The notes beneath the pieces are model-generated. The model was given only the letters and a program-made list of their open reading frames with translations, was not told the DNA's origin and searched no databases. A DNA stretch of 64,000 bases, taken from assembly GCF_016860525.1 (NCBI RefSeq), contig NZ_BNEA01000015.1, forward strand, positions 4,762,001-4,826,000, given 5' to 3'. Every line of letters begins with the position of its first letter. Within the stretch, counting starts at the first letter, position 1. Shown in pieces: positions 1-64,000 of this stretch. Source of the stretch: Streptomyces rubradiris (GTDB lineage: Bacteria; Actinomycetota; Actinomycetes; Streptomycetales; Streptomycetaceae). The position numbers and the translations under genes were made by a program.

Positions 1-744
1 CGTGGTGGGGAGTCGGCCCGGTCTGCCCTTGACCAGGGTGACCAGCGGGGTGTCCGCGGCCTGGCCGCCGTCCGGCGCGGCCTGGTGCCGGATCACCAGC
101 TCCACCCCGGGCCGGCCGCCGGACCTGTCGCCGTACCGGCCGCGCAACTCGTCCAGCAGGTGGCCGAGCGAGGGGTACTTCCCCCGGTCCAGCACCTTCC
201 CGGTGCGGTCCACGGCCTCGATCCGCGGGGCGGACGACTCGCCGGTGGCCAGCGTGTCGCCCTGGCGCAGCCGGGGGTGGACGACGGAGGGCCGCCAGTC
301 GACCAGCGCCCGGTGCGAGGTGACGCCGCGTACGACGGTGAGGGTGCCGCGGTAGGACAGCGGCTTGGAGGCGCCGTCGTAGGACACCGTCGCGGTCACC
401 GCGAAGGGCACCGTGGCGCCGTCGGGGGTGCCCGGTGCGATCCGCACCTCGGCTATGTGCGCGTCCTGGCCGTAGGCCGTCAGCAGCGTTTTCGCCGCCT
501 CCGGATAGTTCGTGTAGGAGGCCGCGGTCGCCGCGTCCCCCTTCTCCCAGGCGGCGAAGAACGCGTTGGCCGTCTCCTTCACCTCCGGGCCGCTGGGCGG
601 CCCGGTCCGCGGGGGCGCCACGCCGGCCGCCGTGCCGCTGTCACCGCTCATCGCGGACGCGAAGGTGTAGAGCCCGTAGCCGGCGCCGCTCAGCAGCGTG
701 ACGCACACCCCGCCCACCACGGCCGCCTTGACCCCGTTGCGCAT
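1..744 (-). CDS. Penicillin-binding protein, N-terminal part (gene runs off the window)
   Basis: The 248 visible residues begin at an ATG at 744 and run off the left edge, so the catalytic end is not seen. A hydrophobic stretch at about residues 5-30 is a membrane anchor or uncleaved signal. After a short linker comes an NTF2-like region (about 50-140, containing AFFAAWEKGD) of the kind found before the transpeptidase domain in MecA-type penicillin-binding proteins, then the start of the dimerisation region (VELVIRH). The expected role is peptidoglycan cross-linking outside the membrane. The active-site Ser motifs would lie beyond the window. The call rests on N-terminal architecture only. 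Confidence 0.75.
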   Translation of the reverse strand, partial: MRNGVKAAVVGGVCVTLLSGAGYGLYTFASAMSGDSGTAAGVAPPRTGPPSGPEVKETANAFFAAWEKGDAATAASYTNYPEAAKTLLTAYGQDAHIAEVRIAPGTPDGATVPFAVTATVSYDGASKPLSYRGTLTVVRGVTSHRALVDWRPSVVHPRLRQGDTLATGESSAPRIEAVDRTGKVLDRGKYPSLGHLLDELRGRYGDRSGGRPGVELVIRHQAAPDGGQAADTPLVTLVKGRPGRLPTT

Positions 745-761
745 GACGCGGTCCCCCCTCC

Positions 762-786
762 CGTTCAGCCTGTTGAACACGTTCAA
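762..786. promoter_or_regulatory. Alternating GTTCA/TGAAC half-sites upstream of the penicillin-binding protein gene
   Basis: Three half-sites lie in alternating orientation 20-45 bp upstream of the penicillin-binding protein start: GTTCA near 762-767, TTGAAC at 773-778 and GTTCAA at 781-786. The last two form TTGAAC-AC-GTTCAA. This is a plausible operator for that gene. The regulator is unknown. Confidence 0.35.
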
Positions 787-853
787 TTCGACGTGCGGAG
801 GAACTGTAAGCGGTTGCGGTGCCCTTGGGGCGGGTGTTGTCGAACCGTGACGC

Positions 854-2611
854 CTAAACCCACGTATCCAGCCACATCCGCGACCGCCACGAGTCCATCG
901 GGATGGCCGTGCCCGTGTACAGGGGCCAGAAGTAGATGAAGTTCCAGGCGATCAGCAGGACCAGGACGCCCGCCGCCGTCGCGCCGATCACCCGGCGGGT
1001 GTCGGAGGAGCGCGGCGGGCCGATGACCGCGCCCGTCATCATCGCCACCGCCAGGCACAGGAACGGCAGGAAGACGACCGCGTAGAAGAGGAAGATCGTC
1101 CGCTCCTGGTACAGGAACCACGGCAAATAGCCGGCCGCGATCCCGCAGGCGATGGCGCCGGCCCGCCAGTCCCGGCGGAAGGCCCAGCGCCACAGCACAT
1201 AGGCGATCGCGAAGCAGGCCGCCCACCACAGCAGCGGCGTGCCGATCGCCAGCACCTCCCGGGCGCACTTCTCCCCGGCGTCCGCCGGGCAGCCGTCGGT
1301 GCCGGGCCCGGGGGACTCGTAGAAGTACGACACCGGGCGGCCCAGCACGATCCAGCTCCACGGGTTGGACTGGTACGTGTGCGGCTGGTCCAGCCCGACG
1401 TGGAACTTGTACACCTCGTGCTCGTAGTGCCACAGACTGCGCAGCCAGTCCGGCAGGAACGACCAGGTGCCGCCCCTGCCGTCGGTGGCCGCCCAGTCGC
1501 GGTAGTAGCCGCCCGTGCCGTCGGCGGGGGAGAGAATCCAGCCGGTCCAGGAGGCCACGTAGACCACCAGCGCCACCGGGATCGTCGCCACGAACGCGGC
1601 ACCGGTGTCGTACTTGAGGACCGCCAGGTACGGGTGACGGGCGCCGGCCACCTTGCGGGTGCCGACGTCCCACAGGACCGTCAGCACGCAGAACGCCGCC
1701 AGCACGTACAGGCCGTTCCACTTCGTGCCCACGGCCAGGCCCAGCAGCACGCCCGCCGTCCAGCGCCAGGGCCGCAGGCCGAACCGGAAGGCGTCGGCGA
1801 CGGACGCGTCCGGCCGGACCCGGCCGTCCGGCCCGGCCGGCAGCGCGGCGGCCAGCCGCTCCCGGGCCCGGTCCCGGTCGACCACCAGCGCGCCGAACGC
1901 CGCGACCACGAAGAACATCAGCACGCCGTCCAGCAGCGCCGTCCGGCTCATCACGAAGTGCAGCCCGTCCACCGCCATCAGCGCGCCCGCCAGACAGCCC
2001 AGGAACGTCGAGCGGAACATCCGGCGCCCGATCCGGCACAGCAGCAGCACGCTCAGCGTTCCGAGCAGCGCCGTCATGAACCGCCAGCCGAACGGGTCGA
2101 ACCCGAACAGCAGCTCCCCGAGCCCGATCACGTACTTGCCGACCGGCGGGTGCACCACGTACGACGGGTCGGTCGGCACCGCCAGGCCGCCGTGCTGCCG
2201 GAGCACCATGTCGTTGGCGTTCTTGCCGTACTGGTCCCAGCTGACCTCGAAACCGCGGTGGACGAGCGCCCAGGCGTCCTTGGCGTAGTACGTCTCGTCG
2301 AATATCACCGCCCGCGGACTGCCCAGGTTCCAGAACCGCGTCAGGCCCGCCACCAGCGTCACCAGCAGCGGCCCGCCCCAGCCCGACCAGCGCGTGAGCC
2401 GCTCGGCCAGGACCGGCGAGGCGCCCAGCACCCGCCACAGCCGGGGGCTCGGCTGCGCGTACGGCGGCACCAGCCGGTCGCGTACGTCACCGGCCGGCGC
2501 GTCCTTGCCCGGCGCGTAACCGAATCGGCGCAGCCGCCGCTGCCACGACGGCCGCCCATCGTGCGGTGCCTGGCCCTGCCGGAGGTCCATGGAGGACGCG
2601 GTACTGGTCAC
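854..2611 (-). CDS. pmt: Polyprenol-phosphate-mannose--protein mannosyltransferase (PMT, GT39)
   Basis: A 585-residue multi-membrane-span protein. It transfers mannose from polyprenyl-phosphate-mannose to Ser/Thr of exported proteins at the outer face of the membrane. The N-terminal half has the PMT-family Asp-Glu pair in the VIFDETYYAKDAW stretch (DE at 105-106), expected in the first external loop, and several hydrophobic spans follow to the C-terminus. Length agrees with actinobacterial Pmt (about 520-590). I chose GTG 2611; an ATG at 2590 is the alternative and would remove seven residues. Longer readings upstream overlap the divergent rsmI and look non-coding. It is divergent from rsmI, a conserved streptomycete arrangement. 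Confidence 0.92.
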   Translation of the reverse strand: MTSTASSMDLRQGQAPHDGRPSWQRRLRRFGYAPGKDAPAGDVRDRLVPPYAQPSPRLWRVLGASPVLAERLTRWSGWGGPLLVTLVAGLTRFWNLGSPRAVIFDETYYAKDAWALVHRGFEVSWDQYGKNANDMVLRQHGGLAVPTDPSYVVHPPVGKYVIGLGELLFGFDPFGWRFMTALLGTLSVLLLCRIGRRMFRSTFLGCLAGALMAVDGLHFVMSRTALLDGVLMFFVVAAFGALVVDRDRARERLAAALPAGPDGRVRPDASVADAFRFGLRPWRWTAGVLLGLAVGTKWNGLYVLAAFCVLTVLWDVGTRKVAGARHPYLAVLKYDTGAAFVATIPVALVVYVASWTGWILSPADGTGGYYRDWAATDGRGGTWSFLPDWLRSLWHYEHEVYKFHVGLDQPHTYQSNPWSWIVLGRPVSYFYESPGPGTDGCPADAGEKCAREVLAIGTPLLWWAACFAIAYVLWRWAFRRDWRAGAIACGIAAGYLPWFLYQERTIFLFYAVVFLPFLCLAVAMMTGAVIGPPRSSDTRRVIGATAAGVLVLLIAWNFIYFWPLYTGTAIPMDSWRSRMWLDTWV

Positions 2612-2716
2612 CGCGCCATCGTAGGGAACCGTCCTGTGCGAGTCCCGTGCATGTGCGGTACCGGTCGCCGGGCGCGCGTTTTCCCTCCCCGGCGCGGGCC
2701 CTGGGAGGATGGGGGC

Positions 2717-3565
2717 GTGACTGGAACCCTTGTCCTGGCAGGTACCCCCATCGGCGACATCGCGGACGCGCCGCCCCGGCTGGCCGAGGAGCTGGCCGCG
2801 GCCGACGTGGTCGCAGCCGAGGACACCCGGCGGCTGCGCCGGCTCACCCAGGCGCTGGGTGTCACCCCCAAGGGCCGGGTGGTCTCCTACTTCGAGGGCA
2901 ACGAGTCCGCCCGCACCCCCGAGCTGGTCGACGAGCTGCTCGGCGGGGCGCGCGTGCTGCTGGTGACCGACGCGGGCATGCCGTCCGTCTCCGACCCCGG
3001 CTACCGGCTGGTCGCCGCCGCCGTGGAGCGGGACGTCCGGGTCACCGCCGTGCCCGGCCCGTCCGCCGTGCTCACCGCGCTCGCCCTGTCCGGGCTGCCC
3101 GTGGACCGGTTCTGTTTCGAGGGCTTCCTGCCGCGCAAGGCCGGCGAGCGGCTGTCCCGGCTGCGCGAGGTGGTGGCCGAGCGGCGCACCCTCGTCTACT
3201 TCGAGGCCCCGCACCGGCTCGACGACACCCTCGCCGCGATGGCCGAGGTCTTCGGCGCGGACCGGCGGGCCGCCGTCTGCCGCGAGCTGACCAAGACGTA
3301 CGAGGAGGTGCGGCGCGGCCCGCTGGCCGAGCTGGCGCGGTGGGCCGCCGACGGCGTGCGCGGGGAGATCACCGTCGTGGTCGAGGGGGCGCCGGAGACC
3401 GGGCCGGAGGAACTGGACGCGGAGGAACTGGTGCGCCGGGTCCGGGTCCGGGAGGAGGCCGGGGAGCGGCGCAAGGAGGCGATCGCGGCGGTGGCGGTGG
3501 AGGCGGGCGTGCCCAAGCGGGTGGTCTTCGACGCCGTTGTGGCCGCCAAGCGGGCCGGTGAGTGA
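2717..3565 (+). CDS. rsmI: 16S rRNA (cytidine(1402)-2'-O)-methyltransferase RsmI
   Basis: A 282-residue tetrapyrrole-methylase-fold protein. It methylates the 2'-O of C1402 in 16S rRNA near the P site using SAM. Family signatures are in order: LVLAGTPIGD at the N-terminus (LVxTPIGN in most homologues), AEDTRRLRRL, the SAM-binding VTDAGMPSVSDPGYRLV, and VPGPSAVLTALALSGLP. GTG 2717 is chosen because it starts immediately before the first conserved strand. A hairpin in a Streptomyces repeat lies downstream (3647-3662). Length matches the family. Confidence 0.95.
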   Translation: MTGTLVLAGTPIGDIADAPPRLAEELAAADVVAAEDTRRLRRLTQALGVTPKGRVVSYFEGNESARTPELVDELLGGARVLLVTDAGMPSVSDPGYRLVAAAVERDVRVTAVPGPSAVLTALALSGLPVDRFCFEGFLPRKAGERLSRLREVVAERRTLVYFEAPHRLDDTLAAMAEVFGADRRAAVCRELTKTYEEVRRGPLAELARWAADGVRGEITVVVEGAPETGPEELDAEELVRRVRVREEAGERRKEAIAAVAVEAGVPKRVVFDAVVAAKRAGE

Positions 3566-3612
3566 GGGGGGTCTCGCCGGGTGGCGCCGTAGGGGGCCTG
3601 TGCGTAGCGGGC

Positions 3613-3664
3613 TGCTGGTCCGTCGTGGTTGATCGCGCAGTTCCCCGCGCCCCTTAGGGCGCCC
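3613..3664. repeat. Streptomyces interspersed repeat, copy 1, with terminator-like hairpin
   Basis: This contains the string gcagttccccgcgcccct, which I recognise as the core of a short interspersed repeat common in Streptomyces intergenic DNA. GCGCCC(3647-3652)-CTTA-GGGCGC(3657-3662) forms a tight stem just after rsmI and may terminate it. A related copy in the opposite orientation lies at 16133-16196. Confidence 0.65.
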
Positions 3665-3852
3665 CCCATACGTCGGCAAAAGGCCGGCCTCGATGGCAAA
3701 GCCAGTCGTCCCAATCGGCACGCTCGGGCAAGCCGTGGCCAAATCGGCGTTAACACTTGGCAGGTCGGATGCTTTCGCGCCCCGGGAGGCGTCCACTGGG
3801 CGGTGGGACGCACCCGTCCAACAGGGACGCACCCGGGCAAGAAGGAGCTGGC

Positions 3853-4299
3853 ATGAGTGACATAGCAGGGCAGACCGGTCTCCGCGGTTCGGCCACCGAC
3901 GCCGGTTCGGCCACCGACGTCGTTCACGAGTCGTACGCCTTCGCCTGCATGCGCTGCGGGCACGGCTGGGAGCAGTCGTACGCGGTCGAGCACCGCACGA
4001 ACGCCGAGGGGGAGCAGGTCGTGCGGTACCTGGCCGACGGCCGGGTGGTGCCGTCGCCGCTGAGCCGGCCGGTCTGCCAGTACTGCGACGGCCACCTCGT
4101 ACGGATCATGCGCGCGGGCCAGGTGGCCTCCGTGCGCGCGGCGGCCGACGGGCGGCCCCACCGGGTGCCCGCGGCGGGCCCGGTCGAGGTGCCGCGGGTG
4201 CCGGCGGCGGGCCCGGTCGAGGTGCCGGGGCGGGCCGGGCGGCCGCACCACTGGCACCTGTCCGGCCTGCTGCACCCGTTCCACCGCAAGGCGGGCTGA
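3853..4299 (+). CDS. Conserved hypothetical protein with two CxxC pairs
   Basis: A 148-residue protein of unknown function. Two cysteine pairs (CMRC near residue 33 and CQYC near 77) suggest a small zinc-ribbon fold. The N-terminus has a short tandem duplication (GSATDAGSATD), and residues about 107-130 contain an 11-residue tandem repeat starting VPAAGPVEVP, encoded by a 33-bp DNA repeat. ATG 3853 has AAGGAG about seven bases upstream. It lies between rsmI and tatD in the same direction. Confidence 0.75.
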   Translation: MSDIAGQTGLRGSATDAGSATDVVHESYAFACMRCGHGWEQSYAVEHRTNAEGEQVVRYLADGRVVPSPLSRPVCQYCDGHLVRIMRAGQVASVRAAADGRPHRVPAAGPVEVPRVPAAGPVEVPGRAGRPHHWHLSGLLHPFHRKAG

Positions 4300-4346
4300 G
4301 CGGAGCACCGGACGGCCGGGGCATGCCCCTTTCGTAGGATCGGGGC

Positions 4347-5246
4347 ATGCCTTCGAACGCCGGCCACAGCTCCAAGGGCGACGACAAGAACGCCGCGCCG
4401 CCGCTTCCGGTACCGCTGCGGGTGCCCGTCGCCGACTCCCACACCCACCTCGACATGCAGTCCGGCACGGTCGAGGAGGGCCTGGCGAAGGCCGCCTCGG
4501 TGGGCGTCACGACGGTCGTCCAGGTCGGCTGCGACATCAAGGGCTCGCGGTGGGCCGCCGAGACCGCCGCCGCGCACGACAGCGTCCACGCGGCCGTCGC
4601 CCTGCACCCCAACGAGGCCCCGCGCATCGTCCACGGCGACCCCGATGGCTGGTCCAGGCAAGGAGCCCGCGCGGCGGGCGGGGACGCGGCGCTGGACGAG
4701 GCCCTCGCCGAGATCGACCGGCTGGCCGCGCTGCCGCACGTCAAGGGCGTCGGCGAGACGGGCCTGGACTACTTCCGCACCGGCCCCGAGGGCAAGGCCG
4801 CCCAGGAACGGTCCTTCCGCGCCCACATCGAGATCGCCAAGCGGCACGGCAAGGCGCTCGTCATCCACGACCGCGACGCCCACGCCGACGTGCTGCGGAT
4901 TCTCAAGGAGGAGGGCGCCCCCGAGCGCACCGTCTTCCACTGCTACTCCGGCGACGCCGAGATGGCCGGGATCTGCGCCCGCGAGGGCTACTTCATGTCC
5001 TTCGCCGGCAACGTCACCTTCAAGAACGCCCAGAACCTGCGCGACGCCCTCGCCGTCGCCCCGCTGGAGCTGGTCCTGGTGGAGACCGACGCGCCGTTCC
5101 TCACCCCGGCGCCGTACCGCGGACGGCCGAACGCGCCGTATCTCGTTCCGGTCACGGTCCGCGCGATGGCCGCCGTGCGCGGCATCGACGAGGACACGCT
5201 GGCGACGGCCCTGGCCGCGAACACCGCCCGCGCCTTCGACTACTGA
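4347..5246 (+). CDS. tatD: TatD family metal-dependent hydrolase
   Basis: A 299-residue TIM-barrel hydrolase of the TatD family, metal-dependent 3'-5' DNA/RNA exonucleases linked to DNA repair and nucleic acid turnover. Metal ligands and family motifs are in order: DSHTHLD, GETGLDY, HDRDAH, FHCYSGD and the C-terminal VETDAPFLTP. A short insert near residues 105-115 (ARAAGGDAALD) lies between the first two motifs. It is followed by rpfB in the same direction. Confidence 0.93.
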   Translation: MPSNAGHSSKGDDKNAAPPLPVPLRVPVADSHTHLDMQSGTVEEGLAKAASVGVTTVVQVGCDIKGSRWAAETAAAHDSVHAAVALHPNEAPRIVHGDPDGWSRQGARAAGGDAALDEALAEIDRLAALPHVKGVGETGLDYFRTGPEGKAAQERSFRAHIEIAKRHGKALVIHDRDAHADVLRILKEEGAPERTVFHCYSGDAEMAGICAREGYFMSFAGNVTFKNAQNLRDALAVAPLELVLVETDAPFLTPAPYRGRPNAPYLVPVTVRAMAAVRGIDEDTLATALAANTARAFDY

Positions 5247-5379
5247 CGGTCACCGGCCGCCGCCGGTCGCCCACCCGCGGCGACCGTACGTAGTCGTGCC
5301 GCTTTGGAGAGTGACCGCCGCTCCGCTAGGTTCTGGGGGCCCGATCCGGACCCCTCTGGCCCTCTGGAGCGTGTCGGCC

Positions 5380-6765
5380 GTGAGCAAGTCGCAGTACGAG
5401 ACGTATGAGGCGTACGGCCCCGGCGCCGCACCGCCCGACGAAAGCGGCGGCGCGCCGCCGGGCCGGTACGACGCGAACCCGGTGGCGCACGCGCGGGCGG
5501 GCGAGCCGGTGCTGCCGCGGCAGGGCGCGGGCGGGCCGCCGGGGGAGGAGGCGCGCGAGCACGGCTCCGTGGACCTCCTGGTGGTCCGCCCGGGCCTCCG
5601 GGCGGACGGCGACGGCGAGGAGCCGGACGGGCGGGCCGCGCGCCGGCGCAGGGTCCGCGGTGGGGAGCGCCCGGAATCCGCCGTGCGCCGCCTGCTGCCA
5701 CAGGCGCTCGTCGTGGCCTTCCTCGCCGGCGGCACCACCGCCTTCGTCGCCAAGGACAAGGCGATCGAGCTGAGCGTCGACGGCGACCGGCGCACCCTGC
5801 ACACCTTCGCCGACGACGTGGGCGAGCTGCTCGCCGAGGAGGGCGTACGGGTGGGGGCGCACGACATGGTCGCGCCCGCCCCCGGCACCGAACTCACCAG
5901 CGGCGACGAGGTCGCGGTGCGCTACGGCCGCCCCGTACGGCTCACCCTGGACGGCCACCGGCAGCAGGTGTGGACGACGGCGCACACCGTGGCCGGCGCA
6001 CTGGACCAGCTGGGGGTGCGCGCCGAGGGCGCCTATCTGTCGGCCTCCCGCTCCCGGCGCATCTCACGCGCCGGGCTCGCGCTCGACGTGCGCACCGAGC
6101 GGGCCGTCACCGTCATGGCGGACGGCCGGACCCGGACCGTCCGCACCAACGCGGCCACCGTCCGCGAGGTGGTCGAGGAGGCAGGGATCACCCTGCGCGG
6201 CCAGGACACCCTCTCCGTCCCGGGGGACAGCTTCCCGCGCGACGGACAGACCGTGACCGTGCTGCGGGTGACCGGCCGGCGGGAGGTCCACGAGGAGCCG
6301 ATCCCGTTCCCGGCCGTACGGATCGCCGATGCCGCGCTCTTCCAGGGCACCGAGGTCGTCACCCAGCCCGGCCGGCCCGGGCTGCGCCGCACCGTCTACT
6401 ACGTGCGCACCGTCAACGGGGTCCGGCAGCGCCCGCGCCCGGAGAGCACCGAGCTGGTGCGCGCGCCACGCACCCAGGTGGTGAAGGTCGGCACCCGGCC
6501 CCGGCCCGCCTCCGTGCACGACGCCGACCACCTGAACTGGCACGCCCTCGCCGTCTGCGAGTCCGGCGCCCGCCCGGACGCCGTCGACCCCTCGGGCACC
6601 TACGGCGGCCTCTACCAGTTCGACGCCCGCACCTGGCACGCCCTCGGCGGCAAGGGCCGCCCCCAGGACGCCTCCCCGGCGGAACAGACGTACCGCGCGA
6701 AGAAGCTGTACGTACAGCGGGGGCCGAGCCCGTGGCCGCACTGCGGCGCGAGGCTGCGGGGGTAG
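5380..6765 (+). CDS. rpfB: Resuscitation-promoting factor, RpfB type
   Basis: A 461-residue muralytic protein that cleaves peptidoglycan and promotes spore germination or resuscitation. In order: a disordered cytoplasmic N-terminus (about 1-105), one membrane anchor (LLPQALVVAFLAGGTTAF), three DUF348 repeats (about 125-290), a G5 domain (about 295-365) and a C-terminal lysozyme-like Rpf domain (about 380-461). The Rpf domain has CESGARPDAV (catalytic Glu) and TYGGLYQF. This DUF348x3-G5-Rpf order defines RpfB. GTG 5380 is preferred because GGAG at 5366-5369 is ten bases upstream; GTG 5371 is only one base from it. It lies next to rsmA and ispE as in other actinobacteria. Confidence 0.92.
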   Translation: MSKSQYETYEAYGPGAAPPDESGGAPPGRYDANPVAHARAGEPVLPRQGAGGPPGEEAREHGSVDLLVVRPGLRADGDGEEPDGRAARRRRVRGGERPESAVRRLLPQALVVAFLAGGTTAFVAKDKAIELSVDGDRRTLHTFADDVGELLAEEGVRVGAHDMVAPAPGTELTSGDEVAVRYGRPVRLTLDGHRQQVWTTAHTVAGALDQLGVRAEGAYLSASRSRRISRAGLALDVRTERAVTVMADGRTRTVRTNAATVREVVEEAGITLRGQDTLSVPGDSFPRDGQTVTVLRVTGRREVHEEPIPFPAVRIADAALFQGTEVVTQPGRPGLRRTVYYVRTVNGVRQRPRPESTELVRAPRTQVVKVGTRPRPASVHDADHLNWHALAVCESGARPDAVDPSGTYGGLYQFDARTWHALGGKGRPQDASPAEQTYRAKKLYVQRGPSPWPHCGARLRG

Positions 6766-6831
6766 TCCCCCGGCCCGCCGCTCGCGCCTCCCGCGGCACC
6801 CCGGCCCCCCGCACCCCCGTACCCTTGTCCC

Positions 6832-7701
6832 GTGACCAGCCCCACCCCCGACGCCCTCCTCGGCCCCGCCGACATCCGTGAGCTCGCGGCAGCGCTCGGC
6901 GTCCGCCCCACCAAGCAGCGCGGCCAGAACTTCGTGATCGACGCCAACACCGTCCGCCGGATCGTGCGCACCGCCGAGGTCCGCCCCGACGACGTGGTGG
7001 TGGAGGTCGGCCCCGGGCTCGGCTCGCTCACCCTCGCGCTGCTGGAGGTCGCCGACCGGGTCACCGCCGTCGAGATCGACGACGTGCTCGCCGCCGCCCT
7101 CCCCGCGACCATCGCCGCGCGCATGCCCGAGCGTGTCGACCGCTTCGCGCTGGTCCACTCCGACGCGATGCACGTCACCGAGCTGCCCGGCCCCGCGCCG
7201 ACGGCCCTGGTGGCGAACCTGCCGTACAACGTGGCCGTACCGGTGCTGCTGCACATGCTCGACACCTTCCCGAGCATCGAGCGGACGCTGGTGATGGTGC
7301 AGTCCGAGGTCGCCGACCGGCTCGCCGCCGCGCCCGGGAACAAGGTGTACGGCGTGCCGTCCGTGAAGGCCAACTGGTACGCCGAGGTCAAGCGGGCCGG
7401 GGCCATCGGCCGGAACGTGTTCTGGCCGGCGCCGAACGTCGACAGCGGACTGGTGTCCCTGGTCCGGCGGACCGAGCCGATCAAGACGTCCGCCACCAAG
7501 CGGGAGGTCTTCGCGGTGGTCGACGCGGCGTTCGCGCAGCGCCGCAAGACCCTGCGGGCCGCGCTCGCCGGCTGGGCCGGCTCCGCGGCGGCGGCCGAGG
7601 CGGCCCTGGTCGCGGCCGGGGTGTCGCCACAGGCGCGCGGGGAGTCGCTGACGGTCGAGGAATTCGCGCGGATCGCGGAACACAAGGAGAGCGGCGAGTG
7701 A
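6832..7701 (+). CDS. rsmA: 16S rRNA (adenine(1518)-N6/adenine(1519)-N6)-dimethyltransferase RsmA (KsgA)
   Basis: A 289-residue SAM-dependent methyltransferase that dimethylates A1518 and A1519 in the 3' end of 16S rRNA. Visible motifs: QRGQNFVID, the SAM-binding [10 protein letters not shown], the acidic VEIDDVLA, and the catalytic NLPYNV near residue 130. The C-terminal helical part ([17 protein letters not shown]) is typical. It starts at GTG 6832. The last four bases (GTGA, 7698-7701) overlap the start of ispE, so translation is probably coupled. Confidence 0.97.
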
Positions 7702-8591
7702 GCGTCACGGTACGCGTCCCGGCCAAGGTCAACGTCCAGCTCGCGGTGGGCGCCGCCCGCCTCGACGGGTTCCACGACCTGGCCAACGTCTTCCTCGCGG
7801 TCGGCCTGTACGACGAGGTCACGGTGACCCCGGCCGAGGAACTGCGGATCACCTGTGACGGCCCGGACGCCGGCCAGGTCCCCCTGGACCGCACCAACCT
7901 CGCCGCGCGCGCGGCGATCGCCCTCGCCGGGCGCCGGGGCATCGAGCCGAACGTGCACCTCCACATCGCCAAGGACATCCCGGTCGCCGGCGGCATGGCG
8001 GGCGGCAGCGCGGACGGCGCGGGCGCGCTGCTCGCCTGCGACGCGCTGTGGGGCACGGGCGCCTCGCGCGAGGAACTGCTGGAGATCTGCGCCGAGCTGG
8101 GCAGCGATGTGCCGTTCAGCCTGGTCGGCGGGGCGGCGCTCGGCGTCGGGCGCGGTGAGCGGCTGACCGCCCTGGAGGTCGGCGGCACCTTCCACTGGGT
8201 GTTCGCGATGGCCGGGCGCGGGCTGTCCACGCCGGCGGTGTTCCGCGAGTTCGACCGGCTGGCCGAGGGCCGCGAGATCCCGGAGCCGGTGGCCTCGGCG
8301 GACCTGCTGGCGGCGCTGGCGAAGGGCGACGCGGACGCGCTGGCCGCGACCGTCTCCAACGATCTCCAGCCGGCGGCGCTGTCCCTCTTCCCGGAGCTGG
8401 CGGACACGCTGGCGGCGGGGCGCGGCGCGGGGGCACTGGCCGCGCTGGTCTCCGGGTCCGGTCCCACGACGGCGTTCCTCGCCCGGGACGCCGAGGCGGC
8501 GGAGAAGGTGGCCGAGGCCCTGCGGGTGTCGGGGACGTGCGGGGCGGTACGGGTGGCGGCGGGGCCGGTGGCGGGGGCTACGGTTCTCTGA
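7698..8591 (+). CDS. ispE: 4-diphosphocytidyl-2-C-methyl-D-erythritol kinase IspE
   Basis: A 297-residue GHMP kinase. It phosphorylates the 2-hydroxyl of CDP-methylerythritol in the MEP isoprenoid pathway. GHMP motifs are present: the substrate-binding [11 protein letters not shown] at the N-terminus, the ATP-binding [17 protein letters not shown] near residues 95-112, and the C-terminal [10 protein letters not shown]. It is translationally coupled to rsmA by a four-base overlap. Its stop codon sits inside a small hairpin shared with the converging Uma2 gene. Confidence 0.96.
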
Positions 8592-8600
8592 GGCTCAGAG
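8586..8600. terminator. Small hairpin spanning two converging stop codons
   Basis: CTCTGA(8586-8591)-GGC-TCAGAG(8595-8600) is a perfect six-base-pair stem. The left arm contains the ispE stop and the right arm the stop of the opposing Uma2 gene. It may act as a weak two-way terminator. No T-run follows. Confidence 0.35.
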
Positions 8601-9185
8601 GTTGTCGATGGCGGTGAGGTCGATGTCGATGGGGTAGGGCTTGTCGACCTTGACGCGGTCCCGGTAGGTGCCGATCGACCGGTACGTGCCCGTGGCCTCC
8701 GACAGCTCGAAGATCTCGACGGCGGGATACTGATCCGGCTCGGTCATCTCGACCAGCCAGTAGTACGTGATGCCTGCTGCGGCGTACTTGTGCGTTTTCG
8801 TGAGCCGGTCGCGGGCCTCGGACTCAGGGGAGATGACCTCGACGGCGAGTACGACGTCCTTACCCTCGAAGTACGTCTGCCTCAACCCTTTCCTGGCTGC
8901 GGCCTTGATCACGGAGATGTCCGGCTCGGGCCCGTTACGACGATCCAGTACCACCGTCATCTCGCGTGCCACCTTCAGGTGGGACGGTACGGTGCTGCGC
9001 AGTCCGGCCACCAACAAGTCGATCGTGGCGAAGTGGAAGTAACGCTGCGGGCTCACGAGGACCAGGCTCCCGTCGATCAGCTCGGTGTGCGGCGGGAGAT
9101 CCGGCAGGGTGAGCAGGTCGTCGATGGTGTAGCCGTCCAGCGGGGGCATTCGCCACCCCGACTGCTCAGCAGGCTGGGCTGTCAT
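8595..9185 (-). CDS. Uma2 family protein (PD-(D/E)XK-like putative endonuclease)
   Basis: A 196-residue member of the Uma2/DUF820 family, abundant in Streptomyces and cyanobacteria and built on a restriction-endonuclease-like fold. The expected active-site pattern is visible: ELIDGSLVL near the N-terminus, GPEPDISVIK (Asp), and VVLAVEVISPES (Glu-x-x-Ser) near residue 120. ATG 9185 is chosen because GGAGG lies five bases upstream. No methylase or partner is adjacent. The biological role of the family is unclear; nuclease activity is inferred from the fold. Confidence 0.85.
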   Translation of the reverse strand: MTAQPAEQSGWRMPPLDGYTIDDLLTLPDLPPHTELIDGSLVLVSPQRYFHFATIDLLVAGLRSTVPSHLKVAREMTVVLDRRNGPEPDISVIKAAARKGLRQTYFEGKDVVLAVEVISPESEARDRLTKTHKYAAAGITYYWLVEMTEPDQYPAVEIFELSEATGTYRSIGTYRDRVKVDKPYPIDIDLTAIDNL

Positions 9186-9367
9186 GGTTCCTCCCATGGA
9201 CAAGATCCTGGTGCCTGCCCTCCACCGTAGCGGTCCAATCCCGATCACGTCATCACAAAGAGTGACAACCCCCTCGCGCCCCGCCCCTCACCCCCGAAGC
9301 CCTACGCTAGAAGGCTGACCCACACGGTGGAGCCGCATGTCGATACCGCCCCGCGCACAGGAGTGAA

Positions 9368-11176
9368 ATGGCCGTCAACCTGGTCAATGTCGAGAACGTC
9401 AGCAAGGTCTACGGCACCCGTGCCCTGCTGGACGGCGTCTCGCTCGGCGTGTCGGAAGGGGACCGGATCGGGGTCGTCGGACGCAACGGCGACGGGAAGA
9501 CCACCCTCATCCGGATGCTCGCCAAGCTGGAGGAGGCCGACACCGGAAGGGTCACGCACTCCGGCGGGCTGCGGCTCGGCGTGCTCACCCAGCACGACTC
9601 CCTCGACCCCGCCGCCACGGTCCGCCACGAGGTGATCGGCGACATGGCCGACCACGAGTGGGCCGGCAACGCCAAGGTCAGGGACGTGCTGACCGGACTG
9701 TTCGGCGGGCTGGACCTGCCGGGCTTCCCCAAGGGGCTGGACACCGTCATCGGACCGCTCTCCGGCGGTGAGCGGCGCCGCATCGCGCTGGCCAAGCTGC
9801 TCATCGAGGAACAGGACCTGATCGTCCTGGACGAGCCCACCAACCACCTCGACGTCGAGGGCATCGCGTGGCTCGCCGAGCACCTCCGCAACCGGCGCTC
9901 GGCGCTGGTGTGCGTCACCCACGACCGCTGGTTCCTGGACCAGGTCTGCACCCGCATGTGGGACGTGCAGCGCGGTGACGTGTACGAGTACGAGGGCGGC
10001 TACTCGGACTACGTCTTCGCGCGCGCCGAACGCGAGCGGATCGCCGCCACCGAGGAGGCCAAGCGGCAGAACCTGATCCGCAAGGAGCTGGCCTGGCTGC
10101 GGCGCGGCGCGCCCGCGCGGACCTCGAAGCCGCGCTTCCGGGTGGAGGCCGCCAACGAGCTGATCGCGGACGTGCCGCCGCCCCGGGACAGCGGCGAGCT
10201 GATGAAGTTCGCCTCCTCGCGGCTCGGCAGGACGGTCTTCGACCTGGAGGACGTCACCCTCCAGGCCGGGCCGAAGGTGCTGCTCAAGCACGTCACCTGG
10301 CAGCTCGGACCGGGCGACCGGATCGGCCTGGTCGGCGTCAACGGCGCCGGGAAGACCTCGCTGCTGCGCGCCATGGCCGCCGCCGCCCGCACCGACGGCG
10401 AGGAGCAGCCCGCCGGGGGCCGGATCGCCGTCGGCAAGACCGTCAAGCTCGCCTACCTCTCCCAGGAGGTCGCCGAACTCGACCCCACCTGGCGGGTGCT
10501 GGAGGCCGTACAGCGGGTCCGGGAGCGCGTCGACCTCGGCAAGGGGCGCGAGATGACGGCCGGGCAGCTGTGCGAGACGTTCGGCTTCGGCAAGGAGAAG
10601 CAGTGGACGCCGGTCGGGGACCTCTCCGGCGGCGAGCGGCGGCGGCTCCAGCTGCTGCGGCTGCTCATGGACGAGCCCAACGTCCTCTTCCTGGACGAGC
10701 CCACCAACGACCTCGACATCGAGACCCTGACCCAGCTGGAGGACGTCCTCGACGGCTGGCCCGGCTCGATGATCGTCATCTCCCACGACCGGTTCTTCGT
10801 GGAGCGGACGACGGACCGGGTGTTCGCGCTGCTCGGCGACGGCACCCTGCGGATGCTGCCGCGCGGCATCGACGAGTACCTGGAGCGGCGCCGGCGCATG
10901 GAGGAGGCGGTCGCCGAGCGGGCCGCCGCCGCGGCGCCCAAGCCGGTCACGGCGGAGAAGAGCGCCGCCGACCAGCGCGCCGCGAAGAAGGAACTCCAGA
11001 AGATCGAGCGCCAGTTGGACAAGATCTCCGAGAAGGAGACGAAGCTGCACGCGCAGATCGCCGACAACGCCACCGACTTCACGAAGGTGGCCGAACTGGA
11101 CGCCCAGTTGCGGGACCTCGCCGGTGAGCGGGAGGAACTGGAGCTGCGCTGGCTGGAACTGGCCGAGGACGCCTGA
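9368..11176 (+). CDS. ABC-F family ATPase (ribosome-associated type)
   Basis: A 602-residue soluble protein with two ABC ATPase domains and no membrane spans, the ABC-F layout. The first domain has GRNGDGKTT, LSGGERRRI and VLDEPTNHLD; the second has GVNGAGKTS, LSGGERRRL and FLDEPTNDLD. The linker (about 225-300) holds the basic helical pair that reaches the ribosomal P/E site in this family. The C-terminal region (about 510-595) is a charged coiled coil as in Uup. The role is translation or ribosome quality control, or antibiotic target protection; the conserved location beside core genes favours a housekeeping role. A hairpin follows at 11182-11214. Confidence 0.9.
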   Translation: MAVNLVNVENVSKVYGTRALLDGVSLGVSEGDRIGVVGRNGDGKTTLIRMLAKLEEADTGRVTHSGGLRLGVLTQHDSLDPAATVRHEVIGDMADHEWAGNAKVRDVLTGLFGGLDLPGFPKGLDTVIGPLSGGERRRIALAKLLIEEQDLIVLDEPTNHLDVEGIAWLAEHLRNRRSALVCVTHDRWFLDQVCTRMWDVQRGDVYEYEGGYSDYVFARAERERIAATEEAKRQNLIRKELAWLRRGAPARTSKPRFRVEAANELIADVPPPRDSGELMKFASSRLGRTVFDLEDVTLQAGPKVLLKHVTWQLGPGDRIGLVGVNGAGKTSLLRAMAAAARTDGEEQPAGGRIAVGKTVKLAYLSQEVAELDPTWRVLEAVQRVRERVDLGKGREMTAGQLCETFGFGKEKQWTPVGDLSGGERRRLQLLRLLMDEPNVLFLDEPTNDLDIETLTQLEDVLDGWPGSMIVISHDRFFVERTTDRVFALLGDGTLRMLPRGIDEYLERRRRMEEAVAERAAAAAPKPVTAEKSAADQRAAKKELQKIERQLDKISEKETKLHAQIADNATDFTKVAELDAQLRDLAGEREELELRWLELAEDA

Positions 11177-11181
11177 CCTCG

Positions 11182-11214
11182 ACCCGGCGCGCGAAGGGGG
11201 CGCGTGCGCCGGGT
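11182..11214 (+). terminator. Stem-loop after the ABC-F gene
   Basis: ACCCGGCGC(11182-11190) pairs perfectly with GCGCCGGGT(11206-11214) across a 15-base loop, starting six bases after the stop codon. There is no T-run, which is common for actinobacterial terminators. Confidence 0.55.
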
Positions 11215-11413
11215 GAAGGGGGCGTGAAGACGCGTAACGACGGCGTCACGGGCCGGTCCTCCCTTGGGAACCGGGGAGGGCACGGCCCCCTGCGCTGTCA
11301 CCGCCGGGTGATAGAAAGAGCCGTCTGAAAATCGTCTGAGAAGCGGCCCAGAGCCGTCCGTCGCGTGCTTCGGGGCGTGGCTAAAAATCAGTGAACGAGG
11401 GGGAAGAGCGCTG

Positions 11414-13348
11414 ATGACCCAGCCGCCCGACCAGCCGCCGCAGGGCGGATTCGGAGCACCGCAGGAAGCACCACAGGACCAGCCGCCGGGCCCGGGTGGC
11501 TTCGGCGCCCCCCAACCCCCGCCCGCCCAGGGCGGGTTCGGCGCCCCTCAGCCCCCGCAGACGGCCCCGGCGCAGGGCGGTTTCGGCGCACCCCAGCCCC
11601 CGCAGACGGCCCCGGCGCAGGGCGGCTTCGGTGCGCCCCAGCCGCCCGCCGCGCCCCCGCAGCCCCAGCCGGGCTACGGCTACCCGCAGCCCGGCCCGTA
11701 CGGCGCCGCCCCGGGCCCCTACGGACAGCCGCAGCCGGGCCCCTACGGGTACCCGCAGCAGGCGCCGCAGCAGCCGGGTCCGTACGGCGTCCCGCAGCCC
11801 GGTTACGGACAGCCGCCGCAGCCGGGTCCGTACGGCGTCCCGCAGCCCGGTTACGGACAGCCGCCGCAGCCGCCGTACCCGGGCATGCCCGGGGCCGCGC
11901 CCGGCATACCCGGGCCGGCGTCCGGCGGACCGGCCGCCAAGAAGAAGACGGCGCTGGTCGTCGGGGCCGCGGTCGCCGCGCTGCTCGTCATCGGCGGCAC
12001 GGTGTTCGCGGTCACCGCGGGCGGCGACGACAAGGGCGGCGGCGGGAAGCCCGTCGCCCAGGGCAGCGACGGCCCCGGGCCCTCCGGCACCGCCTCGCCG
12101 ACGACCTCCGGCGGCGCGGACCCGGACCACCTCAACGACGGACGCGGCCCCGGCGAGGCCAAGGTCCTCTGGTACGCGCCGCCCCCCGACGCCCCCGCGT
12201 CCGGCGCCGACGCGCCCGGCATGTGGATCGCCGGCGACACCGCGGTGAAGGCGGCCTACAAGCAGGTCTTCGCCTTCGGCACCGCGGACGGCAGCACCGC
12301 CTGGGGGCCGGTCTCCTTCCCGCAGAAGATCTGCGCGGTCACCCCGCACAAGTCGGCCGACGACAAGATCGTCGTGGCGTACCTGAACGGGGGCGGCGAG
12401 CGCGCCAAGTGCAACCAGCTCCAGCAGCTCGACCTGCGCACCGGCGAGAAGGGCTGGAGCGGCGAGGTCGCCGACGGCGGCCTGTTCGACAGCGCCCTCA
12501 CCATCGAGCTGACGGTCAGCGGGAAGACGCTGATGGTGGGCCGTTCCCAGTCGGGCACGGCGTACGACATCGACAGCGGCAAGAAGCTGTACGACAAGAA
12601 GCGGTACGGCGCGGCCTGCTTCCCGGCCGCCTACGCGGGCGGCACCGACCGGCTGATCCAGGTGTCCTCCTGCGGCGTCGGCGGCTCCGACGAGCACGAG
12701 GAGATCCAGGAACTGGACCCGGCGAACGGCACCGTGCGCTGGACGCAGAAGCTCAAGAAGGGCTGGGAGGTCAGCCGCACCTACTCGGTCGACCCGCTCG
12801 TGGTGTACCTGACCAACCGCGAGAAGAAGACCTGGAACATCTCCGCCCTCACCGACGACGGCAAGGTCCGTTCGCAGGTCGCGGTGGACGAGAAGTTCGC
12901 CCCCCGCTGCGGCTGGGCGGTTCTGCAACGCGAGTTGCAGGGCTGTCAGGGCGTCGCGGTCGACGGTGACACGCTCTACCTGCCCACCGACGCCACCGTC
13001 AGCGCCAACGAGATCGTGGCCGTCGGCCTCACCGACGGCAAGGAGAAGTGGCGGGTGAAGTCCCCGGGCGACCGGCCGATGTACCCGGTGAAGACCGAGG
13101 GCGGCAAGCTCATCGCGTATGTTCAGCCGTCGTACGACAGCGGCGGCCAGGTGGTGTCGGTGCCGACGGCCGGGTCCTCCCACGGCACGACCGCGCTGCT
13201 GCGCAACCCGCGGGGCGCCGCCGGTGTCGAGAACACCTTCTACGACGGGGCCCTGGACTGGACCGGCGGGCGGCTGTTCGTCTCCGCGGGCCGGCTGTCC
13301 GGCGACGACGACTCCAAGGAGAAGCTGATCATGGCCTTCGGCGACTGA
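11414..13348 (+). CDS. Pro/Gly/Gln-rich membrane-anchored PQQ-like beta-propeller protein, paralogue 1
   Basis: A 644-residue protein of unknown function. Residues 1-175 are low complexity, with repeated GGFGAPQPP units and then PYGVPQPGYGQPP units. A single membrane span follows (about 178-200, ALVVGAAVAALLVIGGTVF), then a Ser/Gly/Thr linker and an extracytoplasmic domain of about 400 residues. That domain has repeated Trp and Asp motifs (DLRTGEKGWSG, VGLTDGKEKWRV) typical of PQQ-like eight-bladed propellers. Paired Cys residues suggest disulfides. It may be a sensor or scaffold at the cell surface. The next gene is a paralogue with the same layout. Confidence 0.8.
   Translation: MTQPPDQPPQGGFGAPQEAPQDQPPGPGGFGAPQPPPAQGGFGAPQPPQTAPAQGGFGAPQPPQTAPAQGGFGAPQPPAAPPQPQPGYGYPQPGPYGAAPGPYGQPQPGPYGYPQQAPQQPGPYGVPQPGYGQPPQPGPYGVPQPGYGQPPQPPYPGMPGAAPGIPGPASGGPAAKKKTALVVGAAVAALLVIGGTVFAVTAGGDDKGGGGKPVAQGSDGPGPSGTASPTTSGGADPDHLNDGRGPGEAKVLWYAPPPDAPASGADAPGMWIAGDTAVKAAYKQVFAFGTADGSTAWGPVSFPQKICAVTPHKSADDKIVVAYLNGGGERAKCNQLQQLDLRTGEKGWSGEVADGGLFDSALTIELTVSGKTLMVGRSQSGTAYDIDSGKKLYDKKRYGAACFPAAYAGGTDRLIQVSSCGVGGSDEHEEIQELDPANGTVRWTQKLKKGWEVSRTYSVDPLVVYLTNREKKTWNISALTDDGKVRSQVAVDEKFAPRCGWAVLQRELQGCQGVAVDGDTLYLPTDATVSANEIVAVGLTDGKEKWRVKSPGDRPMYPVKTEGGKLIAYVQPSYDSGGQVVSVPTAGSSHGTTALLRNPRGAAGVENTFYDGALDWTGGRLFVSAGRLSGDDDSKEKLIMAFGD
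11531..11620 (+). repeat. 45-bp tandem repeat in coding sequence
   Basis: Two 45-bp units (11531-11575 and 11576-11620) differ at only a few bases, and a partial third unit follows. They encode GGFGAPQPPQTAPAQ in the cytoplasmic tail of the first propeller protein. Confidence 0.85.
11771..11866 (+). repeat. 48-bp exact tandem duplication in coding sequence
   Basis: Two identical 48-bp copies (11771-11818 and 11819-11866) encode repeated QPGPYGVPQPGYGQPP. Exact identity points to a recent slippage or duplication event, and copy number may vary between strains. Confidence 0.9.
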
Positions 13349-13424
13349 GCCGGGCGTCGGCTCCCGTCTTCCCGCTCCCCTTCTCGCCGTCCGCCCGCAG
13401 AGCGTCACCGAGGTACCCGCCGCC

Positions 13425-15218
13425 ATGACCCAGCCGCCCCCGCCCCACCAGCCCCCGCAGCCGGGAAACGGTTATCCGCCGCAGCCCCCGCAGCCGGGCT
13501 ACGGCTATCCGCCGCCCCCGCCGGGGCCCGGTTACGGCCCGCCCGGCGCGCAGCCGGGCCCGTATGCCCAGCAGCCGCCGGCCCAGCCGGCCCAGCCCCC
13601 GGCGTACGGCGGCCCGCCGCCCGCCGGCTACGCCCCCCAGCCGCACAACCCTTACGCCCAGCCCGCCCAGCCCGCCCAGCCCGTGCAGGGCATGCAGCCG
13701 GGCTACGGCTACCCGGGTCCGGGGCAGCCGCCGACCGCGCCGATGACGCCCCGGCCGGTGCCGGGCGGCGGTCGGCGGAACACCACCCTGTTCATCGTGG
13801 TGGCGGCGGTCGCCGCGATCGCGCTGATCATCGGCGGCGGCATCTGGTACGCCGGCTCCGCCGGGGACGACGGCCCCTCCCACGACCCCGTCTCCTCCGC
13901 CGGCCAGACCGGCTCCGCGAGCGGCGGCTCCGGCGGCTCCGCGAGCGGGGGCGGCGGTGGCAAGGAGAAGGTGCCGGCCGACCCGGCCGCCAAGGTGCTG
14001 TTCAAGGTGGAGCTGCCCACGACGGACGACACGGTCGTCACCTCCGGCTCCTGGCTGACCGACACGGTGTACGCCAAGAGCGGCATCGCGGAGATCACCG
14101 GCTACGACCCGGTCCGGGGCAGCAGGCTGTGGACGGTCAAGCTGCCCGGCCCCATCTGCGCGGCCAGCGACCACGTGAACGAGGACGGCCGGACGGCGGT
14201 CACCTTCCAGCCGAAGATGCCCCCGAAGGACTCCTCCGCGGGGTGCAGCCAGGTCGCCGCGATCGACCTCGCCGCGGGGAAGCGGCTGTGGACGAAGACG
14301 ATCAACTCCGGTGACTACCCGGTCACCTTCGAGAATGTGACGGTCGCCCAGCACACGGTCGCGGTCGGCAGCTCCGACGGCGGTGCCGCGTTCGACATCG
14401 ACTCCGGCAAGGCACTGTGGCAGCCCAAGGCGGGCGACTCCTGCTCCGACGACGGCTACGGCGGCGGCGCCCGGCTGGTCGCGGTGCGCAAGTGCGGCCC
14501 GTACGACAACCGGAAGCTGCACATCCAGAACATCGAGCCGAAGACCGGCAAGGTGATCTCCGAGTACGAGATGCCCGACGGCGTCGAGTACGCGTCCGTC
14601 GTGTCCACCGACCCCCTCGTGGTCGCCGCCGACGTCGGTGACGCCGCGGGCGACGGCAGCGGTGTCTCGGACTACTTCTCCATCGACGACAGGACCGGCA
14701 GGCTGCTCGCCCGGATCGCCGCGCCTGGCGACACCTACGGGGGCCGCTGCGACGGCATCACCCGCGTCGAGGGCTGCAACCAGGTCGTCGCCGGCGGCGG
14801 CAGGCTGTACCTGATGACCGAGCCGCACGACGGCCGGGCCGAGCACAGCAGGACGAACGAGATCGTCGCCTTCGACCTGCGCACCGGCAAGCCGACCGGG
14901 CAGCGTGCCGAGGCCGGCGACGGCTACACGCTCTCCCCGCTGCGCATGGACGGCGGAAACCTGCTGGCCTACAACGCGCCGCCGTGGAGCAAGGGCGGCC
15001 AGGTCGTCAGCATCGACGGCGGCACCTTCAAGGTGACCAAACTGCTGGAGAACCCCGCCGAGCGCAGCGTGCACACGGCGGAGAGAAACCTGCAGCCCGA
15101 GTACGCCGAGGTGCTCTTCGGCAAGGGCCGCCTGTACATGTCGGCCCAGTTCGCCCACAAGCGCGACCGGACGTACGACGAGGAGTACCTGGTGATGGCA
15201 TTCGGCACGGACGGCTGA
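13425..15218 (+). CDS. Pro/Gly/Gln-rich membrane-anchored PQQ-like beta-propeller protein, paralogue 2
   Basis: A 597-residue tandem paralogue of the preceding gene with the same plan: Pro/Gln/Tyr-rich cytoplasmic tail (1-115), one membrane span (about 122-142, LFIVVAAVAAIALIIGG), a Gly/Ser linker, then a PQQ-like propeller domain. The propeller shows the same conserved pieces, for example FDIDSGKALW against YDIDSGKKLY and the final VMAFG against IMAFG. The gap between the two genes is 76 bp, so one transcript is likely. A strong terminator follows. The function is unknown. Confidence 0.8.
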   Translation: MTQPPPPHQPPQPGNGYPPQPPQPGYGYPPPPPGPGYGPPGAQPGPYAQQPPAQPAQPPAYGGPPPAGYAPQPHNPYAQPAQPAQPVQGMQPGYGYPGPGQPPTAPMTPRPVPGGGRRNTTLFIVVAAVAAIALIIGGGIWYAGSAGDDGPSHDPVSSAGQTGSASGGSGGSASGGGGGKEKVPADPAAKVLFKVELPTTDDTVVTSGSWLTDTVYAKSGIAEITGYDPVRGSRLWTVKLPGPICAASDHVNEDGRTAVTFQPKMPPKDSSAGCSQVAAIDLAAGKRLWTKTINSGDYPVTFENVTVAQHTVAVGSSDGGAAFDIDSGKALWQPKAGDSCSDDGYGGGARLVAVRKCGPYDNRKLHIQNIEPKTGKVISEYEMPDGVEYASVVSTDPLVVAADVGDAAGDGSGVSDYFSIDDRTGRLLARIAAPGDTYGGRCDGITRVEGCNQVVAGGGRLYLMTEPHDGRAEHSRTNEIVAFDLRTGKPTGQRAEAGDGYTLSPLRMDGGNLLAYNAPPWSKGGQVVSIDGGTFKVTKLLENPAERSVHTAERNLQPEYAEVLFGKGRLYMSAQFAHKRDRTYDEEYLVMAFGTDG

Positions 15219-15270
15219 CCGGCCGCCGGCGGCGTCGCCGGACTCGCCCGAAGGAGTGAACTGCCCAGCG

Positions 15271-15299
15271 GTGCCCCGGATTTCATCGATCCGGGGCAC
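15271..15299 (+). terminator. Strong terminator after the propeller gene pair
   Basis: GTGCCCCGGAT(15271-15281) and ATCCGGGGCAC(15289-15299) form a perfect 11-bp stem with a 7-base loop, followed by TTCTCTT. This is a convincing intrinsic terminator. Confidence 0.85.
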
Positions 15300-15392
15300 T
15301 TCTCTTCGGGAGGGGCAGCGCGACGTCGAACAAGCGTGTAGCTTCCGGGGGCATGAAGCGCGGGGGTGCCGGGGGGACTGGGGGGTTGCTCA

Positions 15393-16079
15393 ATGGGAGT
15401 GCGGCTCGTGGTCGTCGACGACCATCGCCTGCTCGCGGAGGCGCTGGCGTCGGCGCTCAAGCTGCGCGGGCACCGGGTGGTCGCCGCGGCGGCACCGGCC
15501 GCGGGCGCGGCGGACCTGGTGATCGCGCGGGCACCCGAGGTGTGCCTGCTGGGCACGGCGGCACCGGCCGAGCCGGGCGCCTTCGACCCGGTGGTCAAGA
15601 TCAAGCGGGAGCGTCCGCAGGTGGCGGTGGTGGTGCTCGGCCCGGTGCCGTCGCCGCGCGGCATCGCGGCGGCCTTCGCGGCGGGCGCGTCGGGGTACGT
15701 ACGGCACGACGAGCGGATCGAGGGCGTGGAGCGGGCCATGATGAAGGCCCGCGCCGGGGAGGCGGCCGTCGCCCCGCAGCTGCTCCAGGGCGCGTTCGGC
15801 GAGTTGCTGAACCCGGCCGCGCAGCCCGACGACGAGGCCCAGCGGCTGCTGGAGATGCTGACGCCGCGCGAGGTGGAGGTCCTGGTCCGGGTGGCCGACG
15901 GCGAGGACACCCGGCTGATCGCGGCGGGCATGGGCATCGCCCCCAGCACGGCCCGCACCCACGTCCAGCGGGTCCTGATGAAACTGGGCGTCGGCTCCCG
16001 TCTGGAGGCGGCGGCCCTGGCCGCCCGCACGGGCCTGCTGGAACGGGCGGGCCCCCGCGGGAGAACGGGCCCGGGGTAG
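15393..16079 (+). CDS. Degenerate NarL/LuxR-family response regulator lacking the phosphorylation site
   Basis: A 228-residue two-domain regulator. The receiver begins normally (RLVVVDDHRLLAEAL). The strand that should end in the phospho-accepting Asp reads PEVCLLGTAAP, so Asp is replaced by Gly at about residue 54, and the usual Lys of the last strand (GYxxK) reads GYVRHDE. The C-terminal LuxR helix-turn-helix (about 160-215) is well kept: LTPREVEVLVRVADG, then STARTHVQRVLMKLGV. It therefore probably binds DNA without classical phosphorylation. ATG 15393 is chosen from the receiver alignment; the upstream ATG 15366 would add nine residues. No histidine kinase is adjacent. Confidence 0.85.
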   Translation: MGVRLVVVDDHRLLAEALASALKLRGHRVVAAAAPAAGAADLVIARAPEVCLLGTAAPAEPGAFDPVVKIKRERPQVAVVVLGPVPSPRGIAAAFAAGASGYVRHDERIEGVERAMMKARAGEAAVAPQLLQGAFGELLNPAAQPDDEAQRLLEMLTPREVEVLVRVADGEDTRLIAAGMGIAPSTARTHVQRVLMKLGVGSRLEAAALAARTGLLERAGPRGRTGPG

Positions 16080-16132
16080 GCGGGCCGGCGCGCGGGCTGT
16101 CAGGCGGCACCGTGAAAGCCAACGGCACCGCG

Positions 16133-16196
16133 ATTCCCCAGGGGCGCGGGGCTGTGCCGATATGCGGCTCCGCCGCGTGCGCGCGACCAGCCCCCC
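16133..16196. repeat. Streptomyces interspersed repeat, copy 2 (inverted relative to copy 1)
   Basis: The string aggggcgcggggctgtgccg and the following gcggctccgccgcg...gcgcgaccagcc match the other orientation of the repeat family at 3613-3664. It sits between the converging response regulator and the small membrane protein gene, a usual place for these elements. Confidence 0.6.
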
Positions 16197-16221
16197 ACGC
16201 CCCCGCAGCCGGCGTACGGCC

Positions 16222-16557
16222 TCAGGCCCCGGGGTGCTCCTCCGGCCGGTCCTCCGCGGGAGGCAGCACCGTGGGCCGCAGCTTCAGCCACGCCAGGAAG
16301 AAGACGCCCAGCAGCAGCATGCCGATCCCGGTCCACAGGTTGATGTTGACGCCCTCGGCCTTGTCGATCGCGGCCTGGGAGTCGGTGATCCCGGTGACGG
16401 TGACGATGACGCCGTAGACCACGAACAGCCCGCCGATGATGCGGCGCAGGTCGAAGATGCGGGCCGCCGTCGCGGACCTGGTCTCCAGCTCGGTCACCTC
16501 CCGCTGGACGTCGTGCTCGGTGTAGTGCGGCGGACGGTGCTCAGGGTGCTCGGTCAT
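16222..16557 (-). CDS. Small two-span membrane protein encoded next to the symporter
   Basis: A 111-residue protein of unknown function with two predicted membrane helices (about residues 41-60, GGLFVVYGVIVTVTGI, and 74-92, LWTGIGMLLLGVFFLAW). The N-terminus is charged and His-rich and the tail is short and acidic. It starts 21 bp after the symporter stop on the same strand, so it is almost certainly cotranscribed. It may be an accessory subunit of the transporter; that is inference from context only. Confidence 0.8.
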   Translation of the reverse strand: MTEHPEHRPPHYTEHDVQREVTELETRSATAARIFDLRRIIGGLFVVYGVIVTVTGITDSQAAIDKAEGVNINLWTGIGMLLLGVFFLAWLKLRPTVLPPAEDRPEEHPGA

Positions 16558-16578
16558 GGTTTCCTCGATCCTCCCGTG

Positions 16579-18270
16579 TCAGAACGAGAACGGGATGTAG
16601 CAGGCGGCGGCCAGGACGACCGCGCCCCAGCCCAGCAGGGCCGGCTTGCGGTACCACGCGTCGTCGCCCTCGGCGGGCGGCTCGGACATGCCCGGGGACC
16701 GGGTGCCGTAGACCAGGCCCTGGAGCTCCTCCACCGGCTTCGGCCTGGTGAACAGGGACACCGCGATCATCACGACCGCGCCGGCGACGAACCCCGCGAT
16801 CGCGGAGACGAAGTTGGCGCCCTGGTCGGAGGGGATGGAGATGACGCCCTGCTTGTAGAAGACGAAGTAGTTGATCATCGCCGCGGTGGTGCCGGCGAGC
16901 AGGCCCCAGAAGCCGGACTTGACGGAGGCGCGCTTCCAGAACATGCCGATGATGAAGACGACGAACATCGGCACGTTGAAGAAGGAGAACAGCGTCTGCA
17001 GGTAGCTCATGATGTTCGAGAACGAGGACGCCAGGAACGCCGTGCCGATGGAGGCGCAGACCCCGATCACGGTGATCAGCCGGCCGAACCGCACGTAGTA
17101 CTCGTCCTCGCGGTCCCGCACCACGTACTTGGCCCAGATGTCGGTGGTGAACACCGTGTTGAACGAGGACACGTTCGCCGCCATGCCGGCCATGAAGGCC
17201 GCCAGCAGACCGGTGACGGCGATGCCGAGCACGCCGTTGGGCAGCAGCTCCTGCATCAGGTAGGGGATGGCGTCGTTGTACTGGAGCCCCGACTCCTTAC
17301 TGCCGATGTTCGGCACCAGCGCGGCGGCGGCCAGCCCCGGGATCATCACCAGGAAGACGATGAAGATCTTCGGGAAGGCGGCGATGAGCGGGGTGCGCTG
17401 CCCGGCGGAGAGGTTCTTCGCGGACAGGGCGCGCTGCACCTCGGCGAAGTTGGTCGTCCAGTAGCCGAAGGAGAGCACGAAGCCGAGGCCGAGGACGATG
17501 GTGAGCCAGTTGGCGCCGAGCGGATTGGCCTCCCCGATGCCGGTGCCGCCCCAGGCCGTGGTGAAGTCGGCGCCGTGCCGCGCGGTGAGCTTGTCGGTCA
17601 GGCCGTCCCAGCCGCCGGCCTTCTTCAGGCCGAGCACGGTGATGGGGATGAGCGCGGCGAGGATCACGAAGAACTGGAGGACCTCGTTGTAGATCGCCGA
17701 GGACAGGCCGCCCAGGGTGATGTAACCGAGCACCAGGGCGCCGGCGACGACGATGGCGACCCACTTCGGCCAGCCGAGCAGGGCCTCGACGACGAGGGCG
17801 AGGGCGTAGAGGTTGACGCCGGCGATCAGGACCGAGGCGAACGCGAAGAGCGCCGAGCTGAGCAGGTGGGCGGCCTTGTCGAAGCGCAGCAGCAGGAACT
17901 CGGGGACCGAGCGGACCTTGCTGCCGTAGTAGAAGGGCATCATCACCAGGCCGAGGAAGACCATGGCGGGGATGGCGCCGATCCAGTACCAGTGGACGGT
18001 GTAGGCGCCGTACTGGGCGCTGTTGGCCGCCATGCCCAGGATCTCGGTGGCTGCCAGGTTCGCCGAGATGAAGGCGAGGCCGGTGATCCAGGCGGGCAGC
18101 GAGCGTCCGGAGAGGAAGAAGTCGAGGCTGGTCTTGACGGAGCGGCGGGCGGCGAGGCCGATGCCGAGGACGACGACGAAGTAGATCGCCAGGATCGTGT
18201 AGTCCAGCCAGTTGGTGGGGAGCCGTAGCTCCGCCGCCAGTTGGGTGGGGGCGTATGTGGGGGTTTGCAT
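16579..18270 (-). CDS. Sodium:solute symporter (SSS family), probable galactose/sugar uptake
   Basis: A 563-residue protein with about 13-14 membrane spans, of the SGLT/SSS family that couples sodium entry to substrate uptake. Family features: LDFFLSGRSLPAWITGLAFISANLAATEILGMAA near the N-terminus (sodium-site region) and the following QYGAYTVHWYW. Divergent placement from galT-galE-galK, with a shared 177-bp regulatory region, suggests galactose as substrate; this is inference. The small membrane protein gene follows in the same operon. It starts at ATG 18270. Confidence 0.9.
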   Translation of the reverse strand: MQTPTYAPTQLAAELRLPTNWLDYTILAIYFVVVLGIGLAARRSVKTSLDFFLSGRSLPAWITGLAFISANLAATEILGMAANSAQYGAYTVHWYWIGAIPAMVFLGLVMMPFYYGSKVRSVPEFLLLRFDKAAHLLSSALFAFASVLIAGVNLYALALVVEALLGWPKWVAIVVAGALVLGYITLGGLSSAIYNEVLQFFVILAALIPITVLGLKKAGGWDGLTDKLTARHGADFTTAWGGTGIGEANPLGANWLTIVLGLGFVLSFGYWTTNFAEVQRALSAKNLSAGQRTPLIAAFPKIFIVFLVMIPGLAAAALVPNIGSKESGLQYNDAIPYLMQELLPNGVLGIAVTGLLAAFMAGMAANVSSFNTVFTTDIWAKYVVRDREDEYYVRFGRLITVIGVCASIGTAFLASSFSNIMSYLQTLFSFFNVPMFVVFIIGMFWKRASVKSGFWGLLAGTTAAMINYFVFYKQGVISIPSDQGANFVSAIAGFVAGAVVMIAVSLFTRPKPVEELQGLVYGTRSPGMSEPPAEGDDAWYRKPALLGWGAVVLAAACYIPFSF

Positions 18271-18320
18271 GAGAACTCGCTTCGTTGCGCGAACTGATCC
18301 AAGCGGAACCTACGCCGCCG

Positions 18321-18412
18321 TGTTCGGTATTTGAACACTGTGACTGGTGTTCTTTGTTTGATTGTGATCGAGCACGTCGGTGTCGGGTTGTGCTCTGTTA
18401 TGTTTGATTGTG
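18321..18412. promoter_or_regulatory. Divergent gal promoter region with inverted and direct repeats
   Basis: This A+T-richer stretch between the symporter and galT holds overlapping inverted repeats, TGTTC(18321-18325)-GAACAC(18333-18338)-GTGTTC(18347-18352). It also holds two copies of GTTTGATTGTG (18356-18366 and 18402-18412) 46 bp apart, the second about 35 bp before the galT start. The direct repeats look like sites for a DeoR-type sugar regulator. In S. lividans the galTEK operon is known to have a galactose-dependent promoter, galP1, in this position. Confidence 0.6.
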
Positions 18413-18447
18413 TTGAGTGATGGAGTGGGGACGTGGAGGAGTCCGGA

Positions 18448-19509
18448 GTGAAGAAGACCCCGACCCGGCTTGCCGACGGTCGTGAGCTGATCTACTACGA
18501 CCTTCGGGACGACACCGTGCGCGACGCGGCCGACCGGCGTCCCCTGGACCGTACGGTCACCACGTCCGAGATCCGCCGTGACCCGCTGCTCGGCGACGCC
18601 GTCGCCGTCGCCTCGCACCGCCAGGGCCGCACCTACCACCCGCCGGCCGACGAGTGCCCCCTGTGCCCCACGCGCGGCGACCGGCTCAGCGAGATCCCCG
18701 ACTCCTCGTACGATGTCGTGGTCTTCGAGAACCGCTTCCCCTCCCTCGCCGGCGACTCCGGCCGCTGCGAGGTCGTCTGCTTCACCTCCGACCACGACGC
18801 CTCCTTCGCCGACCTCACCCCCGAGCAGGCCCGCCTGGTGCTGGACGCGTGGACGGACCGCACCGCCGAGCTGTCCCATCTGCCCTCCGTCGAGCAGGTG
18901 TTCTGCTTCGAGAACCGCGGCGCCGAGATCGGCGTGACCCTGGGCCACCCGCACGGGCAGATCTACGCCTACCCCTTCACCACCCCGCGCACCGCGCTGA
19001 TGCTCCGCTCGCTCGCCGCCCACAAGGACGCCACCGGCGGGGAGAACCTCTTCGACGCCGTCCTGGAACGCGAACTGGCCGGCGAGCGGGTCGTCCTGGA
19101 GGGTGAACACTGGGTGGCCTTCGTGCCGTACGCGGCCCACTGGCCGTACGAGGTCCACCTGTACCCCAGGCGCCGGGTGCCCGACCTGCTGGCGCTGGAC
19201 GAGGCGGCCCGCACAGAGTTCCCCCAGGTGTATCTGGAACTCTTGAAGCGGTTCGACCGGATCTTCGGCGAAGATGAGCCTCCGACGCCGTACATCGCGG
19301 CCTGGCACCAGGCCCCGTTCGGCACGCTGGAGGAGTTCGACGGCGTGACGCGCGACGACTTCGCGCTCCACCTCGAGCTTTTCACCATCCGCCGCACTTC
19401 CGGCAAACTGAAGTTTCTCGCGGGTTCCGAGTCCGGCATGAGCGTGTTCATCAACGACGTGCCGCCGGAGCGCGCGGCCGAGCGACTGCGAGAGGTAGCG
19501 AGTTCATGA
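18448..19509 (+). CDS. galT: Galactose-1-phosphate uridylyltransferase GalT
   Basis: A 353-residue enzyme of the Leloir pathway that exchanges UMP between UDP-glucose and galactose-1-phosphate. The zinc-site ECPLCPT (near residue 68) and the catalytic HPHGQ (near 168) are present, with family motifs FENRFPSL and [12 protein letters not shown] 18448 is preferred because GGAGGA at 18435-18440 is seven bases upstream; GTG 18433 has no such site. It overlaps galE by four bases, so it is translationally coupled as the first gene of galTEK. Confidence 0.96.
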
Positions 19510-20468
19510 AGTACCTGGTGACGGGTGGCGCCGGATATGTCGGCAGCGTCGTGGCCCAGCACCTGCTGGAGGCCGGGCACGAGGTCACCGTCCTCGACAA
19601 CCTCTCCACCGGCTTCCGCGCCGGCGTGCCCGCCGGGGCCGCCTTCGTCGAGGGCGACATCCGCGACGCCGCCAAGTGGCTCGACCCGTCCTTCGACGGC
19701 GTGCTGCACTTCGCGGCGTTCTCGCAGGTCGGCGAGTCGGTGCTGAAGCCGGAGAAGTACTGGGACAACAACGTCGGCGGCAGCATGGCGCTGCTCGCCG
19801 CGATGCGCGAGGCCGGCGTGCGCAAGCTGGTGTTCTCCTCCACCGCGGCGACCTACGGCGAGCCCGAGCAGACCCCCATCCGGGAGACCGCCCCGACGCG
19901 GCCCACCAGCCCCTACGGCGCCTCCAAGCTCGCCGTCGACCACATGATCACCGGCGAGGCGCACGCCCACGGCCTGGCCGCGGTCTCCCTGCGCTACTTC
20001 AACGTGGCCGGCGCCTACGGCGCGTACGGCGAGCGCCACGACCCCGAGTCGCACCTGATCCCGCTGGTCCTCCAGGTCGCCCAGGGCCGCCGCGAGGCCA
20101 TCTCGGTCTACGGCGACGACTACCCGACCCCCGACGGCACCTGCGTCCGCGACTACATCCACGTGGCGGACCTGGCCGAGGCCCACCTGCTGGCCCTGGG
20201 CGCCGCCGCCCCCGGCGAGCACCTGATCTGCAACCTCGGCAACGGCAACGGCTTCTCCGTGCGCGAGGTCATCGAGACCGTCCGCGAGGTCACCGGCCAC
20301 CCGATCCCGGAGGTGACCGCGGAGCGCCGCGGCGGCGACCCGGCGGTCCTGGTCGCCGCCGCGGACACCGCCCGCGAGAAGCTGGGCTGGAACCCGTCCC
20401 GCGCGGACCTCGCGGGCATCGTCGCGGACGCGTGGGAGTTCGCGCAGAGCATCACGAGGGAGCACTAG
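19506..20468 (+). CDS. galE: UDP-glucose 4-epimerase GalE
   Basis: A 320-residue extended short-chain dehydrogenase that interconverts UDP-galactose and UDP-glucose using bound NAD. The N-terminus has the NAD-binding GGAGYVGS, the middle has the catalytic Ser-Ser-Thr ([10 protein letters not shown]) and PYGASK (YxxxK), and the C-terminal half has [12 protein letters not shown]. The ATG overlaps the galT stop (ATGA) and the stop overlaps the galK GTG (TAGTG), giving a tightly coupled operon. Confidence 0.97.
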
Positions 20469-21622
20469 TGGGGGCACAGCAGGTCGCGGACCGCTTCGCC
20501 GAGCTGTACGGGGCACGGCCCGAGGGCGTCTGGGCGGCGCCGGGCCGGGTCAACCTGATCGGCGAGCACACCGACTACAACGACGGCTTCGTCATGCCGT
20601 TCGCCCTGCCGCACCAGGCGGTCGCGGCGGTCTCCCGCCGCACCGACGGCCTGCTGCGCCTGCACTCGGCGGACATCGGGGGCGGCATCACCGAGCTGCG
20701 CCTGGACGACCTCGCGCCCGGCGGCGACCACGACTGGACGGCCTACCCGGCGGGCGTGGTCTGGGCGCTGCGCGAGGCGGGCCACGAGATCACCGGCGCC
20801 GACGTCCACCTGGCGTCCACGGTCCCGACCGGCGCGGGCCTGTCCTCATCCGCCGCCCTGGAGGTCGTGATCGCGCTCGCCCTGAACGACCTGTACGGCC
20901 TGGGCCTGAAGGGCTGGCGGCTGGCCCGGCTGTGCCAGCGCGCCGAGAACGTCTACGTCGGCGCGCCCACCGGCATCATGGACCAGACGGCGTCGGCCTG
21001 CTGCGAGGCCGGCCACGCGCTGTTCCTGGACACCCGCGACCTGTCCCAGCGGCAGATCCCCTTCGACCTCGCGGCCGCGGGCCTGCGGCTGCTGGTGGTG
21101 GACACCCAGGTCAAGCACGCGCACAGCGGCGGCGAGTACGGCAAGCGCCGGGCCGGCTGCGAGAAGGGCGCGGCCCTGCTCGGTGTCGACGCCCTGCGCG
21201 ACATCCCGTACGACGGCCTGGACGCGGCCCTCGCCCGCCTCGGCGGCGAGGAGGAGGTCGCCCCCCTGGTCCGCCACATCGTGACGGAGAACGAGCGGGT
21301 CGAACGCACGGTCGCGCTGCTGCGGGCCGGCGACCCCCGGGCCATCGGCCCGGTCCTCACCGAGGGGCACGCCTCGCTGCGCGACGACTTCCGCATCTCC
21401 TGCCCGGAGCTGGACCTGGTGGTGGACACCGCCCTGGCCGGCGGCGCCCTCGGCGCCCGGATGACCGGCGGCGGCTTCGGCGGCTCGGCGATCGTCCTGA
21501 CGGAGGCGGCGGACGTCGACACCCTGACGAAGGCCGTCGAGGAGGCCTTCGCCGCAGCGGGCTTCACCGCGCCCCGCGTCTTCGAGGCGGTCCCCTCGGC
21601 GGGCGCCCGACGGCTGGTCTGA
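20468..21622 (+). CDS. galK: Galactokinase GalK
   Basis: A 384-residue GHMP kinase that phosphorylates galactose at C1 with ATP, the first Leloir step. The galactokinase signature PGRVNLIGEHTDYNDGFVMP is at about residues 22-41 and the ATP loop PTGAGLSSSAALEV near 120-133. The C-terminal GHMP motif GARMTGGGFGGSA is also present. The GTG start shares one base with the galE stop. A terminator hairpin follows at 21644-21682. Confidence 0.97.
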   Translation: MGAQQVADRFAELYGARPEGVWAAPGRVNLIGEHTDYNDGFVMPFALPHQAVAAVSRRTDGLLRLHSADIGGGITELRLDDLAPGGDHDWTAYPAGVVWALREAGHEITGADVHLASTVPTGAGLSSSAALEVVIALALNDLYGLGLKGWRLARLCQRAENVYVGAPTGIMDQTASACCEAGHALFLDTRDLSQRQIPFDLAAAGLRLLVVDTQVKHAHSGGEYGKRRAGCEKGAALLGVDALRDIPYDGLDAALARLGGEEEVAPLVRHIVTENERVERTVALLRAGDPRAIGPVLTEGHASLRDDFRISCPELDLVVDTALAGGALGARMTGGGFGGSAIVLTEAADVDTLTKAVEEAFAAAGFTAPRVFEAVPSAGARRLV

Positions 21623-21643
21623 CCCCCTTCCTGCCCCGGAACC

Positions 21644-21682
21644 CACCGGCCTCGCCCCCGCTCGTCGGACGCGAGGCCGGTG
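21644..21682 (+). terminator. Terminator of the gal operon
   Basis: CACCGGCCTCG(21644-21654) and CGAGGCCGGTG(21672-21682) form a perfect 11-bp stem with a 17-base loop, 21 bp after galK. It lacks a T-run. Confidence 0.75.
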
Positions 21683-21733
21683 TCGTGAGGCCAACACGCC
21701 TGTACAGCCGACCGGTTGGTGAGGGCGAGTAGG

Positions 21734-21916
21734 GTGCGTACTTCGACGACTTCACGGCTTGCAGTCGACGGGCCCGCCAGGGCCGCGGGCGTGCCGCTGC
21801 GGCAGACGCTGACCGACTTCGCTTATCGGCTCACCCGGCACGCCTACGACCTGGCCGGGTGCGAGGGCTCCCGTCCCCTGCCCGGGGAACTGCCCCGGTA
21901 CCCGCAGAGCGGATGA
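21734..21916 (+). CDS. Small hypothetical protein (60 residues)
   Basis: A short frame from GTG 21734 to TGA, with mostly G or C in third codon positions after the first dozen codons, as expected of real Streptomyces genes. The product contains LRQTLTDFAYRLTRHAYDLAG and a Pro-rich tail. I recognise no family. The ribosome-binding site is weak. It converges on the acetyltransferase gene 16 bp away. Confidence 0.4.
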   Translation: MRTSTTSRLAVDGPARAAGVPLRQTLTDFAYRLTRHAYDLAGCEGSRPLPGELPRYPQSG

Positions 21917-21932
21917 GGGGGCGAGGAGCCCG

Positions 21933-22373
21933 TCAGCCCAGGCGTTTGGTCAGGGTGTACTCCGTGATCCCCGGCGGGTAGTCGGGGATCACGCAGACCA
22001 CCTCGTAGCCCTGCCTGCGGTAGAAGCCGGGCGCCTGGAAGTCCCAGGTCTCCACGCGGGCGGCGGCGCAGCCGCGGGCGGCGGCCAGCCGTTCCGCCTC
22101 GGCGAGCAGGCGGGCGCCGAGACCGGTGCCGCGGTGACGGGTGTCGACCCACAGGTAGGTGACGTGCAGCCAGGACGTCCAGGTGTGGCCGACCAGCCCG
22201 CCCGCCAGGTCGCCGGCCGCGTCCAGCCCCCACACGTGCAGCGGGGCCTCGCGTTCGCCGGGGGTGCCGCGCAGCGCGGCCAGCACCGGCGACGCCGCCG
22301 TGTTGGTGTCCCGCAAGCGTGAGCGGAGCAGATCGCGTCGCGCCTTGTCGACTTCCGTCTCGATACGAAACAT
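21933..22373 (-). CDS. GNAT family N-acetyltransferase
   Basis: A 146-residue acetyltransferase. The acetyl-CoA loop appears as TRHRGTGLGARLLAEAERLA (R/Q-x-x-G-x-G/A) near residues 75-94, followed by the expected WDFQAPGFYRRQGYE strand-helix pattern of GNAT motif B. The substrate cannot be told. I start at ATG 22373 because the fold begins right after it; ATG 22385 is four codons upstream. No clear ribosome-binding site is seen, so it may be leaderless. Confidence 0.82.
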   Translation of the reverse strand: MFRIETEVDKARRDLLRSRLRDTNTAASPVLAALRGTPGEREAPLHVWGLDAAGDLAGGLVGHTWTSWLHVTYLWVDTRHRGTGLGARLLAEAERLAAARGCAAARVETWDFQAPGFYRRQGYEVVCVIPDYPPGITEYTLTKRLG

Positions 22374-22701
22374 GCGGCACACCATAAACGTGCCGGAGGG
22401 TCAGTTCTGCAAATCTCCTTCCGCTGCGTGCCCGCATCCGTACTCTGTGGAGCAGCACCGGTGGGGGCCGGTGCCGCTCAGGGGGCGAGACACGCGGGTA
22501 CGGCGCCCGCGGTCGGGGGTGGCAGTCTCCGCGACGGCGGCGGCCGCGCGGCGCGTCGCCCCTGTCCGCCGGTGTCGTGCCCGTGCCGGTCGTCGTTCTC
22601 CGGACCTTCTCCGGGCATGTCCCGGAAGCCGGCTCATTTCCGGAGCTTTCCGGACCTTGGACATCCCCTGCTCCTCGCGGAGCCACGGGGAAGGGGGTTA
22701 C
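22374..22701. other. Intergenic region, 328 bp, divergent promoters
   Basis: No gene is supported here. It separates the divergent acetyltransferase and response-regulator genes. It contains a repeated cggacctt block (22601-22608 and 22651-22658, 50 bp apart, each preceded by a T/C-rich tract and a CC), with further TCCGG half-sites between them. These may be operator sites for the regulator gene. Confidence 0.4.
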
Positions 22702-23469
22702 GTGGTTCGTATCCGAGTCCTGGTCGTCGACGACCACCGCATCTTCGCCGAGTCGCTGGCCGCCGCCCTGGCCGCCGAACCGGACGTCGACGTCTTCGCG
22801 GCCGGCAGCGGCCCGGCCGCGCTGCGCTGCCTGGAGCGGGCGGCCGGCGAGGGCCGCCGCTACGACGTGCTGCTGGTCGACGCCGACCTCGGCGGCCCCC
22901 CGCCCGGCGCCCGCCCGGCGGTACCGGTGCGGGACGGCACCGAGGAGGGCCTGGTGGACGGCATCTCCCTGGTCGCCGGGGTGCGCACCGCCCAGCCCGG
23001 GGTGCGGTCCGTCGTCCTCGCCGACAAGGACGACCCGCGCCGCGCTGCCCTCGCCCTCCAGGCCGGTGCCTCCGGCTGGGTCGCCAAGGACTGTTCGCTG
23101 TCCCGGCTGCTGACGGTGATACGGGGCGTGCTGCGCGACGAGACGCATCTGCCGCCCGCGCTGCTCACCGGGGTGCTCAAGGAGCTGACGGCGGCCCGCC
23201 GGCACCGCACCGAGAGCGAGCGGCTGGTGGAGTCCCTCACCCCCAGGGAGCGGGAGGTGCTGCGCTGCATGGTCGCCGGGCTGGGCCGCAAGGCCGTCGC
23301 CGAGCGGCTGTTCCTCTCCCCGCACACCGTCCGCACCCACATGCAGAACGTCCTCGGCAAGCTGGGCGTCCACTCCACGCTGGCGGCCGTCGCGCTCGCC
23401 CGGCGGGCCGGGGTCGGGCCGGTGGACCTAGCCGGGGATGTTGTCGAACGGGGCGGTCAGCTGGCGTAG
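22702..23469 (+). CDS. NarL/LuxR-family response regulator (orphan)
   Basis: A 255-residue regulator with an intact receiver: acidic pocket VVDDHR, phospho-accepting Asp in YDVLLVDADLGG (about residue 60), and SGWVAKD with the conserved Lys. A Pro/Gly-rich insert (about 66-90) extends the loop after the Asp. The LuxR helix-turn-helix follows (about 185-245; LTPREREVLRCMVAG, then SPHTVRTHMQNVLGKLGV). GTG 22702 is preceded by AAGGGGG. No kinase is adjacent. Its 3' end overlaps the converging marR gene by 42 bp. Confidence 0.88.
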   Translation: MVRIRVLVVDDHRIFAESLAAALAAEPDVDVFAAGSGPAALRCLERAAGEGRRYDVLLVDADLGGPPPGARPAVPVRDGTEEGLVDGISLVAGVRTAQPGVRSVVLADKDDPRRAALALQAGASGWVAKDCSLSRLLTVIRGVLRDETHLPPALLTGVLKELTAARRHRTESERLVESLTPREREVLRCMVAGLGRKAVAERLFLSPHTVRTHMQNVLGKLGVHSTLAAVALARRAGVGPVDLAGDVVERGGQLA

Positions 23470-23925
23470 CAGCCCGGCCAGTTCCGCGCGCTGGGCGCGG
23501 GACAGCTCGGCGAGGATCGCCCGCTCCTGCTCCAGCAGTCCGGCCAGTGCCTGGTCCGCGCGGTCCCGGCCCTCGTCGGTCAGCCGGACCAGCACGCCGC
23601 GCCGGTCGCTGGGGTCGGGCAGCCGCTCCACCAGGCCCTTCTTCGCCAGCCGGTCGATGCGGTTGGTCATCGTGCCCGAGGTGACCAGGGTCTGGGTCAG
23701 CAGCTGGCCGGGGGAGAGCTGGTACGGCGTGCCCGCGCGCCGCAGCGCGGTCAGCACGTCGAACTCCCAGGGCTCCAGCTGGTGCTCGGAGAAGGCGAGC
23801 CGGCGGGCGCGGTCCAGGTGCCGGGCGAGTCGGCTCACCCGGCTCAGCACTTCCAGCGGCTCCACGTCGAGGTCCGGGCGCTCCCGGCGCCACGCTGCGA
23901 CCAGCCGATCGACCTCGTCCTCCAT
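23428..23925 (-). CDS. MarR family transcriptional regulator
   Basis: A 165-residue winged helix-turn-helix protein. The recognition region (QLLTQTLVTSGTMTNRIDRLAKKGLVERL) and wing (DPSDRRGVLVRLTDEGR) are typical. It starts at ATG 23925. It is divergent from the methyltransferase gene, and the space between them holds a palindrome (23962-23973) plus a half-site, which suggests repression of itself and its neighbour until a ligand binds. The 3' end overlaps the opposing response-regulator gene. Confidence 0.93.
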   Translation of the reverse strand: MEDEVDRLVAAWRRERPDLDVEPLEVLSRVSRLARHLDRARRLAFSEHQLEPWEFDVLTALRRAGTPYQLSPGQLLTQTLVTSGTMTNRIDRLAKKGLVERLPDPSDRRGVLVRLTDEGRDRADQALAGLLEQERAILAELSRAQRAELAGLLRQLTAPFDNIPG

Positions 23926-23961
23926 GGAGATCAGTGTAGTGGTTGTGTCGACATGAAGTCT

Positions 23962-23984
23962 CTTGATATCAAGCCTCTTGATAT
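23962..23984. promoter_or_regulatory. Probable MarR operator
   Basis: CTTGATATCAAG (23962-23973) is a perfect 12-bp palindrome, followed by a second half-site CTTGATAT (23977-23984). The form resembles operators of MarR proteins in actinobacteria, and it lies 37 bp upstream of marR and 30 bp upstream of the methyltransferase ATG. Confidence 0.8.
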
Positions 23985-24013
23985 GGAGACAGTTGCGGGA
24001 GGACAGTGGACCC

Positions 24014-24826
24014 ATGACCACACCCCGCTGGGACCCCGACCGGTACCTCCGCCACGCCGGCCACCGCACCCGCCCCTTCACCGACCTCCTCGCACGCCTG
24101 GCGGACCCGCCCGGCGACCGCCCCCGCGTCGCCGATCTCGGCTGCGGCCCCGGCAACGTCACCGCCCTGCTCGCCGGACGATGGCCCACCGCCCGCATCA
24201 CCGGGTACGACAACTCCCCCGAGATGCTCGACCGGGCCCGCGCCGACCACGAGGGACCCACGGCGGGCGGCGGCCGGCTCGACTTCGCCCACGCCGACGT
24301 ACGGACCTGGACGCCCGGGGAGCCGTACGACCTGATCGTCTCCAACGCCACCCTGCAGTGGGTGCCGGGCCACGCCGACCGGTTCGCCGACTGGACCGCC
24401 GCACTCACCCCCGGCGGCGCCCTCGCCTTCCAGGTCCCCGACAACCTCGACGCCCCGCTGCACACCCTGCTGCGCGACCTCGTCGCCGCCCCACGCTGGC
24501 GCACCCGCCTCGCCGGCGCCGTCCGCGCCACCGACTCCGTGCACGCCCCCGGCTTCTACCTGGACCGCCTCACCCGCCTGGGCTGCGCGGCCGACGTGTG
24601 GCAGACCACCTACCAGCACGTCCTCCAGGGCGAGGACCCGGTGCTCGACTGGGCGAAGGGCACCGCGCTGCGCCCCGCGCTGACCGCCCTCGCCGACGAC
24701 CCCGAGGCCCGCGAGGCGTTCCTCACCGAATACCGCGCCCTGCTGCGCACCGCCTACCCGGGCGCCCCCTACGGCACGGTCCTGCCGTTCCGCCGCCTGT
24801 TCGCGGTCGCGGTGAAACCGGCGTAG
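24014..24826 (+). CDS. SAM-dependent methyltransferase, trans-aconitate 2-methyltransferase type
   Basis: A 270-residue class I methyltransferase. The SAM loop VADLGCGPGNVT is near residue 39, and DNSPEMLDRA and NATLQWVPGH are characteristic of Tam-like enzymes, which methylate trans-aconitate to detoxify it. The opening WDPDRYLRHAGHRTRPFTDLLARL also matches that family. ATG 24014 is preceded by GGGAGGA. Divergent pairing with marR suggests ligand-controlled expression. The substrate is inferred from family. Confidence 0.85.
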   Translation: MTTPRWDPDRYLRHAGHRTRPFTDLLARLADPPGDRPRVADLGCGPGNVTALLAGRWPTARITGYDNSPEMLDRARADHEGPTAGGGRLDFAHADVRTWTPGEPYDLIVSNATLQWVPGHADRFADWTAALTPGGALAFQVPDNLDAPLHTLLRDLVAAPRWRTRLAGAVRATDSVHAPGFYLDRLTRLGCAADVWQTTYQHVLQGEDPVLDWAKGTALRPALTALADDPEAREAFLTEYRALLRTAYPGAPYGTVLPFRRLFAVAVKPA

Positions 24827-24863
24827 GGAGACCGTCGTGCCGGTGCGTTGCTGTAGCCGTCGG

Positions 24864-24875
24864 TCGGCCGGCCGA
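24864..24875. terminator. Palindrome between converging genes
   Basis: TCGGCCGGCCGA is a perfect 12-bp palindrome, with flanking GTCGG/CCGAC extending it imperfectly, in the 103-bp gap between the converging methyltransferase and TetR genes. It may serve as a two-way terminator. There is no T-run. Confidence 0.3.
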
Positions 24876-24929
24876 CGCCCGCCGTGAAGCGGCCCCGCTG
24901 AAGGGGACGCTGTGAACTCGGCTCACGCC

Positions 24930-25607
24930 CTACGCCTTGCGGTGACCTATCAACCGCGGCTTCTGCTCCAGGCCGTCCAGGCCGTGCCACGCCAGGTTCA
25001 CCAGGTGCGCCGCCACCTCCGCCTTCTTCGGCCGGCGCACGTCCAGCCACCACTGCCCGGTCAGCGCCACCATGCCGACCAGCGCCTGGGCGTAGAGCGG
25101 GGCGAGCTTCGGATCGAAGCCCCGCGACTTGAACTCGCGGCCCAGGATGTCCTCCACCTGGGTGGCGATGTCGGAGATCAGGGACGCGAATGACCCCGTG
25201 GACTGCGGGATGGGCGAGTCCCGGACCAGGATGCGGAACCCGTCCGTGTACTCCTCGATGTAGTCCAGCAGCGCGAACGCCGCCTGCTCGCACAGCTCAC
25301 GCGGATGGCCGGCGGTCAGCGAGCTGGTGACCATGTCCAGCAGGCGGCGCATCTCCCGGTCCACCACCACCGCGTACAGCCCCTCCTTCCCGCCGAAGTG
25401 CTCGTACACCACCGGCTTGGACACCCCGGCCTTCGCCGCGATCTCCTCCACCGACGTGCCCTCGAAGCCCTTCGCCGCGAAAAGGGTGCGACCGATCTCC
25501 AGCAACTGCTGGCGGCGCTCGGCACCGGTCATACGGGTCCGGCGGGTCCGCCGCTGCTTGTCGTTGCCTGAAGTGCTGCTGGAGTCGGTCGCCACGGCGT
25601 CAATCAT
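24930..25607 (-). CDS. TetR family regulator, probable regulator of the desaturase operon
   Basis: A 225-residue regulator. After a basic N-terminal tail, the TetR helix-turn-helix is at about residues 35-80 (FAAKGFEGTSVEEIAAKAGVSKPVVYEHFGGKEGLY); the rest is helical ligand-binding domain. Its start overlaps the stop of the upstream desaturase gene by four bases (ATGA), so both come from one transcript. It likely senses acyl-CoA or membrane lipid state and represses the operon through the repeats at 26688-26717. That link is inferred from operon structure and from known DesT/FasR-type regulators. Confidence 0.88.
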   Translation of the reverse strand: MIDAVATDSSSTSGNDKQRRTRRTRMTGAERRQQLLEIGRTLFAAKGFEGTSVEEIAAKAGVSKPVVYEHFGGKEGLYAVVVDREMRRLLDMVTSSLTAGHPRELCEQAAFALLDYIEEYTDGFRILVRDSPIPQSTGSFASLISDIATQVEDILGREFKSRGFDPKLAPLYAQALVGMVALTGQWWLDVRRPKKAEVAAHLVNLAWHGLDGLEQKPRLIGHRKA

Positions 25608-26611
25608 GCCGCCTCGGCGGTCTCCCTCCGGCGCCGGGAGCCGCCTTCCTCGGTGTTCCGCCGCGAATCGATACGCGAGCGTGACGGCCAGCGCACGTCA
25701 TACGCCCAGCCCAGCCGCTCGAACCAGCGGATGAACCGCGCCGAGGAGTCCAACTGGCCGCGCATCACGCCGTGCCGCGCCGAGGTCGGGTCGGCGTGGT
25801 GCAGGTTGTGCCAGGACTCGCCGCAGGACAGGATCGCCAGCCACCACACGTTGCCCGAACGGTCCCGCGACTTGAACGGCCGCTTGCCCACCGCGTGGCA
25901 GATCGAGTTGATCGACCACGTCACATGGTGCAACAGCGCCACCCGGACGAGTGAACCCCAGAAGAACGCGGTGAACGCGCCCCACCACGACATCGTCACC
26001 AGACCGCCGATCAGCGGCGGCAGCAGCAGCGACACCAGCGTCCACATCACGAACTGCCGGGAGATCGCCCGCATCGCCGGGTCCTTGATCAGGTCCGGGG
26101 CGTACTTGTCCTGCGGGGTCTGCTCCTCGTCGAACATCCAGCCGATGTGCGCCCACCACAGGCCCTTCATCAGCGCCGGAACCGTCTCCCCGAACCGCCA
26201 CGGGGAGTGCGGATCGCCCTCGGCGTCGGAGAACTTGTGATGCTTGCGGTGGTCGGCCACCCACCGCACCAGCGGGCCCTCCACCGCCAGCGACCCCATG
26301 ATCGCCAGCGCGATCCGCAGCGGCCGCTTCGCCTTGAACGAGCCATGGGTGAAGTACCGGTGGAAACCGATCGTGATCCCGTGGCAGCCGAGGAAGTAGA
26401 AGAACACCAGCAGGCCCAGATCGAGCCAGCTCACCCCCCATCCCCAGGCCAGCGGCACCGCCGCCACCAGCGCGAGGAACGGCACGGTGATGAAGAGCAG
26501 CAGCGTGATCTGCTCGATCGAGCGCTTCTGTTCCCCGCCCAGCGTGGCGGACGGAACAGCCGTGTCGGTGGCCTCACGGGCCTCTGCGATCACATCGGAG
26601 CTTGAGGTCAT
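25604..26611 (-). CDS. Fatty acyl-CoA desaturase (delta-9 type)
   Basis: A 335-residue membrane di-iron desaturase that introduces a cis double bond into fatty acyl chains. The three His boxes are in place: HRYFTH (near residue 72), HRKHH (near 109) and HNLHH (near 247). Four hydrophobic spans lie around them ([34 protein letters not shown] and two more). It starts at ATG 26611. It forms an operon with the following tetR gene and is divergent from ppc. Two tandem repeats about 80 bp upstream are probable operator sites. Confidence 0.95.
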
Positions 26612-26917
26612 ACGCGTCCCCTGTGGGGTCGAGAGTCGAGTCGGTTGCCGGGGGCCGCCGGGACCGGACGGGACTCGACGGTACTTCCCTACGGTCCCGT
26701 AACCTACGGCATCGTAAGTATGGCAGCGCGTCATGCCGCGGCAAGAGCCCCAGACCCTGCGCGTCCACATCGCCACCTATCCTTGGAACCGGTCGGACAG
26801 CGCGGTCCGCTGAAGTTTCCTTCCCGGACGCCACGGCCCGTATGCGGCGCCCCGCCGCGCGGTGGCCGGCCGGGTTCCCCGCCAGCCGAGCTTCAACACT
26901 GCAAGGAGCCGCAACCT
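26612..26917. other. Intergenic region, 306 bp, between desaturase and ppc
   Basis: This divergent promoter region contains the tandem 15-bp repeats at 26688-26717. I see no gene. The ppc ribosome-binding site (AAGGAG, 26903-26908) is at its right end. Confidence 0.6.
26688..26717. promoter_or_regulatory. Tandem operator-like repeats upstream of the desaturase operon
   Basis: Two abutting 15-bp repeats, CCTACGGTCCCGTAA (26688-26702) and CCTACGGCATCGTAA (26703-26717), lie 77-107 bp upstream of the desaturase ATG. The first contains the inverted repeat TACGG-TC-CCGTA, the second an imperfect version. They are good candidates for binding by the TetR protein encoded in the same operon. Confidence 0.75.
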
Positions 26918-29650
26918 GTGAGCAGTGCCGACGACCAGACCACCACAACCAGCAGCGAGCTGCGCGCCGACATCCGCCGGCTGGGCGACCTCCTGGGCGA
27001 GACCCTCGTCCGCCAGGAGGGCCCCGAACTCCTCGAACTGGTCGAGAAGGTCCGCCGCCTCACCCGCGAGGACGGCGAAGCCGCCGCCGAGCTGCTGCGC
27101 GGCACCGAACTGGAGACCGCGGCCAAGCTGGTCCGCGCCTTCTCCACCTACTTCCATCTCGCCAACGTCACCGAGCAGGTGCACCGCGGCCGCGAGCTGC
27201 GCGCCCGCCGCGCCGCCGAGGGCGGCCTGCTCGCCCGCACCGCCGACCGGCTCAAGGACGCCGACCCCGAGCACCTGCGCCAGACCGTGCAGAACCTCAA
27301 CGTCCGCCCGGTCTTCACCGCCCACCCCACCGAGGCCGCCCGCCGGTCCGTCCTCAACAAGCTGCGGCGCATCGCGGCCCTCCTGGACACCCCCGTCCTC
27401 GACACCGACCGCCGCCGCCACGACGTCCGCCTCGCCGAGAACATCGACCTCGTCTGGCAGACCGACGAGCTGCGCGTCGTACGCCCCGAACCCGCCGACG
27501 AGGCCCGCAACGCCATCTACTACCTGGACGAACTGCACGCCGGCGCCGTCGGCGACGTCCTGGAGGACCTCACCGCGGAACTCGAGCGCGTCGGCGTCAA
27601 GCTCCCCGACGACACCCGCCCGCTCACCTTCGGCACCTGGATCGGCGGTGACCGCGACGGCAACCCCAACGTCACCCCCCAGGTCACCTGGGACGTCCTC
27701 ATCCTCCAGCACGAACACGGCATCAACGACGCCCTGGAGACGATCGACGAACTGCGCGGCCTGCTCTCCAACTCCATCCGCTACACCGGAGCCACCCAGG
27801 AACTGCTCGACTCCCTCCAGAAGGACCTCGAGCTGCTCCCCGGGATCAGCCCCCGCTACAAGCGCCTGAACGCCGAGGAGCCCTACCGGCTCAAGGCCAC
27901 CTGCATCCGGCAGAAGCTGGTCAACACCAAGCAGCGCCTCGCCAAGGGCACCCCGCACGAGGACGGCCGCGACTACCTCGGCACCGCCGAGCTGCTGAAG
28001 GACCTCAGGATCATCCAGGCCTCCCTGCGCGAACACCGCGGCGGCCTGTTCGCCGACGGCCGCCTGGCCCGCACCATCCGCACCCTGGCCGCCTTCGGCC
28101 TCCAGCTCGCCACCATGGACGTCCGCGAACACGCCGACGCCCACCACCACGCCCTCGGCCAGCTCTTCGACCGGCTCGGCGAGGAGTCCTGGCGCTACGC
28201 CGACATGCCCCGCGAGTACCGGGCCAAGCTCCTCGCCAAGGAACTGCGCTCCAGAAGGCCGCTCGCCCCCACCCCGGCCCCCGTCGACGCCGCCGGACAG
28301 AAGACCCTCGGCGTCTTCCAGACCGTCAAGAAGGCCCTGGAGGTCTTCGGCCCCGAGGTCATCGAGTCCTACATCATCTCCATGTGCCAGGGCGCCGACG
28401 ACGTCTTCGCCGCCGCCGTCCTCGCCCGCGAGGCCGGCCTGATCGACCTGCACGCCGGCTGGGCCAAGATCGGCATCGTCCCGCTGCTGGAGACCACCGA
28501 AGAGCTGAAGGCCGCCGACACCATCCTGGAGGACATGCTCTCCGACCCGTCCTACCGGCGCCTGGTCGCGCTCCGCGGCGACGTCCAGGAGGTCATGCTC
28601 GGCTACTCCGACTCCTCCAAGTTCGGCGGCATCACCACCAGCCAGTGGGAGATCCACCGCGCCCAGCGCCGGCTGCGCGACGTCGCCCACCGCTACGGCG
28701 TCCGGCTGCGCCTCTTCCACGGCCGCGGCGGCACCGTCGGCCGCGGCGGCGGCCCCTCCCACGACGCCATCCTCGCCCAGCCCTGGGGCACCCTGGAGGG
28801 CGAGATCAAGGTCACCGAGCAGGGCGAGGTCATCTCCGACAAGTACCTCATCCCCTCCCTCGCCCGGGAGAACCTGGAACTGACCGTCGCGGCCACCCTC
28901 CAGGCATCCGCCCTGCACACCGCCCCCCGCCAGTCCGACGAGGCCCTCGCCCGCTGGGACGCGGCCATGGACGTCGTCTCCGACGCCGCCCACGCCGCCT
29001 ACCGCCGCCTGGTCGAGGACCCGGACCTGCCGACGTACTTCCTCGCGTCGACGCCGGTCGACCAGCTCGCCGACCTGCACCTGGGCTCCCGGCCCTCCCG
29101 CCGCCCCGGCTCCGGCGTCTCGCTCGACGGCCTGCGCGCCATCCCGTGGGTGTTCGGCTGGACCCAGTCCCGGCAGATCGTCCCCGGCTGGTTCGGCGTC
29201 GGCTCCGGCCTGAAGGCCCTGCGCGAGGCCGGCCTGGACACCGTCCTCGACGAGATGCACCAGGAGTGGCACTTCTTCCGCAACTTCATCTCCAACGTCG
29301 AGATGACCCTCGCCAAGACGGACCTGCGGATCGCCCGGCACTACGTCGACACCCTCGTCCCCGACGAGCTCAAGCACGTCTTCGACACCATCAAGGCCGA
29401 ACACGAGCTGACCGTCGCCGAGGTCCTGAAGGTCACCGGCGAGAAGGAACTGCTGGACGCCCAGCCCGTCCTCAAGCAGACCTTCGCCATCCGCGACGCC
29501 TACCTGGACCCCATCTCCTACCTCCAGGTCGCCCTGCTCAAGCGGCAGCGCGAAGCGGTCGCGGCCGGCGTCAACCCCGACCCGCTGCTCTCCCGCGCCC
29601 TGCTCCTCACCGTCAACGGCGTGGCGGCGGGCCTGCGCAACACCGGCTGA
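26918..29650 (+). CDS. ppc: Phosphoenolpyruvate carboxylase
   Basis: A 910-residue enzyme that makes oxaloacetate from PEP and bicarbonate, refilling the TCA cycle. The catalytic His segment [13 protein letters not shown] is near residue 132, [11 protein letters not shown] near 565, the bicarbonate/PEP loop [14 protein letters not shown] near 602, and the C-terminus ends [11 protein letters not shown] as in the family. GTG 26918 has AAGGAG nine bases upstream. Length fits bacterial PPC. A terminator follows at 29675-29710. Confidence 0.97.
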
Positions 29651-29674
29651 CACCGGCTGGTCAATCGCACAAAA

Positions 29675-29710
29675 GGGTGCCCCCGAGGTCGTACGACCCC
29701 GGGGGCACCC
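29675..29710. terminator. Bidirectional terminator between ppc and the opposing gene
   Basis: GGGTGCCCCCGAGG and CCCCGGGGGCACCC form a long stem around tcgtacga. AAAA precedes it and TTTT follows it, so it should terminate transcription from both sides. Confidence 0.88.
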
Positions 29711-29737
29711 CCTTTTCCTGGTTCGGCTCGGCTCAGC

Positions 29738-30244
29738 TCACTGCACCGCCACGAACGCCGCCGTCAGCAGCCCCGCACCGGCCAGCCCCAGCACCCACGC
29801 CGGCCGCGTCAGCCGCATCCCGCCCGCGACCACCACCGACGCCAGCAACAGCGCCCCGCCGAGCGGCAGCCACGCCAGCAGAATCCCCGCCGGACCCGAC
29901 CGCACCGCCTCCCCGGTACCGGGTTTCAACACCACGTCGTACGTCGACCCCGCACGCACCCCCACCGACGCGTCCAGCTCCACACTCGCGCGGGCCCGGC
30001 CCCCCGCCGACTCCGGCGTGAACGGCCCCGTACAGGTGTCCCCGGCACACCGCGTCACCCGCACCGCGCCGGACTCACGCCCCTTCGCCAGCATCACGTG
30101 CTGTGCGGTCCCCCAGGAACCCCACACCCCGGCGAACAGGATCAGTGCGGCGAACGCACCCATCACGGCGACCCGGCCGAACCGCAGCGCGGTCCCGGAC
30201 GCCTGACGAGCGGTACTGGCGGTGGCAGGCATGGCCGGGATCAT
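29738..30244 (-). CDS. Hypothetical membrane protein, two spans
   Basis: A 168-residue protein of unknown function. One membrane helix is near residues 25-47 (VAVMGAFAALILFAGVWGSW), an outside domain with a Cys pair (RCAGDTC) and a beta-rich look (SVELDASVGVRAGSTYDVVL) follows, and C-terminal helices lie at about 118-168. ATG 30244 has AGGGG eight bases upstream; ATG 30232 is possible. It lies between ppc (converging) and pth (same strand, upstream). Confidence 0.75.
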   Translation of the reverse strand: MIPAMPATASTARQASGTALRFGRVAVMGAFAALILFAGVWGSWGTAQHVMLAKGRESGAVRVTRCAGDTCTGPFTPESAGGRARASVELDASVGVRAGSTYDVVLKPGTGEAVRSGPAGILLAWLPLGGALLLASVVVAGGMRLTRPAWVLGLAGAGLLTAAFVAVQ

Positions 30245-30271
30245 TGGCCATACCCCTACGAGCGGTCAACT

Positions 30272-30327
30272 CCGGTGGGTGGCCTGGGCGGACAAGTCAC
30301 GAGTTGTACGACGCCACGCCCACCCGG
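30272..30327 (-). terminator. Imperfect stem-loop downstream of pth
   Basis: CCGGTGGGTGGC near 30272 can pair imperfectly with GCCACGCCCACCCGG near 30313-30327. It lies just past the pth stop on the minus strand. A 14-bp string TCACGAGTTGTACG occurs here (30297-30310) and again at the pth 3' end (30337-30350). Confidence 0.35.
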
Positions 30328-30336
30328 AGGGCACCC

Positions 30337-30939
30337 TCACGAGTTGTACGCGCCCTGCGCCCGCTCCAGCCCCTCCGTCACCAGGCACTCCACCGCGTCC
30401 GCCGCCCGGTCCACGAAGTAGTCCAGCTCCTTGCGCTCCGCCGACGAGAAGTCCTTCAGCACGAAATCGGCCACCTGCATCCGCCCCGGCGGCCGGCCGA
30501 TCCCGAACCGCACCCGGTGGTAATCCGGCCCCATCGCCTTCGTCACCGACTTCAGACCGTTGTGCCCGTTGTCCCCGCCGCCCAGCTTCAGCCGCAGCGT
30601 GCCGTAGTCGATGTCCAGCTCGTCATGGACCGCCACGACGTTCCCCACCGGAACCTTGTAGAAGTCCCGCAACGCGTTCACCGGACCACCGGACAGATTC
30701 ATGAACGACATCGGCTTCGCCAGGATCACCCGGCGGTTCGCCGGCCCCACAGGACCGATCCGGCCCTCCAGCACCTGCGCCTGCGCCTTGCCCGCCCGCT
30801 TGAACTTCCCCCCGATCCGCTCCGCGAGCAGGTCCGCCACCATGAAACCGACATTGTGCCGGTTCATCGCGTACTCCGGACCCGGATTGCCGAGCCCGAC
30901 GATCAGCCAGGGGGCACTGGCGGGAGTGGTCACGTCCAT
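30337..30939 (-). CDS. pth: Peptidyl-tRNA hydrolase
   Basis: A 200-residue enzyme that frees tRNA from stalled peptidyl-tRNA. Family motifs: [18 protein letters not shown] with the catalytic His, [18 protein letters not shown], and [12 protein letters not shown]. It starts at ATG 30939, 69 bp after rplY on the same strand, in the conserved order rplY-pth. Likely cotranscribed with rplY and prs. Confidence 0.97.
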
Positions 30940-31008
30940 CTCTCCTCGATACGCGCCAGCCGCTGCCCCCCACGGGAACAGCGGCTGACGAAACGACGAC
31001 TACGAGGC

Positions 31009-31602
31009 TCAGGCCTCGGCAGCCTCTTCACCCTCGGCGGACTCGCCCGCGGTCTCCTCGGCCTGCGCCTGCAGCACCTGGATGACGACCGCGTCCTCGT
31101 CCACGGCCAGCGACACACCGCTGGGCAGCGCGATGTCCTTGGCGTGGATCGAGGCACCGGCCTCCAGACCCTCCACGGAGACGGTCACGGCCTCCGGGAT
31201 GTGCGTGGCCTCGGCCTCGACCGGCAGCGCGTCCAGGACGTGCTCCAGCAGGTTGCCACCCGGGGCCAGCTCGCCCTCGGTGTGCACCGGGATCTCGACC
31301 GTGACCTTCTCGCCACGCTTGACCAGCAGCAGGTCCACGTGCTCCAGGAAGCCCTTCAGCGGGTCACGCTGCACGGCCTTCGGAATCGCCAGCTCGTTGG
31401 TCTTGCCGTCGATGTCCAGCGAGATCAGGACGTTCGGCGTACGCAGCGCCAGCAGCAGCTCGTGGCCCGGCAGGGTCAGGTGCACCGGCTCGGAGCCGTG
31501 GCCGTACAGAACGACCGGCACCTTGTTGTCACGGCGGATGCGACGGGCCGCACCCTTGCCGAACTCCTTGCGGGACTCGGCGGAGAGCTTCACCTCGGAC
31601 AT
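31009..31602 (-). CDS. rplY: 50S ribosomal protein L25/general stress protein Ctc
   Basis: A 197-residue long-form L25 (TL5/Ctc). The N-terminal L25 domain (about 1-92; begins EVKLSAESRKEFGKGAARRIR) binds 5S rRNA, and the C-terminal beta domain (about 95-180) is present. A Glu/Ala-rich tail ends the protein. ATG 31602 is chosen because GGAG lies eight bases upstream; the in-frame ATG three codons earlier lacks a good site. Confidence 0.95.
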   Translation of the reverse strand: MSEVKLSAESRKEFGKGAARRIRRDNKVPVVLYGHGSEPVHLTLPGHELLLALRTPNVLISLDIDGKTNELAIPKAVQRDPLKGFLEHVDLLLVKRGEKVTVEIPVHTEGELAPGGNLLEHVLDALPVEAEATHIPEAVTVSVEGLEAGASIHAKDIALPSGVSLAVDEDAVVIQVLQAQAEETAGESAEGEEAAEA

Positions 31603-31808
31603 AACAATCACTCCTCGTAGGAACTCGGAACGGACGTGGTCACCCGGCCACGAACGGCCTGCTACGAAGAGCGCGTCGATAACGGACCGCCGTATTCGCA
31701 GACACGAGTACGGCCTCCCTCGCCGAGCAACTCAAGCAGTCTACTCGGCAGGGGAGGCCGCACCCAAAAGGATCACCCGCTAGCCCGCTCCACGGACCAG
31801 CAGAAACC

Positions 31809-32789
31809 TCACTGCTCGTCGAACAGGCTCGTCACCGAACCATCCTCGAACACCTCACGCACCGCACTCGCGATCGTCGGAGCGATCGACAGCACCGTGA
31901 TCTTGTCCAGATCCCGGCCCAGCTCCGCCGGCGTCGGCAGCGTGTTCGTGAACACGAACTCACTCACCCGCGAGTTCTTCAGCCGGTCCGCCGCCGGACC
32001 CGACAGCACACCGTGCGTCGCCGTCACGATGACATCCTCCGCACCGTGCGCGAACAGCGCGTCGGCAGCCGCACAGATCGTGCCACCGGTGTCGATCATG
32101 TCGTCCACCAGCACACAGACCCGGCCCTTGACCTCGCCCACCACCTCGTGGACCGTCACCTGGTTCGCCACGTCCTTGTCACGACGCTTGTGCACGATCG
32201 CCAGCGGCGCACCGAGCCGGTCACACCACCGGTCCGCCACCCGCACCCGGCCCGCGTCCGGAGACACCACCGTCAGCTTGTCCCGGTCCACCTTCTTGCC
32301 CACATAGTCCGCCAGCAGCGGCAGCGCGAACAGGTGGTCCACCGGACCGTCGAAGAAGCCCTGGATCTGATCCGTGTGCAGATCCACCGTCAGAATCCGG
32401 TCGGCACCCGCCGTCTTCATCAGATCCGCGATCAGACGCGCCGAAATCGGTTCACGACCCCGGTGCTTCTTGTCCTGCCGCGCGTAACCGTAGAACGGCA
32501 CGATGACGGTGATCGACCGCGCCGAAGCCCGCTTCAGCGCATCGATCATGATCAGCTGCTCCATGATCCACTGGTTGATCGGAGCCGTGTGGCTCTGGAT
32601 CACGAAGCAGTCCGCACCACGCGCCGACTCCTGGTAACGGACGTAGATCTCCCCGTTCGCGAAGTCGAAGGCCTTCGTCGGGACGACCCCGACACCCAGC
32701 TGCTGGGCGACCTCCTCGGCAAGCTCGGGGTGGGCGCGGCCGGAGAAGAACATCAACTTCTTCTCGCCGGTCGTCTTGATCCCGGTCAC
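31809..32789 (-). CDS. prs: Ribose-phosphate pyrophosphokinase (PRPP synthetase)
   Basis: A 326-residue enzyme that makes PRPP from ribose-5-phosphate and ATP for nucleotide, His and Trp synthesis. Visible: FANGEIYVRYQES, YGYARQDKKHRGREPISA, the metal-binding DLHTDQIQGFFDGPVDHL, and the PRPP loop VLVDDMIDTGGT. It starts at GTG 32789. It lies between glmU and rplY on the same strand. The inverted repeat at 32884-32905 sits in its upstream region. Confidence 0.97.
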   Translation of the reverse strand: MTGIKTTGEKKLMFFSGRAHPELAEEVAQQLGVGVVPTKAFDFANGEIYVRYQESARGADCFVIQSHTAPINQWIMEQLIMIDALKRASARSITVIVPFYGYARQDKKHRGREPISARLIADLMKTAGADRILTVDLHTDQIQGFFDGPVDHLFALPLLADYVGKKVDRDKLTVVSPDAGRVRVADRWCDRLGAPLAIVHKRRDKDVANQVTVHEVVGEVKGRVCVLVDDMIDTGGTICAAADALFAHGAEDVIVTATHGVLSGPAADRLKNSRVSEFVFTNTLPTPAELGRDLDKITVLSIAPTIASAVREVFEDGSVTSLFDEQ

Positions 32790-32883
32790 AGCACAGTCTC
32801 CTCAGAGGTTGTCTCAGCCAGCCGGCTGCTCGGCGACCTCTCGGCTGGGCATGAGAGGCCGAATCAGCTGGTAAGGGTGCGGG

Positions 32884-32905
32884 GTGCACATGTGCGGATG
32901 TGCAC
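32884..32905 (-). promoter_or_regulatory. Inverted repeat between glmU and prs
   Basis: GTGCACAT(32884-32891) and ATGTGCAC(32898-32905) are perfect arms around a 6-base loop, in the 154-bp gap after glmU and before prs. It could terminate glmU transcripts or act as a regulatory site for prs. Confidence 0.4.
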
Positions 32906-32943
32906 TTATCACGGTACGCCGTGTTTGGCGCACACGTTTCCGG

Positions 32944-34392
32944 TCAGTCCTCGCTCTCGCCCCGGCGGGACACCGCCTCGGCCGCCTTCGCCGCCGCGCT
33001 CCCCGGCCGCTTCCGGGCCACCCAACCCTCGATATTCCGCTGCTGGCCACGGGCCACGGCCAGCGAACCCGGCGGCACATCCTTCGTGATCACCGACCCG
33101 GCGGCGGTGTAAGCACCGTCCCCGACCGTGACAGGAGCCACAAACATGTTGTCCGACCCCGTCCGGCAGTGCGACCCGATCGTCGTGTGATGCTTGTCCT
33201 GACCGTCATAGTTCACGAACACGCTCGCCGCGCCGATGTTCGTGTACTCACCGATCGTCGCGTCCCCGACGTACGACAGGTGAGGCACCTTCGTGCCCTC
33301 CCCGATCGACGCGTTCTTCGTCTCCACGTACGTACCGATCTTGCCCTTCGCACCCAGCCGGGTACCGGGCCGCAGATACGCGTACGGCCCCACGCTCGCC
33401 CCCGCGCCGATCCGGGCCCCGTCGGACACCGTGTTGTCCACCCGCGCCCCCGCACCCACGTGCGTGTCCCTCAGCCGGCTGTTCGGCCCGACCTCGGCAC
33501 CCTCGCCCAGATGCGTGGACCCGGTCAGCTGCGTACCCGGAAGCACCACCGCGTCCCGCTCGAACGTCACGGTCACATCCACCCAGGTGGTGGCCGGATC
33601 GACCACCGTCACCCCGTCCAGCATCGCCCGCGTCAGCAGCCGGTCGTTCAGGATGCGGCGCGCCTCGGCCAGCTGCACCCGGTTGTTGATACCCGCGATC
33701 TCCCGGTGATCGGCCGCGACCGACGCGCCCACCCGGTGCCCGGCGTCCCGCAGGATCCCGAGCACGTCCGTCAGGTACTCCTCGCCCTGGCTGTTGTCCG
33801 TGCGCACCTGCTTCAGCGCCTCCGCCAGCAGCTGCCCGTCGAACGCGAACACACCGCTGTTGATCTCCCGGATCGACCGCTGGGCGTCGGACGCGTCCTT
33901 GTGCTCCACGATCGCGGTGACGGCACCCGTCGCCTCGTCCCGCACGATCCGGCCGTAGCCGGTGGCGTCCGGCACCTCGGCCGTCAGCACGGTCACGGCG
34001 TTGCCGTCCGCGTGGTGCGTGTCGGTGAGCCGCTGGAGCGTCTCGGCGGTCAGCAGCGGGGTGTCCCCGCACACCACCACGACGGTGCCGTCCACCGCGC
34101 CGCCCAGCTCCTCCAGGCCCATCCGTACGGCGTGCCCGGTGCCGTTCTGCTCCGCCTGCACGGCGGTCCTGGTGTCCGGGTCGATCTCGGCGAGGTGGGC
34201 GCTCACCTGCTCGCGGGCGTGGCCGACCACGACGACGAGGTTCTCGGGGGTCAGCGCGCGGGCGGCGGCCAGCACATGGCCGACGAGGGAGCGGCCGCAG
34301 ATCTCGTGCAGGACCTTGGGTGTGGCCGACTTCATACGGGTGCCCTCACCCGCTGCGAGAACGACGACGGCTGCCGGGCGGATGGCACTCAC
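32944..34392 (-). CDS. glmU: Bifunctional UDP-GlcNAc pyrophosphorylase/glucosamine-1-phosphate N-acetyltransferase GlmU
   Basis: A 482-residue two-domain enzyme that makes UDP-GlcNAc for cell wall synthesis. The N-terminal uridylyltransferase has [12 protein letters not shown] and [10 protein letters not shown], with GDTPLL near 110. The C-terminal half is a left-handed beta helix of hexapeptide repeats with the acetyltransferase site region ([15 protein letters not shown], then [12 protein letters not shown]). It starts at GTG 34392. The tRNA-Gln gene lies upstream on the same strand. Confidence 0.97.
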
Positions 34393-34507
34393 GGGGTTGC
34401 CCTTCGGCTGGGGGTGGGTGGGTGACAGCCGCAGGATACCGGGGGGAGGGGTGGGGGATGCGGGGGCGGGCCCTGACGGTGGTGTCAGGGCCCGGTGATG
34501 GTGTGAG

Positions 34508-34579
34508 CTCCCCTGCCAGGACTCGAACCTGGAACAAATCATCCAAAGTGACCCGTGTTGCCCATTACACCACAGGGGA
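34508..34579 (-). tRNA. tRNA-Gln (anticodon TTG)
   Basis: A 72-nt cloverleaf without encoded CCA. The acceptor stem TCCCCTG pairs with CAGGGGA. The T arm contains GGTTCGAGTCC. The anticodon loop reads CTTTGGA, giving anticodon TTG (Gln). It is transcribed toward glmU. Confidence 0.95.
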
Positions 34580-34595
34580 GTGCATAAGCTACCTA

Positions 34596-34618
34596 AACGG
34601 ACATTTCGCTAGTCCGTT
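34596..34618 (-). terminator. Hairpin at the end of the pseudogene, before tRNA-Gln
   Basis: AACGGAC(34596-34602) and GTCCGTT(34612-34618) form a 7-bp stem that spans the stop codon of the pseudogene; on the minus strand it ends GTCCGTTT. It probably separates the pseudogene transcript from the tRNA. Confidence 0.5.
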
Positions 34619-35222
34619 GAGGTCGCCGCCCCTACTATGCCGCACCACCAGCCTTCGATGCGACGGTACAACTCGGCGCCCTTCAGGACTTTGATCACCA
34701 GGCAGCCGCGATAGGCGTCCCCGGTGTTCTTGCGGACCGTCTTGGGGTTGTGCTTCTTCAAGGTGGTCTTGTTGAAGGCCGAGGTGTCGGCGCCGATCAG
34801 GTCGGCCCAGTAGCGCTCGGCCCCCTCGATGTCGGCGTTCTCGTGGATCATCACGTTGAACCTGAGGCGCTCGCGTTCCACCCGGAGCAGGTCGAGCCAC
34901 GCCAGATAAACCTCGGCAGGTCCCGGACCCACAGGGAGATGGAGCTCTTCGAGCACCCCAGCTCCAGCTGGATCCGGTCGTACGTCCAGCCCTGGAGGCG
35001 CAGCGCTCTCGCCCGGTCGCGCAGGTCGTCCTTGGCGTTCGGGCGCTTTGTCCACTCGGGTGGTGGCTCGCCCTCCAGGAGGCGGTTGAGGATGTCGTTG
35101 TTGTCGACGTGCAGCCGGTCGCGGATCTGGCGCCGGCTCAGTCCTTCCCGCCGCAACGCCACTGCCCGCTCCCGCAGCCCCTCGAAGTCGGCGTATGTGC
35201 CGTACGTCTGTGCCATGGGCAT
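34609..35222 (-). pseudogene. Decayed helix-turn-helix protein gene (internal deletion and frameshift)
   Basis: The N-terminal part (about 100 residues from ATG 35222 or 35216) contains two helix-turn-helix-like segments, including LSRRQIRDRLHVDNND and WTYDRIQLELGCSKSSISLWVRDLP. The reading frame then shifts near 34914 and the C-terminal part continues in another frame as EVYLAWLDLL, NVMIHENADIEGAERYW, HNPKTVRKN and ELYRRIEGWW. As I recall, intact family members common in Streptomyces have about 90-100 further residues between WVRDLP and VYLAWLDLL. So this copy has lost its middle and is frameshifted. The function of the family is unknown. Confidence 0.8.
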
Positions 35223-35382
35223 ACCGTCCGGCCGGAATGGGAGGTTCCGGGGTCGAACGGGAAAGGTTCACCAGTTCGAGGGATAGAGGGAGGTTTCGGT
35301 GTCGTTCGGTTACGGAGTGTGGTGTGTGGAGGTAGGTGAAAGTCACCGGAAATGCCGCACCCGCCGCCCGTAGGCTGGAGGC

Positions 35383-36705
35383 ATGACCACGACGGGGGAA
35401 GAGCACGCCAGGGCCTTGACCGGGCCATGGTGGTGGGCCAGGCGGCGCAGCGCGGTGCTCGACGGGGGGCTCGCGCTGCTGTCCGCCGCGGAGTGCGCCG
35501 CGGAGGGGGTTCCGTTCGCCCGGGAGGCCGGGATTCCGGTGTCCGTGGGCGTGCTGTTCGGGCTGATCGCGGGCGCGGTGCTGCTGGTGCGGCGGAAGTG
35601 GCCGATCGCCGTGGTGCTGGTGGCGATCGCGGTGACGCCGGCCGAGATGGGCTTCCTGATGGGTGTCGTCGGCCTGTACACGCTGGCGTCGTGCGAGCTG
35701 CCGCGCCGGGTGATCGGGGCGTTGTCGGGGATGTCGTTGCTGGGCACGGCGGTGGTGACGTTCGTGCGGGTGCGGCAGGACATGGCGCGCGGTGATCTCA
35801 CGCTGGGTGACTGGTTCCTGCCGTTCGCGGCGGTGACGACGTCGCTGGGGCTGACGGCTCCGCCGGTGCTGCTCGGGTTGTACGTGGGGGCGCGGCGGCG
35901 GTTGATGGAGAGTCTGCGGGAGCGGGCGGATTCGTTGGAGCGGGAGCTTCAGTTGCTCGCGGAGCGGGCGGAGGAGCGGGCGGAGTGGGCGCGTAACGAG
36001 GAGCGGACGCGGATCGCGCGGGAGATGCACGACGTGGTGGCGCACCGGGTGAGTCTGATGGTGGTGCACGCGGCGGCGTTGCAGGCGGTGGCGCGGAAGG
36101 ATCCGGAGAAGGCGGTGCGGAACGCGGCTCTGGTGGGGGATATGGGGCGGCAGGCGTTGACGGAGTTGCGGGAGATGCTCGGGGTGCTGCGGGCGGGTGG
36201 GGACGCGGTGCGTCGTCCTTCGGGGGTGCCGTTGGCGGCGGTGGGGGAGGCGGCCGAGGCGGCGGCGTCGCGTGCGGCGCAGTCGCGTGCGGCGGCCGAG
36301 GCGGGGGAGGGGCCGTGTCTGTCGGAGCTGGAGGAGTTGGTCGGGCAGTCGGCCGCCGCGGGGATGGTGGTGGATCTGTCGGTGGAGGGGGAGGTGCGGT
36401 CGTATCCGGCGGAGGTCGAGCAGACGGCGTACCGGGTGGTGCAGGAGGCGTTGACGAACGTCCACAAGCACGCGGCGGGTGCGAAGACGTATGTGCGGCT
36501 GGCGCACCGGGTGTCGGAGATCGCGATGCAGGTGGAGAACGAGCCGCCGCCGGAGCCGGCGTCGGCGTCGGCGGCGGGGTTGCCGTCGGGGGGTAACGGC
36601 CTGGTGGGGATGCGGGAGCGGGTCGTGGCGCTGGGTGGTGTGTTCGTGTCGGGGCCGACGGACGCGGGTGGGTTCCGGGTGTCGGCGGTGATTCCGGCGG
36701 CGTGA
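35383..36705 (+). CDS. Sensor histidine kinase, NarL-partner type (orphan)
   Basis: A 440-residue membrane kinase. Four to five hydrophobic spans occupy about residues 24-175. A coiled stretch follows, then the HisKA_3 dimerisation helix with the phospho-accepting His in REMHDVVAHR (His216). The ATPase domain has the N box (VVQEALTNVHKHA) and a glycine box (GGNGLVGMRERV). This class normally pairs with NarL/LuxR regulators, but none is adjacent; those in this window lie 13-20 kb away. ATG 35383 has GGAGG very close upstream. Confidence 0.92.
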   Translation: MTTTGEEHARALTGPWWWARRRSAVLDGGLALLSAAECAAEGVPFAREAGIPVSVGVLFGLIAGAVLLVRRKWPIAVVLVAIAVTPAEMGFLMGVVGLYTLASCELPRRVIGALSGMSLLGTAVVTFVRVRQDMARGDLTLGDWFLPFAAVTTSLGLTAPPVLLGLYVGARRRLMESLRERADSLERELQLLAERAEERAEWARNEERTRIAREMHDVVAHRVSLMVVHAAALQAVARKDPEKAVRNAALVGDMGRQALTELREMLGVLRAGGDAVRRPSGVPLAAVGEAAEAAASRAAQSRAAAEAGEGPCLSELEELVGQSAAAGMVVDLSVEGEVRSYPAEVEQTAYRVVQEALTNVHKHAAGAKTYVRLAHRVSEIAMQVENEPPPEPASASAAGLPSGGNGLVGMRERVVALGGVFVSGPTDAGGFRVSAVIPAA

Positions 36706-36762
36706 GCCGTGGGGGGCGGGCCGGGGTGTGACCGCCCAGCCGCCGGCCATCGGCGCGGGGGG

Positions 36763-37257
36763 TCAGCCGGCGGTGAGGCGTACGGGCTGGATGCCGGTGA
36801 TGAGGGTGGTCAGGGCGCGGTCGATGTCGGGGCCGGTGTACCAGTCGCCGGTGTGGTCGATGGTGTAGACGCGGCCTTCGGCGTCGATGGCGAGGAGGGC
36901 GGCGGTGTCGGTTTCCTCGCCGAGGGGGCAGAGCTGGGTGCCGAGGGCGTGGCCGAGGTCGCCGAGGGTGCGGGCGAGGTGGAGGCCGTGCAGGGGGTCG
37001 AGGTGGAGGGTGGTGGGGGCGATCTGGCGGCCGGGGCCGGTGGGGGTGATGGTGAGGCCGCCGAATTCGGCCCAGGCTTCGACGGCGGCGGGGAAGACGG
37101 TGTGCCGGTGTCCGGCGGGTGAGGTGTGGGTGCGCAGGGCGTCGGCCCAGATCTCGGCCTGTTTGATGTCCCAGCGTCCGGGTTGCCAGCCGGCGGCGCG
37201 CAGGGCGGCGTCGACGGGTACGGGGAAGCGCGTGGTAGACGTGCGGTCGGGGTGCAT
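36763..37257 (-). CDS. SUKH-3 family immunity-type protein
   Basis: A 164-residue single-domain protein matching the SUKH-3 family: LRAAGWQPGRWD near the start, AVEAWAEFGGL near residue 60, LHLDPLHGLH near 85, and CPLGEETDTAALLAIDAEGRVYTIDHTGDWY near 110-143. SUKH proteins are immunity factors that neutralise nucleic-acid-degrading toxins. It follows the YwqJ-type deaminase gene with 46 bp between, so the two likely form a toxin-type/immunity-type pair. The pairing is inferred from position and family. Confidence 0.85.
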   Translation of the reverse strand: MHPDRTSTTRFPVPVDAALRAAGWQPGRWDIKQAEIWADALRTHTSPAGHRHTVFPAAVEAWAEFGGLTITPTGPGRQIAPTTLHLDPLHGLHLARTLGDLGHALGTQLCPLGEETDTAALLAIDAEGRVYTIDHTGDWYTGPDIDRALTTLITGIQPVRLTAG

Positions 37258-37303
37258 CTGCCCTTCGTTCGTCGAGCTTGCCGGGTGGTTCGTGGTGGTG
37301 GGG

Positions 37304-37819
37304 TCAGCCGTCGGTGGGGGTGGTGTCGACGATGCGGACGCCGAAGTGGGCGCTGAGGGCGGTGCAGGCGCGGCAGGGGGCGGCGAAGCGGCCGTGCAAG
37401 GGGTCGCCGTCCTCGCGTATGCGGCGGGTGGTGAGTTTGGCGTGTTTGAGGGCTTTGCGGGCTTCGCCGTTGGTCATGGGTCTGCGGGCGGCGCGTTTGC
37501 TGCGGGCGGCGTCGGCGGTGGTGAGGTGCCGGGAGATGAGGATGGTCTCGGCGCAGCGGCCGGTGAAGCGGTCGCGCTGGGTGCTGGGGAGGGTGTCGAG
37601 GAAGTCCTGGACGAGGGGGTGCAGGGTGGGGGGCCGGTCGCCGCGGGCGGCGGTGCAGGTGAGGGTGGTGCCGCGGACGGAGAGGGCGGCGGCGATGGCG
37701 GGCAGGATGCCGTCGCGGCGGTGCCGGAGGGTGGGGGTGGGGGGTGTTTCGGTGCCGCTCCAGTCGATGCGAGGGTCGCCGGCCCGCACGTCGGCACCTC
37801 CGGTCTGCAAGGTTGTCAT
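37304..37819 (-). CDS. YwqJ-type deaminase-fold protein (putative toxin domain, stand-alone)
   Basis: A 171-residue protein with the zinc-dependent deaminase signature in YwqJ order: GRCAETILI (Cys89-Ala-Glu91) and, after a helical segment, HGRFAAPCRACTALSAHFG (PCxxC at 148-152). YwqJ domains are toxin tips of polymorphic toxins that presumably deaminate nucleic acids. This one stands alone, without a signal peptide, WXG100/LXG or RHS module, so it may act inside the cell. ATG 37819 has GGAGGGA eight bases upstream. It is upstream of the SUKH-3 gene and divergent from the WHH-SUKH gene. Confidence 0.82.
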   Translation of the reverse strand: MTTLQTGGADVRAGDPRIDWSGTETPPTPTLRHRRDGILPAIAAALSVRGTTLTCTAARGDRPPTLHPLVQDFLDTLPSTQRDRFTGRCAETILISRHLTTADAARSKRAARRPMTNGEARKALKHAKLTTRRIREDGDPLHGRFAAPCRACTALSAHFGVRIVDTTPTDG

Positions 37820-37975
37820 GATCGTTGTCCCTCCCCTGGGGCGTCCCCCGAAGGACTTAGGGTGCCAAATGCCGTGGCTGGTGGGGAAGCTGGGGCGGTG
37901 TGACACGCCTGTTCCGGGGCGGGGTGTGACGGTGGGGTGACGGCTGGTCACGGTGGTGGCCGCCGGTGCGGGCGC

Positions 37976-38007
37976 GGGTTGCGGGTGCGGGTGGGTGTGG
38001 GTGTGGG
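37976..38007 (+). other. G-quadruplex-capable tract in the divergent promoter region
   Basis: Six GGG runs with loops of one to four bases occur on the plus strand (GGG at 37976, 37983, 37989, 37993, 37999 and 38005). This lies in the 299-bp region between the YwqJ gene and the WHH-SUKH gene. I see no gene in that region. Confidence 0.6.
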
Positions 38008-38118
38008 CGGTGTTGCGGTGGGCCGGTGACCGGGGTTGGTGTTCCGCATAGGGTGGGCGCCATCCGCGATCGACACCGCCGTTCACGGCCAGAGAGAACG
38101 CCGCAGGGGGCATCCGTC

Positions 38119-39114
38119 ATGACGACAGGTCGGCTCGGGCAGCAAGCCGCGCCGCCGAACGCGGCCTATGCCGGGCAGGTCGTGCACTTTCCGGATCCGG
38201 TCCGGGCGGCACGTCATCCGAGGGGGGTGCGGGTCGACGAGCGGGGTTATCCGGATTTCTCGCCGTACGCGCGCGTGGCGGTGGAGATCGCCGAGCCGCC
38301 GGAGGGTTTCGGGGTCGATGAGCTGCGGCTGACGGACTACGTGTCGGCGAACGCGGCATTGGCGGCGGCGGGGCACGAGTTGTGGGACACGGTGCCGAAT
38401 GTGGCGACGCCGCACGGCTGGACGTGGCATCACGTGGCGGGCACCCGGCGGCTGGAGTTGATTCCGGTCGAGGTGAAGGCGCTGCTGAGGCATCACGGCG
38501 GGGTGGCGACGGCGCGGGTGGACCATGCCAAGCGCGGGACGCGGCCGTTGCAGGAGTCGCGGCCGGTGCACTTCGGGCTGCCGAAGTCGGGTGTGGCGGT
38601 GTCGGAGGCGCAGGTGCAGGGGATCGAGGAGGACCTGGGTTACCGGTTGCCGGGTGCCTACCGTTCGTTCCTGAAGGCGGCGGGCGGTTGTGCGCCGGTC
38701 GGCGCGGCGCTGGACGCCGGGCTGGGGCTGCTGGTGGACCAGCCGTTCTTCACGGTGCGGGACGAGGCCGCGGTCAATGACCTGGTGTATGTGAACAAGT
38801 GCCTGCGCGACCACCTGACGAAGGATTACCTCGGGGTGGGGTTCGTGCAGGGCGGGTTGCTCGCGGTGAAGGTGAAGGGCGAGCGGGCCGGTTCGGTGTG
38901 GTTCTGCGCGTACGACGATGTGCGGGACGTGGACGCGGCGTGGTCGCCGGCGGAGCGGGTGGAGCGTCTGCTGCTGCCGTGCGGTGACGACTTCGACGCG
39001 TTCTTGTCCCGGTTGGCCGGTGGTCCGCCGGAGTTGGAGACGGTGGCCGGTCTGATGGTGGACGGCGGCTTCGTCCGGGTCGTCCCGGTGTCTTCCGGTC
39101 CGGTGGGGGAGTGA
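38119..39114 (+). CDS. WHH-type nuclease domain fused to a SMI1/KNR4 (SUKH-1) domain
   Basis: A 331-residue fusion. Residues about 35-130 match the HNH/EndoVII-superfamily nuclease with conserved WHH: DERGYPDFSPY, LTDYVSANAALAAAGHELWDTVP, GWTWHHVAGTRRLELIPVEVKALLRHHGG (WHH at 103-105, extra His at 125-126). Residues about 158-310 are a SUKH domain (VSEAQVQGIEEDLGYRLPGAYRSFLKAAGG), the immunity fold against such nucleases. So a toxin-type and an immunity-type domain share one chain with no secretion signal. It starts at ATG 38119. The next gene follows after 10 bp in the same operon. Confidence 0.85.
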   Translation: MTTGRLGQQAAPPNAAYAGQVVHFPDPVRAARHPRGVRVDERGYPDFSPYARVAVEIAEPPEGFGVDELRLTDYVSANAALAAAGHELWDTVPNVATPHGWTWHHVAGTRRLELIPVEVKALLRHHGGVATARVDHAKRGTRPLQESRPVHFGLPKSGVAVSEAQVQGIEEDLGYRLPGAYRSFLKAAGGCAPVGAALDAGLGLLVDQPFFTVRDEAAVNDLVYVNKCLRDHLTKDYLGVGFVQGGLLAVKVKGERAGSVWFCAYDDVRDVDAAWSPAERVERLLLPCGDDFDAFLSRLAGGPPELETVAGLMVDGGFVRVVPVSSGPVGE

Positions 39115-39124
39115 GCTGCACGCG

Positions 39125-42100
39125 ATGGTGACGTACGCGCAGGCGCAGGAGCGCGCCGAGGAGTGGATCAACGGCGACGTGCCCGTGTACCAGCACCGTG
39201 AGGTGCGGGTGCGGGAGTTCGGGCTGGGGTTCGTGGTGTGGGGCGAGGACCGGGCGGAGGGTCCGCGTTCGGACGCGGGCGGTCTGCGGCTGGTGATCGC
39301 CCGGGACAGCGGGGATGCCACGTTGTGGCCCGCGCTGCCGGTGGGTGAGGTGATCCGCCGGTACGAGGAGGAGTACGGCCGTGCCGGGGAGCCGCAGGAC
39401 GCGGTGCCGGCGCCCGCGCGGCTGGACCTCAACCAGACGTCGTTCCTGCTGACTCCTCCGGAGTGGTTGCAGGAGGCGGCGGACAAGTTGGGGGCGGGTG
39501 AACAGGGCGCGGCGGGTTCGAGCGGTTCGACGGGGTCGACGGTGGGGGCGGCTCCGGCTCCAGGTTCGGCCTCGGATACGGCCTCGGCCTCGGATACGGC
39601 CTCGGCCTCGGCCTCGGACTCTGCTTCGGCGGAGTCGGGTGGTGGGCCGGCTTCGGGCGGGGGTACGGCGCCGGGTGCTCCGGGGACGGCCGGTGTGCCG
39701 GGCGTGCCCGCTCCCGCGGAGGTGCCCGAGGGCGCCACGCCGTGGGCCGGGACCGACACGAACGCGGGGTCCGGTGAGGACGACCGTTCCGTGCCGCTGC
39801 CCGCGACGGTGTTCGCGCCGCCGTTGAGCGACTCGGACGACGCGCCGCGGCCTCCGGCGGTCGCGGCGGACGCGCCGACGGCGTTGATGTCGGGCGGCAG
39901 CCAGCTGCCGCCGACGGCGGTCGCACCGGCGCCGGACGCGCCGGACGCGCCGGGCGCCGGCCGGAACGACACGTCCCCGCCGGCACCGGGCGCGTCGGCG
40001 TACGGTCATCCGCAGGCGCAGGCGCAGGCGCAGGCGCAGGCGCAGGCGCAGGCGCAGGCGGCTCCGGGTACGCCCGCGCCGGGTGTACCGCCGTACCCTC
40101 CCGCGCACGGCACTCCGCCCCCGCCTCCGCCCATGGCCTGCGGGGCGCCGGGCGCCCCGCAGGGCGGCACGTCCGCGCCGCTCCCGCCGCCCGTTCCGTC
40201 GTACGGCTACCCGCAGGGGCCGGGCGGCGCTCCGGGATACGGCTATCCGCAGGCGCCGGGTGGTGCGCCGGGTGGTGCGCCGGGCGCGCCGCGGCCTCCG
40301 GCGGGTCCGGGTGCGCCCGCGCGTCCGCTGCCGCCGCACGCGGGGGACATCGCGGACGCCGCGACGAGCAAGGCGGCACCGCCGCCGAAGAAGGGGCGCG
40401 GGGGAGTGGGTACGCCCCCTCCGCCGCCGGGCGCCCCGGGCATGCCGGGCGCGCGTCCGGGGAGTGCGACGCCGCCGGGCGCTCCCGCGGGCGGGTACGT
40501 GCCGACGCAGCTGGTGTCGGCGCTCGGGCCGGAGGGTCCCGAGGGGCAGGCCGGTCCTGGGGGCGCGGAGGGAACGCGGGCGCCGGGCGCGCCGAACGTT
40601 CCGGGCGCCCCCAACCCGCCCGCCGCGCCCCCGGGTGCCCCGGGTGGTACGCCTCCGGGGGGTGTGCACCAGGCGGCCACGATGCTGGCCGACCCGAACC
40701 GACCGGGCGAAGGCACACCCCAGCCTCCCGGCGCGCCCCATCCGCCGGGGGCGCCCCATCCGTCGGGCGCGCCCCAGCCGTCGGCGGCCCCGCAGTCGCC
40801 GGGTGCCCCTGGTGCCCCTGGTGCGCCGGGTGCCCAAGGCATGCCCACCCCGCCCGGAGCCCCCGCGGCCCCGGGCGCGCCCGGCATGCCCCCGGCGCCG
40901 GGTGCCCCGCAGCCCCCGGGCGCGCCCCACGCCCCGGGCGCCCCCGTACCCGGCGCGCCCCAGCCTCCTGCCGCGCCGCATGCTCCGGGCGCTCCAGGTA
41001 CTCCAGGTGCTCCGGGCGCCCCCGGCGCTCCCGGTGCCGTGCACCAGGCCGAGACCATGCTGGCCGCACCCCCCGTGACCGGCGGTCCGGGTGCCGTCGC
41101 GCCCCCGGGTGCCGCCCCGAACGCCGCGCCGCCGTCCCCGCCCGCCCCTGGTGTGCCGGGCGGCGCCCCGGGCATGCCTCCGGGCGCTCAGGGCACCCCG
41201 CCCCCGATGCCGCCCGGTGCGATGCCGCCGCCCGGTGCGCCCGTACCGGGGCCGGCGTACGGGTATCCGCAGGGGCAGCCGACGGTGGGTCCGGGCTATC
41301 AGGCCGTGTTGCGCTACCGCGCGCAGGACGGTTCCGAGCAGCAGCTGATCCGGCGTTCGGCGCCGGGCATGCCGCACCCGGAGTGGCAGATCTTCCACGA
41401 GCTGCGGGCCATGAACGTGCCGCCGGACCAGGTGCTGGAGCTGCACACCGAGCTGGAGTCGTGTGAGCTGCCGGGTGCCTACTGCGCGCGGATGATCCGG
41501 GAGCAGTGGCCGCAGGCGCGGATCACGAGCATCGCGCCGTACGGCACGGACCACGCGGGCCGGCGTCAGGGCATGCATCAGTTGCTGGCGCACCAGGGCG
41601 AGTTGCACCAGGTGGCGGACGGCCCGGCGCGGCCGGCGCCGGTGCGGGCGCCGCTGCCGCCGGTGCAGGCCGCGCCGCCGGTGCCGCCGGAGGGGGTCGC
41701 GCAGGAGCTGGCGGCCGCGTTCGGGCCGGGGATCTTCCGGTTCGAGCAGCAGGCGGTGTCCCGGCAGGGTGTGCCGCCGATCGTGGCGCACACCCTGGTG
41801 GTGGCCGGACTGCCGCTGGACATGGGCCCGTTCTTCTGGGCGCAGGCGCAGCCGGGCCGTCCGGTGCCGACGCTGGCGGAGCTGGCGGCCGAGCGCGGGG
41901 TGATGGCGGCGCCGGACGCGGGCTCGTACCTGGTGATGGGCACCGACTTCGGCAAGGCGGTCTGTGTGCAGTACGGGACGGCGAGCATCGTGGCCGTGCC
42001 GGTGGAGGCGGGTCCGGGCGGTGCGCCGGTGCCGCCGCAGTTCGTGAATTCCGGGCTGCCGGAGTTCGTGCGCTGTCTGGCGTTGCTGGGCCGGATGTGG

Positions 42101-42250
42101 CGTCTGAGGTACGGGCTGAACCAGGAGCAGGCGGGCCGCTGGACCGTCGACTTCCAGGCGCAGCTGGCCGCCCTGGACCCGGCGGCGCTCGGTTCGCCGG
42201 AGAGCTGGTGGTCGGTGCTGCTGGAGCAGATGTGGGACGGGCTGTTGTAG
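39125..42250 (+). CDS. YrhB-like domain, long Pro/Gly linker, deaminase-like domain and SUKH-4 domain in one protein
   Basis: A 1041-residue multidomain protein. Residues 1-90 resemble the YrhB immunity domain (AQAQERAEEWI, GFVVWGEDR, VGEVIRRYEEEYG). Residues about 110-720 are low complexity Pro/Gly/Ala with Ser-Ala and Gln-Ala runs. Residues about 720-830 look like a zinc deaminase: HPE at 751-753, then ELESCELPGAYC giving Cys780 and Cys787, then ITSIAPYG. Residues about 855-1041 resemble SUKH-4 (FGPGIFRFEQQAV, VVAGLPLDMGPFFWAQ, ESWWSVLLEQMWDGLL). The same chain therefore joins a toxin-type domain with two immunity-type domains. A strong terminator follows at 42286-42319. Domain names are by pattern and need profile searches. 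Confidence 0.75.
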   Translation: MVTYAQAQERAEEWINGDVPVYQHREVRVREFGLGFVVWGEDRAEGPRSDAGGLRLVIARDSGDATLWPALPVGEVIRRYEEEYGRAGEPQDAVPAPARLDLNQTSFLLTPPEWLQEAADKLGAGEQGAAGSSGSTGSTVGAAPAPGSASDTASASDTASASASDSASAESGGGPASGGGTAPGAPGTAGVPGVPAPAEVPEGATPWAGTDTNAGSGEDDRSVPLPATVFAPPLSDSDDAPRPPAVAADAPTALMSGGSQLPPTAVAPAPDAPDAPGAGRNDTSPPAPGASAYGHPQAQAQAQAQAQAQAQAAPGTPAPGVPPYPPAHGTPPPPPPMACGAPGAPQGGTSAPLPPPVPSYGYPQGPGGAPGYGYPQAPGGAPGGAPGAPRPPAGPGAPARPLPPHAGDIADAATSKAAPPPKKGRGGVGTPPPPPGAPGMPGARPGSATPPGAPAGGYVPTQLVSALGPEGPEGQAGPGGAEGTRAPGAPNVPGAPNPPAAPPGAPGGTPPGGVHQAATMLADPNRPGEGTPQPPGAPHPPGAPHPSGAPQPSAAPQSPGAPGAPGAPGAQGMPTPPGAPAAPGAPGMPPAPGAPQPPGAPHAPGAPVPGAPQPPAAPHAPGAPGTPGAPGAPGAPGAVHQAETMLAAPPVTGGPGAVAPPGAAPNAAPPSPPAPGVPGGAPGMPPGAQGTPPPMPPGAMPPPGAPVPGPAYGYPQGQPTVGPGYQAVLRYRAQDGSEQQLIRRSAPGMPHPEWQIFHELRAMNVPPDQVLELHTELESCELPGAYCARMIREQWPQARITSIAPYGTDHAGRRQGMHQLLAHQGELHQVADGPARPAPVRAPLPPVQAAPPVPPEGVAQELAAAFGPGIFRFEQQAVSRQGVPPIVAHTLVVAGLPLDMGPFFWAQAQPGRPVPTLAELAAERGVMAAPDAGSYLVMGTDFGKAVCVQYGTASIVAVPVEAGPGGAPVPPQFVNSGLPEFVRCLALLGRMWRLRYGLNQEQAGRWTVDFQAQLAALDPAALGSPESWWSVLLEQMWDGLL
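40013..40060 (+). repeat. Hexanucleotide repeat (CAGGCG)x8
   Basis: Eight perfect copies of CAGGCG encode a run of alternating Gln-Ala in the linker of the SUKH-4 protein. Such a pure short repeat is prone to slippage in multiples of two residues. Confidence 0.95.
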
Positions 42251-42285
42251 CCCTTCCAGCGCGGGCACGTCCGCTGCGTGCCGCT

Positions 42286-42319
42286 GTCGGGCCCTTCGCG
42301 CGTGCGTGAAGGGCCCGAC
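42286..42319 (+). terminator. Strong hairpin after the SUKH-4 gene
   Basis: GTCGGGCCCTTC(42286-42297) pairs perfectly with GAAGGGCCCGAC(42308-42319) over a 10-base loop. It ends the WHH-SUKH/SUKH-4 operon. Confidence 0.85.
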
Positions 42320-42472
42320 GCTTGCCGGTCGCGTGCCCGGTGTGTGCCCGGCGCGCGTTCCGTGTCCGCGCGCCGTTCTGCGGAGTGTCGGGTTATGACC
42401 GCTTATGTCCGATCCATCAAGATATGCACGAAATCATTCTGTCGTGTAGGTCCGGTGGAGAGGAGTCCCAGG

Positions 42473-43360
42473 GTGAGCAGCGCATCGATGCCGCCGCACG
42501 GCTTCGCGACCGTCCGGGGGCGCGGCTACCGCCCCGACCAGGTCGACGCCTGCCTGGAGGCGCTGTCCGAGGACCGGGACGCCGCCTGGGAGCGGGCCGC
42601 CCGGCTGACCGTGCTCGCCAAGGACATGGAGGCGGAGGCGGCGCGGCTGGGCGAGGTGGTCGCCGGGCTCCAGCCGCAGACGTACGAGGCGCTGGGGGAG
42701 GGCGCCCAGCGGCTGTTCCAGCGGGTGCAGAGCGAGGCGGCGGACCTCAGGGAGCGCACCCGGCGCGCGGCCGCGCAGCACGTCGCGCGGGCCGAGGCGG
42801 AGGCCGAGCGGGTCCGCCGGGAGGCGCGAGAGGCGGCGGACGCGGTCCGCGCGGCGGCCGACGAGCACGCGCGCGGACGCGTCCTGGCCGCGCGCGCCGA
42901 GGCCAACGGCATCCGGGTCGGGGCCCGGCGCGAGGTGCGGGCGGCGCGCATGGAGGCCCTCGCCCTGGTGCGCGAGGCACGCCAGCGCGCCGCCGGGATG
43001 CTGGCCGAGAACTCCCGGGAGAACGCCGGACGCTGGGCGGCGGCCGAACGCGAGGCGGCCGAGCGGGCGGCGGAGCTGGACGCCCGGCACGCCGAGCGGG
43101 CGAGCCGGGCCGAGGCCGCGCTGGCGGCGGCCGGGCGGGCCGTGGAGGAGGCCGGGGAGTACGCCCGCCGGTGTGAGGAGCGGGCACGCGCGCGTGCCGC
43201 CGAGATCGTCGCGGACGCGCGCGTGCGCGAGGAGCGCATCGCCCAGGAGACCGAGCGGGTGCTGCGCGAGCACGGCGACACCTGGGACGCCGTGCAGGCG
43301 CACATGGACTGCGCGCGCGAGAACCTGATGTCGCTGACCGGAAGAGCCGTCACCGAGTGA
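42473..43360 (+). CDS. Coiled-coil protein with DivIVA-like N-terminus
   Basis: A 295-residue, Ala/Glu/Arg-rich, mostly coiled-coil cytoplasmic protein. The N-terminal segment PHGFATVRGRGYRPDQVDACLEALSEDRDAAWERAARL resembles the membrane-curvature-sensing start of DivIVA-family proteins. The rest (about 60-285) is heptad-like helix with many AEAE/RREA blocks, as in Streptomyces polarity proteins and so-called cellulose-binding proteins. A role in polar growth or cytoskeleton is plausible but inferred. GTG 42473 has GGAGAGGAG upstream. Confidence 0.75.
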   Translation: MSSASMPPHGFATVRGRGYRPDQVDACLEALSEDRDAAWERAARLTVLAKDMEAEAARLGEVVAGLQPQTYEALGEGAQRLFQRVQSEAADLRERTRRAAAQHVARAEAEAERVRREAREAADAVRAAADEHARGRVLAARAEANGIRVGARREVRAARMEALALVREARQRAAGMLAENSRENAGRWAAAEREAAERAAELDARHAERASRAEAALAAAGRAVEEAGEYARRCEERARARAAEIVADARVREERIAQETERVLREHGDTWDAVQAHMDCARENLMSLTGRAVTE

Positions 43361-43375
43361 GCGGGCCCGCGGGGC

Positions 43376-44872
43376 TCACTCCGGGAGCACCGGGAACCGG
43401 CGGGGTGCCACCAGCAGCAGCACCACGAACGCCAGGGCCGCCGCGCCCGCCGCGCCGAGGTAGACGGCGTGGACCGCGTCGGCGATGGCCCGCCGGGTCG
43501 CCTCCGGGGCCGTGCCGGTGTCCAGCGCGCGGGTGACGGAGTCCAGGTCGCCGGCCCCGCCCAGCCGCGCGGCCAGCACCCCGTTGGCGATGGCGCCGAA
43601 CAGGGACGCGCCGAGGGTCTGGCCGGTCTGCCGGCAGAACAGCACCGAGGCGGTCGCGGTGCCCCGCTCCGACCAGCCCACCGTCGACTGCACCCCGACG
43701 ATCAGCGGCAGCTGGAACAGGCCCAGCGCCCCGCCGAGCAGCAGCATCAGCAGCGTCGGCTGCCACCAGGCCCCCGGGTAGGGCAGGAACGGGAACGCCA
43801 GGAGGATGAGCGTGGCGAGGCCGATGCCGATCAGCGCGGTGTCCCGGAAGCCGATCCGCCGGTAGACGTGCTGGCTGAGCGCGGCGGACACCGGCCAGCT
43901 CAGCGTCCACACCGACAGCACGAACCCGGCGGCCACCGCGCCGAGTCCGAGCACCGACTGGGCGTACGTCGGCAGGAACACCGCGGGCGCCACCATCAGC
44001 AGTCCCAGCGCGCCGAGCGCCAGATTGACGGCGGCGATCGTCCGGCGCCGCCACACCCAGCCCGGGATGATGGGCTGCGCGGCCCGTCGCTCCACCGCCA
44101 CCACCACGGCGACCAGGGCGAGACCCGCGCCGAACAGAGCCAGTGACGGCGCCGACAGCCACGGCCAGGCGACCCCTCCCTGCACCAGCGCGGTCAGCAG
44201 CACCCCGCCGCACGCGAACACCGCGAGCGCGCCGGCCCAGTCCACGCGCGCGTGGCGGGCGGTTTCCCGTTCGGGCTCGTGCAGGTGACGCACGATCAGC
44301 CACAGGGCGGCCGCGCCGATCGGCAGGTTGATCAGGAAGATCCAGCGCCAGTCGGCGTAGGCGGCGAGCACTCCGCCGAGTCCGGGCCCTGCCACCGCGC
44401 AGACCGCCCAGACCGTGGACAGCCGGGACTGTATCTTCGGGCGCTCGGCCAGCGGGTACAGGTCGGCGGCGAGCGTCTGCACGGTGCCCTGCAACGCCCC
44501 ACCGCCCAGGCCCTGGACGATCCGGAACGCGATCAGCGCGCCCATGTTCCAGGCGACCGCGCACAGCAGCGACCCGGCGAGGAACACGGCGGCGCCCACC
44601 ACGAGCACCGGTTTGCGGCCGAAGGTGTCGGAGAGCTTGCCGTAGACGGGGAGCGTGACGGTGACGGCGAGCAGGTAGCCGGAGAACAGCCAGGAGAAGA
44701 CGGAGAAGCCGCCCAGGTCGCCGACGATCTGGGGGACCGCCGTGGAGACGACGGTGGAGTCCAGCGCGGCCAGTGCCATCGCCAGCATCAGGGCGGCCAC
44801 GACCGCCCCCCGGCGCCGTTCTCCCTGGTGCCGGGCCGCGCCGCCGCGTATCGCGGGTGTCGTACTCCCCAC
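43376..44872 (-). CDS. MFS transporter, DHA2 (14-span) family
   Basis: A 498-residue multidrug-type major facilitator. The first span carries LAALDSTVVSTAVPQI, the antiporter motif region YGKLSDTFGRKPVLVVG follows span 2, and about 14 hydrophobic helices are visible overall. The substrate is unknown; DHA2 members export antibiotics and biocides with proton exchange. GTG 44872 is preceded by a GGGGAGGGG site. It is divergent from the ABC transporter genes across a 445-bp region with a long palindrome. Confidence 0.9.
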   Translation of the reverse strand: MGSTTPAIRGGAARHQGERRRGAVVAALMLAMALAALDSTVVSTAVPQIVGDLGGFSVFSWLFSGYLLAVTVTLPVYGKLSDTFGRKPVLVVGAAVFLAGSLLCAVAWNMGALIAFRIVQGLGGGALQGTVQTLAADLYPLAERPKIQSRLSTVWAVCAVAGPGLGGVLAAYADWRWIFLINLPIGAAALWLIVRHLHEPERETARHARVDWAGALAVFACGGVLLTALVQGGVAWPWLSAPSLALFGAGLALVAVVVAVERRAAQPIIPGWVWRRRTIAAVNLALGALGLLMVAPAVFLPTYAQSVLGLGAVAAGFVLSVWTLSWPVSAALSQHVYRRIGFRDTALIGIGLATLILLAFPFLPYPGAWWQPTLLMLLLGGALGLFQLPLIVGVQSTVGWSERGTATASVLFCRQTGQTLGASLFGAIANGVLAARLGGAGDLDSVTRALDTGTAPEATRRAIADAVHAVYLGAAGAAALAFVVLLLVAPRRFPVLPE

Positions 44873-45317
44873 CGCAAACCCCTCCCCTGCTTCCCGTCGG
44901 AAGCTACCCAGGTGTCCCCTGCACCCATGTCTGCGACGACAGCTTTCCACGGAGGGCGGGCCGGGGCCCCGGCCTGGCGCCGGGCGGAGGCGGCGCGCGC
45001 CGAAGGGTGGAGGCATTCCCGGGAATGCCTCCACCCGACGATGGAGGCCTCCTAGGGGTTCCTCCGTACCCCGGCTCGGGGAGGGTTCGTCCCGGCGGAG
45101 GAGGAGCCCGGCCGAGGGCACTCCATAACCTGGTCTCACGCCGCTGGGGGGCGGCGAACCACACCGGCGGGGGTGGGGTTTTCCCCCCGGAAAGAAGGGG
45201 CTCCGCACCAGCGCGCGACGCCCTCGCCGACCGCGAGACTCATCGACGTACTCAGACGACGACCCGGCACCTCCGGGCGCCGTGCACCGCCCTGTCGACC
45301 GACATAGGAGACATACC
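44873..45317. other. Intergenic region, 445 bp, between MFS and ABC transporter genes
   Basis: No gene is supported. The region holds the 32-bp palindrome at 45005-45036, a smaller GGAGGCCTCC palindrome just after it, and the ribosome-binding site AGGAG (45306-45310) of the ABC ATPase gene. Confidence 0.5.
45005..45036. promoter_or_regulatory. Perfect 32-bp palindrome
   Basis: The arms GGGTGGAGGCATTCCC (45005-45020) and GGGAATGCCTCCACCC (45021-45036) are exact reverse complements with no loop. The position between two divergent transporter genes suggests an operator, or a two-way terminator-like structure. The binding protein is unknown. Confidence 0.7.
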
Positions 45318-46106
45318 GTGACATCGGCTGTAACGATTCCCAGGCACGGGGGTACTGGAGGGCGTACGGCCGTCGCGGCGCGGGCGCGCCAGGTCGTGAA
45401 GGCGTACGGGACAGGGGAGACCCGTGTCGTCGCGCTGGACAGCGTGGACGTGGACGTCGCCCGCGGCCGGTTCACCGCGATCATGGGCCCCTCCGGGTCC
45501 GGCAAGTCGACCCTGATGCACTGCCTGGCCGGCCTGGACACGGTGACGAGCGGTCACATCCACCTGGACGACACCGAGATCACCGGCCTGAAGGACAAGA
45601 AGCTCACCCAGCTGCGCCGGGACCGCATCGGTTTCATCTTCCAGGCGTTCAACCTGCTGCCCACGCTGAACGCCCTGGAGAACATCACGCTGCCCATGGA
45701 CATCGCCGGCCGCAAGCCCGACCGGGCCTGGCTGGAGCGGGTGGTGGAGACCGTCGGGCTCACCGGGCGCCTCAAGCACCGCCCCACCCAGCTCTCCGGC
45801 GGCCAGCAGCAGCGCGTCGCCGTGGCCCGCGCCCTCGCCGCCCGCCCGGAGATCATCTTCGGGGACGAGCCGACCGGAAACCTCGACTCGCGCGCGGGTG
45901 CCGAGGTGCTCGGCTTCCTGCGCCGCTCGGTGGACGAACTCGGCCAGACCATCGTCATGGTCACCCACGACCCGGTGGCCGCCTCCTACGCCGACCGCGT
46001 GCTCTACCTCGCCGACGGCCGCATCGTCGACGAGATGTACCAGCCGACGGCCGAACAGGTCCTGGACCGCATGAAGGACTTCGACGCCCGGGGACGTACG
46101 TCGTGA
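45318..46106 (+). CDS. ABC transporter ATP-binding protein (MacB/LolD type)
   Basis: A 262-residue ATPase. It has Walker A GPSGSGKST (near residue 58), Q loop FQAFNLL, signature LSGGQQQR, Walker B IIFGDEPTGNLD and the switch His in MVTHDP. This subtype powers FtsX-like permeases that act on substrates at the outer membrane face (MacB-type mechanotransmission). GTG 45318 has AGGAG seven bases upstream. The stop overlaps the permease start by four bases (GTGA). Confidence 0.95.
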   Translation: MTSAVTIPRHGGTGGRTAVAARARQVVKAYGTGETRVVALDSVDVDVARGRFTAIMGPSGSGKSTLMHCLAGLDTVTSGHIHLDDTEITGLKDKKLTQLRRDRIGFIFQAFNLLPTLNALENITLPMDIAGRKPDRAWLERVVETVGLTGRLKHRPTQLSGGQQQRVAVARALAARPEIIFGDEPTGNLDSRAGAEVLGFLRRSVDELGQTIVMVTHDPVAASYADRVLYLADGRIVDEMYQPTAEQVLDRMKDFDARGRTS

Positions 46107-48682
46107 CCGTTCTCAAGACCTCGATGCGCAACTTCGTCGCGCACAAGGGACGCATGGCGCTGTCGGCGGTCGCCGTGCTGCTGTCGGTGGCGTTCGTGTG
46201 CGGCACGCTGGTGTTCACCGACACCATGAACACCACCTTCGACAAGCTGTTCCAGGCCACGAGCTCCGACGTCCAGGTCAGCCCCGCAAGCGCCTCCGAC
46301 ACCGGGCAGACCACCACCCGCACCGGCAAGCCGCCCGTGCTGCCGGCCTCGGTCGTCGGCAAGGTCCGCGGCGCCCAGGGCGTGAAGTCGGCCGAGGGCA
46401 CGGTGTTCTCCACCTCGGTCACCGTCGTGGACGCCGACAAGGACAAGCTGTCGCCCGGCAACGGCGGGCCCACCATCGTCGGCAGCTGGAACGGCAACGA
46501 CGCCCGCACCATGGAGATCACCTCCGGCACCGCCCCCAAGGGCCCGGACCAGGTGATGATCGACGCCGACACCGCCGACCGGCACGGCCTTGAGCGCGGC
46601 GACGAGATCGGCATCATCACGGCCGTCGGCACGCACCACGCGCGCGTGTCCGGCATCGCCGCCTTCAAGGTCACCAACCCCGGCGCGGCGATCTTCTACC
46701 TGGACACCAGGACCGCCCAGCAGACCCTCGTCGGCCGCACCGGCGTCTACACCACCGTCAACGTCACCGCCGCCGGCGGCGTGAGCGACGAGCGGCTGAA
46801 GAAGAACGTCGTCGCCGTCCTCGGCCAGGACTACAAGGTGCAGACCGCCAAGGAGGTCGCCGACGCCAACCAGAAGGAGCTCCAGAGCTTCCTGAACGTC
46901 ATGAAGTACGCGATGCTCGGCTTCGCCGGGATCGCCTTCCTGGTCGGCATCTTCCTGATCATCAACACCTTCTCCATGCTGGTCGCCCAGCGCACCCGGG
47001 AGATCGGCCTGCTGCGCGCCATCGGCTCCTCCCGCAAGCAGGTCAACCGCTCGGTCCTGGTCGAGGCGCTGCTGCTGGGCGTGGTCGGCTCCGTCCTCGG
47101 CGTCGGCGCGGGCGTCGGCCTCGCCATCGGCCTGATGAAGCTCATGGGGCAGATGGACATGAAGCTGTCCACCGACGACCTGACGGTGGCCTGGACCACC
47201 CCCGCGCTCGGCCTGCTCCTCGGCGTGGCCGTCACCGTCCTCGCCGCCTATCTGCCCGCCCGGCGCGCCGGCAAGGTCTCCCCGATGGCCGCCCTGCGCG
47301 ACGCCGGCGCCCCCGCCGACGCCCGGTCCGGTGCCGTCCGCGCCGTCCTCGGCCTGCTGCTGACCGCCGCCGGCGGCTGGAGCCTGTACACGGCCGCCAC
47401 CGCCGAGCAGGCCAAGACCGGCTCCGGCTGGCTGGGCCTGGGCGTGCTGCTCACCCTGATCGGCTTCGTCGTCGTCGGCCCGCTGCTCGCCGGCGCGCTG
47501 GTCCGCGTCCTCGGCGCGGTCCTCCTGCGGGTCTTCGGACCCGTCGGCCGGATGGCCGAACGCAACGCGCTGCGCAACCCGCGCCGCACCGGCGCCACCG
47601 GCGCCGCCCTGATGATCGGCCTGGCCCTGGTGGCGTGCCTGTCGGTGGTCGGCTCCTCCATGGTGGCCTCCGCCACCGACCAGCTGGACAAGACCGTCGG
47701 CGCCGACTTCATCATCCAGGAGGACAACGGCGAGGTCATCACCAAGCAGGCGGTGCGGGCCGTCAAGGACACGCCCGGCCTGGCCCGGGTCACCGAGTAC
47801 AAGCTCCTGGACGCCACCCTGACCACGCCGGACGGCCGTACCGTCCCGAAGGAGACGATCAACGCGGCCGACCCGGCGTACGCCCGGGACGTGCGCACCA
47901 AGACCGTCGCCGGCGACCTCGCCGACGCCTACCGGCCCGACTCGATGTCCGTCTTCGAGGGCTTCGCGAAGGAGCACGGCATCAAGCTCGGCTCCACGGT
48001 CACCGTCCGCTTCGAGGACGGCGGGACGGCGAAGCTGACCGTCCGCGCGATCACCAGCGACGAGGCCGTCATCGACAAGGGCGCGATGTACGCCTCCATC
48101 ACCACGGTCGCCAAGTACGTCCCCGCCGACCGCATGCCGCTGGACGACCTGCTGTTCGCCACCGCCGAGGACGGCCAGGAGAAGCCCGCCTACCAGGCGC
48201 TGAAGTCGGCGCTGCACGAGTTCCCGCAGTACACCGTGCGCGACCAGACCGACTACAAGCAGGAACTGAAGGACCAGATCGGCCAGCTGCTGAACATGAT
48301 CTACGGCCTGCTGGCGCTGGCGATCATCGTCGCGGTCCTCGGCGTGGTGAACACCCTGGCGCTGTCCGTGGTCGAGCGGACCCGGGAGATCGGCCTGATG
48401 CGGGCCATCGGCCTCTCCCGCCGCCAGCTGCGCCGCATGATCCGCCTGGAGTCCGTGGTGATCGCCGTCTTCGGTGCCCTGCTCGGCCTCGGCCTCGGCA
48501 TGGGCTGGGGCGCCACCGCGCAGCAGCTCCTCGCCCTGGAGGGCCTGAACGTCCTCGACATCCCCTGGCCGACGATCACCGGCGTGTTCATCGGCTCGGC
48601 CTTCGTGGGCCTGTTCGCCGCGCTGGTCCCGGCGTTCCGGGCGGCCCGGATGAACGTCCTGAACGCGATCGCCACCGACTAG
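46103..48682 (+). CDS. ABC transporter permease with two FtsX domains
   Basis: An 859-residue permease. The plan is a first membrane helix, a large outside domain (about 45-255), three helices (about 265-395, including RTREIGLLRAIGSSRKQV), further helices, a second outside domain (about 530-710), and three C-terminal helices (including RTREIGLMRAIGLSRRQLRRM). This duplicated FtsX architecture is typical of actinobacterial MacB-like exporters, possibly for lipids, peptides or antibiotics. It is coupled to its ATPase gene. A very strong stem-loop follows. Confidence 0.93.
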   Translation: MTVLKTSMRNFVAHKGRMALSAVAVLLSVAFVCGTLVFTDTMNTTFDKLFQATSSDVQVSPASASDTGQTTTRTGKPPVLPASVVGKVRGAQGVKSAEGTVFSTSVTVVDADKDKLSPGNGGPTIVGSWNGNDARTMEITSGTAPKGPDQVMIDADTADRHGLERGDEIGIITAVGTHHARVSGIAAFKVTNPGAAIFYLDTRTAQQTLVGRTGVYTTVNVTAAGGVSDERLKKNVVAVLGQDYKVQTAKEVADANQKELQSFLNVMKYAMLGFAGIAFLVGIFLIINTFSMLVAQRTREIGLLRAIGSSRKQVNRSVLVEALLLGVVGSVLGVGAGVGLAIGLMKLMGQMDMKLSTDDLTVAWTTPALGLLLGVAVTVLAAYLPARRAGKVSPMAALRDAGAPADARSGAVRAVLGLLLTAAGGWSLYTAATAEQAKTGSGWLGLGVLLTLIGFVVVGPLLAGALVRVLGAVLLRVFGPVGRMAERNALRNPRRTGATGAALMIGLALVACLSVVGSSMVASATDQLDKTVGADFIIQEDNGEVITKQAVRAVKDTPGLARVTEYKLLDATLTTPDGRTVPKETINAADPAYARDVRTKTVAGDLADAYRPDSMSVFEGFAKEHGIKLGSTVTVRFEDGGTAKLTVRAITSDEAVIDKGAMYASITTVAKYVPADRMPLDDLLFATAEDGQEKPAYQALKSALHEFPQYTVRDQTDYKQELKDQIGQLLNMIYGLLALAIIVAVLGVVNTLALSVVERTREIGLMRAIGLSRRQLRRMIRLESVVIAVFGALLGLGLGMGWGATAQQLLALEGLNVLDIPWPTITGVFIGSAFVGLFAALVPAFRAARMNVLNAIATD

Positions 48683-48765
48683 CGCACCGGCCCGGCCGGC
48701 CACCGCGCACGGCGGGGCCGGGCCGCGGCCGACGGCCACCGCGCACAGGGGACGCGGGGGAGCGT

Positions 48766-48801
48766 CCGGCGCCGGGGAGCCTCGGGGCTTCCCGGCGCCG
48801 G
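48766..48801 (+). terminator. Long stem-loop after the ABC permease gene
   Basis: The arm 48766-48781 pairs with 48786-48801 over 16 positions with one G-T pair, closing a TCGG loop. The G+C-rich stem 84 bp after the permease stop is a likely terminator. Confidence 0.8.
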
Positions 48802-48823
48802 GTCGTGTGCGGGCGGTCCCGGG

Positions 48824-48876
48824 TTTTCCACAGGGCCCGTACCCGAGCCCGTACCCAGGGCGCGGGGTTGTCCACA
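48824..48876 (+). promoter_or_regulatory. Two DnaA-box-like sequences upstream of mfd
   Basis: TTTTCCACA (48824-48832) and TTGTCCACA (48868-48876) lie in the same orientation 44 bp apart. The second is the Streptomyces DnaA-box consensus. They are 100-150 bp upstream of the mfd start and could bind DnaA. Confidence 0.5.
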
Positions 48877-48979
48877 GGCTCCAGCGGCGGCGCCGACACC
48901 GTCGTACGCTGGACAGCCCCGGCCCGCCACACGAGTCGGGCCCTTCGTGTTGCCGACCCCCTGGACGGAAAAAGCCTCC

Positions 48980-52528
<3,549 letters not shown>

Positions 52529-52558
52529 CGGAGGACCTGGACGTGGACGGGGGCGCGC

Positions 52559-52918
52559 GTGCGTATCGGTGAGCTGGCCGAGGCGACCGGAGCGACACCG
52601 CGCGCCCTGCGCCACTACGAACAGCAGGGCCTGATCACCTCCGCCCGCGCGGCCAACGGCTACCGCGAGTACGACGTCGGCACGGTCGTGCGGGTGCGCA
52701 ACATCCGCCGGCTGCTCGCGGCGGGCCTCACCCTGGACGACGTCCTGGTGTTCCTGCCCTGCCTCGACGGTGACGTCACCGCCGGCCCCGCCTCCGCGAA
52801 GGCGCTGAAGGTCGCCCGGGACCGGCTGGCCGTCCTGGACGCCCGCATAGCGGCCCAGACGGAGTTGCGGGAGCGGCTGGCGGCGGCTCTGCGGGAGGCG
52901 GGCGCCGAGGTCCCCTGA
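52559..52918 (+). CDS. Small MerR family transcriptional regulator
   Basis: A 119-residue regulator. The MerR helix-turn-helix is complete (RIGELAEATGATPRALRHYEQQGLITSARAANGYREY), followed by the second helical motif (IRRLLAAGLTLDDV) and a short coiled-coil dimerisation helix. The effector-binding region is minimal: one Cys (FLPCLDGD) and no metal-binding pattern. It starts at GTG 52559, 30 bp after mfd. It converges on the reductase gene. Confidence 0.92.
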   Translation: MRIGELAEATGATPRALRHYEQQGLITSARAANGYREYDVGTVVRVRNIRRLLAAGLTLDDVLVFLPCLDGDVTAGPASAKALKVARDRLAVLDARIAAQTELRERLAAALREAGAEVP

Positions 52919-52945
52919 AGAAGTGGCCGACCCGCCTGAGTCGGG

Positions 52946-53722
52946 TCAGGAGACGACCGCGCCGCCGTCCACGGGCAGTACGACGCCCGTCACGAACGAC
53001 GCCCGCGGGGAGGCGAGACGGGTGATGGCCCAGGCGACCTCCTCGGGGCGGCCGATCCGGCCGAGCGGGGTGTGGGCGAGCTGCCATCGCCGGATGGCGG
53101 CCCGCTGCTCGGGGGTGTAGCCGGAGTGGTCGGCGATCGGCGTCTCGATCGCGCCCGGGGCCACCGCGACCACCCGGATGCCGTGCGGCGCCAGTTCCAC
53201 CGCCCAGCTGCGGGTCAGCACCTCCAGCGCCGCCTTGCCCGCCGCGTAGAGCGAGTTGCCGGGCCAGCCGCGCTGGCCCACCGCCGTCGTCACGTTCACC
53301 ACCACCCCCCGGCTCTCCTCCAGTGCGGGCAGCGCGGCCTGGGTGAGCAGCACGGGCGCGAGGAGGTTGGTCTCCAGCAGCGGCCGTACCGACGCGCGGG
53401 TGTAGCTGCGCAGGGAGTCGGTGGTGACCACGGCCGCGTTGTTGACCAGCACGTCGATCCGGCCGTAGCGCTCCAGCGCGGTCCGTACGACGGCGGCGGG
53501 CCCGTCCTCGGCGGTCAGGTCGGCGGACAGGGGCGTGATCCCGGGGTGCCCCTCGGCGGTCTCGGCCAGCGGCGCGGAACGGCGGCCGACGGCGACGACC
53601 CGGGCGCCCTCGGCGGCGAACGCGCGCGCCGTCGCCCGGCCGATGCCGGTACCGGCACCGGTCACGAGGACCGTACGAGGGTGCGGGGAGGGGCTGGTGC
53701 GGGAGGTGCTGTTCTCGCTCAT
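52946..53722 (-). CDS. Short-chain dehydrogenase/reductase
   Basis: A 258-residue classical SDR. It has the cofactor loop TGAGTGIG (near residue 22), NNAA, and catalytic YAAGK (YxxxK). VGRRSAP after strand 2 has Arg residues that favour NADPH. The substrate is unknown. ATG 53722 is the start; a longer reading upstream has no family similarity. It lies convergent to the merR gene. Confidence 0.9.
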   Translation of the reverse strand: MSENSTSRTSPSPHPRTVLVTGAGTGIGRATARAFAAEGARVVAVGRRSAPLAETAEGHPGITPLSADLTAEDGPAAVVRTALERYGRIDVLVNNAAVVTTDSLRSYTRASVRPLLETNLLAPVLLTQAALPALEESRGVVVNVTTAVGQRGWPGNSLYAAGKAALEVLTRSWAVELAPHGIRVVAVAPGAIETPIADHSGYTPEQRAAIRRWQLAHTPLGRIGRPEEVAWAITRLASPRASFVTGVVLPVDGGAVVS

Positions 53723-53910
53723 GCCGGGATCGTCGGACCCTGACGCCAATGACAAGGTCAAGCGGCGCATGTTCACCGGATGAAACAGTACTTTTCCTGC
53801 CATTATCAGATAACGCCCCATCTGCTGGGCGGCGACGGGAAGTTACCGTGGAGGGCGGAACGACCCGCCCCGCTTGAAGGGCGGACCAGCACGAGCAAGG
53901 GGGGCGCACC

Positions 53911-54627
53911 GTGACGCGTCTGAGGGGCGGGGTGGTCACCGCCGTGGCCACGCTGGTCGCCGTGACCGGCTGCACGGCCGAGCAGGACAAGGGGTCCGCC
54001 GGGCCCGGGGAGGGCAAAGGCGGCGGCGCGGCCCTGGCCGCCGCCGAGTCACTGACCGTCAAGGGACGCGCGCCGAAGAGCGGTTACTCCCGAGACCGCT
54101 TCGGCACCGCGTGGGCCGACACCGACTCCAACTCCTGCGACACCCGCGACGACATCCTCAAACGCGACCTGAAGGAAGTGAAGTTCACCGGAGGCACCTG
54201 CAAGGTCACCTACGGCCTGCTGGACCCCGACCCCTACTCCGGCAAGAGGATCACCTACCGGCGCGGTCGCAGCCAGGTCGACATCGACCACGTCGTGGCC
54301 CTCTCCGACGCCTGGCAGAAGGGCGCCAAGTACTGGGACCCCGGCAAGCGCATCGCCCTGGCCAACGACCCGCTCAACCTCCTCGCCGTGGACGCGCGCA
54401 CCAACCGCGGCAAGGGCGACGGCGACGCGGCCACCTGGCTCCCGCCCGACAAGGCCTACCGGTGCGAGTACGTCGCCGCCCAGGTGGCGGTCAAGAAGAA
54501 GTACGGCCTGTGGGTCACCGCCGCCGAACAGTCGGCCATGAAGAAGGTCCTCACCGGCTGCCCGGACCAGAAGCTGCCCACCGGCGGCAACCCGACCCGG
54601 GCGCCCGAACGCTTCCGGGCCCGGTGA
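53911..54627 (+). CDS. Secreted HNH-type endonuclease family lipoprotein (DUF1524/GmrSD C-terminal-like)
   Basis: A 238-residue exported protein. The N-terminal signal ends in a lipobox-like VAVTGC. The nuclease core shows VDIDHVVALSDAW (His-metal motif) near residue 126, NDPLNLLAVDARTNRGKGD near 155, and the C-terminal part has a Cys pair (YRCEY, TGCPDQK). This family is common in actinobacteria as secreted nucleases. It starts at GTG 53911 after AGGGGGG. Confidence 0.88.
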   Translation: MTRLRGGVVTAVATLVAVTGCTAEQDKGSAGPGEGKGGGAALAAAESLTVKGRAPKSGYSRDRFGTAWADTDSNSCDTRDDILKRDLKEVKFTGGTCKVTYGLLDPDPYSGKRITYRRGRSQVDIDHVVALSDAWQKGAKYWDPGKRIALANDPLNLLAVDARTNRGKGDGDAATWLPPDKAYRCEYVAAQVAVKKKYGLWVTAAEQSAMKKVLTGCPDQKLPTGGNPTRAPERFRAR

Positions 54628-54676
54628 CCAGGTAAATCACTGTCCCGGCGGGCCCGCCCCGCCTACCGTGACCCCT

Positions 54677-55420
54677 ATGGACATCAAGGTGAGCAGCCTC
54701 GCCGAGCGGCCCGACCGGCTGCCGGCGGTGTTCGACATGCCCGACACCTGGCCCGAGTTCGTCACCCACGACCTCGTGGGCGCCACCCACTACGGCCGCA
54801 TCCCCACCGAACTGCCGGAATACGCCCTGTTCGCCGAGGACGGGGACGGCCGGGTCGTCGCCCACGCCTACAGCGTGCCCTTCGCCCTGCACGCGCCGGG
54901 CCGGGGCACCCTGCCCGCCCGGGGCTGGGACCAGGTCCTGGCATGGGCCTTCGCCGACCTGCGCCACGGCACCTGCCCGGACACGGTCAGCGCCATCTCG
55001 GTCACCATCGCCCCGCACGCCCAGGGCCGGGGCCTGTCCGCCGTCCTGCTCTCCGCGATACGGGACAACGCCCGCGAGCGCGGCTTCCGCGAGGTCGTCG
55101 CCCCCGTCCGGCCGAGCGCCAAGCACCGCGAACCGCGCACCCCGATCGCCGAGTACGCCCACCGGGTCCGCCCCGACGGGCTGCCCGAGGACCCGTGGCT
55201 GCGCGTCCACGCCCGGGCCGGCGCCACCATCGACTCCATCGCCCCGGCCTCCATGACCGTCGGCGGCTCGCTGGAGGAGTGGCGCCGCTGGACCGGGCTG
55301 CCCTTCGACCGCCCCGGCGACATCGAGGTGCCCGGCGCGCTGGTCCCGGTCCGCTGCGAACCGGAACGCGGGTACGCCGTCTACGTCGAACCCAACGTCT
55401 GGATGTGGCACCCGCTGTGA
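54677..55420 (+). CDS. GNAT-like N-acetyltransferase
   Basis: A 247-residue protein. The acetyl-CoA loop is visible as VTIAPHAQGRGLSAVLLSAIRDNARERGF (about residues 112-140). The C-terminal part has WMWHPL. The substrate is unknown. ATG 54677 is preferred; TACCGT, a -10-like element, lies eight bases upstream, so the mRNA may be leaderless. GTG 54668 is the alternative. Confidence 0.75.
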   Translation: MDIKVSSLAERPDRLPAVFDMPDTWPEFVTHDLVGATHYGRIPTELPEYALFAEDGDGRVVAHAYSVPFALHAPGRGTLPARGWDQVLAWAFADLRHGTCPDTVSAISVTIAPHAQGRGLSAVLLSAIRDNARERGFREVVAPVRPSAKHREPRTPIAEYAHRVRPDGLPEDPWLRVHARAGATIDSIAPASMTVGGSLEEWRRWTGLPFDRPGDIEVPGALVPVRCEPERGYAVYVEPNVWMWHPL

Positions 55421-55451
55421 CCCCGCGCCGGGCCCGGCCCCGTACCGGCCC

Positions 55452-56198
55452 TTACAGCGCGTCCAGGTCGATGATCTCCCCCGCGGGCTTGTCCGCGGCG
55501 ACCGGCCGGTCGAAGTCGCTGAAGGACAGGTGGATCTGCTCCTTGGCCTTGGCGCCGCTGTCGATCCGCAGCAGGTACGGCTTGCCCTCGGTCGCCACGT
55601 GCGCCGTGTAGTCGTCCGCTCCGTCCTTCTCGTGCAGGACGATCGCGGGCTTGCCGTCGACCTTCGTGGTCTTGCCGCGGGTGGCCTCCGTGTCGCCGTC
55701 CTTCATGTCACCGAGGATCGTGTCCAGGTCGCAGAAGCTCGCGATGTCCTTGGCGTCCTGGCCCTTGGCGGCCGTCTTGGTCCACTTCCCGGCGAGCATG
55801 CCGACCGCCGCGTCGGTGTCCTCCTTGGACTCCTCGCTCTGGGCACGCAGGAACTTCTCGTCGTACTTCATGTAGATCGTGCCGCCGGACCTGATCAGGT
55901 CGGCCTTGCCCTGGCCGCTGAAGCTCAGCGTGCCGGCGCACCGGCCCTGCTTGTCGAGCGCCATGTCGATGTCGATGAAGCCCTTGCTCTCGTCGTCGGG
56001 GACCCGGCCCTTCATACGCAGCGACGAGGAACCGGTGGTGGTCTTCATCGACCGCTCGACGATCTGACCGCCGCTCAGCCCGGCGAACGGGCCCTTCGGC
56101 TTGCTGTCGGCCGAGTCGTCCCCGGACTGGCAGCCGGTGGTGAGGCCGGCGGTGGCCGCGGCGGCGAGACAGAGAGCGGCAAACGCGGTACGACGCAT
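55452..56198 (-). CDS. Lipoprotein, LppX/LprAFG-like
   Basis: A 248-residue lipoprotein. The signal peptide (about 1-22) ends in a clear lipobox LTTGC. The mature part starts with a linker, then IVERSMKTTTGSSSLRMKGRV and alternating beta strands typical of the LppX/LprG lipid-binding fold. It probably carries or senses lipids at the outer face of the membrane. It starts at ATG 56198. A similar small exported protein gene lies upstream on the same strand. Confidence 0.82.
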   Translation of the reverse strand: MRRTAFAALCLAAAATAGLTTGCQSGDDSADSKPKGPFAGLSGGQIVERSMKTTTGSSSLRMKGRVPDDESKGFIDIDMALDKQGRCAGTLSFSGQGKADLIRSGGTIYMKYDEKFLRAQSEESKEDTDAAVGMLAGKWTKTAAKGQDAKDIASFCDLDTILGDMKDGDTEATRGKTTKVDGKPAIVLHEKDGADDYTAHVATEGKPYLLRIDSGAKAKEQIHLSFSDFDRPVAADKPAGEIIDLDAL

Positions 56199-56349
56199 GG
56201 GGGTTCCTTGGTGAGATAGGTGTTCTGGTGAGCGGGGAGCCGGACGGCTCCGTGGGGGGTGAGTGGTACGGGGGTTCTACGGGGTGGTGGGGTGAGGTGC
56301 CGTAACGGCGCTGGGTGTGGGTGTCCCCGCGCCGGGGCGGGCAAACGGG

Positions 56350-57072
56350 TCAGATCCTCTTCCAGTCACCGCAGTCGTCGGTCTTGAAGTAGCCGTCCGA
56401 GGCGCTGAGGGTGACGACGGCCGTACCGGTCACATGGTCACCGGCGAGGAACGAGTCCGGGCCGTGCTCGGCGTCCTTGGTGCGCTCCCAGTAGCAGGTG
56501 CCGCCGGTGTTCCCGGTCGACTTGTAGGTGCCCGGCGCGATGTCCGTCCCCACCTGGAACATGCCCGCGTCGCCGTCCATGGAGGTGGCGGGAGTGCCCT
56601 TCGCCGTGGGGGCAGTCGGGTCCACGAGCTCCCAGTCGGCGCAGCCGAAGAACCGGAACACCTTGTCGGTGGGCATGACGGTCACGTAACCCGTGCCGTT
56701 GAGCCGGTCGCCGGCGAGTGTGGCGTCCGGTTGGCCGGAGGCGTCCCTGGCGCGCTCCCAGTAGCACGTGTCATCGGGGTTGCCGGTCGTGCGGTATGTC
56801 CCCGGCTTGATGTCGGTGCCCACCTGGTAGTCGCCGTTGTCCCCGAAGGTGGTCTTCATCTTCTCGGCCGCCCGGGCGCGCCTTGAGTCGGCGGAGCCGC
56901 CCGAATTCTCGCTTGCACCGCCGGGCTTGTGTGGGGCCGAGGGCGAGGAGCCGGCCCGGGCGCCGTCACCCGAACCGCCGGCCTTGGAATGGCTGCCGAC
57001 GGTGGCGGACACGGCCCCGATGACGGCGAGCCCCACCACCGCACCGACCGCGAGCCTGGCCCTCATGCCCAT
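56350..57072 (-). CDS. Exported protein with two tandem copies of a Cys-containing domain
   Basis: A 240-residue protein. An N-terminal signal or anchor (RLAVGAVVGLAVIGAVSATVG) is followed by a Ser/Gly linker and two homologous domains (about 100-165 and 172-240). Each begins QVGTDIxPGTY, contains TCYWER and ends with a Cys-Asp/Gly-Asp-Trp motif, which suggests one disulfide per domain. The function is unknown. ATG 57072 has GGGAGGGA seven bases upstream. It is divergent from the methylase gene, and the shared gap contains the inverted repeat 57148-57175. Confidence 0.8.
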   Translation of the reverse strand: MGMRARLAVGAVVGLAVIGAVSATVGSHSKAGGSGDGARAGSSPSAPHKPGGASENSGGSADSRRARAAEKMKTTFGDNGDYQVGTDIKPGTYRTTGNPDDTCYWERARDASGQPDATLAGDRLNGTGYVTVMPTDKVFRFFGCADWELVDPTAPTAKGTPATSMDGDAGMFQVGTDIAPGTYKSTGNTGGTCYWERTKDAEHGPDSFLAGDHVTGTAVVTLSASDGYFKTDDCGDWKRI

Positions 57073-57147
57073 GACGTATCCCTCCCCGAATGCGGACGGT
57101 CTCCCCCTCCGGCGACCGCTCGTTCGCTGGGTCAATAACAACAGAGC

Positions 57148-57175
57148 GTGTGAACCGAGTCAACACGGTTCACAC
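57148..57175. promoter_or_regulatory. Inverted-repeat operator GTGTGAACC-N10-GGTTCACAC
   Basis: Exact 9-bp arms at 57148-57156 and 57167-57175 lie between the divergent exported-protein and methylase genes. The motif TGTGAAC/GTTCACA is the same one repeated many times inside the methylase gene. A variant CGTGAAC follows at 57195-57201. It is a probable autoregulatory operator for the HTH-methylase protein and may control both genes. Confidence 0.8.
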
Positions 57176-57263
57176 TTGGGGGTGAGTACACGTCCGTGAA
57201 CCCATCGATCTTTGTGTACGCCGGTATGCTCGGCGCACACACGGGACGAGGGGAGCGAAGCCG

Positions 57264-59921
57264 GTGCAGGACAACGCGACAGAGGTGACCGCGGCGGGGA
57301 TCGCCCGACTCGCCGGAGTGGGCCGGGCCGCCGTCAGCAACTGGCGCCGCCGGCACGCCGATTTCCCCAAGCCGGTCGGTGGCACCGAGACCAGCCCCTC
57401 CTTCGCCCTCGCCGAGGTCGAGGCCTGGCTGCGCAAGCAGGGAAAACTCGCGGAAGTACCGCTGCGTGAACGCGTCTGGCAGCAACTCGCCGGCCACCCG
57501 GAGGGCCCGCTGACGGCCCTGGTGCACACCGGCTGCGTGCTGCTGCTGATCCACGAGCGCCCCACGGTCTGGCTCGACGCGAGCGCTGGCTCCGACGCGA
57601 GGCTGGCCGCGATGCTGCCGGGGGCGTTGGAGAAGGTGCTGACACCGCGAGTGGGGGGAGTACGGGGGCGCGGGGGAGCGGGGGTTGGAGGCGCGGGCGC
57701 GGGTGCGGGTGTGAGGGCGGGCGCCGGTGCCGGGGTGGCCGCGGGTGCCGGTGATGGCGTGAACGCGGCGTTCCGGCGGGCTGGTGTGAGCGGGGCGTTT
57801 GGGCAAGCCGGTGTGAACGGGCCGAGCCACACGTCCGTTGGGAACGCGGGTTTCGCGTCGCCCGGTGTGAACTCTGGGTCAGGGGCGGCCAGTGTGAACT
57901 CGGAGCCGGGGTCGGCCGGTGTGAACTGGGAGTCAGGGTCGGCCGATGTGAACTCGGATCTCACCGTGCCTGCTGTGAACCCCGAACCCACCGCGCCCGG
58001 TGTGAACTCCGCCCCCACCCAGCCCGCTGTGAACACATCGTCATCGGCACCAGCTGTGAACACTCCGCCCACCGTTCACAACGAGCCGCCCGTTCACAAC
58101 GAGTCACCCGCTCACAACGCCCCAACCAGCCACGGCCAATCACCGGTTCACAACGCGTCGGCCGTTCACAACCGACCCACTCGGCCCACTGTTCACAGCC
58201 CCGCTCCCGGCACCCCCACAAGCGCCGCCGGCACCCCCAGCGCCCCGACCACCCCCGCCGTCCCCGCCCCCGCCACCCCCACTCCCACCCCCACTCCCGC
58301 CCTGACCACCCCCACCGGCCCCCAACTCCTCCCCTCCGTCCCCCTCCTCCGCGGTGCCGCCGAACTCGCCGCCGAGATCGGTGCCCGGCAGACGTTCGAG
58401 TTCCTGCTGGGCCGGCACCTGGACGCCAACCCCCGCCAGTACACGCTCACCCCGGCCGAGTTGGCGGGCCTCATGGCCGACCTGGCCGGCCCGGCCCGCA
58501 CCGTCCTGGACCCGGCCTGCGGCACCGGTGCCCTGCTGCGCGCCGTGGACCCCCGCCCCGGTCAGGAGCTGTACGCCCAGGACAGCGCGCCCGAACTCGC
58601 CGCGCTCAGCACGCTGCGGCTGGCGCTGCACAGCCGGGCCACCGTGCGTGCCGCCGTCGGCGACACCCTGCGCGCCGACGCCCACCCCGGGCTGCTCGCC
58701 GACGCGGTGCTGTGCCATCCGCCGTTCAACGAGCGCAACTGGGGTCACGACGAACTCGCCTACGACCCGCGCTGGGAGTACGGCTTCCCGGCGCGCACGG
58801 AGTCGGAGCTGGCCTGGGTGCAGCACGCGCTGGCCCGGCTGACCGACGGCGGTACCGCCGTCCTGCTGATGCCGCCGGCCGCCGCCTCCCGCCGTTCCGG
58901 CCGCCGGATCCGGGCCGATCTGCTGCGCCGGGGCGCGCTCAGGGCCGTGGCCGCGCTGCCGGTCGGCGCGGCACCGCCGTACAACATCCCGCTGCACCTG
59001 TGGGTGCTGCGCCGGCCCGACCGGACACCGGCGGCGCCCGAGGTGCTGCTCGTGGACACCGGGAGGTTCGCCGGGGAGGCGCGGGGCGGCCCGGACTGGG
59101 AGGCGGTACGGGAGGCGGTACTGGACGCCTGGCGTGCCTTCGCGCGCGAGGGGCGGCTCGCGGAGCGGCCCGGCCTCGCCCGTTCCGTGCCGGTGATCGA
59201 ACTCCTCGACGACGATGTGGACCTGGCGCCCGCCCGGCATCTGCCGCCGGCCGCGGTGGCCGACGGCGCGGAGCAGCTCACGCGGGTGCGCGAGCGCCTG
59301 GGCGCGACCCTGCGGCTGACCGCCGACCTCACCCCGCCGCCCGCCGACCCGGCCCCGCCCGCGCGCTGGCCGCTGACCACCGTCGGCGAGCTCGCGCGCG
59401 GGGGCGCGCTGGTGATGCGTACCGGCGGAAACGGCGGCCACGCGCGCGTGCCGGTGCTCACCGACCACGACGTCCTCGCCGGGACGTCGCCCTCCGGGAC
59501 GCTGCCCGAGAGCGAGGAGGAGGCCGTGCTGACCGAGCCCGGCGACGTCGTTGTACCCGTGCTCGGCGGGGGCGCGGTGGCGCGCGTGATCGACGAGGCG
59601 ACAGGGGGCGTCGCCCTGGGGCGCAACCTGGTGCTGCTGCGTCCCGATCGCACGGCGCTCGATCCGTGGTTCCTGGCCGGGTTCCTGCGCGGTACCGCCA
59701 ACAACCGGCAGGCCAGCAGCTACGCCTCCACGGCGACCCGGCTGGACGTGCGCCGGCTGCACCTGCCCCGGCTCCCGCTGGAGGAACAGCGCCGCTACGG
59801 CGCGCGCTTCCGTGCCCTCGACGAGTTCGAGCGGGCGCTCAGGCACGCGAGCCGGCTCGGGGAGCAGCTGGTGCGCGGGATGTACGACGGGCTCACCGAC
59901 GGCACGGTGGCACCGGACTGA
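57264..59921 (+). CDS. HTH - N6 adenine methylase-like - specificity-like fusion protein
   Basis: An 885-residue protein. Residues 6-60 form an AlpA/MerR-like helix-turn-helix (VTAAGIARLAGVGRAAVSNWRRR, FPKPVGG, VEAWLRKQGK). Residues about 140-370 are low complexity and hold the V-N/H-N repeats. Residues about 375-620 are an N6 methylase fold with SAM motif DPACGTGALL (from 416) and motif IV as CHPPFNERNW, where family enzymes usually have NPPF/Y; His485 replaces Asn/Asp. The C-terminal part (about 690-880) resembles a type I specificity subunit (TVGELARG, [13 protein letters not shown], LPRLPLEEQRRYGARF). There is no nuclease partner. It may be a regulatory or defence-derived protein. The start codon is GTG. 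Confidence 0.82.
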   Translation: MQDNATEVTAAGIARLAGVGRAAVSNWRRRHADFPKPVGGTETSPSFALAEVEAWLRKQGKLAEVPLRERVWQQLAGHPEGPLTALVHTGCVLLLIHERPTVWLDASAGSDARLAAMLPGALEKVLTPRVGGVRGRGGAGVGGAGAGAGVRAGAGAGVAAGAGDGVNAAFRRAGVSGAFGQAGVNGPSHTSVGNAGFASPGVNSGSGAASVNSEPGSAGVNWESGSADVNSDLTVPAVNPEPTAPGVNSAPTQPAVNTSSSAPAVNTPPTVHNEPPVHNESPAHNAPTSHGQSPVHNASAVHNRPTRPTVHSPAPGTPTSAAGTPSAPTTPAVPAPATPTPTPTPALTTPTGPQLLPSVPLLRGAAELAAEIGARQTFEFLLGRHLDANPRQYTLTPAELAGLMADLAGPARTVLDPACGTGALLRAVDPRPGQELYAQDSAPELAALSTLRLALHSRATVRAAVGDTLRADAHPGLLADAVLCHPPFNERNWGHDELAYDPRWEYGFPARTESELAWVQHALARLTDGGTAVLLMPPAAASRRSGRRIRADLLRRGALRAVAALPVGAAPPYNIPLHLWVLRRPDRTPAAPEVLLVDTGRFAGEARGGPDWEAVREAVLDAWRAFAREGRLAERPGLARSVPVIELLDDDVDLAPARHLPPAAVADGAEQLTRVRERLGATLRLTADLTPPPADPAPPARWPLTTVGELARGGALVMRTGGNGGHARVPVLTDHDVLAGTSPSGTLPESEEEAVLTEPGDVVVPVLGGGAVARVIDEATGGVALGRNLVLLRPDRTALDPWFLAGFLRGTANNRQASSYASTATRLDVRRLHLPRLPLEEQRRYGARFRALDEFERALRHASRLGEQLVRGMYDGLTDGTVAPD
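57756..58061 (+). repeat. Intragenic array A: 12 direct TGTGAAC units at exact 27-bp period
   Basis: Cores start at 57758 (CGTGAAC), 57785 (TGTGAGC), 57812, 57839 (TGGGAAC), 57866, 57893, 57920, 57947, 57974, 58001, 58028 and 58055; nine are exact. Every step is 27 bp. They encode x-V-N, the first codon being GGT, GCT, AGT or GAT: it ends in T in 11 of 12 units. Confidence 0.95.
58074..58199 (-). repeat. Intragenic array B: inverted units (GTTCACA) at 18-bp period
   Basis: Units start at 58074, 58092, 58110 (GCTCACA), 58128 (degenerate), 58146, 58164 and 58191. Steps are 18 bp except the last, which is 27. Five are exact GTTCACA, the reverse complement of TGTGAAC. They encode V/A-H-N or V-H-S. 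Confidence 0.93.
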
Positions 59922-60078
59922 TGGCGCGCGGGCGGGCGGACAACGGTTCGGTACAGCCTCGATCATTTGTCCGTGCCGGGCCATATGCTCGAAGCGACCA
60001 TCGCACGAGCGGCGTGGTCCGCCCGCCCGCCGACCCGCCGGGCGGGCGGCACGCCCACTTCCAGGACCGGGAGCAGCC

Positions 60079-60777
60079 ATGCAAGGCCACGGCCACGGAC
60101 AGCCGGTGACGCAGCCACCGCACACCGCGTGGCTGGTCTGCCTGCGTGTGCTGTTCGTGGCGCTCGGAATCCTGACCATCGGCTTCATGTCCTGGGCGCT
60201 GCTGCTGCGGCTGGCGATCGTCACGCGCCGGTCGCTGGACTGGGGGCTGTTCGTGGCGGTGCTGGCCGCCGACATCCTCGCCGTCGTCCTGCTGGGCCTG
60301 GAGCCGGGCGAGGAGATCCACACCACGGGCGGCTATGTGGGCCTGATACTGGTGCTGGGCACGCTCGTGGGCTCGATCGCGTACTACCTGGCCGCGGACA
60401 TCCAGCACTTCGCGCTGCGCCGGCAGGCGTACGCGGCGGTGCCCGGGGCGCCGACGTACGGCTACCCGGCCCCCGCGGCCGCGTACGGCGCGACGACCGT
60501 ACCGACCCCGGCGCCGACGGCGCTCATACCGCCCGTACCGCCCGTACCGGTCGTACCGGCCGCGCCGACCGCGTCCGCCCCGGCCGTACCCACCGCCACG
60601 CCCCCGCCCCCACCCCCGGCCCCGTACGCGCCCCCGCCCGCGCCCGTTCCCGCGCCTCCGTCGGCCGCCCCGCTGCCGCGGCCCCCGGCGCCCGCGCGGA
60701 TCGAGCAGGTGCGCGCGGAGCTGGACGAGCTGAGTGACTACCTGCGCCGGCAGGACGGCCACGAGGGCGGTCGGTGA
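60079..60777 (+). CDS. Membrane protein with Pro-rich cytoplasmic tail, coupled to the kinase gene
   Basis: A 232-residue protein of unknown function. Three membrane helices lie at about residues 18-40, 52-72 and 84-106 (VLFVALGILTIGFMSWALLL, LFVAVLAADILAVVLLGL, VGLILVLGTLVGSIAYYL). A long Pro/Ala/Val-rich tail (about 120-212) and a short helix (EQVRAELDELSDYLRR) follow. The last four bases overlap the kinase start (GTGA). It may be a partner or substrate of that kinase. Confidence 0.75.
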   Translation: MQGHGHGQPVTQPPHTAWLVCLRVLFVALGILTIGFMSWALLLRLAIVTRRSLDWGLFVAVLAADILAVVLLGLEPGEEIHTTGGYVGLILVLGTLVGSIAYYLAADIQHFALRRQAYAAVPGAPTYGYPAPAAAYGATTVPTPAPTALIPPVPPVPVVPAAPTASAPAVPTATPPPPPPAPYAPPPAPVPAPPSAAPLPRPPAPARIEQVRAELDELSDYLRRQDGHEGGR

Positions 60778-62309
60778 GCGTGACGACGGGACGAGTCGTC
60801 GCCGGGCGCTACGAACTGTCCACGCTCATCGGGCAGGGCGGCATGGGCCAGGTCTGGACGGCGTACGACCGGCGGCTGGACCGGCGGGTGGCGGTGAAGC
60901 TGCTGCGCCCGGACAAGGTGGCGGGCCAGGAGACGGACGAGCTGCGCCGCCGGTTCCTGCGCGAGTGCCGGACCACCGCGCAGGTGGACCACCCCGGCCT
61001 GGTGACGGTGCACGACGCGGGCAGCGAGGGCGACGAGCTGTTCCTGGTCATGCAGTACGTCGACGGCGCCGACCTGTCCGACCACCTCGCCGAGCACGAC
61101 CCGTACCCGTGGCCGTGGGCGGTCGCGGTGGCCGCGCAACTGTGCGCCGTGCTGAGCGCCGTGCACGCCGTGCCGATCGTGCACCGCGACCTCAAGCCGC
61201 GCAACGTGATGGTGAAGCAGGACGGCACGGTCACCGTGCTCGACCTGGGCGTGGCCTCGGTGATGGACACCGACACCACCCGGCTCACGCACACCGGCTC
61301 CCCGATCGGCTCGCCGGCCTATATGGCGCCCGAGCAGGCGATGGGCGGCGCGGTCGGCCCGTACACCGACCTGTACGCGCTCGGTGTGCTGATGCACGAA
61401 CTGCTCAGCGGGGAGGTGCCGTTCGCCGGTTCCACCGCGCTCGGGGTGCTGCACCGGCACCTGTACGAGCCGCCGCTGCCCGTGCGCCGGATCCGACCCG
61501 AGGTCCCCGAGGCGCTGGAGTCCCTGGTGCTGCGCCTGCTGGCCAAGGACCCGCAGCACCGGCCGGCGTCCGCGCAGGAGGTCTACGAGGACCTGGCGCT
61601 GCTGCTGCCGGCGCGCGGCACACCAACCGGGGCGCCCCTGGACCCCACGCGCCCCTTCCTGCGTCCGCACGCCCCTTGGCCGGACCGCGCGCGGACCCCC
61701 GCGCACCAGCCCGCTCCGGTCACGCCCGCGCCGCCGGAGATCGAGAAGCCCGATGTCGCCGCCGCTGTGGACGAGGCGAAACAACTGCTGGGCGAGGGCC
61801 GTATCACGCAGGCCGTGGACATTTTGGGCGCGATCCTGCCGGCCGCCGCCGAACAGCACGGCGAGCACTCCCCGGTCGTACGCACCCTGCGCAAGCAGTA
61901 CGCGGCCACGCTCCTGGACGACGGCCAGTACCGGCGCGCGCTGCCCGAACTGCGCCGCCTCGCCGACGAACGCGCCGCCGAGGCGGGCCAGGCGGACGCG
62001 CAGGCACTGCGCTACCGCTACGAGGCCGCGCAGTGCCTGGAGCAACTGGGCGAACCGGCGGCGGCACTGGCCGAGTACCGCGCCCTGCTGCCGTACTACG
62101 AGAACCAGTACGTTTCCGGGGACCCGGGACTCGCCCACGAGGTGCGCCGGCGTGTCGGTCATCTGCTGCTCGCGCTCGGCGACCGGGCGGCCGCCCACGA
62201 CACGCTCGCGCGGCTGGTGACGGACGTCGAGCGGCTGCACGGCCCCGGCCATCCGCTGGCCGTGGAGATCCGGCGGACCCTCCAGTGGCTCGGACAGGTG
62301 CGCGGATAG
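60774..62309 (+). CDS. Ser/Thr protein kinase with TPR-like C-terminus
   Basis: A 511-residue Hanks-type kinase. Gly loop IGQGGMGQVW (about 19-28), catalytic Lys42 in VAVKLLRP, HRDLKPRNVM with catalytic Asp139, DLG instead of DFG (DLGVAS), and GSPAYMAPEQ in the activation segment. The kinase domain ends near 280. A Pro-rich linker and helical TPR-like repeats follow (about 325-505; ALRYRYEAAQCLEQLG, AAALAEYRALLPYYEN). There is no membrane span, unlike PknB, so it is soluble. Coupled translation with the upstream membrane protein suggests they work together. Confidence 0.92.
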   Translation: MSVTTGRVVAGRYELSTLIGQGGMGQVWTAYDRRLDRRVAVKLLRPDKVAGQETDELRRRFLRECRTTAQVDHPGLVTVHDAGSEGDELFLVMQYVDGADLSDHLAEHDPYPWPWAVAVAAQLCAVLSAVHAVPIVHRDLKPRNVMVKQDGTVTVLDLGVASVMDTDTTRLTHTGSPIGSPAYMAPEQAMGGAVGPYTDLYALGVLMHELLSGEVPFAGSTALGVLHRHLYEPPLPVRRIRPEVPEALESLVLRLLAKDPQHRPASAQEVYEDLALLLPARGTPTGAPLDPTRPFLRPHAPWPDRARTPAHQPAPVTPAPPEIEKPDVAAAVDEAKQLLGEGRITQAVDILGAILPAAAEQHGEHSPVVRTLRKQYAATLLDDGQYRRALPELRRLADERAAEAGQADAQALRYRYEAAQCLEQLGEPAAALAEYRALLPYYENQYVSGDPGLAHEVRRRVGHLLLALGDRAAAHDTLARLVTDVERLHGPGHPLAVEIRRTLQWLGQVRG

Positions 62310-62383
62310 ATTGTCCGTCGGCTTCGCCAGGCACGCGCGCACGCACGCGCGCGAGCCGCCGTACACGAACAGGGGTGGGATAC

Positions 62384-63211
62384 ATGGCCGGACACCGGCA
62401 GTCCAAGAAGCGCAGATACATCGCGTGGGGAGCGGTCGGCGTGGTGGTGGCCGCCGGGGCCGGCATCGCCGCCCAGACCTCCATGGCCGCCACCAGCTGG
62501 CCCGCGCAGAAGACGTTCACCGGCCGCGCCTTCGACACCTGCACCGCGCCGTCGCTGTCCGCGATGAAGGCCTGGCACACCGGTTACTACGGCGCCGTCG
62601 CCGTCTACGTGGGCGGCAAGAACCGCGGCTGCGCCCAGCCCAACCTCACCGCCTCCTGGGTGAAGTCGGTGAACTCCCTCGGCTGGAAGCTCATCCCGAT
62701 CTACGTCGGCGCGCAGCCGCCCTGCCAGACCGGCTCCAGCCCCGAGAAGCTGTCCGCCGCGACGGCCGCCTCGCTGGGCGCGAAGGACGCCGCCGACGCC
62801 GTGGCCAAGGCCTCCGCGCTCCGCATGAAGGCAGGCAGCCCCATCTACCTGGACATGGAGGCGTACGACATCAAGAACAAGGCGTGCAACGACGCCGTCC
62901 TGACGTACGTGCGCTCCTTCACGAAGACGCTGCGCGCCAAGACCTACCGGGCCGGCTACTACGGCTTCACCAGCTCCAGTGCCAAGGCCGTCGCCACCGC
63001 CGCGGACAAGAAGGACCTGCCGGGCAACCTCTGGTACGCGCTGTACGACAAGAAGGACACGACGACCGCGGACTGGCCGTGGGGCGCCGGTCAGTTCACC
63101 CCGCACAGCCGCGGCCACCAGTACCTGGTCAACAGCAAGGAGACGCGCGGCGGTGTCACGCTGACCGTGGACCGGAACTCCTGGGACGCGCCGGTGGCCA
63201 TCATCGGCTGA
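62384..63211 (+). CDS. DUF1906 glycoside-hydrolase-like exported protein
   Basis: A 275-residue secreted protein. A twin-basic, hydrophobic N-terminus (KKRRYIAWGAVGVVVAAGAGIAA) is a signal peptide, possibly cleaved near residue 35. The mature domain begins GRAFDTCTAPSLSAMKAW and contains YGAVAVYVGGKNRGC, LIPIYVGAQ, IYLDMEAYD (acidic residues at the barrel end) and NLWYALYDKKD, matching the DUF1906 TIM-barrel family related to lysozyme-like hydrolases. It probably acts on the cell wall. It starts at ATG 62384. Confidence 0.88.
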   Translation: MAGHRQSKKRRYIAWGAVGVVVAAGAGIAAQTSMAATSWPAQKTFTGRAFDTCTAPSLSAMKAWHTGYYGAVAVYVGGKNRGCAQPNLTASWVKSVNSLGWKLIPIYVGAQPPCQTGSSPEKLSAATAASLGAKDAADAVAKASALRMKAGSPIYLDMEAYDIKNKACNDAVLTYVRSFTKTLRAKTYRAGYYGFTSSSAKAVATAADKKDLPGNLWYALYDKKDTTTADWPWGAGQFTPHSRGHQYLVNSKETRGGVTLTVDRNSWDAPVAIIG

Positions 63212-63362
63212 CCCGGCGGCCCGCTCCCCGAGCGGCGCGGCGGTGCCCGAAGCGGGTGCGAATCGTTGGTCGAATGGGTTGGCCGCGGCCTGCCCACTGC
63301 CTACCATCGATCACCGCAAGACTTTGTGCACCGTCGCACAATCTCCCCCCAGGAGGTTCACC

Positions 63363-64000
63363 TTGCACCGCCGCCGTCGCACCGCGCTCGTCCTCACCGC
63401 CGCGATCGCCGCCGCGGCCCCCCTGCTGACCGCCTGCGGAAGCGAGGCGCACCCGGGCGCCGCGGCCGTCGTCGGCGGACAGCGGATCACCGTGGCCCAG
63501 CTGGAGAGCCGGGTCCAGGAGGTCCGCCGGGCCCAGCGGGCCGCGGTCCCGGACGAGACGCAGTACCAGCAGGTCGTCTCCTCCACCAGCAGCCTCACCC
63601 GGGACACCCTGCACAACATGGTGCTCGACCGGGTGCTGCACCGCGCCGCCCGGGACAAGGGCGTCACGGTCACCCGCGCGGAGATCCAGCGGATGCGCGC
63701 GGGCCTCGAACGGCAGGCCGGCGGCGGCAAGGGCCTGGAGACGGCCTGGCTGCAGAAGTACGGCATCGCGCCGGCCCGCCTCGACGACAACCTGCGCCTG
63801 CAACTGGAGGCGCAGAAGCTCGCCGCCGAGCTCGGCACCGACACCAGCCAGCCCGCGTTCTGGAAGGCCCTGTCCAAGGCGTCCACGGAGCTCCACGTGG
63901 ACCTCAACCCGCGCTACGGCTCCTGGGACGTGCAGAAGAGCAGCCGGGTGGACGCCAAGACGCCATGGGTACGGGAGGCCACGGCGGTGGCGGGCGGACA
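63363..64000 (+). CDS. SurA N-terminal-like lipoprotein (3' end outside the window)
   Basis: 212 visible residues of an exported lipoprotein. The signal ends in a lipobox LLTAC (Cys near residue 25). The mature part has the SurA/PrsA-type N-terminal helical domain (VVGGQRITVAQLESRVQEVR, then LVLDRV-like NMVLDRVLHRAARDKGVTVT and a long helical stretch). It is probably a chaperone or foldase. The start appears to be TTG 63363, because AGGAGG (63351-63356) lies six bases upstream and no ATG or GTG is suitably placed. Confidence 0.85.
   Translation, partial: MHRRRRTALVLTAAIAAAAPLLTACGSEAHPGAAAVVGGQRITVAQLESRVQEVRRAQRAAVPDETQYQQVVSSTSSLTRDTLHNMVLDRVLHRAARDKGVTVTRAEIQRMRAGLERQAGGGKGLETAWLQKYGIAPARLDDNLRLQLEAQKLAAELGTDTSQPAFWKALSKASTELHVDLNPRYGSWDVQKSSRVDAKTPWVREATAVAGG

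Follow-up and report, generated by a model that had tools for sequence, protein, structure and literature searches.

The TGTGAAC sites that crowd the linker-coding part of the HTH-methylase gene of Streptomyces rubradiris (positions 57264..59921, forward strand, of the 64,000-nucleotide stretch analyzed here, called the window) are, as the comparison of orthologous genes indicates, kept as DNA by selection on the DNA itself. The gene probably encodes a regulator, derived from a defence methylase, that would act on sites for its own HTH and control its own expression in cis via an ordered nucleoprotein array laid on its own gene. Cis-autoregulation is the most likely role of the array. The parts of this reading that are shown are the DNA-level conservation of the sites, their common register, the conservation of the operator and the covariation of the half-site with the HTH type.

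The HTH-methylase gene and its neighbourhood

The 885-aa product comprises an N-terminal winged HTH (wHTH) domain of the MerR/BldC/excisionase-like fold (57285..57443, forward strand, about aa 8-60, core GVGRAAVSNWRRR), a site-filled linker, an N6-MTase fold (PF02384, 58395..59246, forward strand, residues 378-661, E 3.5e-28) and an HsdS-like C-terminal region (59478..59867, forward strand). A short helical part followed by a low-complexity linker separates the wHTH from the N6_Mtase domain. The MerR/BldC type of the wHTH is a prediction, for which the BldC–DNA complex was the best structural match.

Motif I of the methylase (DPACGTG) was found in 119 of 120 homologues among the matches listed. 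Motif IV reads HPPF instead of NPPF/Y in 73/73 orthologous genes and in 120/120 homologues among the matches listed and thus departs from the (N/D/S)PP(Y/F/W) of active N6-adenine methyltransferases, so the methylase-like body has probably lost catalysis. The solved relative 7vru_A has NPPF aligned at the HPPF position. Other HTH-bearing relatives carry QPPS, QPPT, SPPH, YPPT, NPPA or DPPV, and some others NPPF or NPPY. The idea that relatives keeping NPPF lack the HTH was rejected, as their HTH is present but different (VTRATVSNW).

A gene for a Ser/Thr protein kinase (60774..62309, forward strand) comes after the HTH-methylase gene at 69 of the 72 orthologous loci (the other three are short stretches), and a divergent gene for an Rv1352/Rv1906c-domain protein (56350..57084, reverse strand) is present at 39 of the 72. 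A protein that looks secreted and carries a GmrSD C-terminal domain (PF07510) is also encoded nearby (window 53911-54627).

The array of TGTGAAC sites within the gene

The two strands of the window together contain 18 exact TGTGAAC, whereas 100 dinucleotide shuffles averaged 2.95 and never exceeded 9; the enrichment claimed by the earlier note therefore stands, and only its expectation of roughly two copies was slightly low. Two of the sites form the promoter palindrome at 57149-57174, two lie elsewhere (24911 and 38790) and 14 fall within the gene (9 forward and 5 reverse), the number counted previously. The positions also bear out the arrangement described before, namely 12 forward units at exactly 27 bp followed by seven reverse units mostly at 18 bp. 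The forward units (57758..58061), which start from 57758 to 58055 and encode x-Val-Asn, include nine exact copies and three inexact ones, CGTGAAC (57758), TGTGAGC (57785) and TGGGAAC (57839). The reverse units (58074..58197, reverse strand), starting at 58074, 58092, 58110, 58128, 58146, 58164 and 58191 (steps of 18, 18, 18, 18, 18 and 27 bp), comprise five exact copies, encoding Val-His, besides GCTCACA (58110) and the poor AGCCACG (58128). At the junction of the two arrays, a forward and a reverse unit form an intragenic TGTGAAC-N12-GTTCACA (58055..58080) with the geometry of the promoter palindrome.

Conservation of the sites as DNA

At least 80 orthologous loci, all labelled Streptomyces, were recovered, eight of them without the upstream part; the 72 orthologues with a complete upstream region and the window gene made up a set of 73 genes. 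Synonymous codon shuffling of the window gene left on average 1.35 sites (maximum 5 in 300 shuffles) compared with the 14 observed, and summed over the 73 genes it predicted 16.0 exact sites against 269. Chance, given the protein and the codon usage, is thereby excluded. The first codon of the unit ends in T in 17 of 19 units of the window gene, as noted earlier, and over the 73 genes the linker codon before Val-Asn did so in 207 of 255 cases versus 536 of 5226 other linker codons, while the residue it encodes varies (A, G, P, S, R, T, D, L, H or F). Likewise, a linker Val that precedes His is encoded by GTT in 92 of 121 cases, versus 14 of 167 for other linker Val codons. The 67-bp contexts of the sites (199 forward, 70 reverse) were all different from each other.

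These counts agree with the earlier claim that the DNA motif, and not just the protein repeat, is kept. They also bear on the alternative that the Val-Asn/Val-His repeat was selected for a protein function, the DNA motif being its by-product. That alternative agrees with the in-frame position of the repeats and the low complexity of the linker, but silent wobble positions are kept, one DNA motif on two strands yields two different peptides, and synonymous shuffles fall far short of the observed sites. We rejected it on codon usage and consider it extremely improbable. Recoding of a retained peptide, the outcome that would speak against a DNA-level motif, was seen in a minority of units only: the T was missing before 48 of 255 Val-Asn, and 29 of 121 Val-His used another Val codon than GTT, so not every peptide unit retains its DNA site.

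A role at the RNA level was rejected as well. Forward sites can base-pair with reverse ones once transcribed into mRNA, but genes such as L008, with 10 forward and no reverse sites, cannot form such stems; they are therefore not a general explanation.

A common 9-bp register

The sites share a lattice, on which sites of the same orientation are spaced by multiples of 9 and the offset from a forward to a reverse site is a multiple of 9 plus 1. Of the 208 pairs of adjacent exact sites separated by no more than 120 bp, 191 fall on it, in genes that are related to each other; the reading frame alone would place one third there, and in coding DNA the lattice equals Val at every third residue. In the 41 genes with at least three sites, 214 of 237 sites were in the main phase (simulated mean 127.6, maximum 149). 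The lattice also holds for one-mismatch sites (41/50 forward, 30/48 reverse) and for 41 of 45 pairs whose flanks are less than 40% identical. The half-site offset of the non-coding promoter palindrome, 19 = 2 × 9 + 1, fits it too. Of the 39 genes that have sites in both orientations, however, 7 showed a disagreement in phase between the two.

Same-orientation spacings are mostly 18, 27 and 54, and none of the 208 adjacent pairs of exact sites is spaced by exactly 9 bp. The likeness of masked flanks is slightly raised at lags 18 and 27 (0.445 and 0.453, compared with about 0.39 elsewhere), which indicates that the array grew in part by duplication of 18- and 27-bp units.

The register bears on the possibility that the array is a decoy, soaking up the regulator near its source and buffering its free level with neither repression nor looping. 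Such a decoy would yield the same comparative data as cis-autoregulation, and close relatives do differ freely in site number; yet a pure decoy needs no common register, and we regard it as unlikely.

The operator and the promoter region

The same motif was claimed before to form the operator of the gene's own promoter, and upstream of all 73 genes we found the element TGTGAACCGAGTCAACA or a close variant of it (exact in 59). In the window the operator TGTGAACCGAGTCAACACGGTTCACA, a TGTGAAC palindrome, occupies 57149..57174 with its 17-bp core at 57149-57165. A second half-site-like element, CGTGAAC (57195..57201, forward strand), lies 46 bp downstream of the operator start, and TATGCT (57225..57230, forward strand) is the putative -10-like hexamer of the gene's own promoter. 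YGTGAA at +45 or +46 from the operator was present in 72/73 genes, and all 73 had a TATGCT-like hexamer between +74 and +76.

The right arm of the palindrome is less constant, all 14 palindrome bases being exact in 23 of 73 genes and at most three mismatched in 66. On the opposite strand of the window, TTGACT (57158-57163) and TGTTAT (57135-57140), 17 bp apart, make a promoter-like pair (57135..57163, reverse strand) with strongly conserved surroundings; the operator thus overlaps a likely divergent promoter, and for that reason the GTCAA half could be retained as a -35 box instead of a half-site. The state of the right arm showed no link to the presence of the array when 41 genes with at least three sites were compared with 14 genes without sites (means of 1.44 and 1.21 mismatches, P = 0.13).

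The exact TGTGAAC-N12-GTTCACA palindrome was found at 16 places in 11 of 121 Streptomyces genomes. Eleven of these carry the promoter core, three are intragenic in this gene (in the S. rubradiris genome, G092 and G117), and one lies in the pca region of the S. rubradiris genome. The remaining one, at G092:C1:1145756 (L101, L151), is outside the HTH-methylase gene. The element TGTGAACNNNGTCAAY was present in 57 of 101 genomes, its reversed control pattern in none.

The likely reader of the half-site

The TGTGAAC-N3-GTCAA element also precedes paralogues and relatives from other families. We compared 32 more members of the family, made up of distant-species orthologues, paralogues and members of other families. 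An exact TGTGAAC lay within 300 bp upstream at 17 of the 20 loci whose HTH reads VGRAAVSNW and at 0 of the 11 that read VTRA[AT]VSNW (Fisher P = 4e-6, relatedness ignored). L194 (VGPAAVSNW), which has TGTGAAT upstream, is outside this count. Members with VTRA[AT]VSNW and without TGTGAAC were L149, L179, L184, L185, L187-L189, L192 and L196-L198; the two VTRAAV members carry TGTTGACGACGTCAACG and TGTGTACGTTGTCAACG. L184, L185 and L189 have in common TGAAAGCA-N2-GTCAA at about -105 to -116, which likely represents a second operator specificity.

Since the half-site changes when the HTH helix changes, the gene's own HTH is the likely reader of TGTGAAC, and the earlier suggestion of a gene carrying an array of sites for its own product gains support from this comparison. 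An alternative reader is the HsdS-like target-recognition part, for which the array would be a set of docking sites of a dead methylase. Asymmetric 6-7 bp sites are typical of HsdS-like readers, and the C-terminus of the protein is HsdS-like. In paralogues with the same operator (e.g., L148, L150, L180-L183, L191), however, the HTH core is 76-79% identical and the C-terminus only 39-43%, which favours the HTH as reader, and the half-site follows the HTH type. We therefore give the HsdS-like part little credence as the reader.

The redox regulator Rex had to be weighed too, as TGTGAAC is exactly half of the S. coelicolor Rex operator (consensus TGTGAACNNNTTCACA) and Rex is able to touch a half-site weakly, according to the passages of PMC5355995 drawn on here. 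Yet the full Rex-type operator, TGTGAAC-N2/3-(G)TTCACA, occurs at only 1 of 269 intragenic sites, the promoter element, TGTGAAC-N3-GTCAACA, is no Rex operator, and the half-site tracks the HTH type of this gene family. Rex as the binder of the array was rejected on operator geometry and appears very improbable.

Gain and loss of the array

Exact sites are absent altogether from 14 of the 73 genes. Among 110 proteins, 35 had none, 26 had one or two and 49 had at least three. On a quick tree of these proteins, in which many branches are weakly supported and some are long, the label of at least three sites requires at least 14 changes, eight of them forced by starred branches. Hence, the array is gained and lost while the operator stays, and it is, as far as the tree tells, a lineage-specific elaboration that comes and goes.

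Discussion

We propose that the wHTH, fused to the methylase-like body, would bind TGTGAAC half-sites, starting with the conserved operator that separates the gene from its divergent neighbour. The DNA encoding the disordered linker has, in many Streptomyces, become a larger, second set of these half-sites on a 9-bp register, along which the subunits would load side by side, by analogy with BldC-type wHTH proteins on direct repeats. The loaded array would then keep the output low and steady, whether by bridging to the operator or by standing in the way of transcription. Binding, oligomerisation, the sign of regulation, the role of the array and the loss of catalysis are the steps that we infer.

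A bolder version, which we hold to be possible but doubtful, is a gene that coats itself: its product would polymerise on the 9-bp lattice of its own coding DNA, silencing or clamping its own transcription, much as partition proteins coat a centromere. If so, the disordered linker would be a by-product written by the DNA sites and not a need of the protein, and the site array, the linker and the regulator would evolve as one object.

The passages of PMC5859096 drawn on here describe the Streptomyces BldC as a 68-residue MerR-like wHTH protein that forms head-to-tail oligomers on AATT-type direct repeats 9 bp apart. The window protein resembles BldC, as portrayed there, in its predicted wHTH fold, the direct repeats and the 9-bp register. 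It differs in carrying N6_Mtase and HsdS-like parts instead of being a small stand-alone wHTH, in a TGTGAAC half-site spaced by multiples of 9 but never by 9, and in that most of the sites sit in the gene's own coding sequence.

Other likenesses lie among defence systems. HTH-fused Type I-like methylases of defence islands (PADLOC MTase_I PDLC03037) are alike in domain order, HTH core and operator, and the defence-island paralogue has a kinase nearby, as does the window gene; the paralogue has NPPF and no intragenic array, in contrast to the HPPF and the long array of the window gene. The protein also resembles a fusion of MAD1 (HTH), MAD2 (methylase) and MAD5 (specificity) of MADS, with profile matches to mad2 (E 5e-23), mad5 (E 2e-5) and mad1 (E 8e-5, first 84 residues), but it is a single fused protein and scores 17.9 bits, far below the cut-off of 720 for the NCBIfam MADS methylase (MAD2 equivalog).

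Operator copies in transcribed coding DNA are familiar from classical repressors, such as lac O2 in lacZ and gal OI in galE, where they are used for looping or obstruction. There, one site is found in target genes, whereas about 14 are found here in the regulator's own gene, whose linker they shape. Searches of the open-licence part of PubMed Central found no description of this gene, of its operator or of an array of this kind.

Here, transcription-factor sites have clearly shaped a coding sequence. Dozens of natural variants, with 0 to 15 exact sites on either strand gained or lost over one conserved operator, make the cis action of intragenic operators testable, and they also allow tests of BldC-type wHTH spreading on a 9-bp register and of the conversion of a defence methylase into a regulator. 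The common operator further points to a regulator for DISARM-type islands.

The same-genome paralogue (49% identical, NPPF, same operator) lacks an intragenic array and adjoins DrmD in an island (L219, L220; C15:783000-820000 of the S. rubradiris genome) in which PADLOC recognised DrmD, DrmA, DrmB and DrmC. Three exact TGTGAACNNNGTCAAY operators lie in this island, 84 bp before the predicted start of the paralogue, 147 bp before drmA and 33 bp before an ORF of unknown kind. In G065, a similar 55-kb stretch has all five of its exact operators 18-178 bp before an ORF predicted by a simple ORF caller. The paralogue and the genes behind the three operators of the S. rubradiris island are a candidate DISARM regulator and its candidate regulon.

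Two further sets of sites were noted in the S. rubradiris genome. Between pcaJ-like and pcaF-like genes, a TGTGAAC cluster (L001:1493-1720; C15:1366226-1366453) contains TGTGAAC-N12-GTTCACA, one TGTGAACTGGGTCAAC element and repeated TGTGAACNCNGCTCACA; as a possible target it was rejected, since in the relatives G009 and G011 the flanks are joined directly without the cluster, which is thus not conserved there. Two identical copies of TGTGAACTCGGTCAAC, 135 bp (15 × 9) apart, lie within a predicted 721-aa ORF (L221:3888 and 4023; C15:753887 and 754022).
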